The notes under the pieces were generated by a model. It made no database searches. It was given only the letters and a program-made list of their open reading frames with translations, and had not been told where the DNA came from. A program made the position numbers and the translations under genes. Source: [Chlorobium] sp. 445 (GTDB lineage Bacteria > Bacteroidota > Chlorobiia > Chlorobiales > Thermochlorobacteraceae). From it: DNA of 61,518 nucleotides. The stretch is from NCBI GenBank assembly GCA_002763895.1, contig NSLH01000015.1:1-61518 (forward strand), given 5' to 3'. Each line of letters opens with the position of its first letter. The stretch's first letter is position 1. Below are positions 1 through 61,518 of the stretch, piece by piece.

Positions 1-1
1 T

Positions 2-953
2 TGTCACGGTCTTACAGGCTCTGCAGATGCAGATGAGTGGTGGGCGCCACTTTTTGGAGAAGGTCGCGCATTTTGATGCTTCAAAAGATTTTATTGTCGC
101 CAGCAATGTGCTTGGGGGATGTTACGGTACAACAGGCGCCACCAGTCTCAACCCACACACTGGCACATGGTATGGTGCACAGTTTCCGCTTGTTACGATT
201 CGTGATATGGTTGCAGCACAAGCCTTGCTCATTGCTGCACTTGGCATCAAGCAACTCAAGCTCGTGATTGGTGGCTCTATGGGTGGCATGCAAGTCTTGG
301 AGTGGGCTGTGATGTTTCCCGACAAAGTCAAAGCCCTTTGCCCGATTGCTGTCTCTGGTCGGCACTCTGCGTGGTGCATTGCCATTAGCGAAGCCGAACG
401 CCATGCAATTTACGCTGATGCACGCTGGCAGAACGGCAACTACTCACCTGATGATCCACCGATAGCCGGGCTTGCTGCTGCGCGCATGATGGCAATGATT
501 TCCTACCGAAGCAAAGTCAGTTTCGATATCAAATTCTCGCGTGCGCTGCAATCTCCTGATGCCGATATGTTTGCTGTTGAAAGCTATTTGCGCTATCAAG
601 GCAAAAAGTTCATTGAGCGCTTTGATGCAAATACCTACATCACACTCACCAAAGCTATGGATACGCACGACCTTGCACGCGGTCGCGGTGATTACGAACA
701 GATTCTTCGCTCGATTCCACAGCCCACACTTGTCGTTACCATTCCCTCCGACATTCTCTATCTGCCTGAAGAACAAGCTGAACTTGCGCGTTACATTCCT
801 TGCGCTGAACTTGCCACACTTCACTCGCCACATGGACACGATGCATTCCTCATTGATATGGATCAACTCAATGAGCTTGTCGTAGCTTTTCTCAAAAAAC
901 TCGAATCTGGCTATCCTCTGCGCCGCTGCGATGATGACGATCTTGCCTCGTAG
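2..953 (+). CDS. metX: Homoserine O-acetyltransferase MetX, 5' truncated by window edge and frameshifted
   Basis: Transfers an acetyl group from acetyl-CoA to homoserine in methionine synthesis; alpha/beta-hydrolase fold, cytoplasmic. From position 2 the frame reads CHGLTGSADADEWWAPLFG, the expected conserved early MetX segment, but it hits TGA at 74-76. The frame one base later continues with FDASKDFIVASNVLGGCYG and runs to the stop at 951-953. Removing one T from the TTTT at 71-74 joins the two. Nucleophile elbow GGSMGGMQ, acid Asp in PSDILYLP and final His in HSPHGHDAF are visible, so the C-terminal part is intact. The ATG at 27 lies in the wrong frame for the upstream residues and is not a real start. 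The true start lies outside the window. The break is either a base-call error or a real lesion. Confidence 0.93.
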   Translation, partial: VTVLQALQMQMSGGRHFLEKVAHFDASKDFIVASNVLGGCYGTTGATSLNPHTGTWYGAQFPLVTIRDMVAAQALLIAALGIKQLKLVIGGSMGGMQVLEWAVMFPDKVKALCPIAVSGRHSAWCIAISEAERHAIYADARWQNGNYSPDDPPIAGLAAARMMAMISYRSKVSFDIKFSRALQSPDADMFAVESYLRYQGKKFIERFDANTYITLTKAMDTHDLARGRGDYEQILRSIPQPTLVVTIPSDILYLPEEQAELARYIPCAELATLHSPHGHDAFLIDMDQLNELVVAFLKKLESGYPLRRCDDDDLAS

Positions 954-961
954 CACGGGCA

Positions 962-1036
962 TTTCTCACCTGCTCTCTTTTTCTCAAAATGAGAAAATCT
1001 CTTAACTGTCCTTGAATTCTGAGAAAATCTTTCTCA
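962..1036. promoter_or_regulatory. Cluster of five TTTCTCA/TGAGAAA elements forming two dyads
   Basis: The heptamer TTTCTCA or its complement occurs at 962-968, 980-986, 990-996, 1020-1026 and 1030-1036. The copies at 980-996 form one dyad (TTTCTCA-N3-TGAGAAA, extendable to 8 bp arms at 979-997) and those at 1020-1036 form a second dyad of opposite order (TGAGAAA-N3-TTTCTCA). The dyad centres are 40 bp apart, about four helical turns. The cluster lies just after metX and about 420 bp before nrdA. No T-tract follows either hairpin, so a terminator is less likely than a protein-binding site. The regulator is unknown. Confidence 0.45.
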
Positions 1037-1441
1037 AAGTGAAATAGACTTTATTCTGTTATACTTCTTTCAAAAAAATCTTCGAGAAAATTGCGTCGTT
1101 TTTTTGCGATACTCCCTACATGCTCCTAAATTATTGTTATTGTTGCATCACACTACGCTTGCCTGTGCTTTTGATGTTCGGACCACATGCTCACGGCACG
1201 CAGCAGTCTACGTCATTGCAAGCGTCACTAACACAAAGGCATATGACTTGGCTCGTGCTTTGCACGCAGTCGTTTTTTGAAGTCCAATAGGCTTTTGCGG
1301 GAGGCTTTTTTCTTTTTGTTGCTGCGTTATGCTGTTGTTGTAACAAAGTCTGAGACACAGTGCAATAAAGTCAATAAATAATATCGAGTTGATCATGTCG
1401 CCATTTGTGCGGCACCTCAATCATCACATAGCACAAGACCT
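1037..1441. other. Long intergenic region upstream of nrdA, no gene recognised
   Basis: About 400 bp without a convincing coding region. It is T-rich near its start and again around 1305-1320. A 70-codon minus-strand open frame at 1208-1420 has low-complexity content and no recognisable similarity, so I do not call it. The space is available for the nrd promoter. I saw no clear NrdR-type box. Confidence 0.5.
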
Positions 1442-1455
1442 AGGAGGACTTGCTC

Positions 1456-3867
1456 ATGTATGTTGTCAAACGCGATGGTTCGCACGAAGAAGTTAAAATT
1501 GAAAAAATTCTGCATGCAGTCTCACGTGCTTGTCGTGGCATTGAGAATGTGGTTGCACTTGAAATAGCAAAGCGTACTATCAACGGTTTGCATGAAGGGA
1601 GTACTACAGAAGAGCTTGATAATCTTTCAATTGAGACGGCGGTCATGCTGACGGTTGAGGAGCCGAACTATTCGAAAGTTGCGGCGCGCATGCTTGCCGA
1701 GACCATTCGCAAAGAAGCTGGGCGCGATGAAGCCTTCCGTGATTACATCAAAACAGCTGATGAACTTGGCTTGATTGATAGCCGAGTGCGTGTCCTTGCC
1801 GAAGAGGATTTTGAGACGATTGAGTATGCAATTGTCCATGACCGTGACGATTTGTTTGAATACTTTGGCTTGCGAACAATTTATGACCGATACCTTTTGC
1901 GCCACCCCAAAACGCGCAAAGTTATTGAGCGTCCGCAATGGATGTTTATGCGCGTTGCGCTGGGCTTATCGAACAGCATCACGGAAGCCATTGAGTTTTA
2001 CGATATCATCTCGAACTTTCTTTACATGCCCTCGACGCCGACGCTTTTTAATTCAGGCACGCGCCATGCACAGATGAGTTCATGCTACCTTTTGACGATT
2101 GGCGAAGACAGTCTGGAAGGCATCTACAAAGCCTATGCGGATTGTGCGCAGCTCTCGAAGTGGTCGGGCGGCATTGGCATTGATTGGACGCCGGTTCGTG
2201 CGTCAGGTGCGCTCATCAAAGGCACAAACGGTAAATCCAACGGCATTATTCCCTTTCTCAAAGTGATGGATTCGAGTGTTCATGCGGTCAATCAAGGCGG
2301 CAAGCGCAAAGGTGCCGCTGCGATTTATCTTCAGCCCTGGCACGCCGATATTGAAGCTTTCCTTGAACTGCGCAACAACACAGGTGCCGAAGAGCGGCGC
2401 ACGCATAATCTTAACCTTGCACTTTGGGTACCCGACCTTTTTATGAAGCGCGTCGAAGCCGATGCACATTGGTCGCTCTTTTCACCGAGCGATGTGCCCG
2501 AACTTCTGAACACCTACGGCGATGAATTTGAGCGCTGCTATGAGCGCTACGAAGCGGAAGGCAAAGCCATGAAACAAGTCGCTGCACGCGCACTTTACGG
2601 CAGAATGATGCAAACACTTGCCGAAACCGGCAATGGCTGGATGTGCTTCAAAGACACTTCAAACAGACGCTCCGCACAAACCGGCAAGCCGGGCAACATC
2701 ATCCACAGCTCCAACCTTTGCACGGAGATTTTGGAAGTCACCTCACAAGACGAAACTGCCGTCTGCAATCTTGGCAGTGTGAATTTGAGTGCATTTGTGC
2801 ACAGCGATGACACTTTTGATTTCAACGGCTTGCGCAAAGTGGTACGCATTGCCACGAAGTTTTTGGATCGCGTGATTGATATCAATTTCTATCCGACCAA
2901 AGAAGCGGCAGCTTCAAATCGACGCTGGCGACCGGTCGGCTTAGGACTGATGGGCTTGCAAGATGTGTTCTTCAAAATGCGTTTGCCCTTCGATTCACCT
3001 GAAGCTAAAGCGCTCTCGAATCGCATCTCCGAAGTGATTTATTATGAAGCGCTCAGCACCTCCATGAAGTTAGCCGAAGCGTTTGGAGCATTTCCCGCCT
3101 TCAAGGAAACCAAGTATGTCGATGGTAAGCTCGCCGTGCATCTTGCCAAAGATTATGGTATTACGCCAACCTTACACGAAGATTGGGACACACTCGCTGA
3201 AGACATTAAAGTTAAAGGTTTGCGCAATTCGCTGCTCATCGCAATTGCTCCAACGGCGACCATTGCTTCTATTGTTGGCTGCTACGAATGTATTGAGCCG
3301 CAAATCTCAAATCTTTTTAAGCGTGAGACACTCTCGGGCGAGTTTTTACAAATCAACCGCTATCTCGTTGCAGACCTCAAACGCTTAGGGCTTTGGACAC
3401 CACAAATTCGCGCCGCTATCATCGAAGGCGAAGGCTCGATTCAACACATTGAGCAGATTCCTGAAGAAGTGCGCAGGCTCTACAAAACCGTGTGGGAGAT
3501 TTCTCAAAAAGCCTTGATTGATATGGCTTCGGAGCGTTCAGCTTTTATTTGCCAATCGCAATCGCTGAATCTTTTCATGGAATCGCCCACGATCGGCAAG
3601 CTCTCCTCGATGTACATGTATGCTTGGAAAAAAGGCTTGAAGACAACTTACTACCTGCGTTCACGCGCCAAAACGCGCATTCAGAAAACCACGGTTGCCA
3701 GTGCAAAAGACACTTCACCGATTCAGGAAGTTGCCACAGTGCTTGCCAACGCGGTTGCAACTGGTGGATTCAGTTCTGGCAACGGGCATACATTTTCGGA
3801 AAATAACGCTAAAGATGCGGTGTCTTGCTCGCTTGAAAATCCTGATTCATGTGAATCTTGTCAATAA
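1456..3867 (+). CDS. nrdA: Ribonucleoside-diphosphate reductase, class I large (alpha) subunit
   Basis: Reduces ribonucleotides to deoxyribonucleotides with the NrdB radical subunit; cytoplasmic. An ATP-cone allosteric domain begins the protein (MYVVKRDGSHEEVKIEKI). Catalytic features follow in order: Cys in MSSCYLL, the N-x-C-x-E active-site triad in SSNLCTEIL, the partner Cys in VCNLGSVNLS, and the radical-relay tyrosines in KTTYYLRS. The C-terminus ends in CESCQ, the swinging CxxC thiol pair that is re-reduced by thioredoxin or glutaredoxin. Length 803 aa is normal for the family. The ATG at 1456 is preceded by AGGAGG at 1442-1447 and is preferred to the in-frame TTG at 1450. An oxygen-dependent class I enzyme suits an aerobic host. 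nrdB follows after an intervening methyltransferase gene. Confidence 0.97.
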   Translation: MYVVKRDGSHEEVKIEKILHAVSRACRGIENVVALEIAKRTINGLHEGSTTEELDNLSIETAVMLTVEEPNYSKVAARMLAETIRKEAGRDEAFRDYIKTADELGLIDSRVRVLAEEDFETIEYAIVHDRDDLFEYFGLRTIYDRYLLRHPKTRKVIERPQWMFMRVALGLSNSITEAIEFYDIISNFLYMPSTPTLFNSGTRHAQMSSCYLLTIGEDSLEGIYKAYADCAQLSKWSGGIGIDWTPVRASGALIKGTNGKSNGIIPFLKVMDSSVHAVNQGGKRKGAAAIYLQPWHADIEAFLELRNNTGAEERRTHNLNLALWVPDLFMKRVEADAHWSLFSPSDVPELLNTYGDEFERCYERYEAEGKAMKQVAARALYGRMMQTLAETGNGWMCFKDTSNRRSAQTGKPGNIIHSSNLCTEILEVTSQDETAVCNLGSVNLSAFVHSDDTFDFNGLRKVVRIATKFLDRVIDINFYPTKEAAASNRRWRPVGLGLMGLQDVFFKMRLPFDSPEAKALSNRISEVIYYEALSTSMKLAEAFGAFPAFKETKYVDGKLAVHLAKDYGITPTLHEDWDTLAEDIKVKGLRNSLLIAIAPTATIASIVGCYECIEPQISNLFKRETLSGEFLQINRYLVADLKRLGLWTPQIRAAIIEGEGSIQHIEQIPEEVRRLYKTVWEISQKALIDMASERSAFICQSQSLNLFMESPTIGKLSSMYMYAWKKGLKTTYYLRSRAKTRIQKTTVASAKDTSPIQEVATVLANAVATGGFSSGNGHTFSENNAKDAVSCSLENPDSCESCQ

Positions 3868-3927
3868 TTGCAGCACAGCCTTTTCCATTAGGACTTGAGA
3901 AACGCGGTTCAGTGATGCCGATGATTT

Positions 3928-3949
3928 TGTAGCACTTCTGTAGCACTTC
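3928..3949. repeat. 11-bp tandem duplication between nrdA and the methyltransferase gene
   Basis: The unit TGTAGCACTTC occurs twice head to tail (3928-3938 and 3939-3949) in the 143-bp gap between nrdA and the inserted methyltransferase gene. Two copies only; possibly a slippage or insertion scar. No function can be assigned. Confidence 0.6.
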
Positions 3950-4010
3950 ATGATGGCGTTTGTATGCAAGCGGCAGACTGCACGACAAAACATACAGCAA
4001 AATTATTTTT

Positions 4011-5378
4011 ATGTCTCATCATGGTGTGTCATTCAATTCACAAATAGCGGCATCTGAGCTGTCATTCAGAAAGGATTTTGGCATTTTCTTTACGCCTGCT
4101 TGGGTTGTAGATTTTATGATTAGTCTCATTAGCAGTGAAAAATTCAGGAGTCAGCACCTTTCAATCTTGGAGCCAGCTTGCGGTGATGCACAGTTTTTGC
4201 GGGGCTTAAAGCGAAATAAAGTGGCTTTGTACAACAAGGCACAAAAAACTGGCGTTGAAATCAATAAAAGTGTGTATGTGCCTCTTAGAGAAGATGAAAT
4301 TAAGATTGTTTTCGCTGATTTTCTGCTCTGGGAACCCGGTCAAAAATTTGATCTTATTCTGGGTAATCCACCTTACGGTATCCCGAGTTTATCTAAGCAC
4401 TATGCTATCAAGGTAGATGACAGCACAAAAGCAAGGTATAAGCAACTTTTTAGTACATGGTATGGAAAATACAACATCTATGGTGCATTTATTGAAAAAT
4501 CTATTGAGCTACTAAAAGAACAAGGTGAGCTTATTTTTATTACGCCTGCTTCTTTTCTTTTTCTTGATGAGTTTAAGAAGTTGCGTGAATTTCTCGCACG
4601 ACATGGTGAGACAGTTATCATCTACTTAGGTGATAAGGTTTTCAAGCCTGAGGCAGATATTGCTGCTGCTGTCTTGAAGTTTGTGAACCGTAAGAAACAT
4701 GCTGGACATCTTTCACTTGGCGAGTATGTTCATCAAAAAATTATTCCGCACCGACACAAAACAAACTGGCAAGGTGAAATTATCACATTTAGAAGTGCCT
4801 TTACTGATGCTCTAAAAGAGCATTGCAGTTTTTCGCTTGGGGATCTATTTGACGTTCGCATTTCACCACGGACGCCAGAAATCAAGAAAAATTCATACAT
4901 TATTTGCAGTAAAAAGCAAATAGACAAAAATTATTTACCGATTTTAAACAGTCGGAATTTACAAGTCGGTAAAATTATTTATGAACCGCTTACATCGTGC
5001 TGGATTCACAAAAACAAAACAGGCACACTACGAGCTTATTTTAACAAACCGCATATTGTTGTCGGCTTAGGCTTTCGTGGCGAGCGTCAGATTGCTGCAG
5101 CTTTTGATGCACGGGCTTATCCATGGATGGGCGATGTCTATCATCTTATTGCAAAAGAGTGTTTTACTGACATAGAGCTAAGTCCTCAAGATATTGTGCA
5201 GTATCTAAATTCTGCAACTGTTCGCAGGTATATTATGGACACTTTTCGGGAAGTAACTTATCATTTAAGCATAACACAACTCAAGCAGATTCCTTTGCCT
5301 AAAACTTTTAAGGCACTGCAGCAATTGCTGCATCTTTCTCATTGCCATACGTATCACTCTCAATTAACAGTTAGTTAA
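4011..5378 (+). CDS. TaqI-family N6-adenine DNA methyltransferase, apparently orphan
   Basis: S-adenosylmethionine-dependent DNA methyltransferase of the gamma class. Motif X-like GIFFTPAWVVDFMISL and motif I ILEPACGDAQFLRG are followed by ADFLLWEPGQKFDLILGNPP, which contains the catalytic NPPY (motif IV). The layout and wording match recalled M.TaqI (recognition TCGA), which also shares the FSTWYGKYNIYGAF-like and AYPW-like segments and the C-terminal target-recognition domain. The length of 455 aa is slightly above M.TaqI. ATG 4011 is chosen because the residues before it resemble no family member. No partner endonuclease gene is adjacent. It sits between nrdA and nrdB, only 13 bp before nrdB, so it is probably cotranscribed with it. 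Its codon use is more A/T-rich than nrdA, suggesting recent arrival. Target TCGA is inference from homology. Confidence 0.93.
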   Translation: MSHHGVSFNSQIAASELSFRKDFGIFFTPAWVVDFMISLISSEKFRSQHLSILEPACGDAQFLRGLKRNKVALYNKAQKTGVEINKSVYVPLREDEIKIVFADFLLWEPGQKFDLILGNPPYGIPSLSKHYAIKVDDSTKARYKQLFSTWYGKYNIYGAFIEKSIELLKEQGELIFITPASFLFLDEFKKLREFLARHGETVIIYLGDKVFKPEADIAAAVLKFVNRKKHAGHLSLGEYVHQKIIPHRHKTNWQGEIITFRSAFTDALKEHCSFSLGDLFDVRISPRTPEIKKNSYIICSKKQIDKNYLPILNSRNLQVGKIIYEPLTSCWIHKNKTGTLRAYFNKPHIVVGLGFRGERQIAAAFDARAYPWMGDVYHLIAKECFTDIELSPQDIVQYLNSATVRRYIMDTFREVTYHLSITQLKQIPLPKTFKALQQLLHLSHCHTYHSQLTVS

Positions 5379-5391
5379 AAATTAAAAAGCC

Positions 5392-6398
5392 ATGATTTTA
5401 TCACCTGATCTTGATCTGACACTGCGCCCAATGAAATACCCACAATTCTTCAAGCTCTATAAAGATTCTATTAAAAACATTTGGACAACGGATGAACTAG
5501 ATTTTTCACTCGACTATGAGCATTTGCGCGATAAAGTCTCCCCCAAAGAAGCGCATCTGATTAAGCGTCTTGTTGCATTCTTTGCAACAGCTGATAACAT
5601 TGTTGGACATAATCTTGTCCTGAATCTTTACAAGCATGTCAATTCACCTGAATATCGCATGTTCTTAGGCAAGGTTCTTTTTGATGAAATGCAGCATGTT
5701 GAAACTTACCTTTTGCTTGTCGATAGTTACATTCCTGACATTCGCGAGCGACAGGAAGCCTTTGCAGCGTATCAAAATGTGCCGTCCGTAAAACTCAAAG
5801 CTGATTTTTGCTTTAAGTATATGGATTCTATTGAGCATCTTGATAAACTCGACACCGACGAGAAGAAGCGACAATTTTTGGAAAATTTAATATGCTTTGC
5901 AGCATGCATTGAGGGACTATTTTTCTTCGGCTCGTTTGCTTATGTGTATTTTTTGCGTCATCGAGCTTACTGCCTGGTCTTGCTGCTGCTACAAATTGGA
6001 TTTTTCGTGATGAAACGATGCACATTCAAGGTGCCATGGAGGTTGTGCATGTCATTCGCGCTGAATATCCTCATCTTTTCGACAGCGCGCTCGAGAGCCG
6101 CATACATCGCATGCTCGATGAAGCCATTGCGGTTGAAATGAATTTCTGTGACGACTGCTTGCATCACGGCATCACGGGCATCTCGCCATCTATGATGCGT
6201 GATTACTTGGGCTACTGTGCTGACCAACGCTTGGAGCAACTCGGTTATGAAAAAAAGTACAAAACTAAAAATCCATTTCCGTTTATGGTGCTCCAAGATG
6301 TTCAGCCGCTTACGAATTTCTTTGAAAAGCGTGTAACAGAATATCAAAAGGGCTTTGATGCCAGTGCGAAAGCCATTAGCTTTGATGAAGAATTTTAA
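5392..6398 (+). CDS. nrdB: Ribonucleoside-diphosphate reductase, class I small (beta) subunit, frameshifted
   Basis: Di-iron radical-generating subunit of class I ribonucleotide reductase. Metal-ligand segments are visible: ATADNIV (Asp), FDEMQHVETY (Glu and His, with a Tyr seven residues after the Glu, matching the radical tyrosine position of E. coli NrdB), CIEGLFFFG (Glu) and FRDETMH (Glu and His). The reading frame breaks at the T6 run 5949-5954. With one more T the protein reads through AYVYFFASSSLLPGLAAATN into the second half, giving 335 aa, a normal length. As deposited, the first frame runs out of register to a stop at 6139-6141. The Tyr places it with the tyrosyl-radical subclass rather than the Phe-containing class Ic. 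It follows the methyltransferase gene by 13 bp. Confidence 0.95.
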
Positions 6399-6475
6399 GC
6401 ACAGTAAGCCCCTTTAATAGCTGACACCTTGAACTGCCATGCACTTGTTCTTCGAAGGGAATAGCATCAGGCAGT

Positions 6476-7939
6476 TCAGGTATTTTCTGATTCTGTACGA
6501 CCTCGCTTTAGCAGTGCAGCGATTTTTTTTAGGCTCTCGATTTCGTATTCGCTGTGGCGGCCTTGCCTTGTTCTCGTATCAGTTTGTGTGGGCTCAGTTC
6601 GTTGTGATTTTGGTTGTTTCAAATACAGTTGTCTTTGACGCAAGCCATGCTCCACACGGCGACGAAATTCTTCTACAGCAATCAGCAAACTTTCACGCAA
6701 TTTGCTAACATCCCAAGGTTTTTGAATATGCCGAAAAATTTGTCCTTCATTGACCAGACGTACAATATCCTCAAGGTCGGTGTACCCTGTCATTAAAATT
6801 TTTGGCACCAGCGGAGCAATGCGATGGGCTGCAATAAGAAAATCTACACCACTCATGCCGGGCATGCGCTGATCTGAAAGTAATACAGAAATAAGAGCAT
6901 TAGATTCGAGTACATCAAGTGCTGTACGCGCATCATTACAAGCAATCACATTAAATTCATCTGAGAGCAAATCTGTGAGTGCAGTTAGCACGCGCTTTTC
7001 ATCATCCACTACTAAGACTTTTGGTTTTCCACTTCGTCCATAAAACACTTCACGGAAGTTACGTAAGTCTTCTAACTCTTCGTTCATCAACGATAGCGAT
7101 AGCGTTGGCGTTACTGCTTCAGTTGTTTCATTTTTTTCATTTTCACTTTCGGCAAGTGTTTTTTCTAAGAGCGCTATATGCTCATTGAGCTTTGCGAAAA
7201 ATTCTTCTTCAAAACTCTGGTATTTTTCAACTTCTGCAATGGTTTCTGGTTTGAATGTTGCAAAAAACTCTTCTTCAAACGATGCATATTGTTTCTTACT
7301 TTCTTCTGTCTGATTCGATGATGTCTGTGCACTTTGCTGCGTTTTACTTTTATTTACGGACTCTGCATGTGTATCATTTTTTACTATTTTTTCTAATTCG
7401 GTTTGCTCCGCATTCGATGGTGTATGCTCTCTTTGTGATGGTTTATCGTTCGGCTGCATTAACCTCTCGCCTGATTTTGACGCAATTGGCGTAACTGGCT
7501 CTTTTGTCAATGTAGCTTTGTTCTGTTCACGCAGCATGTTTTGGTTTAGCTTTTGCTTGCGTAACACAAAGGATGCTGCAGCAAGAGAAACAATTGATTT
7601 TAGCGTTTCTGGCTGCCATGGTTTGCGTACATAGCGGAAAATTTCTCCCAAATTCACCGAATCTAAGACTGCATCGAGGTCGGTGTATCCTGTCAGAAGA
7701 ATTCGCATCGTGTCTGGGAGAATTTGTTTGATTTGTTTTAGCAAGTCGACTCCCTTCATTGTCGGCATGCGCTGATCGCTAATCACCACTGCTAAATCCG
7801 GGTTTTGTATGGCAAAGTTCAGGGCATCTTCACCACTTCTTGCGGTTATCACAATAAAATCATTATCGAAAAGTTGATGCAATGATTCTAAAATCTGCGG
7901 TTCATCATCGACAATCAACATTTTCAGTTTATTCATCAT
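6476..7939 (-). CDS. Double-receiver response regulator without output domain
   Basis: 487 aa with two CheY-like receiver domains. REC1 (about residues 5-120) has the acidic pair in LIVDDEP, phospho-acceptor Asp in ISDQRMP, Thr in LLTGYTD and Lys in RYVRKPW. REC2 (about 310-425) has LVVDDEK, LLSDQRMPG, LMTGYTD and IQKPWD. The roughly 190-residue linker is charged and contains two copies of an EEEFFA motif. No DNA-binding, HD-GYP or GGDEF domain follows, so output is likely through protein contacts. It is the last gene of a minus-strand group: a homologous double-receiver gene, a histidine kinase, then this gene, starting 72 bp after the kinase. Both receivers look phosphorylatable. Start at tandem ATGs 7939/7936. 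Confidence 0.9.
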   Translation of the reverse strand: MMNKLKMLIVDDEPQILESLHQLFDNDFIVITARSGEDALNFAIQNPDLAVVISDQRMPTMKGVDLLKQIKQILPDTMRILLTGYTDLDAVLDSVNLGEIFRYVRKPWQPETLKSIVSLAAASFVLRKQKLNQNMLREQNKATLTKEPVTPIASKSGERLMQPNDKPSQREHTPSNAEQTELEKIVKNDTHAESVNKSKTQQSAQTSSNQTEESKKQYASFEEEFFATFKPETIAEVEKYQSFEEEFFAKLNEHIALLEKTLAESENEKNETTEAVTPTLSLSLMNEELEDLRNFREVFYGRSGKPKVLVVDDEKRVLTALTDLLSDEFNVIACNDARTALDVLESNALISVLLSDQRMPGMSGVDFLIAAHRIAPLVPKILMTGYTDLEDIVRLVNEGQIFRHIQKPWDVSKLRESLLIAVEEFRRRVEHGLRQRQLYLKQPKSQRTEPTQTDTRTRQGRHSEYEIESLKKIAALLKRGRTESENT

Positions 7940-8011
7940 GCCAGATGCCTTATTTTGGTGATGTGAAGTCTTAAGTCGAGATTTTAATCACGAATATCTT
8001 ACAACATTTCA

Positions 8012-9730
8012 TTATGCATTTTGCATAACTTGAGTCTGTACAGTCTCGTTAGGCTTTATGAAGTCTTGAGCAGGAATTCGAATAATAAATGTTGTACCTT
8101 TTCCACTTTCTGTTTCAAAGAAAATTTTTCCGTTATGCTTCTGAATGATGCTGTAAGCGATGGCGAGTCCTAAACCCGTACCTTTTCCAACAGGTTTTGT
8201 TGTAAAGAAAGGATCAAAAATTTTATTCTGAATTTCTTTTGGAATGCCCGGTCCATTGTCAGAAATTCGCACTTCAATTTCTGAATTAATCAGTGCAGTG
8301 GAGATATGAATTTTTGCATTAGATTTACCTTCTAAGGCATGTACTGCATTTTGCAGGAGATTTAAGAAGACTTGATTAAGCTGTGCGGGATAGCATTCAA
8401 TCATTGGCAGATTAGCGTAGTCTGTTGTTACTTGAATATCGTTTTGCCTGAGTTGCGGTGCAAGCATTGCTAAACTCCCTTTTAAGCCTTCATGAATATC
8501 TGCTTTTTTCATTTCAGCTTCATCGAGGCGTGAGAAATTACGCATACTTCGCACAAGATTTGCCATTTGCTCCAAGCCTGACTGTGAAGCCGCAAGTAAT
8601 CGCATCACACGCTCCTGTGCTTCATCGAGTTCGGCAATCGTGCCACATGGAGATTCAGCAACAGCTTGCATTTCTTGTACAGCTGCATCAAACTGATCCT
8701 CATAAATCAACTCTTGAGCTTTTAATGCCTTGCGTAAGGTATCAGCAAGTTCTATAAAACGCTCGCGCACCAGTACCACATTTGTATTAATATAACCGAT
8801 TGGTGTATTAAGTTCATGCGCTACACCTGCAACCATTTGACCAAGTGAACTCATCTTTTCGTTTTGAATAAGGTATGCTTGTGTTTCACGCAATTTCTTC
8901 AAATTGCTTTCAAGTTCACGATTAAGTTTTTCAATTGTAAGTTTTTCCGTGTTAATCAATTCATTTTGCTCTTTGATTTTTTGATTTTGCTCCAATATCT
9001 GCCTTGTACGCTCTTGAATTACCTTATCTTGCGCTCGCAGCGACACTGAAAGTCGAAACACCATCGCTAAAAACACCAGAAAACTTAAAAGTAGCGCACC
9101 AATTTGAAATCTTTGCAAAATATTAATTCTGTCTTCAGACAAAAAACCTAAGGTTACAATAAAGTTTCGGTTATACTCTGCAATTTTATTTTTGAGATGC
9201 ATTAAAATTGGATCGGATACTTTGACAAAGAGCATGGTATCTAATTTTCCTGCTTCAATTGCCGCAGCAAATGTATTGAAGTTTTTCTCAACGGTTTGCC
9301 ACTCTTTTTGAATCTCTTCAAGTATTTCTTTCAACGCCGGGTCAGTTACAGCTTCAATTTGCAATGTTTTGCCATCGATTTCCAGCGTATCTCCAACACT
9401 TAGTGCATTTGTATATCGGACGAATCTGTGCGTGGCTTGCACAGCTTGCTCAAGCCGCCTAATTACATCTTTACCTTCCATATAAAGTTCGTAGTTAGCT
9501 TTCTCGAGATGCTCGACAACGCTGACCCAGCTTTTCTGCTGCTGCGTGGCACAAAAAATTTGTTGTGCATCTTGCTGACTTTGCCGAGATAGCAAAATGC
9601 TAATCACAAAGGCTGACGCAACAAGGCAAAAGAAGATAATCGCATAGACAATTAATTCGCCATATCGCATAAGCTGAATGCCCCTTGTGTCACCGATGTA
9701 TATTTTGTTTTGAGATAATGAAGTCTGCAT
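8012..9730 (-). CDS. Membrane sensor histidine kinase
   Basis: 572 aa. An N-terminal transmembrane segment (about residues 26-48) precedes an extracytoplasmic helical region of about 155 residues and a second membrane segment near 205-228. A long coiled coil follows, then HisKA with the phospho-acceptor His in MVAGVAHELNTPIGYI, then a HATPase_c domain with the N box (LLQNAVHAL), G1 (ISDNGPGIP), F box (FDPFFTTKP) and G2 (GKGTGLGLAI). The helical sensor region resembles PilJ/NIT-type bundles, but this is uncertain. It lies between two double-receiver proteins on the same strand (48 bp after one, 72 bp before the other), so it is the obvious phosphodonor for up to four receiver domains. Confidence 0.93.
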   Translation of the reverse strand: MQTSLSQNKIYIGDTRGIQLMRYGELIVYAIIFFCLVASAFVISILLSRQSQQDAQQIFCATQQQKSWVSVVEHLEKANYELYMEGKDVIRRLEQAVQATHRFVRYTNALSVGDTLEIDGKTLQIEAVTDPALKEILEEIQKEWQTVEKNFNTFAAAIEAGKLDTMLFVKVSDPILMHLKNKIAEYNRNFIVTLGFLSEDRINILQRFQIGALLLSFLVFLAMVFRLSVSLRAQDKVIQERTRQILEQNQKIKEQNELINTEKLTIEKLNRELESNLKKLRETQAYLIQNEKMSSLGQMVAGVAHELNTPIGYINTNVVLVRERFIELADTLRKALKAQELIYEDQFDAAVQEMQAVAESPCGTIAELDEAQERVMRLLAASQSGLEQMANLVRSMRNFSRLDEAEMKKADIHEGLKGSLAMLAPQLRQNDIQVTTDYANLPMIECYPAQLNQVFLNLLQNAVHALEGKSNAKIHISTALINSEIEVRISDNGPGIPKEIQNKIFDPFFTTKPVGKGTGLGLAIAYSIIQKHNGKIFFETESGKGTTFIIRIPAQDFIKPNETVQTQVMQNA

Positions 9731-9778
9731 AACTCGAGCATCTTGAGTTGTAAGCTACAGACAGCGCATTTGCCATCT

Positions 9779-10914
9779 TTACAATTTTTTCTTGCGCACT
9801 TCGCCTAGCATTCTAAGTTTATTTGCAAGTTCTGTATTAGCTTGATTATTAGCTTGATTCTGCTCTGGATGTCCTTCGTTGTTTTGGCTCACGGTGCTCT
9901 GCGCCTCTGACTCTTGGTTAAATAGCATACGGCCAAACTGTTCTCGTTCAGCAAGATATGTCACCAATCTTTCTTTGTAGAGTTCTACTGCCTCTGCAAT
10001 TGTAGCCTTGAGTTTGCGTGAATCCCAAGGTTTCTGAATGTAACGATGAATTTGCCCTTCGTTGATAAGGCGTACCACATCTTCTACATCCGTGTAAGCA
10101 GTGATAAGAATTTTTGGAATAAGCGGCGCAATGTGGCTCACTTCAATCAAAAAGTCTGTGCCTGTTTTGCTGGGCATGCGCTGGTCGCTAATTAGTGCTG
10201 CAATCAAGACATTGGCTTCTAAGAGTTTCATAGCCTCATCTGCACTCCGGCTGGTCAAAACTTCATAGCGATCGCCCAACAGTTCCGCAAGTGAGTTCAG
10301 TACAGAGGGTTCATCATCAACCACGAGCAACGTCGCTTTGCCTGACTTCCCTTCTAAGAGTTTCTCGGGTGGAATGCCTTGCTTTAAGCGCTCATTTACC
10401 TTTTGAAAAAACGTTCTTCTGCATCTTGCTTTTTTCGAAGCTCTTGCAGTACAGTTGGCGGCAAGAACAGACGTTTTGGCATAGCTTCACGTGGTTTTGG
10501 TGGCGTTTTACTTAGCACTTCTGTAATTCTTTCTTTACTCAAATAGGTATTTTCTGCAAGAGACAAAATCGCGGTGAGATTCTCCACATCCCACGGTTTT
10601 CTCACATAGCGAAAGACTTCTCCGACATTGACCGAGTCTAAAATGGAATCAACATCCGCAAAGCCTGTGAGCAGAATTCTCATGGTGCGCGGAGAAAGTT
10701 CCCGTACAGCACGTAACACTTCTACCCCTTTCATGCCCGGCATACGCTGGTCGCTCATCACAATCGCAATACTTTGATTCCTTACAATTTCCAGCGCTTC
10801 CTCGCCACTTGTTGCCGTGAAGACCTTGTATTTTCTGCCGAACAGTTCTTTGAGCGACTCTAAAATGCTAGGGTCATCATCGACAAAGAGTACAGAGAGT
10901 TTTTCATTCTGCAT
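9779..10914 (-). CDS. Double-receiver response regulator, frameshifted
   Basis: Homologue of the 6476-7939 protein. REC1 (from 10914) shows LFVDDDP, the Asp in VMSDQRMPG, LLTGFAD and RYVRKPWD. REC2 shows LVVDDEP, ALISDQRMP, LITAYTD and IQKPWD. The frame of REC1 stops right after EERFFKR. The A6 run at 10406-10411 (T6 on the coding strand) is one base short. Adding one base reads EERFFQKVNERLKQGIPPEK into REC2, giving about 378 aa. The linker motif EERFF echoes the EEEFFA motif of the paralogue, which supports one continuous gene. First gene of the minus-strand trio with the kinase at 8012-9730. No output domain is present. Confidence 0.88.
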
Positions 10915-11047
10915 TGTTGTTCCTTTTTGTTGATGCGTTTTTGCTTTCTCTTTTGGCTAACTTTTAGCTACGTGTCATAAGCTCGGCGCATCAACACTTT
11001 AAAAAATTTTGCCGAATCTAACCGTGATTCGCATCGTACATCGCTTC

Positions 11048-11503
11048 ATGAAGATTTTTATGTGCCTTCTGCTTCTTGCGCTTTCATTTGGCGCAGTTTT
11101 GCAACGCGCACCAGATGGCATCTTGGGCGAGTGGCAGTTAGAACCCGCTTACCGTCATCATACGGGGGCTCCTATCTACCTTCGTCTCAAAGAATCTTTA
11201 CAACGTGATACCATCATTATGATTGACTCCATTAAACTCAAAGATGGCACGATGTTTCGCCAAGAGCTACGCTTGCCACTTTCGCTCTTGGAGCACTCCC
11301 CCGAGCACTTAGAAGTGGTCAAATGGTATTCACGCCCAACTTGGCTCCATGTTGAATACTATCAGAAAATCAGTAAACCCGAGCATCTGGCACTCACATT
11401 AGATTTTGAGCTTGAAGACGGTCGCTTGCGCCTTCGTAAAACTCGCCGAGAATTTGGCATTGATGAAACCGAAGTATTTTACTACATACCCTTCAAACGA
11501 TGA
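11048..11503 (+). CDS. Small secreted protein of unknown function
   Basis: 151 aa starting at the ATG at 11048, which gives a hydrophobic signal sequence (MKIFMCLLLLALSFGAVLQ). A longer in-frame TTG start at 11009 would place charged residues ahead of it and is less likely. The mature part contains GILGEWQLEP near its start and is otherwise rich in beta-prone alternating residues, reminiscent of lipocalin-like or stress-related exported proteins, but I do not recognise a family. The last four bases overlap the start of the next gene (ATGA at 11500-11503), so the two are probably translationally coupled. Confidence 0.7.
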   Translation: MKIFMCLLLLALSFGAVLQRAPDGILGEWQLEPAYRHHTGAPIYLRLKESLQRDTIIMIDSIKLKDGTMFRQELRLPLSLLEHSPEHLEVVKWYSRPTWLHVEYYQKISKPEHLALTLDFELEDGRLRLRKTRREFGIDETEVFYYIPFKR

Positions 11504-12066
11504 ACATGCGTCTTGTTATCTTTTTGTTTTTCTTTTTGCTTCCGTGCCCAGTGCACAATTTTCATGTGAGTTACACCAAAATTGCCGTTGAGCAAAATAT
11601 CGCTGTTATGAATGTACGGTTCTTTACAGATGACTTGGAGCTTGCGCTTCAACGCCGCTTCAATCTTACAGACTTCAAACTTTCTGCAACGCCGCTCTGC
11701 GATTCACTTTATCTTTTATACTTCAATCAGCACTTTGAACTCCACAATAATGGCAGTGTCATTCGCCCGACTCTACTCTCCAGTGGCATTGATAAAGATA
11801 TGTGGTGGTATCAACTGCAATTCTCAAGTCCCCAGCCGATGCAACATCTTTCTATCAAGAACACCCTTCTCTTTGATGTCTTTGATGATCAAAAAATATC
11901 GTTCAGATTATGCACTTTCCCTCTGAAAAAATGGAATCCTTCTACTTTATTCACGGCGCAGAGCGCTATCAATTTTCTTGCCCATAATTGCTCAGCTATT
12001 TTCACCACTGGACACGGCGCAGCAAAATCAATTTTGTCTCCTGTTTTGTGGAACAAAGTAGCTTGA
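11500..12066 (+). CDS. DUF6702-like secreted protein
   Basis: 188 aa. Signal sequence MRLVIFLFFFLLPCPVHN is followed by FHVSYTKIAVEQ and VRFFTDDLELAL, which match the recalled pattern of the Bacteroidota/Chlorobiota family DUF6702 (conserved start HxFHVSxTEI and RxFxDDLE). The function of that family is unknown to me. It overlaps the preceding secreted-protein gene by four bases (ATGA). Translation could begin at ATG 11500 or the in-frame ATG 11506. Family assignment comes from short recalled motifs only. Confidence 0.75.
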   Translation: MNMRLVIFLFFFLLPCPVHNFHVSYTKIAVEQNIAVMNVRFFTDDLELALQRRFNLTDFKLSATPLCDSLYLLYFNQHFELHNNGSVIRPTLLSSGIDKDMWWYQLQFSSPQPMQHLSIKNTLLFDVFDDQKISFRLCTFPLKKWNPSTLFTAQSAINFLAHNCSAIFTTGHGAAKSILSPVLWNKVA

Positions 12067-12142
12067 AGTTAAATTTTAGTCTTGTAGATTTTCTGGTTTG
12101 CGACAAATTCTAACAATTTCTTAACCTAACAGCTTACTCTGT

Positions 12143-12898
12143 ATGTCTCGTTCATCCTCTCGCCGTGATTTTTTGAAAACTGCTTCTTTAGCTTCAGCTG
12201 GTGCTGTGCTTGCAGGCTTACCTGTGCTTCGTGCCGATGCTGCACCCGCCTTGCATGCTCTTTACCTCTATGAACAAATTGTCGATGGCAGTGGAAAATA
12301 TGTCTTGCCCGACTTGCCTTATGCTAAAGATGCACTTGAGCCTGTTATTGACAAAGCCACTGTAGAGCTACATCACGATAAACATCATGCAGCTTATGTT
12401 GCTGGCGCAAACAAAGCCGAGACTGAACTGCAAAAAGCACGTGAGGCCGGCGATTTTTCTCTTGTCAAGCATTGGTCGCGCGAACTGGCATTTCATGGCT
12501 CTGGACATATCTTGCACAGCATCTATTGGACAAACCTTACTTCACCTGCAAAGAGCGGCAAACCCAAAGGGGATCTAGAAAAAGCCATTGCTAGCGATTT
12601 TGGCAACTACGACAAGTTCAAAGCGCAACTTGCCAATGCTTCCATTTCAGTTGAAGCCTCAGGCTGGGGCGTCTTGGCTTATCAGCCTTTTGCAAAACGC
12701 CTGACTATTTTACAGTGCGAAAAACATCAAGACCTGACAACATGGGGCGCCGTGCCGCTTCTTGTAATTGATGTCTGGGAGCATGCCTACTACCTCAAAT
12801 ACCAAAACAAGCGTGCCGATTATGTCAATGCGCTCTTTTCTCTCATCAATTGGGAGAATGTTAGCGAGCGCTATGAGCTAGCACGCAAACTCGCTTAA
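12143..12898 (+). CDS. Fe/Mn superoxide dismutase with Tat signal
   Basis: Dismutates superoxide to oxygen and hydrogen peroxide. The mature domain aligns with Fe/Mn SODs from LPYAKDALEPVID onward. Metal ligands, by comparison with E. coli SodB, are His77 (VELHHDKHH), His125 (HILHSIYW), Asp210 and His214 (IDVWEHAYY). The first 34 residues are an addition to typical cytoplasmic SODs: SRRDFLK with a following hydrophobic stretch and an Ala-rich end is a twin-arginine export signal, so the enzyme should be folded with its metal and sent to the periplasm. Iron versus manganese cannot be settled by eye. A strong bidirectional hairpin lies between it and the convergent acyl-CoA synthetase gene. Confidence 0.95.
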   Translation: MSRSSSRRDFLKTASLASAGAVLAGLPVLRADAAPALHALYLYEQIVDGSGKYVLPDLPYAKDALEPVIDKATVELHHDKHHAAYVAGANKAETELQKAREAGDFSLVKHWSRELAFHGSGHILHSIYWTNLTSPAKSGKPKGDLEKAIASDFGNYDKFKAQLANASISVEASGWGVLAYQPFAKRLTILQCEKHQDLTTWGAVPLLVIDVWEHAYYLKYQNKRADYVNALFSLINWENVSERYELARKLA

Positions 12899-12914
12899 TT
12901 GGTACTGATTGACG

Positions 12915-12952
12915 CACATCAAAAGTCGTCTGCACGGGCGACTTTTGATGTG
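12915..12952. terminator. Hairpin terminator between convergent genes
   Basis: Perfect 14-bp inverted repeat: CACATCAAAAGTCG at 12915-12928, a 10-base loop, CGACTTTTGATGTG at 12939-12952. It sits between the stop of the SOD gene (12898) and the corrected stop of the minus-strand acyl-CoA synthetase (12960), so it can serve both. No strong T-tract on either side. Confidence 0.75.
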
Positions 12953-12959
12953 TTCACGC

Positions 12960-14794
12960 TCACTCCGTTTCGTAGACCACGCTCTTGTAGATTTCTTCCA
13001 ACTCGTTTTTGAACTTTTCTTCGACGATTTTACGCTTGACTTTCAATGTTGGGGTCATCTCGCCGGCTTCAATCGTAAAGGGTTCAGGTGCCAGAATGAA
13101 GCGCCGCACTTTTTCATGACTTGCAAGTTCGCGTGAAATTTTTTGAGGTGCTCATCAAAGATTTTCTTTACTTCTTGCTTTTGCAACAAATCTTTGTTCG
13201 ATTCAAATGGGATTTGGTTTTTCTCAGCAAACGCACGCACGGCATCAAAGTTTGGCACGATGACCGCCGTTAGAAATGGGCGCTTTTCACCTAACACCAC
13301 GACTTGGTCGACAAACGGGCTATTTTGAATCATGTTCTCAATCGGCAGCGGCGCAATGTTCTTTCCACCTGAATTGACAATGATATGCTTTTTGCGGTCC
13401 GTAATTTTCAGGTAGCCATCTTCATCGATTTCCCCAATGTCGCCCGTGTGAAACCAACCGTCAGGCTCAATGGCTTCGCGCGTAGCGGCTTCATCACGCC
13501 AGTAGCCTTTCATGATGTTCGGACCACGCAACAGAATCTCCCCATCCGGCGCAATTTTTTGCTCCACATTTTTGATTGGCGGTCCAACTTTGCCGAACTT
13601 GATTTTCTCGATTCGGTTCACATGCGTTACAGGTGAGGTTTCGGTCAAGCCATATCCTTCAAGAATCGTAATGCCAATTGCTTCAAAGAATTCTCCTGTT
13701 TCTTTAGGCAAGGCGGCACCCCCCGAGACGAAATAACGAATACGCCCGCCAAATTTTTCTCGGACTTTGCTAAAGACAAGTTTGTCAGCAATTGCGCGTT
13801 GCAGCGCCAGCAGCGGTGAGACTTTACCTTCACGCTTAGCTTTGGCAAACTTTTGCCCTACATCAATTGCCCAGAGGAAAATCTTCTTGCGTGAAGCTGG
13901 ACCGGCATCTAAATTTTTGTAGAGTGTCGACTTGATGCGCTCAAACAAACGCGGCACCGTTATCACAATCGTAGGCTTTGCTTCCGTAATGTTGAGACTG
14001 ACCGTCTCAATGCTTTCCGCATAGTAGATTTCTGCTCCACACGCAAACATCACATAGTAGCCCGCCGTGCGTTCATAGGAATGACAAAGCGGTAAGAACG
14101 ATAAGGCACGATCGCTACTATCAATCGGCAAACATGAGACACTGGACTTGATGTTTTCACAAATGTTTCGATGGGTCAGCATCACCCCCTTTGGCAAGCC
14201 TGTTGTACCGCTGGTGTAAATCAGCGTTGCCACATCATGCTCATCAATCTTTTCCAAGTGTTTAGACCAGTCGGGCATTTTTTCAGCAAAGGCTTTTCCA
14301 ATACGCTGTGCTTCTTCGAGTTCAATCTCATCAGGCTCTTTTGATTCAATTGCTGTCATTGAGATCACATGCGAGAGCGAAGGGACATCTTTTTTGATTT
14401 TGCGAATTTTGTTGAGTTGCAAACCCGTAGAGACCACAATAGCTTTCGCTTCTGAATTTTGCAGAATGTAGGCAATTTGATTCGGCGGCAATGTCGGATA
14501 CAACGGCACATCAATCGCACCTAGTTTGAGAATTGCCATATCAGCGACAACCCATGCAGGACGATTTTCCGAAAGAATGCTGACTCGATCGCCTTTACGA
14601 ACACCGATGCTGTGCAAATACGCTGCAAATGCTTCTACCTGATCTTTGAGTTCATCATGCAAAATGCCTTGATATCGCCCATCAACTTTGCGCAGTAAGG
14701 CGTACCGATCGCGTCGCCCTTTGTAATGAGCAAACACGCCCTCAAACATTTCGGGCAGGGTCTTGAAGTTCGGATTGATAAGACTGTTTTCCAT
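12960..14794 (-). CDS. Long-chain acyl-CoA synthetase (AMP-forming), frameshifted near the C-terminus
   Basis: Activates fatty acids to acyl-CoA via acyl-adenylate. The ATP/AMP motif TLIYTSGTTGLPKGVMLTHR, the GYGLTETSPV motif, the GWFHTGDIG motif with its conserved Asp and ITDRKKHIIVNSGGKN are all present. The frame leaves register at the T6 run 13139-13144 and ends at 13055. With one more base the family C-terminus appears (KKISRELASHEKVRRFILAP, then the catalytic-lysine segment GEMTPTLKVKRK) and ends at a stop at 12960-12962, giving 611 aa. This makes a base-call error far more likely than a real truncation. Start is ATG 14794. Convergent with the SOD gene. Confidence 0.94.
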
Positions 14795-15043
14795 AGTTTT
14801 GCTGCTTTGTCAAGGTTAGTGTTTCACGCTGCGGGCTCGTTGATTTTCCTACATTTTCTGTATTTAGAAAAAATCGTGAAAAATAAAAAGCTGGTGTCTG
14901 TGTGCGGCGGAATTTGAGCAGCAGGACAAGCGCCTTCAGTCGAGCAAACTCCGTCCTTGCATAACGCTATGTTTTAGCCCTTTTTACATGGCTTCCTTCA
15001 CATCCGAAAAGCAATTGCTCCAAAGCATTGTATATTTTCAGAA
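14795..15043. other. Intergenic region between divergent genes
   Basis: About 250 bp separate the divergent starts of the acyl-CoA synthetase and the large kinase. Promoters for both must lie here. I see no clear hairpin, repeat or regulator site. Confidence 0.4.
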
Positions 15044-17667
15044 ATGACCCAAGTAATTATGCAGGACGTGCGCATTTTAGTGCTCAACACATCTGCTTCA
15101 GAGCGCAGCGACCTCACGCAGGTCTGGCAAGCCACAGGTCGATCAATTGTCGCAAAAGAAGTGCGCACACGTGATGCGTTCTTAGAGGCACTTGCCTCAG
15201 AGCCTCCTGACTTAGTCGTCAATCTTTGTCTTTTCCCCGAACTCGATGGTCTTGCTGCCTTGCAACTGGCACAAGATGCTAATCTGAAAGCGCCTTTCGT
15301 GATTGTGGGCGAAAAACGTGGTACAGGTGCAGAAGAATGTCTAGCTGCTGGCGCAACCGCTTTCTTTGCAAAAGGCGAAGAAGGACAGCTCGCTGAGTTT
15401 ATCAGACAGCTCAACAGCGACCAGCCAATGCCATCTAGTACTGCACAAACACCTCTATGCAATGTCGTGCTGTGGATAGAACCTCTGGCACTGCGCTTGA
15501 GAGTAGAAAAAATGCTACTGAAATTAAACGAGGTAAAGCTGGTGCCCTTTCCGTATAACACGCTTAGCCCCGTTCATACCCCTGACTTACTTTTTGCCTC
15601 ACTCAATGAGCTCACACCTGCCATACCCAGCGATTGGTCCAATAAGCCCCTGCTGCTGCTTGTCAGCGAAGAACGCGAAGCCGAAGCGATAGAACTTGTT
15701 AGGCAAGGCGCACTGGGCTACATCTTGCTTGAACATCTTTCAGAGCCACGTCTGCACATCGCAATACATCAAGCCCTGCGACAGACGACCTTGCAAAATC
15801 AATACATTGACAAAATCAGCACGCTGCAGCAAACCCTGACAGACCTGCAAAGCCGACTCAATGCCACAGAGTCCGCACTAAAAAGACGAACAGCGCCACT
15901 CCGACTCCTTGAAAAAACACTCGCAGAGCAAGAACTCACTATTGCAGAACGCACAAAAGCACACGAGGAACATCTACTTAGCTTGCAGCAAACCCTGACA
16001 GACCTGCAAAGCCGACTCAATGCCACAGAGTCCGCACTAAAAGACGAACAGCGCCACTCCGACTCCTTGAAAAAACACTCGCAGAGCAAGAACTCACTAT
16101 TGCAGAACGCACAAAAGCACACGAGGAACTTCAGCTCTGGTACAACGACTTGCAGTTGCATGCAAAGCGTTCTCGAGAACTGCTCGAGCACTCAAGCAGC
16201 CTTATTTTGCTTTTAGATGCAGATGCCATCATTACTGAGGCGCTTTCTTCTGCCGCAGAGCGTCTCCTTGGTTACTTGCGTAGCGAACTTGTTGGCAGGT
16301 CAGTTTTTGAGTTTGTGTTTGCTGACGATAGAGCCATAGCCGAAGCATTCTTTGCACAACAAGTTGCAGCCCCAGACGCTATACCACCAATGAAAGTGCG
16401 CATGGTGCGCAAAGATGGTCAGCCAATTCATGTGGAAATGGCTAGCCACAATCTCTTGCGCAATGAAAGCGTTGGTGCGATTCTTCTTAACGTGAGTGAT
16501 GCTACAGCGTATGCACAGCTTGAGCAGCAGTTGCACACTGCTAAAAACGATTTTGATGCTCGCCTTACTGAACGCACACACGAGCTTTCCGAGCTCACTC
16601 AAAAATTGCAAGAAGAAACACAAGCACGCGCACATCTTGAAGATGCGTTGCAGCGAAGCCAAGATGATTTATGGAAGCTTTTCCGACTTAGCCCATTTGC
16701 TCTTGTGCTTTGCCGTGCCGACAATGGCTACACGCTTAATGTCAATCCGGCTTTTACGACACTTTCTGGTATGGCTTGTGAAGATACTTTGGGAAAACCT
16801 ATAGATGCGTTGGGCATTGGTCTTAGTGCTGAACATCTTCGCGCTGTCGTTTCATTGCCGCCTGAGGCTGACACGCTTAAGCGTTTGAATTTTGAAGCAG
16901 ATTTTCACACCAAAAGTGGTGAAGTGAAAAATGTAGCGCTAACGCTGCAGCCGGTTCAGTTAGCTCAAGAGCTCTGTATTTTGATTTTTGTGCAAGACCT
17001 GACGGCACATAAGCAAGCAGAAAACTTGCTCAAGCAATCGCTAACTGAAAAAGCAAGTGTGCTTGCAGACATTTATCATCAGGTCAGCAATGATTTGCAG
17101 GTCGTCTCAAGTTTGCTTTATCTGCAATCGCTCAAAGTGCACGATGCACAAGCCAGAGAGATTTTCCGAGAAAGTCAAAACCGCGTCAAGTCTCTTGCGT
17201 TGCTCTACGAGCAATTATGCCACACCCCAACTTCCTCGAAAGTGAACTTTGCTGAGTATCTGCACAATCTGGCTAGCGTACTTGCGGAGTCTTACAGCAC
17301 ATCTGCTGTGATTGAAGTGCAACCGAGCAATGAGCGTTTAGATTTGAGCATTGATTCTGCCGTGCCTGCTGGGTTAATTGTTACCGAATTGGTAACCAAT
17401 AGCCTCAAATATGCTTTCCCTGAATCATGGCATTCTGCAGACGCACTTCAAAAAATCTCTATCTACACACACCAAAGCAGCGATGGCGAAATCACCCTGA
17501 CGGTGCGTGATAATGGCATCGGATTAGACCACACTCAATCTATTGAGGCTCCGAAAACCTTAGGCTTGCGCTTGGTGAAGATGCTCACCGAACAACTTCA
17601 CGGCAGGCTTGAAGCACTTTCAGAGGCGGGGGCAATTTTTCACATTCGCTTTCGTGATAAATCTTAA
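15044..17667 (+). CDS. Multidomain HisKA_2-type histidine kinase, frameshifted
   Basis: Read across the break it is about 874 aa. The N-terminus is a receiver-like fold whose usual phospho-acceptor Asp appears to be replaced (VVNLCLFPELDG). A second degenerate receiver-like segment follows (VVLWIEPLALRL to GALGYILLEHL). A coiled coil carries a 147-nt direct repeat, then two PAS-like domains (about 16210-16510 and 16660-17010). The HisKA_2 dimerisation segment IYHQVSNDLQVVSSLL carries the likely phospho-His, and a HATPase_c domain follows (VTELVTNSLKYAF, VRDNGIGLD, TLGLRLVKML). The second repeat copy has one A fewer (CTAAAAGACG versus CTAAAAAGACG), which shifts the frame and causes a stop at 16216. 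Restoring it continues as HEELQLWYNDLQLHAKRSRE into the PAS part. No partner regulator is adjacent. Confidence 0.85.
15825..16129 (+). repeat. 147-nt direct repeat inside the kinase coiled coil
   Basis: Positions 15825-15971 (147 nt, exactly 49 codons) recur at 15984-16129 (146 nt), a period of 159 nt. The copies are identical except for one A in the run after CACT (five As in the first copy, four in the second). Near identity implies a very recent duplication or gene conversion, and the lost A is what breaks the reading frame. Confidence 0.92.
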
Positions 17668-17707
17668 GTGTAAGTTATCCTCTCACTTGTCAAGTTACAC
17701 TTAACAC

Positions 17708-18685
17708 TCAGGCAGTTAAGCGCTGTGTATGCCAGCAGGCAGCAAAGTGTGCGGGCTCATATTCGACCAGCGAGGGCTTTTCGTTGCGACACTCCTCTGT
17801 AGCAAACGGACAGCGCATCCAGAAGTGACAGCCTTTTGGAAAATCTGTTGCGGGCGGCACGGTGCCTTCAATCACATGCAGTCGCTCTTGGCGCGCGCCT
17901 AAACGCGGAATTGACTTGAACAAGCCTTGTGTGTAAGGATGCAGCGGATTTTCAAAAATGTGCTCTACCGAGCCATACTCCACAATTTTTGAGGCATACA
18001 TCACTGCCACTTTATCACTGACTTCTGCAATCACTCCTAAGTCGTGCGTGATCATAATGACGCCCATTGCCAGCTTATCTTGCAGGTCTGCAATGAGTTC
18101 CAAGATTTGTGCTTGAACAGTTACATCGAGTGCAGTAGTCGGTTCATCTGCGATGAGCAATTCTGGGTTGCACGAGAGCGCAATTGCAATCATGACACGC
18201 TGGCGCATGCCGCCCGAGAGTTGGTGCGGATATTCACGCGCGCGTTGTTCAGGCGCAGGAATACCCACACGTTTCAGCATCTCTATGGCTTTGTCGCGTG
18301 CATCTTTTGCAGAAAGCTTTTGGTGCAATTGCACGACTTCAGCAATCTGCTCGCCACATGTAAAGACAGGATTGAGCGATGTCATCGGCTCTTGAAAGAT
18401 CATAGAGAGACGATTGCCGCGTATCTTGCGCATCTCTTCGTCCGAGAGTGCTAATAAATTTTTGCCATTGAAGCGAATCTCACCGCCTGCTATCACGCCC
18501 GGCGGTGTGGGCACAAGTCGCATAATCGAGAGTGCGCTAACCGATTTGCCGCAGCCCGACTCACCCACTAAGCCCAGTGTCTCGTTTTTATCGACACTGT
18601 AACTTACATCATCGACAGCTTTTGCCAGCCCGTCATCCGTCTGAAAGTATGTGCGAAGCGATTCTACCTCAAGAAGTTTAGGCAT
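17708..18685 (-). CDS. Oligopeptide/dipeptide ABC transporter ATP-binding protein (DppD/OppD type)
   Basis: 325 aa ATPase energising peptide import. Walker [13 protein letters not shown]-loop [11 protein letters not shown], signature [12 protein letters not shown], Walker [13 protein letters not shown] and H-loop ITHDLG are intact. The C-terminal oligo_HPY extension has [15 protein letters not shown] and a further Cys (FAACW), the four-cysteine pattern typical of DppD/OppD subfamily members. No permease or binding-protein gene is adjacent, so the rest of the transporter must lie elsewhere. Convergent with the kinase gene. Substrate cannot be deduced. Confidence 0.93.
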
Positions 18686-18913
18686 GGTATTATGTGTTCA
18701 TCGCCGCACAAAATGCAAAAGTTTTAGCTAGAGAGGAAATTGCATCCAGCACACAGTGAAAGATTCGAGCAAAGCTATGTTGCAGAAGTTACTCCTGATA
18801 AGCGATTTGAGCTGCATTAAACTTTTTGAGCAAAAGTGTTATACTTCAAATTCGTGTCAGAAAAAATCATTTGGCAAACAACACCGCTTTGACGCGGGCA
18901 GATTAAAAGCACC

Positions 18914-20293
18914 ATGTCGGCATCACTGCATCAAGGAGCGCGTAAAGGACTTGCGCTGCATACACAAATTTTCATTGGCTTATCAGCAGGGTTAGTGGCT
19001 GGTCTACTTGTCAATATCTTCTTTCCAAACGATGAGACCGTCAAGTGGATTGCAAAAGAAGTTGCCTATCCTATTGGTCAGATTTTTTTGCGTCTCATTT
19101 TTATGATTATTGTACCGCTGATTTTTTCTGCACTGGTGCTTGGGGTTGCAGATTTAGGTGATGTCAAAAAAATCGGTCGTGTCGGCATCAAGACCTTGCT
19201 TTTTACGGTAGTGATTACAGCGCTAGGTGTTGTCGTTGGCATTCTCTTGGTTAATCTCTTCCAGCCGGGCGTGGGGCTTTCAGAAGAAAGTCGCAATTTG
19301 CTGATGAGCACGCTCTCAAATAATCAAACCGTGAGCGGGATTTTGACCAGTGCCAGCGAAAGCAAAACCTTCACGCAAACGCTGCTGGATTTCATTCCAC
19401 GCAATCCTTTTGTAGAAGTCACTTTTTTTCTTGACCCGAATTATCGTGGCGGTGGACTCATTGCGATCATGTTCTTTGCGTTGATTTTCGGTATTGCTAT
19501 GACACTCTGCGACCCTGCTAGAATGGAGCCACTTTTGAAGGTCTTGCAAGCTATCAACGACGTGGTGATGAAAATTATTGACCTTGCCATGCGGCTTGCA
19601 CCTTTTGGTGTTGCAGCGCTCATCTTTACCGCCACGTCGCAACTTGGCTTTCAAATTATTGCGCTCCTTGCCAAATATGTGTTCGTGGTCATCTTTGCAC
19701 TTGCCTTTCATCAGTTCGTTACCTATGGCATCATCATCAAACTTGGTGCAAAGCGCAATCCAATTGAATTTTTCAAAGGTATTGTGGAAGTCATGCTGAC
19801 CGCGTTCTCGACCAGTTCTTCAAATGCTACACTGCCCACCTCGATGCGCGTCTCGGTAGAAAATCTGGGCATCAACCGCGATATTTCAAACTTTGTGCTC
19901 ACTATCGGTTCGACAGCAAACCAAAATGGCACCGCACTCTACGAAGGCATCACGGTGCTTTTCCTTGCGCAGTTCTATGGCATTGATTTAAGTCTGGGTC
20001 AGCAAGTTTTAGTCGTGATGCTTGCCATTTTAGCCGGCGTTGGGACTGCCGGTGTGCCCGGTGGCTCGCTGCCACTGGTGGTACTGGTCTTGCAGCAAAT
20101 TGGTGTGCCTGTTGAAGGCATCGGTGTGATTTTAGGCGTAGATAGAATCTTGGACATGAGCCGCACGGTGGTTAATGTCACAGGCGATATCACGCTTGCG
20201 GCGTGGGTAGAAACCGCAGAACCCGTGCCGCATAGCAATTCGCCCATCGACGGTTTTGCAACAGCGCTGGAAGCCGAAAAAGTAGAAAGCTAA
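18914..20293 (+). CDS. Dicarboxylate/amino acid:cation symporter (DAACS family)
   Basis: 459 aa inner-membrane secondary transporter with about eight membrane helices and two re-entrant hairpins. The hairpin motif STSSSNATLPTSMRV and the second signature NQNGTALYEG (usually NMDGTA in glutamate/dicarboxylate carriers) are visible, as is GVGTAGVPGG. Probable substrates are C4-dicarboxylates or glutamate/aspartate with Na+ or H+. Asp is replaced by Asn in the NMDGT-type motif, which may affect coupling or specificity. Start ATG 18914. The 228 bp upstream hold no recognised gene. Confidence 0.92.
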   Translation: MSASLHQGARKGLALHTQIFIGLSAGLVAGLLVNIFFPNDETVKWIAKEVAYPIGQIFLRLIFMIIVPLIFSALVLGVADLGDVKKIGRVGIKTLLFTVVITALGVVVGILLVNLFQPGVGLSEESRNLLMSTLSNNQTVSGILTSASESKTFTQTLLDFIPRNPFVEVTFFLDPNYRGGGLIAIMFFALIFGIAMTLCDPARMEPLLKVLQAINDVVMKIIDLAMRLAPFGVAALIFTATSQLGFQIIALLAKYVFVVIFALAFHQFVTYGIIIKLGAKRNPIEFFKGIVEVMLTAFSTSSSNATLPTSMRVSVENLGINRDISNFVLTIGSTANQNGTALYEGITVLFLAQFYGIDLSLGQQVLVVMLAILAGVGTAGVPGGSLPLVVLVLQQIGVPVEGIGVILGVDRILDMSRTVVNVTGDITLAAWVETAEPVPHSNSPIDGFATALEAEKVES

Positions 20294-20382
20294 ACACATC
20301 TACAGGCTTTGCGATGAATCTTTCTATCTTTGCACAAATCGATGCGTAAACTCAAAAAAATGTATTGTCAATGTCGTGTTAA

Positions 20383-21297
20383 ATGTATAAGCGCGTTCTC
20401 ATTACTGGCGCAAATGGCTTGGTCGGTCAAAAACTCGTCGAAGTTTTCTCTCAGGACCGCAATTTTGATTTGCTTGCCTGCGCCCGTCAGCCTACAGCTT
20501 ACAACACTTCTGCAAGTTTCGGCTATCTCTCGCTTGATTTGACGCATCGTGGCGCTGTCAAAGACCTGATATGGAATTTTTCACCGAATTACATTATCAA
20601 TGCTGCAGCTTTCACTGATGTCGATGGTTGTGAGCGCGAAAAAGAACTCTCATGGAAAGCTAATGTCACTGCCGTAGAAAATCTGATTGCTGCCGCTCGG
20701 CTTGTTGAATCGCGTGTCGTGCAAATTTCTACCGATTACATCTTCGACGGCAAAAATGGACCTTACGACGAAACTGCGCTTCCCAATCCGCTCAATTATT
20801 ATGGACGCGAAAAATTAGCGGCAGAAAACGCCTTGCGCACATCAGGCGACAACTGGCTCATCGTACGTACCAATGTTGTCTATGGCATTGCACCAAAGGT
20901 CAAGAAAAATTTTGCCATCTGGCTTGCACAAGAGTTAAAGCACAATCGGCGCATCAATATCGTCGATGATCAGTATGGCAATCCAACATTAGCCGACGAC
21001 TTAGCACGTGGGATTTATGAACTGGTGCGCCGTGACAAACGTGGTGTCTATCACATCGCTGGCGCAGATTTCATGTCGCGCTACACTTTTGCAAAGAAAC
21101 TTGCAGAGATATTTGGCTACGATACTTCACTTATCGTGCCTATCAAAACCGCTGACCTCAACCAGCTTGCTGTGCGTCCCTTGCAATCTGGCTTGATTAC
21201 GCTCAAAGCGCAGTCTGAACTGGGGATTAATTTCCTGACAGTCGAAGAAAGCCTCAAAATCTTCAAGCATCAATTTCTGGAAAGCATGGCGGCATGA
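20383..21297 (+). CDS. RmlD-like dTDP-4-dehydrorhamnose reductase / sugar-nucleotide reductase
   Basis: 304 aa short-chain dehydrogenase/reductase. N-terminal nucleotide-binding GANGLVGQKL, then NAAAFTDVDGCE, ISTDYIFDG and catalytic-type YYGREK follow the RmlD pattern. RmlD makes dTDP-L-rhamnose, but no other rml genes are adjacent, so the exact sugar is uncertain. It ends 9 bp before the convergent hypothetical gene. Confidence 0.88.
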   Translation: MYKRVLITGANGLVGQKLVEVFSQDRNFDLLACARQPTAYNTSASFGYLSLDLTHRGAVKDLIWNFSPNYIINAAAFTDVDGCEREKELSWKANVTAVENLIAAARLVESRVVQISTDYIFDGKNGPYDETALPNPLNYYGREKLAAENALRTSGDNWLIVRTNVVYGIAPKVKKNFAIWLAQELKHNRRINIVDDQYGNPTLADDLARGIYELVRRDKRGVYHIAGADFMSRYTFAKKLAEIFGYDTSLIVPIKTADLNQLAVRPLQSGLITLKAQSELGINFLTVEESLKIFKHQFLESMAA

Positions 21298-21305
21298 CGC
21301 CCTAA

Positions 21306-21878
21306 CTACTCTTCCAACTCAATCTCTCCGTGCTGACGCCATCGCAATTTGCGCACAAGCCGACGCCCTTCATAGCGCTCATACTCTCCGCGTCCATCAC
21401 GAAAAAGCTCGAGCCGCTCCTCACAGCGTGCATCCGCATTTAGCTCACGCAGTGTGTAGAATGTCGCATCCTCACGAATAGACCATGTCAGCAATCCTCT
21501 TGCGTTTGAAAATAGCGTATCAGCATACCAGAGAATTTTGCCACGCCGTGCATCTTTTGCAAGCAAAATCTCGAAAGCAGCAGCGCCAAGTGCATTGGGC
21601 TTTGTGAAGATACCTTTGCCGCCCAGCAGTCCTTTCTCAACGCCTGTGTAAAGTGAAGTTTCTTGTGCTTTATGCGAGCGCAGTTGTGCACTCGTATGAA
21701 TGCTTGTTACAAGTTGATAGAACTTTGCACCAATAGCGTTAATGCGCACGGTTTCAGGATGAGAGTTGCTCAGCGAAGAAATTGTAACTAAATTTGGATG
21801 ACGTATGAGCAAAAGCAGTTGCTCTGAAAAATCGCTCACCACGTACATTAGCATCGCAATTCCAACGAGGGCTCGCAT
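21306..21878 (-). CDS. Hypothetical membrane-anchored protein (possible LptC-like)
   Basis: 190 aa from the ATG at 21878 (MRALVGIAMLMYVV), giving one N-terminal hydrophobic segment and an extracytoplasmic remainder. A longer open frame to 22055 would overlap the divergent amidase start and is not used. The body contains GAKFYQLVTSIHTSA and later KDARRGKILWYADTLF, a beta-rich pattern. LptC-type lipopolysaccharide export proteins have this size and topology, but the similarity is not strong enough to assert. Its start is 46 bp from the divergent amidase start, so they share a control region. Confidence 0.6.
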   Translation of the reverse strand: MRALVGIAMLMYVVSDFSEQLLLLIRHPNLVTISSLSNSHPETVRINAIGAKFYQLVTSIHTSAQLRSHKAQETSLYTGVEKGLLGGKGIFTKPNALGAAAFEILLAKDARRGKILWYADTLFSNARGLLTWSIREDATFYTLRELNADARCEERLELFRDGRGEYERYEGRRLVRKLRWRQHGEIELEE

Positions 21879-21924
21879 CTTGGTCTTTCTGGATAAGGTT
21901 TTCTTTTCGAAAATTAGAAAGTTA

Positions 21925-23615
21925 ATGATGAAACGATTTGCTCTTTTTGGTTTTGCGTATTTGCAAACACTGTGGCTTGCAACTCTCTCTGCTGTAGCAC
22001 AACCTGCCTTGACACTTGACCTCACGCTCTCCGATGGTCGCACAGCTATGGACAAAGTTCCGTTCTACACCGTCCGAAACATGGATATGGTTGCCATCGC
22101 TGATATTTGCAGCGCTTTGCGCTTTGCGTTCGCGGAAACTTCACAAACCCTGACCGTTGCCACCGCTCAGCGTGATTCTTGTGTGCTTCGCACCGATAAT
22201 CATTTTGCACTTGTCTGGCGCAATGGCAGTCCCAAAGAAGCTCTTCAACTTGCGGCTGCACCTGTGCTGCACGAAGGCAAGCATTACTTGATGCCGAAAC
22301 ATGTGGGCACATGGCTTGCTGCATGGCTTGGCGTTGGCGCAAGCTATGACCCGACAGCACGCAAACTCACGATGGTCTTCAAACCGATTGCCGATACAAC
22401 CAACAAACCGCTTGCCACTGCGCCTACGAAAATCGATAGTGCTAAAGTTTCGCCTGCTGCGCCAGCACCGCCTGATACCACACTTGCCACAAAATCCGAT
22501 TTAGATGCACGATATACCATTCCTATGCTCACGGTTGATGAAAAAGCCAACGGCATCATTATTCGCATTTTTGCCACACAACCTAATGTGCAGTACGAAT
22601 TTATTCCGCCTGACGCCAATGGCATTGCTTACCTTACATTCGTCAAATCCACTGGCAATATCGCTGCACTGACACAAAAATTTCCAAAGACAAGTTTTCT
22701 CAAAAGCATTCAAGCGATTCGATTGAAGTCGGGGGCGCTGCAATTAACTTTTGAGTTAAATACAGCGCGCTATAAAATCAAGTCCAGTGAATTTGCACGT
22801 GAGCGTGGCTCGAATCATTTTCTGATGCTCATCTTGCGCGATGTCAATGTCGAGGAAATCTTGGAAAATGAAAAAGTCGAGCGCATCAAAAGTGAGCTGG
22901 AGCATGAGCGTGAGAAATGGAAATTAGACGTCATTTGTCTTGATGCCGGACATGGCGGCAAAGACCCGGGCGCAATTGGCTTCAGCGGCACTTATGAAAA
23001 GAATGTTACTTTAGGCATTGTGCTCAAGGTCGGCAAACTTATTGAAAAAATATGCCTGATGTGAAAGTTATCTATACGCGCAAGACCGATGTCTTTGTTG
23101 AGCTTGATGAACGTGGGCGTATTGCAAATAAAAATAATGCTAAACTTTTTGTCAGCGTGCACTGCAATGCCAGTCTCAATAAGAAAGCAGAAGGTACGGA
23201 AGTCTATCTTCTAGGTCTGCACAAAACCGAGGCTGCATTGAAGGTCGCCCAGCGAGAAAATGCCGTCATTGCTGAAGAAGCAAACTATCAAAATCGCTAC
23301 AAAGACTATACCGATGAAAATTTGATTATGGTTACCATGGCGCAAAGTGCGTTCATGCAGCAGTCAGAAAAACTTGCTGAATTGGTTAGCAAGAATATCG
23401 CAGCGCGCACTGGCTTGCAGAACAATGGTGTCAGACAAGCAGGATTCATGGTGCTCTGGACACCGTCTATGCCCAGCATTTTGGTGGAGACGGGCTACAT
23501 CACGCATGCAGAGAACGAAAAATTTCTTACTTCCGAAGCCGGACAACAGAAAGTTGCTGAAGCGATTTACGATGCGATTTTGAAATTTCAGTATGAATAC
23601 CACGCACAGCGCTAG
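21925..23615 (+). CDS. N-acetylmuramoyl-L-alanine amidase (Amidase_3), frameshifted
   Basis: Zinc hydrolase cleaving the amide bond between MurNAc and L-Ala in peptidoglycan. A signal peptide (MKRFALFGFAYLQTLWLATL) is followed by a roughly 300-residue N-terminal region with a copper-amine-oxidase-like segment and a Pro/Ala linker. The catalytic domain follows with ligands His in LDAGHGGKDPG, Glu in GTYEKNVT and His in VSVHCNA, plus catalytic Glu in LVETGYI. The frame ends at 23064 because the A6 run 23045-23050 is one base short. With A7 it reads KLIEKNMPDVKVIYTRKTD through to 23615, giving 563 aa. Start is one of the tandem ATGs at 21925/21928. Confidence 0.93.
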
Positions 23616-23722
23616 GCGTTTTTGTGTCGAGTCTTGATTTTGTAACGGTAGGCGTCAATATACGCGCAGTCATTTAGCCGAACACTCCCATATCACTTCA
23701 AGCCCCTTTTCAAGCTCGGGTG

Positions 23723-24160
23723 TTATATGGGGCTATCATCTTCGTGTTCTTCATCGGGGTTATGTGTGCTATCGGTCGGTCCTGCTTGATGCAGAATCAT
23801 TTTCCATCCATCATCGCTGAATTCAAAGACATTGGTTGCCGCTAAGACAGCGCGTGCAGGCGTCTCAGAGGTATAGTTTGTTGCAAGCAGATGCTCGCGC
23901 AGCGTAACGATGCCAACACGCCCTAACACCACAGCTTCGACACCTTCCAGTTCAAATTGCAGTGCAGTTGTGCTTCGAAAAATCATTCGCCAGCTTTCCA
24001 TCACATCGTCAATGCCTGAAAGGATATGCCAGCCCGGATGCAAGCATTTGACATATTGCGTCGGATGCCAGATTTTGCGCATTTTCTCGAGGCTTAGTGA
24101 GCTAAATGCATCATAGAAGCGCTCGTTGGCAAGCAACAATTCATCGGCTAAGGATTGCAT
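23723..24160 (-). CDS. SnoaL/NTF2-like protein
   Basis: 145 aa single-domain protein. NERFYDAFSSLSLEKMRKIW, HPGWHILSGIDDVMESW and the closing GWKMILHQAGP follow the pattern of the NTF2-like/SnoaL_3 (DUF4440-type) fold, which binds small ligands or acts as an isomerase or hydrolase in some members. No catalytic assignment is possible. Starting at the ATG whose complement is at 24158-24160, its start overlaps a possible ATG (24159) of the divergent ATL gene, so the two genes lie back to back. Confidence 0.8.
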   Translation of the reverse strand: MQSLADELLLANERFYDAFSSLSLEKMRKIWHPTQYVKCLHPGWHILSGIDDVMESWRMIFRSTTALQFELEGVEAVVLGRVGIVTLREHLLATNYTSETPARAVLAATNVFEFSDDGWKMILHQAGPTDSTHNPDEEHEDDSPI

Positions 24161-24182
24161 GACAACAGCATCAGTTAAAAAA

Positions 24183-24590
24183 ATGCAGACATTGCGTGCG
24201 CCCAAACGCCCATCGGCGAAACGCGCGTCAGAATCGCAAACACAGAACTTCTACACAAAAGTTTATGACTTAGTGCGGCGCGTGCCACCTGGCAAAGTTA
24301 CCACATACGGTGCAATTGCAGAGGCACTTGGCACAAAACTCTCAGCGCGACTGGTCGGTTATGCCCTCTGTGCGGCAGTTGGTTCTGATGTGCCCGCGCA
24401 TCGTGTGGTCAATCGCTTTGGTGCACTCACAGGCAAACATCATTTCGGACACCCTGACCTCATGAAGCAGTTGCTGCTTGACGAAGGCGTAACCTTCAAT
24501 GACGATGATACGGTAAATATGCCGAAGCATTTATACACGTTTCGTCCTTGCTCTAAAGATCATGGCAAGAAAAACAAAAAGGCTACATGA
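24183..24590 (+). CDS. Alkyltransferase-like (ATL) DNA repair protein
   Basis: 135 aa from ATG 24183, which directly precedes the domain; ATG 24159 is an in-frame alternative. It has the O6-alkylguanine-DNA alkyltransferase C-terminal fold: FYTKVYDLVRRVPPGKVTTY, then VGYALCAAV. At the active site, where methyltransferases read PCHRV, this protein has DVPAHRVVNRFGALTG, so the alkyl-accepting Cys is Ala. This is the hallmark of ATL proteins, which bind O6-alkylguanine and hand it to nucleotide excision repair instead of repairing it directly. uvrB is also in this window (56135-58189). A terminator overlaps its stop codon. Confidence 0.9.
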   Translation: MQTLRAPKRPSAKRASESQTQNFYTKVYDLVRRVPPGKVTTYGAIAEALGTKLSARLVGYALCAAVGSDVPAHRVVNRFGALTGKHHFGHPDLMKQLLLDEGVTFNDDDTVNMPKHLYTFRPCSKDHGKKNKKAT

Positions 24591-24604
24591 TAAAGTAGCC
24601 TTTT
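24577..24604. terminator. Rho-independent terminator overlapping the ATL stop codon
   Basis: AAAAGGCTAC (24577-24586) pairs with GTAGCCTTTT (24595-24604) around an 8-base loop. The ATL stop codon (24588-24590) lies in the loop. With A-runs on its left and T-runs on its right it can act in both directions, also for the convergent Hc1-like gene. Confidence 0.85.
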
Positions 24605-24633
24605 GCAAGATCTCGCACGGTTGCTCAAGCTGT

Positions 24634-24840
24634 TTATTCAGATGGGCTCTCTGAACTTTCACTTTGTTTCATCGCTTGCACTTCGTTGCGAATTTCCTGA
24701 GCTTTTCGTTTGAGCTCGGACATGTGCTTGCGTACGCGTGTGCCTGCCGCTTTCACACCTTTCTCATAAAATTTGCGGAAGTCCTCTTCCATATCTTCCA
24801 CCATTTTTTTGAGTTCTTCATATGACTTGAGCGCGCTCAT
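24634..24840 (-). CDS. Histone H1-like (Hc1-type) DNA-binding protein
   Basis: 68 aa, lysine-rich and helical. SYEELKKMVEDMEEDFRKFY, EKGVKAAGTRVRKHM and LKRKAQEIRNEV match the recalled Hc1/histone-H1-like family of Chlamydiae, Bacteroidota and Chlorobiota (core KGxKAAGTRxRKxMxxLKxxAQxxR). Probable nucleoid compaction or architecture. ATG 24840 is preferred over the TTG four codons upstream. It is convergent with the ATL gene and 31 bp downstream of the transaldolase stop-side neighbour, so it may be read together with transaldolase or alone. Confidence 0.88.
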   Translation of the reverse strand: MSALKSYEELKKMVEDMEEDFRKFYEKGVKAAGTRVRKHMSELKRKAQEIRNEVQAMKQSESSESPSE

Positions 24841-24871
24841 CTTTGACTTCAAATTTAAGGTTTGAACAAGC

Positions 24872-25543
24872 TTAGATCACGACTTTCTCACGCAGGGCTT
24901 TCGCATCATCCATAAACTTTTGCAAGCCACTATCGGTGAGCGGATGCTTGACTAGTTGCTCAATCACCTTGAACGGGATTGTGGCTACATCTGCACCTAA
25001 TAACGCGCAGTTGATCACATGCACAGGGTGGCGAATGCTGGCAGCAAGCACCATGGTCGGAATTTCGTAATTGCGGAAGATCGTCACAATTTGTTCAATC
25101 AAGGCGATGCCATCGGTGCTGACATCATCGAGGCGACCGATAAACGGGCTGACGAAGGTTGCACCTGCTTTGGCGGCTAGCAGGGCTTGATTCGGTGAAA
25201 ACACCAGTGTCGCATTTGTTTTGATACCGACCGTAGAAAAATGCTTGATAGCTTTGATGCCCTCGAGCGTGAGTGGACACTTAATCACCACATTGTCGTG
25301 AATGGCAGCAAGTCCTTCACCTTCAGCAATCATCTCATCGGCTTTGAGTGTTGTAACTTCTGCGCTGACGGGTCCATCAACAATCTCACAGATGGCTTTG
25401 ATATGGTTCATAAACGCCTCGTAGGTGAGCGGTTTCACTTCCTTTGCAATCAGCGTTGGGTTGGTTGTTACCCCATCCAAAATGCCAAGACTTTGTGCTT
25501 GGCGTATCTCGTCCAAATTTGCCGTGTCAATGAAGAATTTCAT
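24872..25543 (-). CDS. tal: Transaldolase (small, fructose-6-phosphate aldolase-like subfamily)
   Basis: 223 aa TIM-barrel enzyme of the short transaldolase/FSA group, acting in the non-oxidative pentose phosphate pathway. The start [16 protein letters not shown] and [13 protein letters not shown] are characteristic. The Schiff-base Lys lies in NVVIKCPLT, and [10 protein letters not shown] is present downstream. Whether it is a true transaldolase or a fructose-6-phosphate aldolase cannot be settled from motifs alone. Start ATG 25543. It follows the DHS-like gene on the same strand by about 50 bp. Confidence 0.94.
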
Positions 25544-25595
25544 CTTTCTGAAAGTTTAAGCGTTACATAAAGTCTACTCTCGCACTCTATGCACA

Positions 25596-26653
25596 TTATG
25601 CGAAGGCTTCGGTCTTTTTGATAGCGGGCTTTGTTGCCAGCATATCGTTGAAGCGAAATCCTTTGCGTTGTGTCCAACTCTTTTTGTGGTAAGCATAGCC
25701 TGCCACCAGTGGGAATGTAACTGTTGCTTCGCCAAAAACCATCTGCTCAAACGACGTATCAACTTTGCCCCAAGAACTGGCTTCTTTGAGTGTAGAGCCT
25801 GAGAGCGCACCGTCGCGCTCGTCTGCCACAGTGAGTTGAACAGCATACTTGTGCATTGAGACATTCTCGTAGCCGAGCACTTCTGCGGCAACCACAATAT
25901 CCTGTGTGAAGTTCTTTGGTACTCCGCCGCCAATCATAAAAATGCCTGTCGTTGGGTTTTCGAGTTTGATGCGTGTTAGTTCCAAAAAGTCTTTGCCTGA
26001 ATCAAACGATACATGTGCTTCAGGATTATTCCACTGGTGATGCACAATCCCAAACCCTGCCGAGCAATCGCTAAAGGCAGGAATAAAAATCGGTACGCCT
26101 TTGCGGTAGCAGGCAAGAATAATGGAATTGGCATTCGGGTGATGTTGCTCAAGGTAGCGACCAAATTCGATCATCAATCACGCGAAGAATAAGGTTTTGG
26201 CGGCAGTGATCCAAAAATTTTTGACGTTGTCTCATCGCAGATGCGCAGTTCATCTTCGTCAATGTAAGTGTCGTAAATACGATCAATGTGCAGCTCTCGC
26301 AAGACATTGTCATCGACAAACGGCGTACCGATATAGTGCTTAAAGCCGAGTGCTTCGAAGAAATCTTGGTCAATGATGTTTGCACCTGTGGAGACGATAG
26401 CATCTACCATATGGTTTTCAACCAAATCAATGATGATCTGTTTCAGTCCTGCGCTGATGAGCGAGCCTGCTAGCGTGAGTATGATCGCACAGTCTTTATC
26501 GGCTAGCATCATATCGTAGATTTTTGCGGCACGTGCAAGGTTACGCGCTTGAAACGCCATTTTCTCCATCTCTTCAACCATCGGCACGACATTATACTTT
26601 TTGATGTCCAAGTGCTGAATCGTTTCTTTCAAAAAGTCTTGCTTTGTTGGCAT
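25596..26653 (-). CDS. Deoxyhypusine-synthase-like protein, split by a frameshift
   Basis: Read as one gene it is 352 aa, the usual length of bacterial DHS homologues. The first part (26653-26174) holds LAGSLISAGLKQIIIDLVEN and VDAIVSTGANIIDQDFFE, the NAD/spermidine-site segments. The second (26177-25596) holds IPAFSDCSAGFG, MIGGGVPKNF and the active-site-like lysine segment EASSWGKV. The first frame ends PKPYSSRD-stop at 26174; with one more T it would read RDLMIEFGRYLEQ into the second. Here the affected run is only TT, unlike the other breaks in the window, and a TTG at 26177 overlaps the TGA, so a genuine two-subunit arrangement is not excluded. Bacteria lack the eIF5A substrate, so polyamine aminobutyl transfer is the likely chemistry. 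Confidence 0.9.
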
Positions 26654-26730
26654 GATACAGTTTCTCCTATGAATTTGTAAGTTAAAAGAACTTGAGTAGT
26701 CAAGACCAAAAGTGCATCAAAATAAATTAA

Positions 26731-26827
26731 GGGCAAGCGGACTATATCACACGCTTGAGCAGACTGGATGCTGCTTCCTTCCGGACCTGACATGGTTGAG
26801 TCGCCCAGCGTTGTATAGGACTTGCCC
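26731..26827 (-). ncRNA. ffs: Signal recognition particle RNA, small (4.5S) type
   Basis: On the minus strand the universally conserved apical hairpin is present: GTCAGGTCCGGAAGGAAGCA, the Ffh-binding symmetric and asymmetric loops with the GGAA tetraloop. The ends GGGCAAG (complement of 26821-26827) and CTTGCCC (complement of 26731-26737) pair, giving a hairpin of about 97 nt. After 26731 on the minus strand the sequence is T-rich. The RNA joins Ffh to target ribosomes to the membrane. Confidence 0.95.
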
Positions 26828-26917
26828 AATTTCGTAATGGCGCCCTTGCTAAAACAAGGCAGGGGTGCAAATATAGCGTAATCGAATGGTTTTGTCAAGA
26901 CGTTTAGCTATTGCTTA

Positions 26918-27045
26918 GCGTCAGGGTTCTGATCCAACTTGGAACTCTAAGATGATGGGCGTGCTCACCTCCCCAGGAGAACAATGAACTGCACACAGAG
27001 CCTCCAAACGGAACGATGAGCCAGATTTTAACGCTCTGATTCTGA
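26918..27045. ncRNA. Candidate structured RNA of unknown class
   Basis: About 290 bp lie between SRP RNA and the antiporter gene without a credible protein. The ends of 26918-27045 can pair over about 20 positions if G-U pairs are allowed (AGCGT with ACGCT, then GGG with TTT and TTCTGA with TCAGA-like bases). Inside is CTCC-TGG-GGAG and, on the minus strand, GGAGGTGAGCACGCCC, which faintly recalls a segment of 6S RNA. The minus strand also has an AT-rich, promoter-like stretch just upstream (around 27045-27085). Strand and class are not established; the evidence is weak. Confidence 0.25.
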
Positions 27046-27190
27046 TTTATATTTATGCAACATGACAGTGCCGATAGTATAGCAAAATTCAAGACGCCAC
27101 ACTAATGGCATCTTGCTCAAAAATGAGATAGCAAGCCGATTTATGGCAAGTATAAGAAATTTATAAAAATAAAACTTATACACCGTAGTA

Positions 27191-28663
27191 ATGACATTAA
27201 CAATTGAAAACATCATTCTAATTGGATCGATATTACTCTTCATTAGTGTTATTATTGGAAAGACATCTTACAAATTTGGTGTTCCTACACTGGTACTGTT
27301 TTTGGCAATTGGCATGTTAGCAGGCTCAGATGGGGTTATAGGCATTCATTTCGATGATCCCAAAATCGCTCAGTTTATTGGCATTTTTTCTCTAAACTTT
27401 ATTCTATTCTCTGGTGGGTTGGATACTAACTGGTCTTTTGTAAAGCCAGTTCTTAAAGAAGGCATCTTATTATCAACATTAGGAGTTTTGCTTACAGCGA
27501 TTGTACTTGGCATATTTGTCTGGCTAGTTACAGATTTAACCATTTATGAAAGTATGCTTCTCGGCTCTATTGTTTCCTCAACAGATACAGCAGCAGTTTT
27601 CTCTATTTTACGTTCAAAAAATCTCTGCTTGAAAGGTAATCTTAGAGCTACTCTTGAATTGGAAAGTGGAAGTAATGATCCGATGGCTTATGTCCTTACC
27701 ATCACATTTTTGAGTCTGGTAACTACTGAGGCACAAGATGCAATTTCTGTTGCTAAGTTATTTTTTCAACAGATAATATTGGGCGGACTTGCTGGTTTTG
27801 CCTTTGCAAAGCTAAGCAAATTTAGCATCAACGAAATTAAACTTGACTATGAGGGACTTTACTCTGTTCTAGTTATTGCTTTAATGTTTATTACGTTTTC
27901 AGTAACAGACTTCTTAAATGGCAATGGCTTCTTAGCAATCTACATTTGTGCAATTTATCTTGGCAATCAAAATCTAATACACAAGAATACCATTCTGAAA
28001 ATGTATGACGGTTTAGCATGGCTGATGCAAATCATCTTATTTCTCACTTTAGGTCTACTGGTTTCTCCTAAAAACATCGTACCACACATCGGTCTTGGTT
28101 TACTTATTTCGCTATTCCTCATTATTGTTGCACGACCTGTAAGTGTGTTTCTTACTTTAATTTTTACTAAACTTGATTTTCAATCAAAACTTTATATCTC
28201 GTGGGTAGGCTTACGTGGTGCCGTACCTATTGTATTTGCAACTTATCCATTAATAGAAGGTGCTGAGCAAGCCGAAATAATTTTTAACATTGTTTTCTTT
28301 ATTTCATTAACATCTGTTCTTATTCAAGGCACAACTTTGCCTGTTGTAGCAAAGTGGCTCAATGTCACTTCACCCAAACCAAGACAATCTATACCTGAAG
28401 ATGACAACACTCTCCCCGACCTACCAAAGTCATTTATGAAACAATTTAAAATTCATCCCGATTTCTACGCCGTCAACAAAAGAATCGTTGATTTGAATTT
28501 CCCAAAGTCTGCATTCATTGTTCTCATTAAAAGAAATGGAAAGTATATTCGTCCTGGCGGCTCTACACAAGTAGAGGCAGACGATGTTGTAATAGTCTTA
28601 GCAGATAGTGAAAAAGAATTTGAAAAAGTTCATCAGTGTCTAAGCTACCCTCAAGAGGTATAA
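27191..28663 (+). CDS. Potassium/proton antiporter, CPA1 type with C-terminal RCK-like domain
   Basis: 490 aa. Twelve or thirteen membrane helices of the Na+/H+ exchanger fold include FILFSGGLDTNW, SIVSSTDTAAVFS and ELESGSNDPMAY (the ND pair expected at the ion site). About 100 soluble C-terminal residues form a TrkA_C-like domain (KSAFIVLIKRNGKYIRPGGS, ADDVVIVLADS). This layout matches NhaP2/CvrA-type K+/H+ antiporters involved in pH and potassium balance. Codon use is clearly more A/T-rich (many TTA, ATA, ATT) than surrounding genes, suggesting transfer from another source. Start ATG 27191 follows an AT-rich leader. The gene is monocistronic by position. Confidence 0.9.
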   Translation: MTLTIENIILIGSILLFISVIIGKTSYKFGVPTLVLFLAIGMLAGSDGVIGIHFDDPKIAQFIGIFSLNFILFSGGLDTNWSFVKPVLKEGILLSTLGVLLTAIVLGIFVWLVTDLTIYESMLLGSIVSSTDTAAVFSILRSKNLCLKGNLRATLELESGSNDPMAYVLTITFLSLVTTEAQDAISVAKLFFQQIILGGLAGFAFAKLSKFSINEIKLDYEGLYSVLVIALMFITFSVTDFLNGNGFLAIYICAIYLGNQNLIHKNTILKMYDGLAWLMQIILFLTLGLLVSPKNIVPHIGLGLLISLFLIIVARPVSVFLTLIFTKLDFQSKLYISWVGLRGAVPIVFATYPLIEGAEQAEIIFNIVFFISLTSVLIQGTTLPVVAKWLNVTSPKPRQSIPEDDNTLPDLPKSFMKQFKIHPDFYAVNKRIVDLNFPKSAFIVLIKRNGKYIRPGGSTQVEADDVVIVLADSEKEFEKVHQCLSYPQEV

Positions 28664-28766
28664 TTTAGATTGGAATCATACGGAGTGCTTTATTGAAAAC
28701 TAACACTTTTTGTATCTTAGCAAAACTTTTGCCTCTCAGCAAGGCGCATGTAGCAGATTTGTTTTT

Positions 28767-29978
28767 ATGAAACCATCTCCATTTGTCATTCTCTTCTTCA
28801 CGGTTTTCCTTGACCTTATCGGCTTTGGAATTGTCTTGCCGCTCTTGCCAAACTATGCGCGTGAACTCGGCGCGTCTCCGCTCCTCATTGGTATCGTAGC
28901 GGGCAGTTACTCTTTAATGCAGTTTTTTTCCGCACCAATTTGGGGCAGCATTAGCGATAAAATCGGACGACGCCCTGTTATCCTCATCAGCGTGCTGACT
29001 TCAGTTGTCTCATACCTTATCTTCTCACAGTCGCATTCAATTCTGCTGCTATTGCTCTCGAGAATCTTAGCAGGTATTGGCTCGGCAAATGTTGGGGTTA
29101 CACAAGCCTACATTACTGACATCACCACGCGTGAAGAGCGCTCCAAAGCCCTCGGTATTCTCGGTGCCGCATTTGGCTTAGGCTTTGTATTAGGACCGCC
29201 AATCGGCGGCACAATTAAGTCCGCTTATGGCATTGAACAGGTTGGCTATCTGGCAGCCGCACTCACTTTGCTCGACTTTGTACTGGCATATTTTCTGCTG
29301 CCTGAATCGCTCAAAGAAAAAAAGGCAGGCAGTATTACTTTTGCGGGCTTGCAAGTAGGAACCTTTATCAAGGCATTTCAGCAACCCGCTATTAGCCGAT
29401 TGCTGATCATTGGCTTTTGCTTTGTCTTTGCATTCGTCAATATGCAAATCTCTGTGCCCCTGCTGTGGAAAGAGCATTACAATCAAACTGACCGCGCCAT
29501 TGGCTATCTCTTTGCATTTGTGGGTATTGTCTCCGTTGTAGTCCAAGGCAGCTTAATTGGCAAAGTCTCACGCAAGTTTGGAGAGCGTAAAGCATTGGTT
29601 GCAGGGTTAGCCACCATGTGCGCAGGCATTACACTCATTCCTTTCGTGCCAGAAGGCATGTTGTTCTCATTTGGCTTAATCACCTTAGCCTTGCTTGCTA
29701 TTGGAAATGGATTAGTTACCCCTCTAAATACTTCTTTGATTTCACTTTATACGAAGTCAGAAGCGCAAGGCGAAATTTTAGGCGTCGCACAGTCTATTGG
29801 TGCACTTGGCAGAATTATGGGACCACTTTCAGGCAGTCTGTTGTACGGGCTCGATAGCCATGCGCCGTATTTGGTTGGTGGCATTTGCTTGCTTATTAGC
29901 GTTGCACTTGCGCTCTCGCTCTTTACTTTTGAGGTGAGTGAGCATGTGAGCGCTACACCTGATACACAAATACAGTAA
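28767..29978 (+). CDS. Major facilitator superfamily transporter (TetA-like)
   Basis: 403 aa with twelve predicted membrane helices. The motif A region GSISDKIGRRPVILI between helices 2 and 3 and LPLLPNYARELGASPLLIG place it with drug:proton antiporters of the DHA1/TetA type; a second SDKIGRR-like copy in the middle reads GKVSRKFGERKAL. The substrate cannot be told from sequence. ATG 28767 starts directly before MKPSPFVILFFTVFLDL; upstream in-frame codons look non-coding. It is convergent with the UspA gene, leaving 3 bp between stops. Confidence 0.9.
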   Translation: MKPSPFVILFFTVFLDLIGFGIVLPLLPNYARELGASPLLIGIVAGSYSLMQFFSAPIWGSISDKIGRRPVILISVLTSVVSYLIFSQSHSILLLLLSRILAGIGSANVGVTQAYITDITTREERSKALGILGAAFGLGFVLGPPIGGTIKSAYGIEQVGYLAAALTLLDFVLAYFLLPESLKEKKAGSITFAGLQVGTFIKAFQQPAISRLLIIGFCFVFAFVNMQISVPLLWKEHYNQTDRAIGYLFAFVGIVSVVVQGSLIGKVSRKFGERKALVAGLATMCAGITLIPFVPEGMLFSFGLITLALLAIGNGLVTPLNTSLISLYTKSEAQGEILGVAQSIGALGRIMGPLSGSLLYGLDSHAPYLVGGICLLISVALALSLFTFEVSEHVSATPDTQIQ

Positions 29979-29981
29979 GGC

Positions 29982-30860
29982 TCACATCAAATACGTTCTA
30001 TCGGCACGACTGAGCTCATATCTAAATGCAGGCGCAGGCAGTTTAATTGTCATGATTGGTACTGGACTGCGCTCTGCCACATTCTCTGCAATGCTGGGGT
30101 TGATTAGCTCACTTAGCCGCGTACGCTCGTGCGTTGTCATGATGATTAAGTCTGCTCCAATGTCTTCGGCAAAATTTAGCACGCCTGTCTCTTCGCTTTC
30201 ATCGTTGTAGATGTTTAGCGTGTAATTTTTGGGTTTTGCTTGCTCGAGAAAGTCTTGGAACACTTTATTTGTGTAGCGTGTAGTCTCAAAACGCGCTTGC
30301 GTATTGATACGCACAAGATGCAATTTCGCACCAAAGCGTTCCGCAAATCGCTGCGCATTAGCAAAGGCGTCATACACTTCCCCATAAAAATTTGAGGCAA
30401 AAACAATGTTGCGCAGTTCCGCTGGAAAATGTTCGTTCTTGATGCTTAGCACAGGACATGGCGCCTGATGAATCACTTTTTCGGTCGTAGAGCCAATAAA
30501 AATTTTCCGAAGACCTGTAACACCATGCGAGCCCATCACAATTAAATCAATAGATTTTTGAGTTGCGTAATCACAAATCATTTCGTATGGTGTACCTTGC
30601 TCGACAGCAAACTGCACTGAAAAGCCTGAAAACGGCGGTTCTGACACCATGGATTTAAGTTTTTGGTAGGCTTCACCTGCCAAACGTTGCCGCTCTTCCA
30701 TATTCCACATTTCGTGCGCAGCACTAAACGCATACTGCGGCACATCTACAACATACAAAAGATGCACTGTTGCACCAGTTTTTTTAGCCAGTGAAAGTGC
30801 TGCACGACTTGCCCAGTCAGAGTGCTTTGAAAAATCGGTAGGAACAAGAATGGTTTTCAT
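29982..30860 (-). CDS. Tandem universal stress protein (UspA family)
   Basis: 292 aa with two Usp domains. Domain 1 (about residues 1-140) starts MKTILVPTDFSKHSDWAS and has the ATP-binding G-2x-G-9x-G(S) pattern in MGSHGVTGLRKIFIGSTTEK. Domain 2 has TTHERTRLSELINPSIAENV, where this glycine pattern is largely lost, so only the first domain is likely to bind ATP. ATG 30860 is chosen over the upstream start at 30896 because domain 1 begins there. Role: stress-related small-ligand binding, not further specified. Confidence 0.93.
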   Translation of the reverse strand: MKTILVPTDFSKHSDWASRAALSLAKKTGATVHLLYVVDVPQYAFSAAHEMWNMEERQRLAGEAYQKLKSMVSEPPFSGFSVQFAVEQGTPYEMICDYATQKSIDLIVMGSHGVTGLRKIFIGSTTEKVIHQAPCPVLSIKNEHFPAELRNIVFASNFYGEVYDAFANAQRFAERFGAKLHLVRINTQARFETTRYTNKVFQDFLEQAKPKNYTLNIYNDESEETGVLNFAEDIGADLIIMTTHERTRLSELINPSIAENVAERSPVPIMTIKLPAPAFRYELSRADRTYLM

Positions 30861-30991
30861 AACTGCTCTCCGAAGAGTTAAAGAAATGCATGACATAACG
30901 CCAGTCCTTGGCGCAAGCGCAATTTGAAAAAAGTTTTGGGAATTTGAAACGGCTTTGCAGGCGGAACAGACAACAGACTTACTCGAACAAC

Positions 30992-31016
30992 AAGAGGCGA
31001 GTTGTTCTCGCCTCTT
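30992..31016. terminator. Strong hairpin downstream of the AhpD-like gene
   Basis: AAGAGGCGAG (30992-31001) and CTCGCCTCTT (31007-31016) form a perfect 10-bp stem with a 5-base loop. It sits 28 bp beyond the stop of the minus-strand AhpD-like gene and probably ends its transcript. Confidence 0.8.
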
Positions 31017-31043
31017 ATTCTCTTTTAGCAGTATCGCATGTGT

Positions 31044-31643
31044 TCATGACGCACTAATCGGCTCAATTTCGTGCATATTGACCGCTAAGCCACGCACAAC
31101 TGCTGCTAAGCGAATCGCATCAAAAATCATTTCTTGCGAGCCGCCTTGCTCGCGCACGGACTTTTCGTGGCTATTGACGCACACTTCGCAGCCATTGACC
31201 GCACTGACCGCCAGAGATACCAGTTCAAAGAAGAGTTTTGGCGTTACAGGTCGTGCCATGATGGTCATCTTAATACCCGCTGGCATTTGCTCATAGGCTT
31301 TGTTTTCAGAAAAATGTCGGAAGCGGTAGAAGACATTGTTCGTCGCCAGCAGCGAAGCAATGGCGTGCATTTCTGCAATTTCAGCGTCGGTTGCACCATG
31401 TTTACGCGCCTGTTCAGTAAAAGCAAGAATCAGTGGCAGGCTGCGCTCATTTACGGCAACAGCGAGCGCTAGCAAATACGCATTCTTCTTTCCACCCAGC
31501 GACGGCGACTCCAACACATTCTTCAAATTGATGCGCAAATCACGAATGTATTTGTAATCGCCCTTCACATAGGCGTCAAGGCTAACAAAGGTACCATCGC
31601 TAATGCCTAAATCAGCCAGAAAGTCTTTACGAGTTTCTTCCAT
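31044..31643 (-). CDS. AhpD-like / carboxymuconolactone decarboxylase family protein
   Basis: 199 aa all-helical protein. The CxxC redox motif with downstream His (NGCEVCVNSHEKSVREQG) is the AhpD active site, which re-reduces the peroxiredoxin in Mycobacterium-type systems. It is 75 bp downstream of an AhpC-like peroxiredoxin gene on the same strand, matching the known ahpC-ahpD pairing, with a hairpin terminator or attenuator between them. Starts at ATG 31643. Confidence 0.92.
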   Translation of the reverse strand: MEETRKDFLADLGISDGTFVSLDAYVKGDYKYIRDLRINLKNVLESPSLGGKKNAYLLALAVAVNERSLPLILAFTEQARKHGATDAEIAEMHAIASLLATNNVFYRFRHFSENKAYEQMPAGIKMTIMARPVTPKLFFELVSLAVSAVNGCEVCVNSHEKSVREQGGSQEMIFDAIRLAAVVRGLAVNMHEIEPISAS

Positions 31644-31674
31644 GGTTTTATTTTTTTGAAAAGCGTTATCGTCA

Positions 31675-31706
31675 AAAAAGCAGCAAGGGCGACCGCAGTC
31701 GCCCTT
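31675..31706 (-). terminator. Rho-independent terminator/attenuator between ahpC-like and ahpD-like genes
   Basis: AAGGGCGAC (31685-31693) and GTCGCCCTT (31698-31706) form a perfect 9-bp stem with a 4-base loop. On the minus strand it is followed by GCTGCTTTTTTG, a T6 tract. Read-through would limit ahpD relative to ahpC. Confidence 0.88.
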
Positions 31707-31718
31707 ACCTCATAAGGC

Positions 31719-32285
31719 TTAAGCTTCGACCAGCGAACCACCTTCAACTTTGAGCGTCTTTTCACCCTCTTTCCAGTTGCAAGGGCAAAGTTCGCCTGTC
31801 TGCAAAGCTTCAAGCACACGCAGTGTCTCGTCGATATTGCGTCCAACATCGAGATTATTAACACTCACCCACTGAATTGTGCCTTCAGGGTCAACGATGA
31901 ATGTTGCGCGCAAGCAGACTTCTTCTGGACCATACAGAATACCCAGTGCCCGCGAAAGATGCTTGCCATGGTCAGAAATCATTGGGAATTTCAAGTCCCG
32001 CAAATCCTCGTGACTCTTGCGCCACGCTAGATGCACAAACGCCGTGTCCGTGCTTGCGCCATAGAGCACCGCATCGTTGTCACGGAAATCGCTGTAGCGG
32101 TCATTGAACCCTTTAATTTCCGTCGGGCAAACAAACGTGAAGTCCTTCGGCCAGAAGAACATCACCATCCACTTGCCTTGCTTGCGGTGATCGTTTGAGG
32201 AAATTTTGGCGAACTCTTTGCCTTTTTCAAGTGAAACGACGGCATCGAGTTCAAATGCGGGGAACTTGTCTCCGATAGTGAGCAT
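31719..32285 (-). CDS. ahpC: AhpC-type peroxiredoxin
   Basis: 188 aa thiol peroxidase that reduces hydrogen and organic peroxides. The peroxidatic Cys is in TFVCPTEI and the likely resolving cysteines in GELCPCNW near the C-terminus. WPKDFTFVCP and TDTAFVHLAWRK are family landmarks; this resembles the actinobacterial AhpC/AhpD type. It precedes the AhpD-like gene. AAGGA lies just upstream of ATG 32285, and a Fur/PerR-like dyad lies about 50 bp upstream, consistent with peroxide or iron control. Confidence 0.94.
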   Translation of the reverse strand: MLTIGDKFPAFELDAVVSLEKGKEFAKISSNDHRKQGKWMVMFFWPKDFTFVCPTEIKGFNDRYSDFRDNDAVLYGASTDTAFVHLAWRKSHEDLRDLKFPMISDHGKHLSRALGILYGPEEVCLRATFIVDPEGTIQWVSVNNLDVGRNIDETLRVLEALQTGELCPCNWKEGEKTLKVEGGSLVEA

Positions 32286-32333
32286 ATCGATCCTTTCTGT
32301 TTGATTTAGATTGAGTTATAGTTGTTTTTTTAA

Positions 32334-32348
32334 TGAGACTAATTATCA
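32334..32348 (-). promoter_or_regulatory. Fur/PerR-like operator upstream of ahpC
   Basis: The plus strand reads TGAGACTAATTATCA. The right half ATTATCA is a perfect half-site of the 7-1-7 Fur/PerR model (TGATAAT-N-ATTATCA); the left half keeps only TGA plus partial matches. It lies 49-63 bp upstream of the ahpC start, just beside a TATAAC sequence that could be the -10 box. Confidence 0.5.
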
Positions 32349-32379
32349 TTAGCACTAGATGTATGTCCTATACGGAATG

Positions 32380-32401
32380 TCAGTGAAAAGAGTTTCACTG
32401 A
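32380..32401. promoter_or_regulatory. Perfect 9-bp inverted repeat in the ahpC/Nudix intergenic region
   Basis: TCAGTGAAA (32380-32388), loop AGAG, TTTCACTGA (32393-32401). No T-tract follows on either side, so it is more likely an operator or RNA element than a terminator. It lies about 100 bp upstream of ahpC. The rest of this 280-bp divergent region shows nothing else I can name. Confidence 0.45.
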
Positions 32402-32564
32402 AATGTGCTCAGGAATGTGGTTAAGAAATGCTTGAGTTGATACGCGGCGCAAAGATACAATGCGATCGGCAAGTTTGAAAGCCTGCGGAAAAAAATTAGC
32501 CTCGGCACTGCAAAATGTTTATCTTTGCTGCACCTAACCAAATGACGACCAAATGACGATTTGA

Positions 32565-33158
32565 ATGCCGCGCATCTATCCCAACGATCCAAAAGCATGG
32601 AAGACTCTTGAGTCCAGGTACATTTTTCAGAAATCACCGTGGCTGATGCTGCGTCAAGATAAAGTTGAGCTGCCCAGTGGCGCTGTGATTGAAGAGTTTT
32701 ATGTCTCGGAGTATCCCACTTGGGTTAATGTGATTGGGGTTACGAAGGAAGGTAACCTTGTGCTAATCCGTCAGTTTCGGTATGCCATTGGCAAAGTGTA
32801 TTTCGAGATTCCTGCTGGCGTTGTCGATGAAGGTGAATCACCACTTGAGGCTGCTCAGCGTGAACTTTTGGAAGAGACCGGCTACGGTGGTGGCAAGTGG
32901 CAGCCTTGGATGCAGCTTTGTGCAAACCCGTCGATTCAGACCAACACAACGCATACATTTCTTGCGCTCGGGGTCGAGCCATTGCAAGCTCAAAACTTAG
33001 AGCATACCGAAGAGATTGTTGTGCATTTGCTCTCTCCTAGCGAAGTTGAAGCTGCGCTCAAAGATGGCGATGTCATTCAAGCTCTACATGCTGCGCCGCT
33101 CTGGAAATATCTATTTTGGCTACGCACATCTGATAGAGATAGCTTTCAGAGCCGTTAG
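32565..33158 (+). CDS. Nudix hydrolase, ADP-ribose pyrophosphatase-like
   Basis: 197 aa. The complete Nudix box GVVDEGESPLEAAQRELLEE (GX5EX7REUXEEXGU, continuing TGYG) provides the metal-binding glutamates. A proline about 15 residues after the box (CANPSIQTNTTH) and the preceding strands fit the ADP-ribose pyrophosphatase group. Probable role: cleaving ADP-ribose or related nucleoside diphosphates. Its stop codon overlaps the stop of convergent prmC by three bases. Confidence 0.9.
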   Translation: MPRIYPNDPKAWKTLESRYIFQKSPWLMLRQDKVELPSGAVIEEFYVSEYPTWVNVIGVTKEGNLVLIRQFRYAIGKVYFEIPAGVVDEGESPLEAAQRELLEETGYGGGKWQPWMQLCANPSIQTNTTHTFLALGVEPLQAQNLEHTEEIVVHLLSPSEVEAALKDGDVIQALHAAPLWKYLFWLRTSDRDSFQSR

Positions 33159-34045
33159 TTTGATGCTACCTGCTCAGCAATAGCAATGCGTGTGATGCCT
33201 TGATAATCATTCTTGAAGCTAATGTTTTGAAAGCCGCCCTGCTCTAAGATCGCACCGACTTTTTCTTTGCCGTCAGCGTGCAGTTCAAAGTAAAGTTTGC
33301 CGCCTGCACGCAAAAGTGAGCGTGCATCGCTTGTGATTTTTTCATAAAACTCAAATCCTGAATTGGTAAAAAGCGCAAGATAGGGTTCGAAATCGCGCAC
33401 TTCTCTTTGAAGACTTTCTTTCTCTGAAAGTGGAATGTAGGGCGGATTGGAGACAATAACATCAAAGGACTTTGAAAAGTAAGACACAAAATTAGGGCTC
33501 AGTGCATCCAGGCATAGAAATTCAATGCGCGCTTGCACATCATGGCGTGCCGCATTGCGTTGAGCCACTTGCAGCGCATCGTTACTGATATCAATCGCCG
33601 TGAGTGTTGCCTGCGGTAGAGATTTAGCAAGTGCAACGGCAATTGCACCGCTGCCTGTGCCAATGTCCAAAATCGATGGTGCATTCGCTGCAAAATCATC
33701 AATTACTTGCTCCACCAACAGCTCTGTTTCTGGGCGCGGAATTAACACTGAAGGATTGACTTCGAACTTTAAGCCAAAAAATTCTTCTTGACCGAGAATG
33801 TATTGCACTGGTTCGCCCGATAGCCGGCGGCGAAAAAGTGTGCGAAACTGCTCTAACTCTTTTTGAGAGAGGGGTTGCTCAAAGTTCATGTACAGTTCGA
33901 CGCGTTGCAATCCAAGCACAGCGGCAAGCAGCAACTCTGCGGTTAGGCGCGCATCGCTGAATCCTTTTTGTTTGAGAAAATCTGCACTCGTTTTTAACAG
34001 TGAGATCACCGTCCATTCTTTTTCTGAAGAACTTACTGAGCTCAT
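33155..34045 (-). CDS. prmC: Peptide chain release factor N5-glutamine methyltransferase
   Basis: 296 aa enzyme methylating the Gln of the GGQ motif of release factors RF1/RF2. The N-terminal helical domain (SDARLTAELLLAAVLGLQRV) precedes the Rossmann methyltransferase fold with the SAM-binding motif ILDIGTGSGAIAVALA and catalytic VSNPPYIPL (NPPY), typical of PrmC. ATG 34045 gives the normal family length. The open frame extends to 34204 but its first 53 codons look unrelated. Overlaps the convergent Nudix gene at the stops. Confidence 0.94.
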   Translation of the reverse strand: MSSVSSSEKEWTVISLLKTSADFLKQKGFSDARLTAELLLAAVLGLQRVELYMNFEQPLSQKELEQFRTLFRRRLSGEPVQYILGQEEFFGLKFEVNPSVLIPRPETELLVEQVIDDFAANAPSILDIGTGSGAIAVALAKSLPQATLTAIDISNDALQVAQRNAARHDVQARIEFLCLDALSPNFVSYFSKSFDVIVSNPPYIPLSEKESLQREVRDFEPYLALFTNSGFEFYEKITSDARSLLRAGGKLYFELHADGKEKVGAILEQGGFQNISFKNDYQGITRIAIAEQVASN

Positions 34046-34289
34046 TGTCTTGACAAATTTTTTATGACAGTGAAGATGTAAGTCAGACACCAATGATAGC
34101 GCAAAAGACGCTTGCGACACAAAAAATGCAAACGAAAAATCAATCAAGTATGTTGATTTGAATGTATGAGCGTCATACAACCCAAACAACATTGCCTGTG
34201 CCAAAAGCGTTTGCAGGTCTGACTGTCAATTGCTATACTCTACGAATATCAGTTAATCTTTCCCAAGCGCTTAAATTTTTTGCTTGAAT

Positions 34290-34958
34290 ATGATACGCAA
34301 AGCATTTGAGCATCTGTTAATGTTTCTTGCCATGTTTGCTCTTTCCATCTTTCTCGGCATGCTCGTGCTCATCAATGCCACTTGGATAAAATGGGCACAG
34401 GCTGAGCGTCCTGAATTGGAAGTTGCCTTGATATTAGGGAATCGACTTGAAGATGGGAAACCTTCTCCTACACTCATGGCGCGCATGGAGAAAGCCCGAG
34501 AACTTTATGAGGCAAAACTTGTAAGCTATTTCGTGCTCAGTGGTGGTGTCTTGGATGATGGGCAGACCAGCGAAGCACAAGTGATGAAGACATACTTGCT
34601 TCAGCAAGGCATGCCCGACAAGCGGCTGATTCTCGAGACGCAATCGACCAACACAATCGACAATCTTTACTACAGTAAACTTTTGATTGATAGTCTCAAC
34701 TGTGAGACAGTCTATTTGGTTACCAGTAAGTCGCATTTGTGCCGTGCGATGATGATTGCTGAGCGTTGCGGGGTTGAAGCGCTTGGTGTGCCTGCAGAGA
34801 TGGCTGGGAGTTTGCCTGAAATTTGGCTAGAATATGCCTTTGAAGCCTGTCGCACCTTTTATTTTCTTGCCTTTGAGCAGTGGGATTTAGTCAATCCTGA
34901 CGAAGTACCTGATATGCGTCCGGAGTTGCGCTATGCCATGCTTCTAAGGCACTTTTGA
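34290..34958 (+). CDS. YdcF/SanA-like DUF218 membrane protein
   Basis: 222 aa. One N-terminal membrane helix (FEHLLMFLAMFALSIFLGML) anchors an extracytoplasmic DUF218 domain, recognisable from VALILGNRLEDGKPSP, YFVLSGGVLDDG, LETQSTNTIDN and VYLVTSKSHLCRAM. DUF218 proteins are linked to envelope integrity and, in SanA, to vancomycin sensitivity; the reaction is unknown. ATG 34290 is preferred over TTG 34284. It ends 4 bp before the stop of the convergent giant surface protein. Confidence 0.88.
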   Translation: MIRKAFEHLLMFLAMFALSIFLGMLVLINATWIKWAQAERPELEVALILGNRLEDGKPSPTLMARMEKARELYEAKLVSYFVLSGGVLDDGQTSEAQVMKTYLLQQGMPDKRLILETQSTNTIDNLYYSKLLIDSLNCETVYLVTSKSHLCRAMMIAERCGVEALGVPAEMAGSLPEIWLEYAFEACRTFYFLAFEQWDLVNPDEVPDMRPELRYAMLLRHF

Positions 34959-34962
34959 CTTA

Positions 34963-37900
34963 CTATCGCACCAGACCAGCCACACGGCGCCGTGCGTTAT
35001 CGGTAGTAAAATCAAACTCAAAGAGCACTCCGAAGTGAAACATCCACTGTCCGCCGTATGTTACGAAATTGCTACCGTCAGCGGTAAAGAAGCCTTGGCG
35101 CAAGGGCTGGGTAAATTGGTCTAATCCATAGGTTGCACTTGCAAAGAGCCGCGTTGGGAAGAGGTAGAAAGACGGCGCTTCCAAACGCAACTCAACACCG
35201 ACATCACGCCGCCACTCGGAAAGTTTTGGAATGCCGCCTTGTGACCACGCTGTGCCAATGTCAAAGTAGGCGGAAAGATAAATTTTGTCGAAGTAGAATT
35301 GCGCAACTTGCCAGTTAATATGCTCGGCAAGGGGGAATCGGTATTCAAAGTGCAAGAATGTGGCTTTGTCTCCGCCAATGGCAAAAAATTCATAACCGCG
35401 CATGCCGAGCAGACCTGAAATGAAATTGTTGAAGAACAGATTGGTTTCGCGCGGTGTAAAGTTCAGCGCGCTGTATGAACGCACGGTCAGCGTATGGCGA
35501 AACTTTGGACTAAATGTCGGTAGCGGCATGTGAAAATTAAGGTCTGCAGTCAAGCGCAAGAATGAAAAATTTTGATACTGCGGAATGAGCCGTCCTGCAC
35601 CTTCGCTAAAGACCAGTGAATCTTGCAAGCTACTGTTTTCATAATCAAGATGAAGGCGTGAATAGAATCCAATTGGATTGATTTCAGCATTCACTGTATG
35701 CGCACGCAAGTCCATTGCCCAAGCAAAGGTGAGTGTGCGACCAATGAAATACGTATCGGAGCTTGCTGGTAAGGTCTGCCCTAACGGTTGCCAGAAGAAC
35801 GAGCCTACTTTTGAGGAATACGGACTGAACGAAAACGTCAAACGGAACTGACTTGCACGAAAAATCCAATGCTCAATTGGCAAGCGAAAACGCAAGGAGA
35901 GATCGAACTGTGTGAGCGTGTAGAAGACATTTGCTGTTGCGCTATCAATACCGATTTTGATTTGTGCGCCATCTTGCACATTGCGCGTTTGGTGATAGAT
36001 GTCCAACGACAGGCGCGGCAAGAATGAAGCAGGGATGATACTTTGGTCTGTATATTCAAACGAGAGAAAGGCATCGCGCTCAAGTTCCAGCAATCCTGCA
36101 AGTCCTGTTGAGCCGCCAGCAACGCTCGAGCCTGGTGCAATTGCAATTGAGCCAAAGAAATTGAGCCGTCCGAGCAGTTCTGCGGAGTTGAATGCGACAC
36201 CGAACTTTGCGGCGCGCCACATATCGCGCAGAAAACTGCCTTGCGTGCGTGCATAAGCATCAAAGCGCAAAAGAGGTAAAATCGCAAAGTTGCCAAATGT
36301 CGTAGTGTATTCGCGCACCTCGAAGTGAGGGGTTTGGGTGTCGTCGTAAGTTGCAAGTGCCGCAGCTAGTTGTTTTTGTTTTGCACGCTCGCTCGTATCA
36401 GTCTGAACTGACGCTATCGGCTCCAATGAGGCAAAGTTGGATTGTGAAGCCAGCTCAGAAGAGTCATTGATGGCATGAACAGTTTTTACAGGACTTTGCT
36501 CTCGCACATACTTTGCATTTGGATTCGCAATTGCTGCTGCATTTTTAATCAGTGCGATTTTGTAGCCATCTGCCGTGAAGAGCGAATAGACCAGATCACC
36601 TTGTGCATTCACTTGTGGCATAAAGGCTCCGCCAATCACATTCGTGAGTTGTTGAGTCTCTTCAGTCTCTAAGTTTTTGCGGTAGATGTTGAAAATGCCG
36701 GTGCGGTTACTTGCAAAGTAAAGGTATTTGCCGTCGGGTGATAAGGCTGGATCACGCTCATCGAGTCCTTCGCTTTCAAGCGTTGAGTCTGTTAGTTGCT
36801 CCAGCTTTTGTGTTTCAAGATTAAGGCTCATTAGCTTTCGTGTATTCTTGATGCCCAAGGCGAAAATGATTTTTTTGCCATCGGGTGAGTATATGGGCAA
36901 CTGAACTTGTTCTCCATGTTTGAACTGCGTGAGCGCTCGCAGTGAGAGTTTTGCACTATCGCCTTGTGCGGTCAGGTCAAAATTCCCTTCTACCAAGTTT
37001 TGTGTGCCATCTTTCTGATGCACCGCTACAAAGGTTTTTCCATCAGGTGCACAGGCGGGTGTTTCTAAGCGCGCTTGGTAGGTCAGCCGAATTTCTTCTT
37101 TCTTTGAGAGGTCGTAGGCAAAGAGGTCATTATACTTTTGAACTTGAAAGTTTGTGCCTGTGTAGCGCGAATAGAAAAGGTATTTGCCATCTGCTGTAAG
37201 TGTGAGGCGCGATGCCACGCCGCTTTGTAGCACATCACCATTATTACTTGCAAGTTGCATGCCGCACATCCTGCAGATCATTTCGTTTTTGCGGCTCTGG
37301 CTCAGTTGGAAGAGTTCCCTAACAGTTGGCACGTGTGAGAGTTTTCCAGGCTCATGTTGCAGCGAGCGCTCAATGATAGCATGCCCGCCGAAATCTGCGT
37401 TGAGATTTGAGATGTAGTAGAGTTTTGCACCATCGGGTGAAAAAATCGGATAGAGATTAGCGTAGCCTTGTGTCTCAATTAGCTTGCCTTCAACTTTGTC
37501 TTGCAGCACACTGGCAATGCGCGCTTGGTAGTCTCGTTCCACATACGTTCGCCACTCGCGGTAGAGTTCGGTTGAGGGTTTGCCAAAGGTAGTTTCCAGC
37601 ACAGCATGCACATTGAGCGCTGTAAGTGAGGCAAAGTTTTTGCATAGAGTCTCGAGTTTTTCTTCGCCGTACCGTTCTGCAAGAAAGCGTGTGAGTGCAA
37701 AGCCCGAGTTGTAGGTAAATTCAAAATCGATACTGCGCTTTGAGACAAAATTTGAGAGTTCATCGAGGTCGAAGAGTTTTTTTTCTAATGCCAGACTGCG
37801 CAGAATCATATCGCGGTGTGTATCCCAATTTTCATAGCGTAGTTCAGGGCGCTGATACTGTGCGACACCTTCCGCTAACCAAAATGGCACGTTGATGCCT

Positions 37901-38418
37901 GCAATCGGATAGGAGACCAAAATGTTTGGGAAGCCATAAAGAATATCAGGTCGGCGCACTTGCTCATAGCCAAAGGCTTGCAGATACAGCGCAGGTATCT
38001 GTGCACCAAATTTTTGTGCGGCGGTGAGTGTAACGATGTGCGTATATTCGTGTGTGATGACATTGCGTAGCCAATTGTGCTGCCCGCGCAAGTTAAATTC
38101 TAATGCAGGCGCCCAAATCTCGATTTTGTTTTCAAAAAAATATGCCCCGCCGTTTGAGTAGTCGTCCGTGTCTTTGATGATGATACTGACTTTGCCTGGG
38201 TCGTGATTGTACAGTGAGGTAATGGGTGTATAAATCTCCTCGGCAATTTTTGCGGCAACTTTTGCAGAGCGTTCTGCGCCTTCGTGGTAATGAATTGCAA
38301 AATGCTCGGTCTCGATGGTACACCAGCGCAGTTCAGGGTGGCTATAGGATTCGGGCTGCGCGATAGCAACATTTGAAAAGACTATCACGATTGCGCCGCA
38401 TTGCGCAATCCAGCTCAT
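34963..38418 (-). CDS. Secreted gluzincin metalloprotease / TolB-like propeller / outer-membrane barrel fusion
   Basis: About 1151 aa. A signal sequence (IAQCGAIVIVFSNVAIAQ) is followed by a peptidase_MA-like zinc domain with HExxH in NVITHEYTHIV and a likely third-ligand Glu in FWLAEGVAQYQRPE. A PD40/TolB-type beta propeller follows (YPIFSPDGAKLYYIS, PIYSPDGKKIIFALG, ALSPDGKYLYFASNRTG and others) with an unusual CxxC insert (MICRMCGMQL). The last roughly 400 residues are beta-rich with alternating aromatic residues, as in an outer-membrane surface-antigen barrel. Probable role: an outer-membrane-anchored surface or periplasmic protease; substrate unknown. ATG 38418 is chosen; TTG 38430 is an in-frame alternative. 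Confidence 0.85.
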   Translation of the reverse strand: MSWIAQCGAIVIVFSNVAIAQPESYSHPELRWCTIETEHFAIHYHEGAERSAKVAAKIAEEIYTPITSLYNHDPGKVSIIIKDTDDYSNGGAYFFENKIEIWAPALEFNLRGQHNWLRNVITHEYTHIVTLTAAQKFGAQIPALYLQAFGYEQVRRPDILYGFPNILVSYPIAGINVPFWLAEGVAQYQRPELRYENWDTHRDMILRSLALEKKLFDLDELSNFVSKRSIDFEFTYNSGFALTRFLAERYGEEKLETLCKNFASLTALNVHAVLETTFGKPSTELYREWRTYVERDYQARIASVLQDKVEGKLIETQGYANLYPIFSPDGAKLYYISNLNADFGGHAIIERSLQHEPGKLSHVPTVRELFQLSQSRKNEMICRMCGMQLASNNGDVLQSGVASRLTLTADGKYLFYSRYTGTNFQVQKYNDLFAYDLSKKEEIRLTYQARLETPACAPDGKTFVAVHQKDGTQNLVEGNFDLTAQGDSAKLSLRALTQFKHGEQVQLPIYSPDGKKIIFALGIKNTRKLMSLNLETQKLEQLTDSTLESEGLDERDPALSPDGKYLYFASNRTGIFNIYRKNLETEETQQLTNVIGGAFMPQVNAQGDLVYSLFTADGYKIALIKNAAAIANPNAKYVREQSPVKTVHAINDSSELASQSNFASLEPIASVQTDTSERAKQKQLAAALATYDDTQTPHFEVREYTTTFGNFAILPLLRFDAYARTQGSFLRDMWRAAKFGVAFNSAELLGRLNFFGSIAIAPGSSVAGGSTGLAGLLELERDAFLSFEYTDQSIIPASFLPRLSLDIYHQTRNVQDGAQIKIGIDSATANVFYTLTQFDLSLRFRLPIEHWIFRASQFRLTFSFSPYSSKVGSFFWQPLGQTLPASSDTYFIGRTLTFAWAMDLRAHTVNAEINPIGFYSRLHLDYENSSLQDSLVFSEGAGRLIPQYQNFSFLRLTADLNFHMPLPTFSPKFRHTLTVRSYSALNFTPRETNLFFNNFISGLLGMRGYEFFAIGGDKATFLHFEYRFPLAEHINWQVAQFYFDKIYLSAYFDIGTAWSQGGIPKLSEWRRDVGVELRLEAPSFYLFPTRLFASATYGLDQFTQPLRQGFFTADGSNFVTYGGQWMFHFGVLFEFDFTTDNARRRVAGLVR

Positions 38419-38604
38419 CAGGCTTTTCAATGCTTTGTGGATTTAAGATTCTTCAAGACTTTTGCTGCAAGAGCGTTCGTATGCTTGCAGGTTACAGCAT
38501 GCAATATGCCGAAGCCTGCACAATAAAACAATTGACGCAGTTTTCTCTTACTCCAATGCTTTTGATGCTATATTTGCGCGCTTTTGAAACTTATATTTTT
38601 CTCT

Positions 38605-39594
38605 ATGCATGCAAAAAAACTTCAAGAGATTTTTCGTTCTTTTGAACGCCAGCGCATCGCGGTGATTGGCGATGTGATGCTTGACCGATATATTTTTGGC
38701 TCCGTTTCACGCATTTCGCCAGAAGCTCCAGTACCTGTGGTTGATGTGAGCAGTATTTCGTATCGGCTTGGCGGTGCAGCAAATGTAGCAATGAATATCC
38801 ATGCGCTTGGCGCACAAGCCTTGCTCTTTGGCGTGATTGGACGCGATGACGATGGCTCGATGCTCATCTCGGAGATGAATGCAGAAGATTTCTCCCCTGA
38901 GTTTTTAATTGTCGACAGCACTCGTCCCACGACCTGTAAAACGCGTGTCATTGCACAAAATCATCATATCGTGCGTATTGATTCCGAACTGCGCAAGCCT
39001 ATTTCTGACGAGATAGAACAGAGCCTCTTTAATAGTCTTGCAGCTCACATTGAGGAGATTGATGCAATCATCTTTGAAGATTACAACAAAGGGGTGCTCA
39101 CGCCCTCACTCATTAGCCGTGTTACGACGCTAGCACGAAAGCATCACATCCCAATTGCTGTTGATCCCAAACGCGATAACTTTTTTGCTTATCAACGCTG
39201 TACGCTCTTCAAGCCCAACCTAAAAGAGACTTCGGACGCACTTGGCGAAAAGTTCTCTAATACAGATGAAGATACATCTCGCGCCTGTGCCCTGCTACGT
39301 CAGCGTTTGAAATCTGACTATGTCTTACTCACGCGCAGTGAAAAAGGGGCAACGGTCTACAATGGTGAAGCGGTGCATATTCCTTCAGTTGCCTTAGAAG
39401 TTGCTGATGTCTCTGGCGCTGGGGATACGGTTATTGCGGTTGCCACCATGGGACTTGCTGCAGGGCTTGATATCTTCTTGGCTGCACGCATTGCAAACTT
39501 TGCAGCGGGCATCGTCTGCACGGAAGTCGGAGCTGTTGCTGTCGATAAGCAGAAGCTCTTTGCCTTTTGCAAAAAGTATCTCACTTCAAACTAA
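38605..39594 (+). CDS. D-glycero-beta-D-manno-heptose-7-phosphate kinase-like (RfaE1/HldE N-domain), PfkB family
   Basis: 329 aa sugar kinase. Family landmarks are VIGDVMLDRYIFGSVSRISP, PVPVVDV and LGGAANVAMNIHALG near the N-terminus, and the catalytic anion hole DVSGAGDTVIAVAT with base Asp near the C-terminus. The nearest match is the kinase half of HldE, which makes ADP-heptose for lipopolysaccharide; the nucleotidyltransferase half is absent, as in split RfaE1/RfaE2 systems. ATG 38605 is better placed than 38584. The inositol-phosphatase-like gene follows 17 bp later, probably cotranscribed. Confidence 0.92.
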   Translation: MHAKKLQEIFRSFERQRIAVIGDVMLDRYIFGSVSRISPEAPVPVVDVSSISYRLGGAANVAMNIHALGAQALLFGVIGRDDDGSMLISEMNAEDFSPEFLIVDSTRPTTCKTRVIAQNHHIVRIDSELRKPISDEIEQSLFNSLAAHIEEIDAIIFEDYNKGVLTPSLISRVTTLARKHHIPIAVDPKRDNFFAYQRCTLFKPNLKETSDALGEKFSNTDEDTSRACALLRQRLKSDYVLLTRSEKGATVYNGEAVHIPSVALEVADVSGAGDTVIAVATMGLAAGLDIFLAARIANFAAGIVCTEVGAVAVDKQKLFAFCKKYLTSN

Positions 39595-39611
39595 CTCTCT
39601 GATTGACGCGC

Positions 39612-40382
39612 ATGACCACCGATTTAGAACTTGCGCTTGAGGCGGCAACTGCTGCAGGCAAACTTACACTTCATTACTTTCGCAATCGTACGCTGAAAGT
39701 CTTCACCAAGCGTGATCTTTCCCCTGTTACAGAAGCCGACCGTAATGCTGAAAAGAAAATCATCTCGATTATTCGTTCTAAGTTTCCCAAAGATGGATTT
39801 TTAGGCGAAGAGTTTGGTGAAAAGCCAAGCAAAAATGCACGCCGCTGGATTATTGACCCGATTGATGGCACAAAGTCATTTATTCATGGCGTGCCGCTCT
39901 ATGGCGTGATGCTGGGTCTTGAAGTCGATGGAGAGATGCAACTTGGCGTCATTGATTTGCCTGCTCTTTCAGAGACAGTTTATGCTGAGCGTGGCTACGG
40001 TGCCTATCGCAATGTTCATCGCTTGTCTGTCTCCGAAGTTGATTCGCTCTCTGAAGCGACACTGCTCACGTCCAGTGAATCGTATCTGATTGAGTCTCGT
40101 AGCAAACACGTTTTGGATACGCTCAAGCGTAATGTCAAACTCGTGCGCATGTGGGGCGATTGCTGGGGGCATACACTTGTTGCTGCCGGTCAAGCCGATA
40201 TTATGGTCGAACCAAAGATGAGCCCTTGGGACGCTGCGGCACTCATGCCCATCATTGAGGAAGCAGGCGGTAAATGTTTTGACTACTCTGGGTCGCGCAC
40301 CATATATGGCAAAGGATTTATCACTGCAAATGCACGACTTGGCGAAATGCTCTTGCAGCGCTTGCAACGCTCGCAGAAGTAG
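39612..40382 (+). CDS. Inositol-monophosphatase-family phosphatase (HisN-like)
   Basis: 256 aa metal-dependent phosphatase. Metal-site motifs are the GEEFGE glutamates, WIIDPIDGTKSFIHG (DPIDGT) and the C-terminal MSPWDAAALMPIIEEAGG. The FIHGVPLYGVMLGLE pattern and overall size favour the histidinol-phosphatase/HisN or inositol-phosphatase branch. The substrate is undetermined; given the neighbouring heptose kinase, a sugar phosphate is possible. ATG 39612 is preferred over TTG 39603. It is convergent with the BY-kinase gene. Confidence 0.9.
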   Translation: MTTDLELALEAATAAGKLTLHYFRNRTLKVFTKRDLSPVTEADRNAEKKIISIIRSKFPKDGFLGEEFGEKPSKNARRWIIDPIDGTKSFIHGVPLYGVMLGLEVDGEMQLGVIDLPALSETVYAERGYGAYRNVHRLSVSEVDSLSEATLLTSSESYLIESRSKHVLDTLKRNVKLVRMWGDCWGHTLVAAGQADIMVEPKMSPWDAAALMPIIEEAGGKCFDYSGSRTIYGKGFITANARLGEMLLQRLQRSQK

Positions 40383-40409
40383 ACTTTGCACTCACTCCCA
40401 CAATTCCGT

Positions 40410-42817
40410 TTACTTAATGCCGCTTAATCGGTCAGAGATAGTCTCAAAGAAATTTTTCTTTTTAGGCGCAGTCTTGGACTCATAGTAGTAGTTGTAATAA
40501 CGGTAATACTTGTAGTATGAGCCATAAGACTTTGTTACATCGAAATTGTTGAGCACATACCCTAGAATTGGGGCATCGACTTTTAGCAGTGCCTGTTTGG
40601 TACGCTTTGCTAGTTCCATTTGAGTTTGCCCTGCCGCCAAGACGACAATAACACCATCGGCATATTGAGACATGACTTGGGCATCTGTAACCGCCATTAC
40701 GGGCGGTGTGTCAAAAAGAATCATATCATATTTTGTTTTCATCTCTTCCAAGAACTCTTGCATGCGTGGTGAGCCTATGAGTTCTGACGGATTCGGTGGA
40801 ATCGTGCCTGAGGTAATAATGCTCAGATTCGGAATGTTTGTTATGCGTATTATATCTTCAATCTTGCTGCGTCCTACCAAATAGTTTGTGATTCCAGGCT
40901 CCTTGTTGTAGCCAAAGACCGAGTGCACGACAGGACGACGCAGGTCAGCATCAATAAGCAATGTTTTTGTCCGCCTTGTCCCAACGTAATTGCAAGGTTT
41001 GCAACCGTTGTCGACTTACCTTCTTTTGGTGATGAACTGGTTACAACATAGACCTTTCCTGTTTTCCCATTTTCTTTTGTCATCGCTGAACTTGAAAACA
41101 AAATTGCAGTTCGTAGTGAGCGATAGGCTTCAGACACTGCGCTTTTGGGATCTAAGTGTGTAACCAAATGTGAGGCAATTTTCTTGTATTCTGCTTCTGG
41201 TCCATCAATGACCTTCACACTTGTGCCAGCTTTATCGCGTACGGTCTCATCATAGGTTTCAATCACTGGAATCGTGGTTAGCAGCATTCCGAGCTTTTCT
41301 GCTTGCTCAGGGGTGTGAATGCTCTGGTCAAGGAATTGTAAGACAAGTACAACCCCAACGCCTGCAATCAAGCCAATCACGGCGCCCAGCAAAATGTTGT
41401 TACGCCGATTGGGTCCAACTGGCAGCGGGTTTGGGATAGCCCAGTCAATGACTTCCACGCCACTTGGAATTTGCTCCTCGGCAATTAAAGCTTCTTGATA
41501 ACGCTTTTCAAGTAGCGAAAAGAGTTCCTCGAGTGTCTTGTTATTGCGTTGCAAACGTGCAAATTCAATGTTCTTGCCCGGAGTTTTGAGGAAGGCTTTG
41601 TCATATTCTTCGGCAAGCTCTTTGTAGGCTTTCAGCCGCGTTTGCACGGCTACGATTTGCAATTCTGTATCTAACTTCTTTTTGTAGATTTCGCGGAAGT
41701 ACTCGGTATTGTTGGTATTGGCTAACCCCTGTTTGACTTGCCGGTCATAGGCTTGTTGCAATTTCTTTTTGTAGGCTTCGATTTGGTCTTCATACTGCTT
41801 GACACGCTCTTGCGCGCTGAGGTTGAACTGTGTGCCCGGGTCTGCAAGCGCTCGATCGCGCTCAAACTCAAGTCGTGCAATTTCTGCTTGAAACTGTTTT
41901 GCATAGGGGTCAATTGCAGCTTGAACAGCAGAATTAGAGAGTTTAGGCTGCAGTGCAGCAAGTTCTTCGTTGTAGGCTTTGAGTGAGGCATTCAGACCGT
42001 TGAGCATCACTGTCGCTTCATCCATTTGTGCGATCGCCTGTGAGTACCGCTGAATCATTCGGTTAGCTTCTTCATTGAGCGCTACGATGCGGTTTTGCTC
42101 CATATACGTTTGCAGTGCGCGCTCACTTTCGGCTAACTGGCGCTTTTTCTGAGCCAGTTGATCTTCAATAAATTGACGCAATGTGCGTGCTGCATTGTTA
42201 GCGGACTTGCGCTTGCGCTCTTGAAAGACCTCAGTAATTGCTCGTGAGACGGTCGCTGCCTCGTAGGGATTAAGTGCCCGAAAGCCTATCGTAACCATAT
42301 TGCTCGGCGCCTTAGCTGGAATGACAAACATTGATTGACGCACTCGCGCCGCAATCTCATCGACGCTTGCAATTTTACCATCAACTGTGCGAATGATATC
42401 GAGGGTATCTGTCTTTGCACTCGGATTTTTGTAGACAATCTGTAAGAGTTTGTAGGCAACTTCCTCTGAGACGGTTCGGCTTTTGAGAATTTCGATATCA
42501 TCGACATTTGATTCACCTCGTTGCTGTGTAACATCAAGGCTGATGATCACCGATGCGTTGGAGCGAGAATTGTTGATGAGTGCGGTCGTTACGCTCTCGT
42601 AAATATCTGGTTGTGAGTAGCCAACAAGGTAGCCAATGAGCACAGAGGTAGAAAAGATGATGAGAACAATCCATTTGCCTTTGGAGAGCGCGCGCAAATA
42701 GCGATAGAATAAATCTGTGTTATCATCTTCTTCTTGCAAAGCCTGTTGCAGCGCACGGTAGTCGAGTATCGGCGTCTCGCCGTTAGCTTTATATCCGTTG
42801 GTTTTGATATTTGGCAT
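40410..42817 (-). CDS. Polysaccharide co-polymerase / tyrosine autokinase (Wzc-like BY-kinase), frameshifted
   Basis: Read across the break, 802 aa. The N-terminal Wzz domain with a first membrane helix (KGKWIVLIIFSTSVLIGYLV) leads to a long periplasmic coiled coil and a second helix (ILLGAVIGLIAGVGVVLVLQ), then the cytoplasmic BY-kinase domain. Walker A is SSSPKEGKSTTVAN, Walker A' LLIDADLRRP and Walker B ILFDTPP. The frame breaks in the T5 run at 40964-40968, exactly before Walker A'; one more base gives GQGGQKTLLIDADLRRP. The C-terminal tail has a tyrosine cluster (SYYKYYRYYNYYYES), the usual autophosphorylation site. Role: control of exopolysaccharide chain length and export. Last of a minus-strand cluster with the flippase-like and GT2 genes. 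Confidence 0.93.
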
Positions 42818-42948
42818 CTTCTATCTGCGTTTCAACTCCTGTTCTAAATTGGTGTTTATCGTGCTTTGCTGAGCAGATTAAGGGCGTCTGGAAATATACA
42901 AACTTTATCTTCGTCTGTCATGACCTGCGTCATTACCTTTTCTCTGGC

Positions 42949-44013
42949 TCACGAAGCAATTTTTTCGCTAGCTATTGTGCTTGGTGCAACATCTTTTGTT
43001 TCATCCTTGAGTTGCATGAAAAATGCCGCAGCGCCAAAGCCTGCATTGGTGAGCGTCTGCAATGCAAATGTGATGAGTGCAAAACCTGAAGCTTCTACGC
43101 GTGCCACATCAAAGATTTTTTCAAGTGTCGTCTGACAGGCATATTGATATGTGCCTGCACCTGCTGGTGTAATCAGTTGTCCAAACCCAGAAATGCTTAG
43201 CGTGGTTAGTGCTTCCAACACACCAAGCTGATAACGCTCATGCAATGACAGCGCATAAATTGGGAACAGCATCCCTAAGAGATACAGCGTCCAAATCACG
43301 AGCGAAGAGAGTACGATTTCTGCATATTTCGTGCGGTTTTTCAGCGAGGCTGTACCTTCAATGAAAGATTTCAGCGCCTCTGAGATCCGCTCTGCCCATT
43401 TCTTTGAGCGTTTTTCCAGAAACTTCTCGGCAAGCTGTGCAATCTTTTCGGGATAAAGCGAGAGCACAGCAAAGAAGCCGAGCAACAGAAGCGAAGCCAG
43501 TAGAATCAAATACGCAGCAATCTCAAACGATACATGCATGCCCCAAAGTTGAACTTCCCCGAAGACCTGGTTCATCTTTACACGGAAGATAAAGGCTGAT
43601 AGCGCCAGCAGCAGCGCAAACATCAACGTATCCAAGATGCGCTCGATTACCACAGAGGCAAGGACTTTCTTTGTATCTACTTTTTCTTGACGCGCCAAAT
43701 TTACCGACTTAGTCACCTCCCCTACGCGCGGCAACGCCATATTGACTGCATAACCAATCATGGTCGCATTAAAGAGATTTGTTAGCCGCATTTTTTCTTT
43801 GACGGTCGAAAGTAAGACCCCCCAACGCCATGCACGGATTAGGTGACTGATTACCATTAAGACCACTGTTACAGCAAGCCAGAGGTAATTTGCGCCAAGA
43901 ATCATGCGCCAGAGCTCTTCGACATCGCGTTGCGTGAAATCTTTAAACGCTAGCCAGAAGAAGACGCCAGCAATAACTACAGAAACCGAATACTTGAGAA
44001 CTTGTTTCAGCAT
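42949..44013 (-). CDS. Flippase-like integral membrane protein (LPG synthase transmembrane / UPF0104 family)
   Basis: 354 aa with about eight membrane helices. Landmarks include LIRAWRWGVLL, NATMIGYAVNMALPRVGEVT and FGQLITPAGAGTYQYA, the conserved segments of the lysylphosphatidylglycerol synthetase TM/AglD-like family. Members move or modify lipid-linked glycans or phospholipids. It lies between a glycosyltransferase (20 bp upstream) and a BY-kinase on the same strand, which suggests envelope glycan transport. ATG 44013. Confidence 0.88.
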   Translation of the reverse strand: MLKQVLKYSVSVVIAGVFFWLAFKDFTQRDVEELWRMILGANYLWLAVTVVLMVISHLIRAWRWGVLLSTVKEKMRLTNLFNATMIGYAVNMALPRVGEVTKSVNLARQEKVDTKKVLASVVIERILDTLMFALLLALSAFIFRVKMNQVFGEVQLWGMHVSFEIAAYLILLASLLLLGFFAVLSLYPEKIAQLAEKFLEKRSKKWAERISEALKSFIEGTASLKNRTKYAEIVLSSLVIWTLYLLGMLFPIYALSLHERYQLGVLEALTTLSISGFGQLITPAGAGTYQYACQTTLEKIFDVARVEASGFALITFALQTLTNAGFGAAAFFMQLKDETKDVAPSTIASEKIAS

Positions 44014-44032
44014 CTACCAGTTAAGTTGAGTT

Positions 44033-45052
44033 CTAGCCAAATATCACTTTTTTGAGCACAACACAGCCTCCAGAGTTTTTGAAAATGTCTTTATCGGCTT
44101 GTCGTCTCATAGCTTGAATGTTGCGGCGCTTTGCTAGCGTTTTTGTAAAGTTTTGCACATTCCACCACAGCGCACGCCACGCATAGCGCACATAGTCGCC
44201 TGCATAGAATCTGTAGTACAGCAGCGCAGCTAGTTCCAGAATTATCCGTACTGGCAAGAGCCACAGCAGGCGTCCAAGTGATGCGTTTTTTACAATCATC
44301 ATCAAGTTATTTCGGTGATTGAGGTAGATTTTGCGCGGATTGCCTGCTGCTAAGGTCGCGCCGCCGTAGTGATAGACTACGGCATCGGGGACACATACCA
44401 CACGATAGCCTGCCAACTTCATTCGCCAACAGAGGTCAATTTCTTCCATGTGTGCGAAAAAATCGTCATCAAATGCACCGAGTTCTTCTACGACGCTTCG
44501 GCGCACCATCATCGCTGCACCTGACGCCCAGAAAATTTCTGTAACAGTGTCATATTGACCCCTATCGTCTTCAACCGAATTAAACACGCGCCCGCGCGCA
44601 TAAGGGTATCCTAATGCATCAAGCATACCGCCTGCAGCACCTGCATAATCAAAGACTTTTTCGCCACGCTGCCGTGCTTGCATTGAGAGCAATTTAGGTT
44701 GTACAGCTGCAATACGGTCATCTTTTTCGGCGACTTCAACCAATCGTTCCAGCCAATCAGGTTCTTGCTCTGTATCGTTGTTGAGAAACACGGCATATTT
44801 GCCACGCGTGCGCCGAAATCCAAAATTGCACCCACCCGCATAGCCTAAGTTTTTACCCGCGCTGAGAATCTTGATACGCTTGTATTTTTCAGACGCAAGT
44901 TTGAGACTTTCATCGACCGTGCCGTTGTCGACAATAATCACAGAGAGGTTAGGATAGGTTACTTTTTCTAACGATGCCAGACACTTGTCTAGAATCTCGA
45001 CGCCATTGAAGTGCGGAATAATCACATCTACGGTAGGCGCGTTTGTGCTCAC
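44033..45052 (-). CDS. Family 2 glycosyltransferase (rhamnosyltransferase-like)
   Basis: 339 aa GT-A enzyme. VDVIIPHFNGVEILDKCLAS, the nucleotide-sugar site VIIVDNGTVDES, NLGYAGGCNFGF, the metal-binding VFLNNDTE and the acceptor segment FFAHMEEIDLCWRM are all present, as in cell-wall or O-antigen transferases. The start is a GTG at 45052. It probably adds a sugar to the exopolysaccharide or lipopolysaccharide handled by the neighbouring flippase-like and BY-kinase proteins. Confidence 0.9.
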   Translation of the reverse strand: MSTNAPTVDVIIPHFNGVEILDKCLASLEKVTYPNLSVIIVDNGTVDESLKLASEKYKRIKILSAGKNLGYAGGCNFGFRRTRGKYAVFLNNDTEQEPDWLERLVEVAEKDDRIAAVQPKLLSMQARQRGEKVFDYAGAAGGMLDALGYPYARGRVFNSVEDDRGQYDTVTEIFWASGAAMMVRRSVVEELGAFDDDFFAHMEEIDLCWRMKLAGYRVVCVPDAVVYHYGGATLAAGNPRKIYLNHRNNLMMIVKNASLGRLLWLLPVRIILELAALLYYRFYAGDYVRYAWRALWWNVQNFTKTLAKRRNIQAMRRQADKDIFKNSGGCVVLKKVIFG

Positions 45053-45138
45053 GCTGCTGGCTCGGCGACTATGTTGTCTAAGTGTATCGATAATTGTGCA
45101 AGTTGTTTAAAGCCGCAATATACGACGCTTTCTAAAAT

Positions 45139-45282
45139 CTATCTCAAGCCTGTCCAGCCGCGCCGACTGAAATCGTTGTAGATAATCAGCGCAGCAATAA
45201 TGCCCACCGAGATGAGAAAGAGCCCATAGAGCACCTGTCCGAAAATTAACTTACCGACACCAAAGAGAAATGCATAAACCAT
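45139..45282 (-). CDS. 47-residue membrane protein coupled to the solute symporter
   Basis: A short open frame read from the sequence directly. It begins MVYAFLFGVGKLIFGQVLYG, has one long hydrophobic stretch (LFLISVGIIAALIIY) and ends in a basic tail (FSRRGWTGLR). Its ATG (45282-45280) shares one base with the TAA stop of the sodium:solute symporter upstream (TAATG), a classic sign of translational coupling. The single membrane helix with a positively charged C-terminal end suggests a small accessory subunit of the symporter. I recognise no family. Confidence 0.75.
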   Translation of the reverse strand: MVYAFLFGVGKLIFGQVLYGLFLISVGIIAALIIYNDFSRRGWTGLR

Positions 45283-46898
45283 TAGCACACCAAAAACCAA
45301 TTCACCAAGAGCGAGAAGTAGTTTTCATCGGCTTTGACTTCAGGAAGTTCTTTTGCGACTTTCCTCCAAAGCATTCCACCTACACGCGTGCGGGCATAGA
45401 AGGCTTTAAGATGCTCCATGCTCTCGGGCTTTGTAAGGAATGTAACAAGTAGCGTCAAAACAATTGTAACGCTGGTGATGATGAAAAGTGACTGCGGAAA
45501 GAGTGCACTGCCTGTCAGTTTGAGCACTGTATAAGTTAGAAATGGTACAATCATGGATGTAATTTCAGACCAGGCATTGAGTCGCCACCAGAACCAGCGC
45601 AAAATCAAGACAAAACCTGTTCCTGCACCACATTCCAAAATGAATGCCCATGCCCCAGCGATGCTCTCGAGCACAAAGAACGTTAGTAGCAGCGAGAGTA
45701 TCATCACGCCGAGCGTGAAGAGGCGAGCTACGCTAACATAATGCACTTCACTTGCATTTGGTTTGAGCAGGCGCTTGTATAAATCGTTTAGGATATAGCT
45801 TGCGCCCCAATTCAGATGTGTCGAGAGCGTGGACATATAAGCGGCAAGAAACGCCGCAAAGAGCAACCCTTTCGCTCCGTTTGGCAGCACATCACGCATC
45901 ACATAGACAAACCCGTTTTCTTTTTCTGAAAACGGAAGAAGCGGAAACATGACGACGCTGACCAAGCCAACCAAAATCCAGGGCCATGGGCGAATGCAGT
46001 AATGAGCCACGATAAACCACAGCGTTGCAAACAGTGAGTGTTTTTCATCCTTAGCGCTCATCATTCGCTGTGCAATGTAGCCGCCGCCACCCGGTTCTGC
46101 ACCCGGATACCATGATGCCCACCATTGCACACCTGTAAAAGCTAAAAATGCTCCAATTGTCAATTCCATTGCGCCGCCTGCTTGGCTATCAGTTGGTTCT
46201 TCTACTAAAGTTGGCAAGAATTGAAACATCCAATCCGGCAACTGTTGTAACAATCCACCGCCGCTTGTGACTTCGGGACGGTTGATTGCTACAATCGCTA
46301 ACCAAATACTGCCCGACATTGCAATCACAAATTGAATCGCATCTGTAATCGAGACACTCCATAACCCGCCCAAGCCCGAATACAGTGTCGTTAGCAGTGC
46401 AATTGCAACGATTGTCAGTTCTGCATTCCACTCTGGCAAAAGAATTTTAACGATTTTATACATTGCTAAATTTACCCAGCCCATAATCACAGCGTTCATC
46501 AATACCCCGAAATAGACCGCCTTGAAACTGCGCAGATACAGCGCTGGCTTGCCACTATAGCGCAGCTCGATAAACTCAAGGTCGGTGAGCACTTGCGCTC
46601 GTCGCCAGAGCCGCGCAAAGAAAAACACTGTGAGCATGCCGCCTGCCACAAAGGACCACCAAATCCAATTGCCAGCAATACCGTTTCTTGCAACGATACC
46701 TGATACCGCCAGCGGCGTATCGGCTGCAAAGGTTGTCGCTACCATGCCTGTTCCTGCAAGCCACCACGGCAGTTTTCTACCTGAGAGAAAAAATTCTGTG
46801 GTGTTCTCTGAGGCACGTTTCGTGAAAATGACACCTATTAGACCGCTGATGAAAAGGTAAGCCGCTACAATGATGAAATCAGTTGTCGAAAGATACAT
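45282..46898 (-). CDS. Sodium:solute symporter family (SSS) transporter
   Basis: 538 aa from ATG 46898, with 13-14 predicted membrane helices. The start LSTTDFIIVAAYLFISGLIG and SGRKLPWWLAGTGMVATTFA (the sodium-site helix) identify the family. GLGGLWSVSITDAIQFVIAM and the long loop with PGAEPGGGGYIAQRMMSAKD resemble SSS members of Bacteroidota of unknown substrate. The upstream ORF extension to 46937 is not used. Its stop overlaps the start of a 47-aa membrane protein. Likely imports a sugar or organic solute with Na+. Confidence 0.9.
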   Translation of the reverse strand: MYLSTTDFIIVAAYLFISGLIGVIFTKRASENTTEFFLSGRKLPWWLAGTGMVATTFAADTPLAVSGIVARNGIAGNWIWWSFVAGGMLTVFFFARLWRRAQVLTDLEFIELRYSGKPALYLRSFKAVYFGVLMNAVIMGWVNLAMYKIVKILLPEWNAELTIVAIALLTTLYSGLGGLWSVSITDAIQFVIAMSGSIWLAIVAINRPEVTSGGGLLQQLPDWMFQFLPTLVEEPTDSQAGGAMELTIGAFLAFTGVQWWASWYPGAEPGGGGYIAQRMMSAKDEKHSLFATLWFIVAHYCIRPWPWILVGLVSVVMFPLLPFSEKENGFVYVMRDVLPNGAKGLLFAAFLAAYMSTLSTHLNWGASYILNDLYKRLLKPNASEVHYVSVARLFTLGVMILSLLLTFFVLESIAGAWAFILECGAGTGFVLILRWFWWRLNAWSEITSMIVPFLTYTVLKLTGSALFPQSLFIITSVTIVLTLLVTFLTKPESMEHLKAFYARTRVGGMLWRKVAKELPEVKADENYFSLLVNWFLVC

Positions 46899-47201
46899 TT
46901 TCAGTTTTTTTGCTGCTTTGCTGTTTTGGAATTGCAAGAATGTTGAGTAGATGTAGATAGAGTATGCGTGTTACTCTGTTCTTCTGAACAGCACGTCGTG
47001 AAGTCCTCAACCTTACCTCTGTCCGTAACTGCAGTGCAAAGTGTTTCTCTTCCTGTGCATGGTTGAACAGACTGGGCAGATCGTTTTGCTTTACATTTTG
47101 ATGCAACCTCCTTTACTTATGCTGCATCAAAATAGTTTTTTTCATCAATTTGTATCTTTTCACTCATCACTAAAGCCTTTGCGGGTTTAACTTAATTTGC
47201 T
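46899..47201. other. Divergent intergenic region
   Basis: About 300 bp between the divergent starts of the symporter and the ATP-grasp gene. An open frame on the minus strand (46879-47106) has no recognisable content. No hairpin or operator stands out. Confidence 0.4.
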
Positions 47202-48242
47202 ATGGCTCATTTTGTTGTCATCTACAACAGTGTTCCTGATAGACATTCTCTCTCGCACGATTTGAAGTCTGAACTTGGCTTGCTGCAAGTTGCGCAGGGG
47301 GTCGCAGAAGCCCTGCGAGAGTATCATCAAGTCAGTCTTTTGCCGTTTATGGGCGATGTCATTTTGCTTGGCGAACACCTGCGTGCCCTAAAGCCTGATG
47401 CGGCTTTCAATCTCTTCGAAGGTGCATATGGCTTTTCGAAGTCGGAAGTCTTTGTGCCTATCACACTGGATTTGCTACAGATTCCTTACACAGGCTCATC
47501 AGCTCGGACGCTTGAGACTTGTGTGCAAAAATCCCTTACCAAGAAAATTCTTTTGCGCCGCGGTGTTCCCACACCACGCTTTCAAGTCTTTGACATCGGC
47601 ACTGCTATTGAGACAGAGCTAACTTTCCCAATTTTTGTTAAACCTGAATGTGAAGATGCAAGTCTTGGCATCTCGAATGATTCAGTTGTCTATACACAAA
47701 GTCAGTTAGAGAAACAGGTAGAGACCATCTGGCAGAAGTTTTCTCAGCCGGCATTATGTGAAGAGTTTATTGACGGACGAGAGTTCAATGTCGCAATACT
47801 CGGTGATTCGGACTATGAGCAAACTATTGGGCATCCTTTCGCACCGAAGGTCTTGCCCATCTCAGAGATTAGCTTCACGACGCTGCCTGACGGCTACCAA
47901 CGCATTGTCAGTTATAATGCCAAATGGGAAGAAAGCAGTGTCGAGTATCAAGCAACTCAACCGCTTTGTCCTGCACCGATTGATCTCAAACTTGAACTTG
48001 AACTCAAACAACTTGCCCTGCGCGCGTTCAACGCTTTGGGCTGCCGTGATTACGCACGCATTGATTTTCGCTACTCTAACGACGGTAAACTCTACGTAAT
48101 TGATGTCAATCCCAATCCTGACATTTCACCTGATGCTGGACTTGCGCGCTCTGCTCAAGCAGCTGGCTACGACTATAACCGCCTCATTCAAACTATCGCT
48201 GATTTTGCTTTGAACCGAACCTGTCGACTGCGCAGGGATTAA
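47202..48242 (+). CDS. D-alanine-D-alanine ligase-like ATP-grasp enzyme
   Basis: 346 aa. Architecture follows Ddl-type ATP-grasp ligases: FNLFEGAYGFSKSEVFVP, IPYTGSSARTLETCVQKSLT, FVKPECEDASLGIS (ATP-binding lysine and glycine loop), REFNVAILGD and the metal-binding CRDYARIDFR with VIDVNPNPDISPD. It lacks the standard Ddl opening LFGGxSxEHxVS, so it may join other amino acids or carboxylate-amine pairs rather than two D-alanines. It ends 47 bp before a two-component operon on the same strand. Confident of the fold, not of the substrate. Confidence 0.85.
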   Translation: MAHFVVIYNSVPDRHSLSHDLKSELGLLQVAQGVAEALREYHQVSLLPFMGDVILLGEHLRALKPDAAFNLFEGAYGFSKSEVFVPITLDLLQIPYTGSSARTLETCVQKSLTKKILLRRGVPTPRFQVFDIGTAIETELTFPIFVKPECEDASLGISNDSVVYTQSQLEKQVETIWQKFSQPALCEEFIDGREFNVAILGDSDYEQTIGHPFAPKVLPISEISFTTLPDGYQRIVSYNAKWEESSVEYQATQPLCPAPIDLKLELELKQLALRAFNALGCRDYARIDFRYSNDGKLYVIDVNPNPDISPDAGLARSAQAAGYDYNRLIQTIADFALNRTCRLRRD

Positions 48243-48289
48243 AATTTTAGACGAACTTTTAGAGATCAAACCCTCTATCTTCGGAGGCT

Positions 48290-49858
48290 ATGCGCAAAGA
48301 AGTTGCTGTGCTTCAAGAGTCTATTGCTGACCTTGCTCGTGAAGCGGTCTTGCTGCTCAACGACCCCACAGGGGTTTATCAGATGAATTTTTCACTTGAG
48401 ACCTTCACGGAAAAGGAATTGCGTGATTTCTTCAAAGTTGCGCTTACCGATTTATGCAACGACCTTGCTGATGAGACTACAGACAAGCTCAAAAAGCATC
48501 TGGTTCGCATGAGCGATTTTCTTTCCGAGCTAAGAATCGATGAGCGGCTTCGGCTTTTACTTTCAATGAAGAAGGTCTTGCTGCAAAAACTTGCGTCACT
48601 GACGCTCTACACGACCCCTACAGCTATTCGGCTCTCGCAAATTATTGACGAATGTATGCTTGAAATGGCATATAACTATGAAATTGAACTCATGAAATCG
48701 GAGACCACCGATATGCTGGTTGCCGATGAAATTGCTGATGAACTTTATCGCACGCGCAAAAAACTCGAAAAGCAAAAGAATTTTATCACCTCGCTGATTG
48801 AAAACTCACCGGACGCCATCACGCTGCTTGACTCAAAACGGCGCGTAACGCTGTGGAATAATGCTGCAACAGAGCTGCTTGGCTATAAGCAAACGCAGAT
48901 TGTTGGCAAAAGTCTGGATAAAATTGCACTGGAGGAAGGTGATCTGCGCTCTATTCTGCGCGAAGCAGAAAAAAAAGGTAAACTCTTCGGTGCAGAACTT
49001 ACACTCAAAACCCAAGATGAGCGGCATTTGCCAGTTTCAGTCTCCGTTTCCACGATTGACTCTACTTCGGAGAAAGAGCCGCATTTTGTTGTCGTCATGC
49101 GTGATGCTTCTGAACTTCGACAAATGCGCGATCAAGTTATTGATGCCGAGCGTCTATCGGCGATGGCAAAAATTGCAGGGGCTGTGGCACATGAAGTTCG
49201 CAACCCGCTCAATTCGCTTCTACTCAATCTTGATTTGCTTGAAGATGAACTGTTGACAAACGCTAGCCAAAAAATTCAGCAGCAGCTCATGATTCTGCGC
49301 GAGGAAATTGAAAAACTCAACGATATTGTCAGTAACTACCTCTCGCTCTCGCGTCTTAACAAGGCTGACTTTGCAGTGATGAACATTAGCAATGTGCTTG
49401 AACAAATCATAGAAAAAAGCGCTGCAAACTTTACATTGATGCGCAAGCAAGTCACATTCAAACGGCACTATGCAGACTCAGCTGCCTCACTTTTTGCATA
49501 CATCGATGAGCGGCAGTTTTCACGCGTCTTCGTCAATCTCTTTCAGAATGCTTTGGAGTCCGCTCGTCCTGATGTGCCGTGCGAAATTGACATTGCACTC
49601 TATCAAGAGCAGTCCTCAGCCGTCATTGAGGTGTGCGACAATGGCGAAGGACTTGATGAGGAGACGCTTGAGAAAATTTTTACCCCATTTTATTCTACTA
49701 AGTCGGGCGGTACGGGACTTGGACTGTATATTGTGCGTGAGATTATGCAGGCGCATCGTGGCGATATTGAAATCAAAAACCGTACAGATGCGCGCGGTGC
49801 TATAGTGCGTTTGCTTTTGCCTCTTGCAGAAAAAACAATTCCAGAGGTCGTTTCATAA
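48290..49858 (+). CDS. PAS-containing NtrB-type histidine kinase
   Basis: 522 aa, no membrane helix apparent, so cytoplasmic. An N-terminal helical region (about 1-165) precedes a PAS domain (SLIENSPDAITLLDSKRRVT), HisKA with phospho-His in AGAVAHEVRNPLNSLLLN, and HATPase_c (NLFQNALES, VCDNGEGLD, FTPFYSTKSGGTGLGLYI). GGAGG lies just before ATG 48290. The partner sigma-54 activator follows 24 bp later, so the pair forms an NtrB/NtrC-like system. The input signal is unknown. Confidence 0.94.
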   Translation: MRKEVAVLQESIADLAREAVLLLNDPTGVYQMNFSLETFTEKELRDFFKVALTDLCNDLADETTDKLKKHLVRMSDFLSELRIDERLRLLLSMKKVLLQKLASLTLYTTPTAIRLSQIIDECMLEMAYNYEIELMKSETTDMLVADEIADELYRTRKKLEKQKNFITSLIENSPDAITLLDSKRRVTLWNNAATELLGYKQTQIVGKSLDKIALEEGDLRSILREAEKKGKLFGAELTLKTQDERHLPVSVSVSTIDSTSEKEPHFVVVMRDASELRQMRDQVIDAERLSAMAKIAGAVAHEVRNPLNSLLLNLDLLEDELLTNASQKIQQQLMILREEIEKLNDIVSNYLSLSRLNKADFAVMNISNVLEQIIEKSAANFTLMRKQVTFKRHYADSAASLFAYIDERQFSRVFVNLFQNALESARPDVPCEIDIALYQEQSSAVIEVCDNGEGLDEETLEKIFTPFYSTKSGGTGLGLYIVREIMQAHRGDIEIKNRTDARGAIVRLLLPLAEKTIPEVVS

Positions 49859-49882
49859 CTTTGCTCTGTAACTTTACTCAGT

Positions 49883-51246
49883 ATGATCAAAATTCTTATT
49901 GTCGATGACGAAAAAAATACCCGCGACGCCTTGTGCGATGGGCTTCAAAAACCGGATGAACGCAAACTTTATGCAGCTGAAAATGCTCGCGAAGCCCTTC
50001 GCATTATGCATGAGGAAGACCTTGACCTTGTCATTACAGACCTCAAAATTCCCGATTCTGACGGCGTTAAGCTGCTCAAAGACATCAAGAAGCATGACCC
50101 GAACATCGTCGTTATTGTCATGACCGCTTATGGCACGGTCGATAGCGCTGTTGAGGCTATGAAACTTGGCGCTTACGACTACATTCAGAAGCCATTTCGC
50201 ATGGGCGACATTCGGCGCTTGGTTTCGCGTGCCCTTGAGACCCGTCTGCTGCTGATGGAAAATGCTAAACTCCGTCAGCAACTTGGCGCAAAGTATTTGC
50301 CACACAACATTGTGGGCTTTAGTCCGCTTTTCCGTGAAATACTTGCCACTGTCGAGAAGGTTGCACCCTCGCGCGCAACGGTATTGCTTCTCGGCGAAAG
50401 TGGTACGGGCAAAGAAGTTATTGCGCGTGCAATTCACGAGATGAGCGGGCGGCGCGATAAGCCCTTCATTAAAGTAAACTGCGGTGCACTGCCCGATTCA
50501 CTTTTGGAGTCCGAGCTCTTCGGTTATGAAAAAGGCGCTTTTACAAACGCACTAAGACAAAAGAAAGGACGCTTTGAACTGGCTCATGGTGGCACCATTT
50601 TTTAGATGAAATTGCCGATATGCCCACACCGCTCCAAGTCAAACTCTTGCGCATTTTGCAAGATGGCGAGTTCGAGCGCCTTGGCGGTGAAGAAACATTC
50701 AAAGTCGATGTCAGGGTGATTGCCGCCACAAACAAAGATATTGATAAAGAGATTGAGCAAGGTCGATTCCGTGAAGACCTCTACTACCGGCTTAATGTCA
50801 TTAAACTAAAATTGCCGCCGCTTCGACAGCGTCAGGACGATATTATTCCGCTGGCTCAACACTTCCTAGAAAAATATGCACTGCTTAACGCAAAATCCAT
50901 TAAGGGCATTTCACCCGAAGCTGCTCGTCTTTTAGAAGGGCATCAATGGCGAGGCAATGTGCGTGAACTTGAAAATGTTATTGAGCGTGCAGCTGTGCTT
51001 TGCTCTGGCGATATGATTCAAAAAGAGCACTTACCCGACTACATTACAGGACAAGACAGCACAAAAGTTGTCTCATTTCGTATTGGCACCACACTCGAAG
51101 AAATTGAAGAAGTGATGATTGCGCGCACATTAGAAGCCACAGGCGGTAGCAAAGAAGAAGCTGCACGACTTTTGGGCATTGGCGTTGCGACACTTTACCG
51201 CAAACTTAAGGATAATGCGGAAGCTAACTCCACTGCAAAGGACTGA
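49883..51246 (+). CDS. NtrC-family sigma-54-dependent response regulator, frameshifted
   Basis: 454 aa across the break. The receiver (LIVDDEKNT, Asp in [13 protein letters not shown], Thr in VMTAYGT, Lys in YIQKPF) leads to an AAA+ domain with Walker [14 protein letters not shown], the sigma-54 contact loop reading KGAFTNA (normally GAFTGA), Walker [14 protein letters not shown], and R fingers near [11 protein letters not shown] Fis-type helix-turn-helix closes it ([20 protein letters not shown]). The T6 run 50598-50603 is one base short; T7 restores [13 protein letters not shown]. Activates sigma-54 promoters when phosphorylated by the adjacent kinase. Confidence 0.94.
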
Positions 51247-51339
51247 AACTGGCTCTGTGTTAGTCAAAAGCCAAAATGATGAAACAGACAGCAGTATGCG
51301 TGAAATGCGTTTCTGAATAGCGTCAAACTCTGCTATCGC

Positions 51340-52677
51340 TTAGCGAATGCGATTTCGTGCATCCCACTCTGGGCGTAGCAAGCGATAATTGCCAAAGCCA
51401 GAGACATCGACGAAGATAAGGCGCAAATTGTGCTGCTGATACTCCCAGATTTCGTACGGACGCTGATTCATCATTGGTGGCTGGCGCTCAATAAAGTCAG
51501 GCATGCCGTACTTGATGAAAATCCTGCCCATATCTGTTCGCCAGCCTTCTGCATAGCTTGCAAAATTTTGATTAGCATATTCTATGCGTGAGTAATACTC
51601 CGTCTGAAGTTCGTTTTCTTCCGTGCCCGGCGAAGGATCGTACTTTTTCCAAAATTCATTAAAGAGTCTGATTTTCTCGTCCGCTGTCTTGGCTTCACGC
51701 ATCTTCGAGATTTCTTCCCATGTAGCGATATACTCAAGCTGCTCGATGGCTTTGTCAATATCTTGAATCAAGAAAGAGGCGCCTTGCACGCGCGCAAAAA
51801 ACGTGATGACAGACTCATCAATGATGGTGTTGTTTTCTTCTATGCCAATCTTGAGCACATAGTCCCCACCCCTAATGCTTTGACTATTGAGTGTATCCAA
51901 GATGCGCGTTTGTTTGCCGGCTGGCACCAGCGTTCTGTGGTAAGTATCCACAACTTGCTCTCGTCGTGTGCGATGTGTAATGACATATTTTAGCGTAACC
52001 AGATCGCGCGTCTCCGCATTGTAAATTTCATAGTAAATCTGCGGTCCTACTTCCTTTGGATTGAGCGCTACAACAGATGAGAGATTTGGTGAGTACTCCA
52101 CTTTGCCTGTGCTATCAAACTCCGTTCGCACAATCATAATCGAGGAAATTGTCGGTACATTACGCTTGAAGTCTTTGACCGCCACAGTTCGTTTTTGTTC
52201 TGAACTGCGTCCTGATTCTTTGTCTCTGAATTGAATAATAGCGGTATAATTGCCCGGTGGCAAATCCACATTAAAGCTCATCTCGCGCGCAAGGTCTTTT
52301 GAGACCGTCTGTGCATAGTATGTCGTGCTTACAGTGTCTGTCCAAAGTTTTTCACAGACCATTGTGCCTTTTTCATTCAGGAAACTTGCAATCACTTCAT
52401 ACATCGCTGTAAAAGTATTGCCTTGCTTAGCAAATGTGAGTCGTGAGTACTTGACGCGCACATAAAGCGTGAGCAGGCTCTCGCCTTTTTCGCCTTGAAA
52501 GTTGAATAGATTAGCTTCAAAGTCGGGCTGCGCCTGCATGTTTGTTGGACGACCTTGCGCACCGCCCTCAATCGAGAAACTTGCAATGATAAGTCCTAAT
52601 AGACAGAGCATTCGGACAGCTTGCGTCAGCATCGGATATGTCCCATTTCTTCTCATACTCACGTTCCTCTTTTTCAT
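51340..52677 (-). CDS. GWxTD domain secreted protein
   Basis: 445 aa. A signal sequence (MLCLLGLIIASFSIEGGAQG) leads to an extracytoplasmic beta-rich region and a C-terminal GWxTD domain, from AEGWRTDMGRIFIKYGMPDF to PYEIWEYQQHNLRLIFVDVS. The domain is widespread in Bacteroidota, Chlorobiota and Acidobacteriota; its function is not known to me. ATG 52677 is used, with an in-frame ATG at 52653 possible. It is convergent with the sigma-54 activator gene. Confidence 0.9.
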   Translation of the reverse strand: MKKRNVSMRRNGTYPMLTQAVRMLCLLGLIIASFSIEGGAQGRPTNMQAQPDFEANLFNFQGEKGESLLTLYVRVKYSRLTFAKQGNTFTAMYEVIASFLNEKGTMVCEKLWTDTVSTTYYAQTVSKDLAREMSFNVDLPPGNYTAIIQFRDKESGRSSEQKRTVAVKDFKRNVPTISSIMIVRTEFDSTGKVEYSPNLSSVVALNPKEVGPQIYYEIYNAETRDLVTLKYVITHRTRREQVVDTYHRTLVPAGKQTRILDTLNSQSIRGGDYVLKIGIEENNTIIDESVITFFARVQGASFLIQDIDKAIEQLEYIATWEEISKMREAKTADEKIRLFNEFWKKYDPSPGTEENELQTEYYSRIEYANQNFASYAEGWRTDMGRIFIKYGMPDFIERQPPMMNQRPYEIWEYQQHNLRLIFVDVSGFGNYRLLRPEWDARNRIR

Positions 52678-52771
52678 TTTGTCAGATTTGTTATTATGAG
52701 CATCTCTGCGTGGTCAGCAGACGATGCACCGATTCTTGATTGCACTGCGCACAGAGCAGGCTGATTGTGCC

Positions 52772-54607
52772 TTACTTGGTTTTGCTTGGAAACTCTACGC
52801 GCAGTGTTACTTTTTCGCTGCCGCGCATCACAACAATATCTACGCTGTCGCCCGGCTTTGTTTCACGAATGGCTTCTGTGTAGTCATAGATATTGCGAAT
52901 CGTACGCGCACCAAATTGTACGATAATATCGCCCGCTTTCAATCCACTTTTCTCTGCTAAGCTGCCTTCACGCACGCCGTCGAGCTCTACGCCATTGACT
53001 TCCTTTGCATAATTTGGAATGGTGCCCAGCGAGACCCGAAAGCCTGCGGACGTCGAGCGCGATGACGAGACCAGACTATCCGCAACTGCCTTAGTGAAGG
53101 TTAGACGTGTCAGACGCTCATCGATTCTGTCAATGATACGCGAGATGTACTTCAGTGTTTGTGCTTGCGCCTGCGCGTTGATTTTCTCCCACGTGTCAGT
53201 TGGCTTATGGTAATTTGCGTGATTACCTGTGAAGAAAAACAGGACGGAAATGCCTTTGCTATAAAAACTGCTGTGGTCGCTTGGACCGTATCCGTCTTGC
53301 GTTAATTTGAGTTTGAATTCGCCATTATTTTCTGCCTTACACACTTCTTCAAGTTCTGCTGCTGTACCAACTCCACCTATTGCCAGTGCTGAATCTTTCA
53401 TTCTTCCAATCATATCCATATTGATCATCACGTTGATTTTCTCGAGCGGGAATAGCGGATTTTGCACAAAATGTGCTGAACCCAAAAGCCCCATTTCTTC
53501 TGCACCAAATGCGATAAAGACAAAATTGCGTTTGATCTTGTTGCGTTGTGCGGCATAGTAGCGCGCCAGTTCAAGCAGTCCCGCCGTGCCACTGGCATTG
53601 TCATCTGCACCGTAGTGAATCTTTCGCTCATTTGGTGCCAGCGACCCACTGCCTGGTCCACCATAACCTAAGTGATCATAATGGGCGCCGATAACGATAT
53701 ACTCATCGCTGACCAGTGAATCGTTTGCAGGTAAGTAGCCAATCACATTTGCGGTTTTAGCTTTTTCACGAATGAGGTCTACTGAAATAGCCACATCTTT
53801 CTTTAACACGAAGGATTCCGGCTTGCGCGTCTGATTTATTCGGGCTTGGAGCGTCTTCAACTCTTCTTCACTTTTGCCCAGCAAGGCTACTGCTACGGCT
53901 CGTGTTACACTCAGCGCAAGAATGCCTGCATCCGCCGCAAGTCGATCGCGCGTGAGTTCAATGAGCGCATCTTCTTCAAAATCTACAGCGCCTGAAAAAA
54001 TCAGAGCTGCCAGTGCACCTTTTTCTCGAGCTTGTGTGAGCTTGCGATACAGTGAGGAGGCTTCATAAAATTCACTGTGCGGGTTGTTTCCATCTGGATT
54101 CTGACGCATCATCACTACCACTTTGCCTTTCACATCAAGCCCTGCATAATCGTTATAGTTTTCTGTTGAGAGACCGTAGCCGACAAAGACCACTTCTTTT
54201 GCGCTCACTTTGCCAGATGACGAATAGCCCAGTGGCAAGAAATCTCTTTCAAGTTTTGCCGACACTTGTCGCCGCTTGCCTTTAGCTTGAAAGACCAGAG
54301 AATTTTTTTTGCCCAGCGATAAGGCTTTGGGGACCCAGAACTCCTGCCTGTAATCTTCACTGAAGGCTTTCAGACCTAAAAATTTGAAATAGTTTTGGAT
54401 GTAGGATGCTGCAAGCTCACCGCCTTTTGTGCCTGCCGCACGTCCTTCGAATTCATCGCTGGCTAAAATTTTGATATGCTTGAGGAGTGTGTCGGGAGAA
54501 ATTTTCTGTCTTGCACTTGGCTCGTCTTCTTTTAATACAGCGCTGCCCACAGACAGCATTGACAGACTTGCGAAGACAAGTAAAGCAATTAAACTCTTTA
54601 ACTTCAT
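52772..54607 (-). CDS. M28-family zinc aminopeptidase with PDZ domain
   Basis: 611 aa. Signal peptide MKLKSLIALLVFASLSMLSV, then a PA-type insert (ALIFSGAVDFEEDALI region). The M28 catalytic domain follows with zinc ligands in IGAHYDHLG (His), GADDNASGTAG (Asp), FGAEEMGLLGS (catalytic Glu-Glu), MINMDMIGR (Asp) and TGNHANYHKPTDTW (His). The C-terminal PDZ domain contains VREGSLAEKSGLKAGDIIVQFG. Role: secreted or periplasmic peptidase, possibly regulated by the PDZ domain. ATG 54607 gives the signal peptide. Confidence 0.93.
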   Translation of the reverse strand: MKLKSLIALLVFASLSMLSVGSAVLKEDEPSARQKISPDTLLKHIKILASDEFEGRAAGTKGGELAASYIQNYFKFLGLKAFSEDYRQEFWVPKALSLGKKNSLVFQAKGKRRQVSAKLERDFLPLGYSSSGKVSAKEVVFVGYGLSTENYNDYAGLDVKGKVVVMMRQNPDGNNPHSEFYEASSLYRKLTQAREKGALAALIFSGAVDFEEDALIELTRDRLAADAGILALSVTRAVAVALLGKSEEELKTLQARINQTRKPESFVLKKDVAISVDLIREKAKTANVIGYLPANDSLVSDEYIVIGAHYDHLGYGGPGSGSLAPNERKIHYGADDNASGTAGLLELARYYAAQRNKIKRNFVFIAFGAEEMGLLGSAHFVQNPLFPLEKINVMINMDMIGRMKDSALAIGGVGTAAELEEVCKAENNGEFKLKLTQDGYGPSDHSSFYSKGISVLFFFTGNHANYHKPTDTWEKINAQAQAQTLKYISRIIDRIDERLTRLTFTKAVADSLVSSSRSTSAGFRVSLGTIPNYAKEVNGVELDGVREGSLAEKSGLKAGDIIVQFGARTIRNIYDYTEAIRETKPGDSVDIVVMRGSEKVTLRVEFPSKTK

Positions 54608-54691
54608 TGCAAAAAAAAGACTTCGTTTGTACAACTTTAGTGCATTTTCGCATAAAGTTAGAAAAAGTCAATGAATCGCAACACGATGACT

Positions 54692-55288
54692 CTATGCTGC
54701 AGGTTTGCCTTTTGAGACAAACAGATTGCCTCTGATAAAATATCGCCAAGGTAATTCTCTTGCTTGTGTGATGCCCACGCGCGCCGAGACCCCGATTTGG
54801 CTTGCTGGCACAGTTTCACCTTCTGCAATGAAGAGTTCTTGGCTTTGAAAACTTATGCCGTTTTGCGCTCGTGTGATGTTCAGTGCTTGTGTGAGTTTTC
54901 CCGGTCCGCTCAGCAAATTGGTAATGTCTTCTATGGGTCGGAACTTCTGCATCATTTTGATACCTTCTATTGGCTCCAGCGCACGAATGAGCACCGCCGC
55001 CGCTTCACCTTCAGGTTCAGTTACCACATTGAGCATGAAGTGATTACCGTAAGCAAAATAAACGTAAGCGTGTCCTGCTGCGCCAAACATGACGCGGTTG
55101 CGTTCTGTGATACCACGATAGGCGTGGCATGCCGCATCGATTGAGGCAATGTAGCCTTCGGTCTCCACGATTTTTCCAACCATGACGTGTTTGCCGATGC
55201 GTCGCACCAAGTATTTTCCCAAAAGAGCTTGGGCAACTTCAAGCGTTGGCTCTGCATAAAATTCTGGCGGCAACTTTTGCCAGTTCAT
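54692..55288 (-). CDS. DNA-3-methyladenine glycosylase (AAG/MPG family)
   Basis: 198 aa. Excises alkylated bases to start base excision repair. PTLEVAQALLGKYLVRR, VETEGYIASIDAACHAYRGI (the catalytic Glu lies in ETEGY), AYVYFAYGNHFMLNVVTE and LLSGPGKLTQALNIT are the typical AAG segments. Complete. Start ATG 55288. Together with the ATL protein and UvrB, the window encodes three alkylation or bulky-lesion repair proteins. Confidence 0.95.
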   Translation of the reverse strand: MNWQKLPPEFYAEPTLEVAQALLGKYLVRRIGKHVMVGKIVETEGYIASIDAACHAYRGITERNRVMFGAAGHAYVYFAYGNHFMLNVVTEPEGEAAAVLIRALEPIEGIKMMQKFRPIEDITNLLSGPGKLTQALNITRAQNGISFQSQELFIAEGETVPASQIGVSARVGITQARELPWRYFIRGNLFVSKGKPAA

Positions 55289-55495
55289 GCTTCGTTTTCT
55301 TTGAACAAGTTGACTAGACGGAAGATTTTAGATGCATGAAATTTGATGTTTTGTTTCTTACTGCACAATGCTCAAATTTACACTCAGTATGCAGTTCTGT
55401 GCATTTGATTTGTTTGATTTTCTCTCGGTCTTGCAATTGAGACTTGGCGCAGGCGTGGTATATTGGAACTTTCCAACGCTACAACACACTGGACT
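55289..55495. other. Divergent intergenic region
   Basis: About 200 bp between divergent starts of the glycosylase and the small secreted protein. I see no structured element. Confidence 0.4.
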
Positions 55496-56031
55496 ATGCG
55501 GCATCTCAAGCCGATACTTCTTGTCTTCTCAGCGCTGATGATTGGGAAAACCGTGTTAGCTCAACAAGCGCAATCCGATTTCAAAGATGTGGTAAGTTTG
55601 GATGCAATTCTTGCGGCACTTTACGATGTGATTTCAGGTGACGCTAGTAAGCCGAGAGATTGGGATCGCTTTCGCTTGCTCTTTGCACCGGGCGCACGCC
55701 TGATGCCCATTGTGCGACTCTCTTCTGGCAAAGACACACTGCGTGTTATGACCCCAGACGATTATGTCGAGAGCAGCAAAAAGCGATTTGCTCAGAGAGG
55801 TTTTTTGAGAAGGAAATTGCGCGGCGCACTGAGCGCTATGGTAATTTGGTTCATGTATTTAGCACCTATGAAGCGCGAGAGCAAGCAAGCGACGAAAAGC
55901 CCTTTATTCGCGGTATCAATAGTATTCAATTGCTTTACGACCGTACCCGCTGGTATATTGTCTCTGTGATGTGGCAAGCTGAAAGTGCAGAGCTTCCACT
56001 ACCCGAGAAGTATCTGAAAACCGTACCCTAG
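55496..56031 (+). CDS. Secreted NTF2-like protein, frameshifted
   Basis: 178 aa when read across the break. A signal sequence (MRHLKPILLVFSALMIGKTV, then LAQQ) is followed by a domain with WDRFRLLFAPGARLMPIV, VMTPDDYVESSKKRF and RTRWYIVSVMWQAE, the layout of NTF2/SnoaL-like proteins. The frame changes at the T6 run 55801-55806. One more T gives RGFFEKEIARRTERYGNLVH, continuing to TAG at 56029-56031. As deposited, the first frame ends early at 55969. Function unknown. Confidence 0.82.
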
Positions 56032-56134
56032 CACTGTGGTAGTGTGTTATTTGCGTGTAATTTCAAGGCGCACACCGCACCAGTAATTGTCGCTCATCAT
56101 TAAAAATATCACCACAAAAAATTAGTCAGCTGTG

Positions 56135-58189
56135 ATGAGTAAACTTGCTCTGAACCGAAAGTTTGAACTTGTCTCCGACTACAAACCCATGGGCGATCAG
56201 CCCAAAGCTATCGCTGAACTTACTGAAGGTGTCTTACGCGGCGATAAGGCACAAACACTGCTTGGTGTTACAGGCTCAGGCAAAACCTTCACGATTTCAA
56301 ATGTAATTGCTAATGTCAATAAACCCACGCTTGTCATCTCGCACAACAAAACGCTGGCTGCGCAGCTCTATGGTGAGTTCAAGCAGTTTTTCCCGAACAA
56401 TGCCGTAGAGTATTTCATCAGCTATTACGACTTCTATCAGCCCGAGGCTTACATTCCTGCAACCGACAAATACATTGCCAAGGACTTTCGCATCAACGAT
56501 GAAATTGACCGACTGAGACTGCGCGCCACAAGTGCTTTGCTCTCAGGACGCCGTGATGTTATTGTCGTCAGCTCGGTAAGTTGCATCTATGGCTTAGGCT
56601 CGCCTGAAGAATGGGCGGCGCAAGTCATTACAATTGAGCAAGGTGAAGCCCGTACGCGCAAAAGTCTTTTGCAAGAGCTGGTCTCTATTCACTACACGCG
56701 CAATGACAGCGAGTTTACGCGCGGTAAATTTCGTGTGCGTGGGGATAGCATTGACATTGTGCCTGCCTATGACGACTATGGCATTAGAGTTGAATTTTTC
56801 GGTGATGAAATTGACGCTCTTTATTTGCTTGACATCAAAACTGGCAATGTGATTGAGCAAGTGGAGCGCATCACTATCTACCCGGCCAAGCAATTTGTAA
56901 CGATGGAAGAAAATTTGCATCGTGCCATGCGCGACATTCAAACAGAATTGGCTTGGCGGCTCAGTGTGCTGCGCGATGAAGGCAAGTATGTCGAAGCGCA
57001 GCGCTTGGAAGAGCGCACTAAATACGACCTTGAGATGATGCGTGAACTTGGCTACTGCTCGGGCATTGAAAACTACTCACGTCATCTTTCTGGACGCAAA
57101 GAAGGTGAGCGTCCGTATTGCCTTTTTGATTATTTCCCAGACGATTTTCTCGTGGTCATTGATGAATCACATGTAACGATTCCGCAAATTCGTGCCATGT
57201 ATGCTGGCGATAGACAGCGCAAAATGGTGCTGGTAGAGCACGGCTTCCGCCTGCCGTCAGCGCTCGACAATCGCCCATTGAAGTTTGAAGAATTCGAAGC
57301 GCTCTGCCCGCAAACTATTTTTGTTAGCGCTACACCTGCCGAATATGAACTGCGTCGATCAGGCGGCGTGGTCGTCGAGCAAATTATTCGTCCCACAGGC
57401 TTGTTAGACCCTGACATTGAGGTGCGTCCGGTCAAACATCAAATTGATGATTTGCTCGAGGAAATTCGCCAGCGAGTAGAACAGGGCGATAAAATCTTGG
57501 TGCTCACGCTCACGAAGCGTATGTCGGAAGATTTGCAGGATTACCTCGATCGGCTTGGTATACGTTGTCAGTATCTACACTCTGAAATCAAAGCTTTGGA
57601 GCGCGTGCAAATTTTGCGTGACCTGCGCATGAATGAATTTGATGTGCTCATTGGCGTCAATCTTCTGCGTGAAGGGCTAGATTTGCCTGAAGTTTCACTC
57701 GTCGCTATTCTTGATGCCGACAAAGAAGGATTTTTGCGCGATAAAAAATCGCTCCTTCAGATTGCTGGACGCGCCGCACGCAACGCCAACGGCAAAGTTA
57801 TTCTCTACGCCGACAAAATCACCGCTTCCATGCAGCAAGTGATTGACGAGACACGCCGTCGTCGTCAGTTGCAGCAAGCCTACAATGAGACGCATGGCAT
57901 TACGCCTAAGACTATCAAAAAATCGCTTGAGCAAGTGATCACATCAACCAGTGTAGCGGATGCAAATCGCAAGCTGCAGAAAGAGCGGCTCGGCATTCAA
58001 AGTTTTAATCCTGAAAATGTGCTCTTAGAAGTGATGAGTCAGATGACAACTGAAGATAAACTTAAGATGCTGGCGGATATGTATGCTGAAATGTACGATG
58101 CTGCAGAAAAAACGGAATATGAGCGAGCGGCATACTTGCGCGATGAAATCGCACGTCTGGAAGCTACACTGGATATGCGTAAAAGTTAG
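56135..58189 (+). CDS. uvrB: Excinuclease ABC subunit B
   Basis: 684 aa UvrB, the damage-verifying helicase-like subunit of nucleotide excision repair. Walker [13 protein letters not shown], the beta-hairpin [20 protein letters not shown], motif [16 protein letters not shown] and motif [11 protein letters not shown] are all present, as is the C-terminal UVR domain ([16 protein letters not shown]) that contacts UvrC. ATG 56135 is favoured over GTG 56132. The following glycosyltransferase gene begins on the base after the stop codon (TAG-ATG), so the two may be cotranscribed. Confidence 0.98.
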
Positions 58190-58876
58190 ATGATCTACGC
58201 TGTCATTCCCTGCTACAACGCTGCACACACTTTGCCTGCCTTGCTGCACGCACTTGATGCTATTGTACCAAATGCGCGCACCATCTGTGTCAGCGATGGC
58301 TCAACCGATGAGACACTGCATGTGCTGGCTCAGTACCCTGTGCATGTTATTGCACGTCCGCAAAATGAAGGTAAGGGTGCGGCGCTCAAACTTGGTCTTC
58401 ATTATGCCTTGTTGCAAGGAGCGTCAGCTGTGCTTACTTTGGATAGCGATTTGCAGCATGATCCACACGATGCGCCCAAGTTAATAGATGCACACAGCCA
58501 ATTTGACTTGGTGATCGGTTCACGTCGGCAAGCTGCGCAATTTCGCAAGTCTCCCATGCCACTGACGCGTCAACTCTCCAACCGCATTAGCTCAGGGCTG
58601 CTCTCGCGCCTTTTAGGACAAGATATCTTAGATTCGCAATGTGGCTACCGCCTGATTCGCTCTAGCTGTCTGGAGAAAATCTTACCGCTTTGCAAAGAAA
58701 CAGGCTACATGTTTGAGACCGAGTTTTTGATTCACGCGGTCAAAAAGGGCTTTAAGATTGGCTTTGTGGAGATTGAAACCATCTATCGGGGTGAGAAAAG
58801 TTACATTCGCTATCTGACCGAGACGAAAAACTTTCTCAAGCTGCTATGGCAAGAACGGCGCGTGTCTTCACCTTAG
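58190..58876 (+). CDS. Family 2 glycosyltransferase (DPM1/dolichol-phosphate-mannosyltransferase-like)
   Basis: 228 aa GT-A enzyme without membrane helices. YAVIPCYNAAHTLPALL, VSDGSTDETLHVL, NEGKGAALKLGL, the metal-binding DSDLQHDP and the acceptor loop DILDSQCGYRLIRS with ETGYMFETEFLI follow the DPM1-like pattern, in which sugar is passed to a polyprenyl phosphate. It starts directly at the uvrB stop. The exact sugar is unknown. Confidence 0.9.
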   Translation: MIYAVIPCYNAAHTLPALLHALDAIVPNARTICVSDGSTDETLHVLAQYPVHVIARPQNEGKGAALKLGLHYALLQGASAVLTLDSDLQHDPHDAPKLIDAHSQFDLVIGSRRQAAQFRKSPMPLTRQLSNRISSGLLSRLLGQDILDSQCGYRLIRSSCLEKILPLCKETGYMFETEFLIHAVKKGFKIGFVEIETIYRGEKSYIRYLTETKNFLKLLWQERRVSSP

Positions 58877-58965
58877 CTTCTTTGCATTTGACTATTTGAG
58901 AAAGAGTGTTTACATTCAAGCCCTTTTGAAGCAAAGCCAAGATCAACCAAAAGCATAGAGCAAAC

Positions 58966-59598
58966 TTGCCACAAGTAGAAAAGAAAAAAGCAAAGTCCGA
59001 GAAGAAGTCTGCAAAAAGCGCAAAGCACACAAGGAAGAAAACTACACCGAAAGTTGAAGACTTTGTTGCCAATGAGTTGAACGGCACAGCGGAGGACAAG
59101 CGCAAGTTCATCATTGCAGGGAAAATCAAACCGTTGTACTGTGATGTCTGTGAAAGGGTATCTAAGCGCGAGTTTGTTGGGGAGTGGAAGCCCAGTGACA
59201 AACCTAAAGAGGGAGAAGCGACACAAGATGATGGTGTTGCAAAGTATTGGTTGCGGTGCACCGATTGTGCAGTTGGTGCAGTTCAGCTTGTAGAAGAGTG
59301 GAAAATCCAAATTGATCGCGAAAAGAGTTTAGATGAACTCACACGTGAAGAATGCATCGTCTATACGCCGCAATCCATTTATACCGTAGGCGATCCGATT
59401 TTCCACGAAGGGTTAAACGAGATTGGCATTGTGCGTTCCAAAGTTACTACATCAAGCGGCATGAATGCCATCAGCGTTGAATTTCGCAATTTAGGGCTGC
59501 GCCAGTTGTTGGAAAATGTCTATATCGATGCAGACGGCACGGTATCGGAGACGGGTAAGAAAGGGAAACTTAAACTGGTAAAGAAGTCAAAAAAATGA
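58966..59598 (+). CDS. Zinc-ribbon protein with CarD-like C-terminus, unknown function
   Basis: 210 aa. The first 30 residues are very lysine-rich (KKKAKSEKKSAKSAKHTRKK), able to bind nucleic acid. Two CxxC pairs (LYCDVCERV and LRCTDCAVG) about 43 residues apart could form a zinc ribbon. The C-terminal part (YTVGDPIFHEGLNEIGIV) recalls the start of CarD-like RNA-polymerase-binding domains. The only in-frame start after the last stop is TTG 58966, with a poor RBS, so the true start is uncertain. It precedes rpsU and fmoA on the same strand. Confidence 0.7.
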   Translation: MPQVEKKKAKSEKKSAKSAKHTRKKTTPKVEDFVANELNGTAEDKRKFIIAGKIKPLYCDVCERVSKREFVGEWKPSDKPKEGEATQDDGVAKYWLRCTDCAVGAVQLVEEWKIQIDREKSLDELTREECIVYTPQSIYTVGDPIFHEGLNEIGIVRSKVTTSSGMNAISVEFRNLGLRQLLENVYIDADGTVSETGKKGKLKLVKKSKK

Positions 59599-59723
59599 CA
59601 TGTGCGAGCTTGCTGAAACTTTGTCAGTCAGTTTGCGTTTTTCAACGGTGTTTGGAGAAGTTTAACTGTTATTTTGTTCTTATCAATAACCACTAAATCA
59701 CACAACTGGAAGGAGGTGAAATC

Positions 59724-59921
59724 TTGGTCGGAGTTCAAATTATGGAAGGCGAAAGCATCGATAAGATGCTCAAGCGTTTTAAGAAGAAGTATGAGCGTGC
59801 GGGTGTTCTCAAAGAGTATCGTCGTCGCACGTATTTCACAAAGCCTTCAGTTGAAATGCGTTTGAAGAAATTGCGCAGTAAGCGTCGTGCACAACGCGCC
59901 AATGAAGAGATGAATTCATAA
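59724..59921 (+). CDS. rpsU: 30S ribosomal protein S21
   Basis: 65 aa. [20 protein letters not shown] and [18 protein letters not shown] match S21. It starts with TTG 59724; the perfect Shine-Dalgarno AGGAGGTGA at 59711-59719 ends 4 bp before it and decides the start. A terminator follows the gene, so fmoA downstream has its own promoter. Confidence 0.95.
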
Positions 59922-59972
59922 GTGGCGTCGGCAGCAAGAGACCGGCAGTTCATCATCGTATTAGAAGATAAC

Positions 59973-60000
59973 AAGCGAGCCTTTGTGCTCGCTTTTCATT
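59973..60000 (+). terminator. Rho-independent terminator of rpsU
   Basis: AAGCGAGC (59973-59980) and GCTCGCTT (59987-59994) form an 8-bp stem with a 6-base loop, followed by TTCATTTT. Confidence 0.88.
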
Positions 60001-60240
60001 TTAGGTGTGCTTTCTGAAGCGTGTGCAACTATGTAATGAGGTAACAGTTAGACACAAAAGCGACCGAATCGGTTATGCTAAACCAAACAAAACCGCCACG
60101 CAGAGTTGTATAGATGCGCGTAAGCCGATAAGTTAGCAGTGCAATGAGTTGTGGTGAGTGAGATATATTAAGTGTGCGAGCCGACTCAGCGCAAAAAAAA
60201 GAGTATTTCAACAACCTTATCTGAGAAAAGGAGAATATCT
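60001..60240 (+). promoter_or_regulatory. fmoA leader and probable promoter region
   Basis: 240 bp between the rpsU terminator and fmoA. It holds an 11-bp palindrome-like ACCGAATCGGT (60063-60073) and a TATATT (60164-60169) that could be a -10 box, without a well-spaced -35. AAAAGGAG at 60226-60233 is the fmoA ribosome binding site. No open frame of note. Confidence 0.4.
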
Positions 60241-61347
60241 ATGGCGCTCTTTGGTGCAGCAGAAGCAACCATCGCCCGCTCAGATTACGAAGTTACGCTG
60301 GAAGGCGGCACGAGCACATGGGGAACACTTAAAGCGCGAGCTACCATCAATGTCACGCCCGCGATTCCCTTGCTTCCGACCGACCTTAACATCAAACTCA
60401 AATGTAAGCCGATTGGCGATAGCAAAGATGTAGTCCGGTTTTCATGCCTTATTGAGACTGTCGTGGACAGTACGGTCAAGAAACTCACAGTGGAAGCCGA
60501 TATCGCCAATGAAACGGAAGAGCGGCGTGTTGCGGTAGGCGACGGTGTGGTTACAGTAGGCGATTTCAGCCATGCCTTCTCGTTTGAAGGCTCTGTCGTC
60601 AATTTGTATTACTATAAGTCTGATGTGATTCGTCGTAACATTCCAAACCCACGTTACTTGCAAGGACGTCAGTTCCATGACATCTTGATGAAAATTCCGC
60701 TCGAAAACGACGACCTGATTTCAACTTGGGAAGCAACACTGTCTAGCATTCGGAATTCAGGTCCGAATTTCGGCGACTGGATTCGTGATTTCTGGTTCAT
60801 TGGTCCTGCACGTAACGCCCTTGATGAAGGTGGACAACGCATCTCCAATCTGGAGGTGGTGCGCATTGGCACAGAAGGCTCTGCGCAGGAACCGCTTGGG
60901 GTCTCCAACTGGCGATTCTCGAATGCAGGCTCTGGTGTCGTTGATGCGATCTCCCGTTGGGTTGAACTTTTCCCCGTAGAAAAACTTTTGGGCCGAGAAG
61001 CCCGAATTGAAGGCGCATTTAGTTCTGACTCTCAAGGCATTGAGGTCAAGGTTGATGGCGAATTGCCCGGCCTCTCTATTGACGCTGGCGGTGGGTTGCG
61101 TCGAGTCTTAAATCACCCGCTTATCCCGATTATCCATCATGGTATCGTCGGCAAATACAATGACTTCCGGGTTGATACGCAACTGACCATTACACTGCCG
61201 AAGGGCTTCAAGATTCGTTATGCCGCACCGCAGTATCGCTACCAAAATAATGAAACCTACAAGTGGTATGGTGGTACCTATGCAAAATGGGTCGAGCATA
61301 TTTGCAAAGGCGGCACTGGTCAATTTGAAGTCCTTTATGCGCAATAG
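60241..61347 (+). CDS. fmoA: Fenna-Matthews-Olson bacteriochlorophyll a protein
   Basis: 368 aa antenna protein that passes excitation from the chlorosome baseplate to the type I reaction centre; forms a trimer on the cytoplasmic membrane face. ATG 60241 is preceded by AAAAGGAG and begins MALFG, as in green sulfur bacteria. Histidine ligands for bacteriochlorophylls are present: His111 (GDFSHAFSFEG), His146 (GRQFHDILMK), His292, His299 and His300 (LNHPLIPIIHHGIVGK). The C-terminus HICKGGTGQFEVLYAQ is conserved. Compared with the recalled Chlorobaculum tepidum protein (366 aa), Cys353 is kept (Cys355 here) but the position of Cys49 is Leu (LLPTDLNIKL); new cysteines occur at 55 and 69. This gene fixes the host lineage. 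Confidence 0.98.
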   Translation: MALFGAAEATIARSDYEVTLEGGTSTWGTLKARATINVTPAIPLLPTDLNIKLKCKPIGDSKDVVRFSCLIETVVDSTVKKLTVEADIANETEERRVAVGDGVVTVGDFSHAFSFEGSVVNLYYYKSDVIRRNIPNPRYLQGRQFHDILMKIPLENDDLISTWEATLSSIRNSGPNFGDWIRDFWFIGPARNALDEGGQRISNLEVVRIGTEGSAQEPLGVSNWRFSNAGSGVVDAISRWVELFPVEKLLGREARIEGAFSSDSQGIEVKVDGELPGLSIDAGGGLRRVLNHPLIPIIHHGIVGKYNDFRVDTQLTITLPKGFKIRYAAPQYRYQNNETYKWYGGTYAKWVEHICKGGTGQFEVLYAQ

Positions 61348-61369
61348 AACGACGATTGACAATTCGCCC

Positions 61370-61388
61370 GAGTAACGCAATGTTACTC
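61370..61388 (+). terminator. Hairpin downstream of fmoA
   Basis: GAGTAAC (61370-61376), loop GCAAT, GTTACTC (61382-61388), 22 bp after the fmoA stop. No T-tract follows, so it may stabilise the mRNA 3' end rather than terminate by itself. Confidence 0.5.
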
Positions 61389-61392
61389 AATA

Positions 61393-61475
61393 CGGCGGCT
61401 TGCAGTACGATTAAATAACTTAAAACCAAAATAGAATGATGACGACCACACTCCTTCCCCCGCTGCAAGCCGCCG
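61393..61475. repeat. 13-bp inverted repeat flanking 57 bp downstream of fmoA
   Basis: CGGCGGCTTGCAG (61393-61405) and CTGCAAGCCGCCG (61463-61475) are perfect complements. The region between holds no gene. It could be a long-loop transcript end or a small miniature-element-like insertion; no flanking target duplication is evident. Confidence 0.6.
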
Positions 61476-61518
61476 AAAATTTGTTGTAGTACAGGCAGTA
61501 TGCGTAGTGGTAGTAAGC

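What the first reader, a model, noticed from the sequence alone, without database searches (positions are those of the whole stretch)
34963..38418. Single polypeptide joining a zinc protease, a TolB-like propeller and an outer-membrane barrel
The order signal peptide - HEYTH gluzincin domain - PD40 propeller with a CxxC insert - beta-rich barrel-like C-terminus would tether a protease and an interaction platform to the outer membrane in one chain. The CxxC (CRMC) in the propeller could bind metal or form a disulfide. It could process surface proteins or monitor outer-membrane assembly.
Basis: partly seen in the sequence, partly recalled or inferred. Interest (0 to 1): 0.5.

Follow-up and report, generated by a model that had tools for sequence, protein, structure and literature searches.

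The report
Barrel-anchored zinc protease tied to T9SS
This gene encodes a zinc protease joined in one chain to a TolB-like propeller and an outer-membrane barrel, and its relatives almost always occur together with a secreted, inactivated protease of the type IX secretion system, which points to an undescribed accessory of that protein export route.

Summary
ORF 34963-38430 (-), 1155 aa, joins a signal peptide, a gluzincin peptidase (H127, E128, H131, E187), a TolB-like propeller and a predicted 16-stranded Omp85-like barrel. The four zinc-site residues are intact in 102 of 102 aligned sequences (95 distinct). The CxxC is a clade-specific insert (8 of 95) in a low-confidence stretch.

In 65 of 69 related loci a gene of the inactivated, T9SS-exported M6 protease type (M6i, NF052323) lies directly upstream, usually after PorV and, in Ignavibacteria-type loci, the sortase PorU. 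In 198 genomes of the window's phylum, full-length homologues and M6i occur in the same 78; all 78 have SprA; in 68 the two genes are neighbours. In 100 genomes of a second phylum, 93 agree. Presence is all-or-none in most families, so independent events are few, and in the window's own genome the genes lie apart.

Best reading: an envelope protease anchored by an Omp85-like barrel, its soluble part probably periplasmic, serving type IX secretion with M6i as partner. Substrate and direction of that relation are not shown. The barrel-propeller layout was described in 2014 (WD40-Omp85); the protease-M6i-T9SS link was not found in the listings searched.

The parts
34963..38430 (-). whole gene, 1155 codons plus stop; TTG start at 38430, in-frame ATG at 38418
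   Evidence: ORF; homologues at 82% and 67% identity in L005 and L006 and 29-57% (best segment) in the other 67 loci
38359..38430 (-). signal peptide, residues 1-24, cleavage before Q25
   Evidence: hydrophobic N-terminus ending AIA|Q, read by eye; Q25 in 102 of 102 aligned sequences
37495..38358 (-). gluzincin-type zinc peptidase domain, residues 25-312
   Evidence: Peptidase_MA_2 over cut-off; domain model pLDDT 88.2, pTM 0.86; best structural matches M30 lugdulysin Z 16.7 (rmsd 4.1, 240 aligned) and M1 aminopeptidases up to Z 14.5; most conserved domain, mean pairwise identity 0.585
38038..38052 (-). HEYTH zinc-binding motif, residues 127-131
   Evidence: H127, E128, H131 in 102 of 102
37870..37872 (-). 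E187, third zinc ligand in WLAEG
   Evidence: 102 of 102; assignment as ligand is by analogy with gluzincins
36526..37494 (-). TolB-like PD40 propeller, residues 313-635
   Evidence: PD40 over cut-off; VIA Z about 25 to TolB, e.g. 3iax rmsd 2.8 over 244
37264..37275 (-). CRMC (residues 386-389) in a clade-specific insert
   Evidence: 8 of 95 distinct sequences; pLDDT under 50 at 360-397
35020..36285 (-). 16-stranded Omp85-like outer-membrane barrel, residues 716-1137
   Evidence: AlphaFold2 strands; VIA Z about 21 to FhaC and BamA with rmsd 4.1-4.9 over 301-341 residues
35371..35415 (-). GLLGMRGYEFFAIGG, residues 1006-1020, in the loop between strands 11 and 12, where Omp85 barrels carry an RGF/Y motif
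   Evidence: G1006, G1009, G1020 in 102 of 102 and Y1013 in 101 of 102; R1011 in 36, K in 61, Q in 5 of 102; the Omp85 motif itself is from recall

Best explanation
The gene encodes an outer-membrane-anchored zinc protease: exported by Sec and signal peptidase I, held in the outer membrane by a 16-stranded Omp85-like barrel, with an active gluzincin domain and a TolB-like propeller that most likely hang into the periplasm, as POTRA domains and the PlpD enzyme domain do. It works as an accessory of the type IX secretion system together with M6i, a catalytically dead M6-type protease that carries a T9SS sorting domain and so should pass through the periplasm and out through SprA and PorV. Most likely the propeller binds M6i or a T9SS cargo and the protease trims or clears it at the outer membrane, with M6i as substrate, adaptor or regulator. 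Shown by sequence: architecture, intact zinc site, gene linkage, co-occurrence, loss of the M6i active site. Inferred: periplasmic topology, proteolytic activity, physical contact with M6i, and the step acted on.
For: Architecture and zinc site. Gene order: a cluster of the M6i type lies directly upstream in 65 of 69 loci, a PorV cluster is found in 50 of 69 and a PorU cluster in 33 of 69, the last in Ignavibacteria-type loci only; names rest on profile scans of L034, L053 and L054. Same 78 of 198 genomes for this gene and M6i; M6i upstream on the same strand with -4 to 1995 bases between the profile matches in 68 of 78. SprA in 78 of 78. Second phylum: 83 both, 10 neither, 7 discordant of 100. 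M6i has no HExxH at its M6 site (the GLPDL stretch; M6 motif recalled): no such string in 79 of 80 distinct sequences, and in the last it lies elsewhere. It keeps the T9SS type A sorting domain in the nine M6i scanned. Own genome: M6i directly after PorV on contig C7, PorU on C40, SprA on C7. Periplasmic precedent for an enzyme on an Omp85 barrel: PlpD, PMC11116518 (abstract and Discussion read).
Against: No direct evidence of activity, localisation or contact with M6i. Co-occurrence is clade-structured: among SprA-bearing genomes only one family (f17, 24 with and 1 without) is mixed, so 78 of 78 counts species, not events. In the window's own lineage the genes are dispersed: all 7 sampled genomes of families f1 and f2 are among the 10 where the two are not neighbours. 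SprA occurs in 76 further genomes without this gene and in 9 of 10 second-phylum genomes that lack both, so the pair is not needed for T9SS itself. One second-phylum genome with an M6i match (G214) has no SprA match. In that phylum no M6i match reaches the curated cut-off (0 of 100). A second protein of the same architecture exists in the own genome away from M6i, so a more general envelope role is possible.
Confidence: 0.6

Rival explanations
1. A general outer-membrane quality-control protease, like BepA in Proteobacteria, that clears misfolded barrel proteins or recruits partners for assembly; its place beside PorV and M6i reflects only their shared need for an intact outer membrane.
For: TolB-like propeller and Omp85-like barrel; a paralogue of the same architecture lies in the same genome with no T9SS gene recognisable by eye in its 7.5-kb stretch; BepA, YcaL and LoiP are zinc proteases linked to barrel biogenesis (passages of PMC13067283; abstract of PMC8423444 in a listing).
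Against: Absent as a strong match from 76 of 154 SprA-bearing genomes and from the 20 listed f3 genomes, which also need barrel assembly; exact co-occurrence with M6i in the 198 genomes; BepA is M48, a different family.
Confidence: 0.2
2. The barrel carries its own protease-propeller part to the cell surface, as was once proposed for PlpD, where it cuts surface or environmental proteins and M6i acts as a surface partner.
For: M6i is predicted to reach the surface through T9SS; the barrel resembles FhaC as well as BamA.
Against: For PlpD the enzyme domain was found to stay in the periplasm and export of a folded domain was judged unfavourable (PMC11116518); here about 690 residues would have to cross.
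Confidence: 0.12
3. An Omp85-type assembly factor (a BamA-BamB-like fusion, as suggested in 2014 for WD40-Omp85 proteins) in which the peptidase fold is only structural.
For: Omp85-like barrel and propeller; suggestion in PMC4104836 section 10.
Against: Zinc site intact in 102 of 102 and the peptidase is the most conserved domain, mean pairwise identity 0.585 against 0.414 for the propeller and 0.424 for the barrel.
Confidence: 0.08

Closest known systems
WD40-Omp85 subfamily (Heinz and Lithgow 2014, PMC4104836)
   Same: N-terminal TolB-like propeller and an Omp85-type barrel without POTRA domains (section 10 read)
   Different: The main text holds no word beginning with 'peptidase', 'aminopeptidase' or 'gluzincin'; their metalloprotease group is a different one with domain PF00149. 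Their sequence lists (supplements) were not seen, so whether this protein is in their cluster is unknown.
PlpD (patatin-Omp85 enzyme)
   Same: Enzyme domain at the N-terminus of an Omp85 barrel; soluble part in the periplasm
   Different: Lipase with a POTRA domain and a homodimer; here a zinc protease and a propeller, and no POTRA model matched
TolB
   Same: Propeller fold and PD40 repeats
   Different: 68.7 bits against the TolB equivalog cut-off of 343.15; TolB has no protease or barrel
M30 lugdulysin, M1 aminopeptidases, M9 collagenases
   Same: Gluzincin-type fold with HExxH and a downstream Glu
   Different: 8-16% identity in the listed structural alignments; the only PDB sequence match had E 0.52
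PorU, PorV and T9SS-dependent M6i (NF052323)
   Same: Neighbouring genes and shared distribution
   Different: Different domains; this protein showed no sorting-domain match and is anchored by its own barrel

Membership tests
Gluzincin zinc peptidases (Peptidase_MA) | HExxH plus downstream Glu in a thermolysin-like fold | tested here: met
   102 of 102 keep H, E, H, E; fold matches M30 and M1; PF13485 43.6 bits over cut-off 32.4. In some homologues PF13485 is below cut-off (21.9, 22.7, 22.6 bits in L034, L135, L142)
Gluzincin zinc peptidases (Peptidase_MA) | proteolytic activity | not testable with these tools
   needs an assay
Omp85 superfamily | 16-stranded transmembrane barrel | tested here: met
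   16 strands of 9 or more residues between 716 and 1137 in the model; VIA Z about 21 to FhaC and BamA
Omp85 superfamily | sequence match to Omp85 barrel models | tested here: inconclusive
   no Omp85 Pfam model listed at E up to 10 for the window protein nor at E up to 0.01 for seven relatives including the paralogue; the profile of 57 sequences found only propeller-bearing chains in the PDB
Omp85 superfamily | RGF/Y motif in the loop between strands 11 and 12 | tested here: inconclusive
   GMRGY in the window protein at that place; R in 36, K in 61, Q in 5 of 102
Omp85 superfamily | at least one POTRA domain (strict definition) | tested here: not met
   no POTRA model matched; PMC4104836 admits POTRA-less subfamilies, so this bars the strict definition only
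WD40-Omp85 subfamily | TolB-like propeller before an Omp85-type barrel | tested here: met
   by predicted structure
WD40-Omp85 subfamily | membership in the 2014 sequence cluster | not tested
   supplementary lists not available
TolB | equivalog score | tested here: not met
   68.7 bits against 343.15
Type IX secretion components | genetic linkage and shared distribution | tested here: met
   clade-structured, and not linked in the window's own genome
Type IX secretion components | needed for T9SS secretion or cargo attachment | not testable with these tools
   needs deletion strains

The most novel reading that the evidence does not exclude
A two-part envelope protease switch: a barrel-anchored active protease whose obligate partner is a dead protease that the type IX system itself delivers to the far side of the membrane, so that export of M6i gates or aims the protease and reports on secretion. 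In the five genomes that keep M6i and this gene but show no PorU match, the pair might stand in for part of the sortase step.
Probability: 0.2. Interest if true: 0.8.

Novelty: new variant of a known kind. Interest (0 to 1): 0.55.

Why it matters
If right, type IX secretion in these lineages has an outer-membrane protease and a dedicated pseudo-protease partner that many other SprA-bearing genomes lack (76 of 154 sampled), and an Omp85-like barrel has been reused to hold a protease. It gives a named partner pair that can be tested by deletion and pull-down in a cultured relative.

Tried and rejected
CxxC as a general functional site: rejected, only 8 of 95 distinct sequences have it at that place; unrelated CxxC strings occur elsewhere in other clades. 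Operon with window neighbours: rejected; the flanking genes scanned are HldE-type kinase, HisN, a SanA/ElyC-like protein, PrmC and a NUDIX protein, none of T9SS. Degenerate, inactive protease: rejected on conservation. TolB orthologue: rejected on score. Sequence profiles against the PDB reached neither Omp85 nor a gluzincin convincingly; both relations rest on predicted folds. The full-chain fold search was filled by propellers and barrels, so the peptidase was folded alone; the barrel alone was not folded. The HEMAH string in one M6i genome lies at position 138, away from the M6 site, and was discounted.

Literature: searches aimed at this link were T9SS with PorU, PorV, M6 family and metalloprotease (0 papers); T9SS with Ignavibacteri, PorU and operon; T9SS, PorV and pseudoprotease; T9SS with Omp85 (17 papers, 15 listed, passages of one read); Omp85 with WD40 and metallopeptidase (3 listed, none opened); BamA, propeller, metalloprotease, Omp85, fusion (2 listed, both looked into); Omp85, TpsB, superfamily, POTRA, metalloprotease (5 listed, three looked into). 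No listing or passage seen describes the link; listed papers not opened may. Other searches. Most subscription papers, and preprints, are not held.
Full report
Observation. Pfam finds Peptidase_MA_2 (best stretch 178-297) and PD40 repeats over their cut-offs. A pattern-seeded scan of 84,980 species genomes returned 69 related loci, in records titled Candidatus Thermochlorobacter, Ignavibacteria, Melioribacter, KSB1, Marinimicrobia and unspecified Bacteroidetes, among others. Most match over nearly the whole length; others are partial, several at contig ends.

Conservation. In an alignment of 102 sequences of 950 aa or more (95 distinct), H127, E128, H131, E187 and Y240 are kept in all, as is Q25 directly after the signal peptide. 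These 102 hold 46 of the 78 phylum genomes discussed below, plus 56 rows. Of 33 further partial or dropped homologues, 31 show both motifs by pattern. The peptidase is the most conserved domain (mean pairwise identity 0.585; propeller 0.414; barrel 0.424). Q after the cleavage site fits the Q-rule of Bacteroidetes; that paper reports a Q-value of 55% for Chloroherpeton and 77% for Ignavibacterium album but under 9% for most Chlorobi (passages of PMC5837995). The CxxC insert is confined to the Thermochlorobacter-like clade (8 of 95 distinct).

Structure. The full-chain AlphaFold2 model has mean pLDDT 78.1 and pTM 0.79. Residues 311-635 match TolB (Z about 25). Sixteen strands of 9 or more residues lie between 716 and 1137, and structural matches are FhaC (Z 21.3, rmsd 4.1, 308 aligned), Deinococcus BamA (Z 21.2, rmsd 4.9, 341) and P. 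gingivalis BAM (Z 21.0, rmsd 4.2, 301). The GMRGY stretch falls in the loop between strands 11 and 12. The rmsd values are moderate and no Omp85 Pfam model matched, so I call the barrel Omp85-like. The window protein ends in an 18-residue tail after the last strand, whereas many relatives end in Phe close to it. The peptidase folded alone (pLDDT 88.2, pTM 0.86) matches M30 lugdulysin (Z 16.7, rmsd 4.1, 240) and M1 aminopeptidases.

Context. Clustering the neighbours in the 69 loci shows recurring orders. A cluster of the M6i type is directly upstream in 65 of 69; the exceptions are the two Thermochlorobacter-type loci and two loci that begin at or near this gene. A PorV cluster is present in 50 of 69. 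A PorU cluster is present in 33 of 69, in Ignavibacteria-type loci and not in the KSB1 or Marinimicrobia ones. Profiles on L034, L054 and L053 name them T9SS sortase PorU (L034 only), PorV, and NF052323 'T9SS-dependent M6-like inactivated metalloprotease'. A protein matching DUF5683 around its cut-off follows in the six loci scanned. The Marinimicrobia M6i of L053 scores 394.9 bits, under the NF052323 cut-off of 600. No HExxH string occurs in 79 of 80 distinct M6i sequences of 750 aa or more, and in the last it is away from the M6 site.

Distribution. In 198 genomes of the window's phylum the profile of this protein gives 98 genomes with a match at 1e-20. These split clearly: 78 with a best segment of 707 bits or more and 20 with at most 148 bits, which I take as the paralogous family. 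M6i matches 78 genomes (74 over the curated cut-off). The two sets of 78 are identical. M6i lies upstream on the same strand with -4 to 1995 bases between the profile matches in 68 of 78. PorU matches 140 of 198 at 1e-20 (136 over cut-off) and 73 of the 78; the five without PorU keep M6i with its sorting domain. SprA matches 154 of 198 at 1e-50, including 78 of 78.

In 100 genomes of the phylum of a Marinimicrobia record, 83 have both, 10 neither, 3 only this gene and 4 only M6i (this gene at 1e-50, M6i at 1e-20 with 0 of 100 over the curated cut-off). One of the 83 (G307) has only a weak match to the C-terminal part of M6i. The three with only this gene start in the first bases of a contig, and the four with only M6i lie near a contig end or have short frames, so assembly breaks are a likely but unproven cause. 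SprA is matched in 98 of those 100, including 9 of the 10 with neither and missing in G214, which has an M6i match. All 15 genomes checked by handle, chosen because they carry this gene, also have M6i (5 of 15 over the cut-off).

Limits. Presence is all-or-none in every SprA-bearing family but f17 (24 with, 1 without), so independent events are few; the conserved adjacency across phyla is the stronger argument. In the window's own genome the gene stands apart from PorV-M6i (contig C7), SprA (C7) and PorU (C40). The same genome holds a paralogue with the same order of peptidase, propeller and a barrel-like end (L127:895-4494; Peptidase_MA_2 49.6 bits and PD40 by Pfam, barrel by eye only).

Reading. 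The protein is an exported protease held by its own barrel. With Omp85 barrels the N-terminal part is periplasmic, and PlpD shows the same for an enzyme domain. M6i should cross the periplasm before SprA and PorV carry it out, so the two can meet there. I therefore favour a T9SS accessory protease with M6i as substrate, adaptor or regulator. Which of these is not decided by the data.

Known or new. The barrel-propeller layout was described in 2014 as WD40-Omp85 with a suggested BamA-BamB-like role. Its main text has no word beginning with 'peptidase', and the searches listed under Tried and rejected did not show the M6i-T9SS link in print.

Noticed in passing
L127:895-4494 (-), own genome contig C7: Second 1200-aa protein with peptidase, PD40 propeller and a barrel-like end, with HHELIH and a C-terminal F; about 13 kb from M6i on the same contig.
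   Followed up: partly
G061, G081, G108, G119, G171 (family f17): SprA, M6i with sorting domain and this gene are kept without a PorU match at 1e-20; the PorV next to M6i was confirmed by profile only in G108.
   Followed up: partly
G151 (family f17): The one f17 genome with SprA but no strong match to this gene, and none to M6i or PorU; its genus-mate G081 has this gene and M6i.
   Followed up: no
second-phylum genomes of 0.8-1.0 Mb: G218, G239, G247, G275, G297, G308: Small genomes keep SprA matches without M6i or this gene.
   Followed up: no
L034, L053, L054, L135, L136, L138, gene downstream: A protein matching DUF5683 around its cut-off directly follows this gene; function unknown.
   Followed up: partly
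window 6476-7939 (-): Protein with two receiver-type stretches (response-regulator profiles match near residues 3-140 and 305-437).
   Followed up: no
window 3960-5378 (+): Weak partial matches to PglX-type adenine methyltransferases, far below cut-offs.
   Followed up: no
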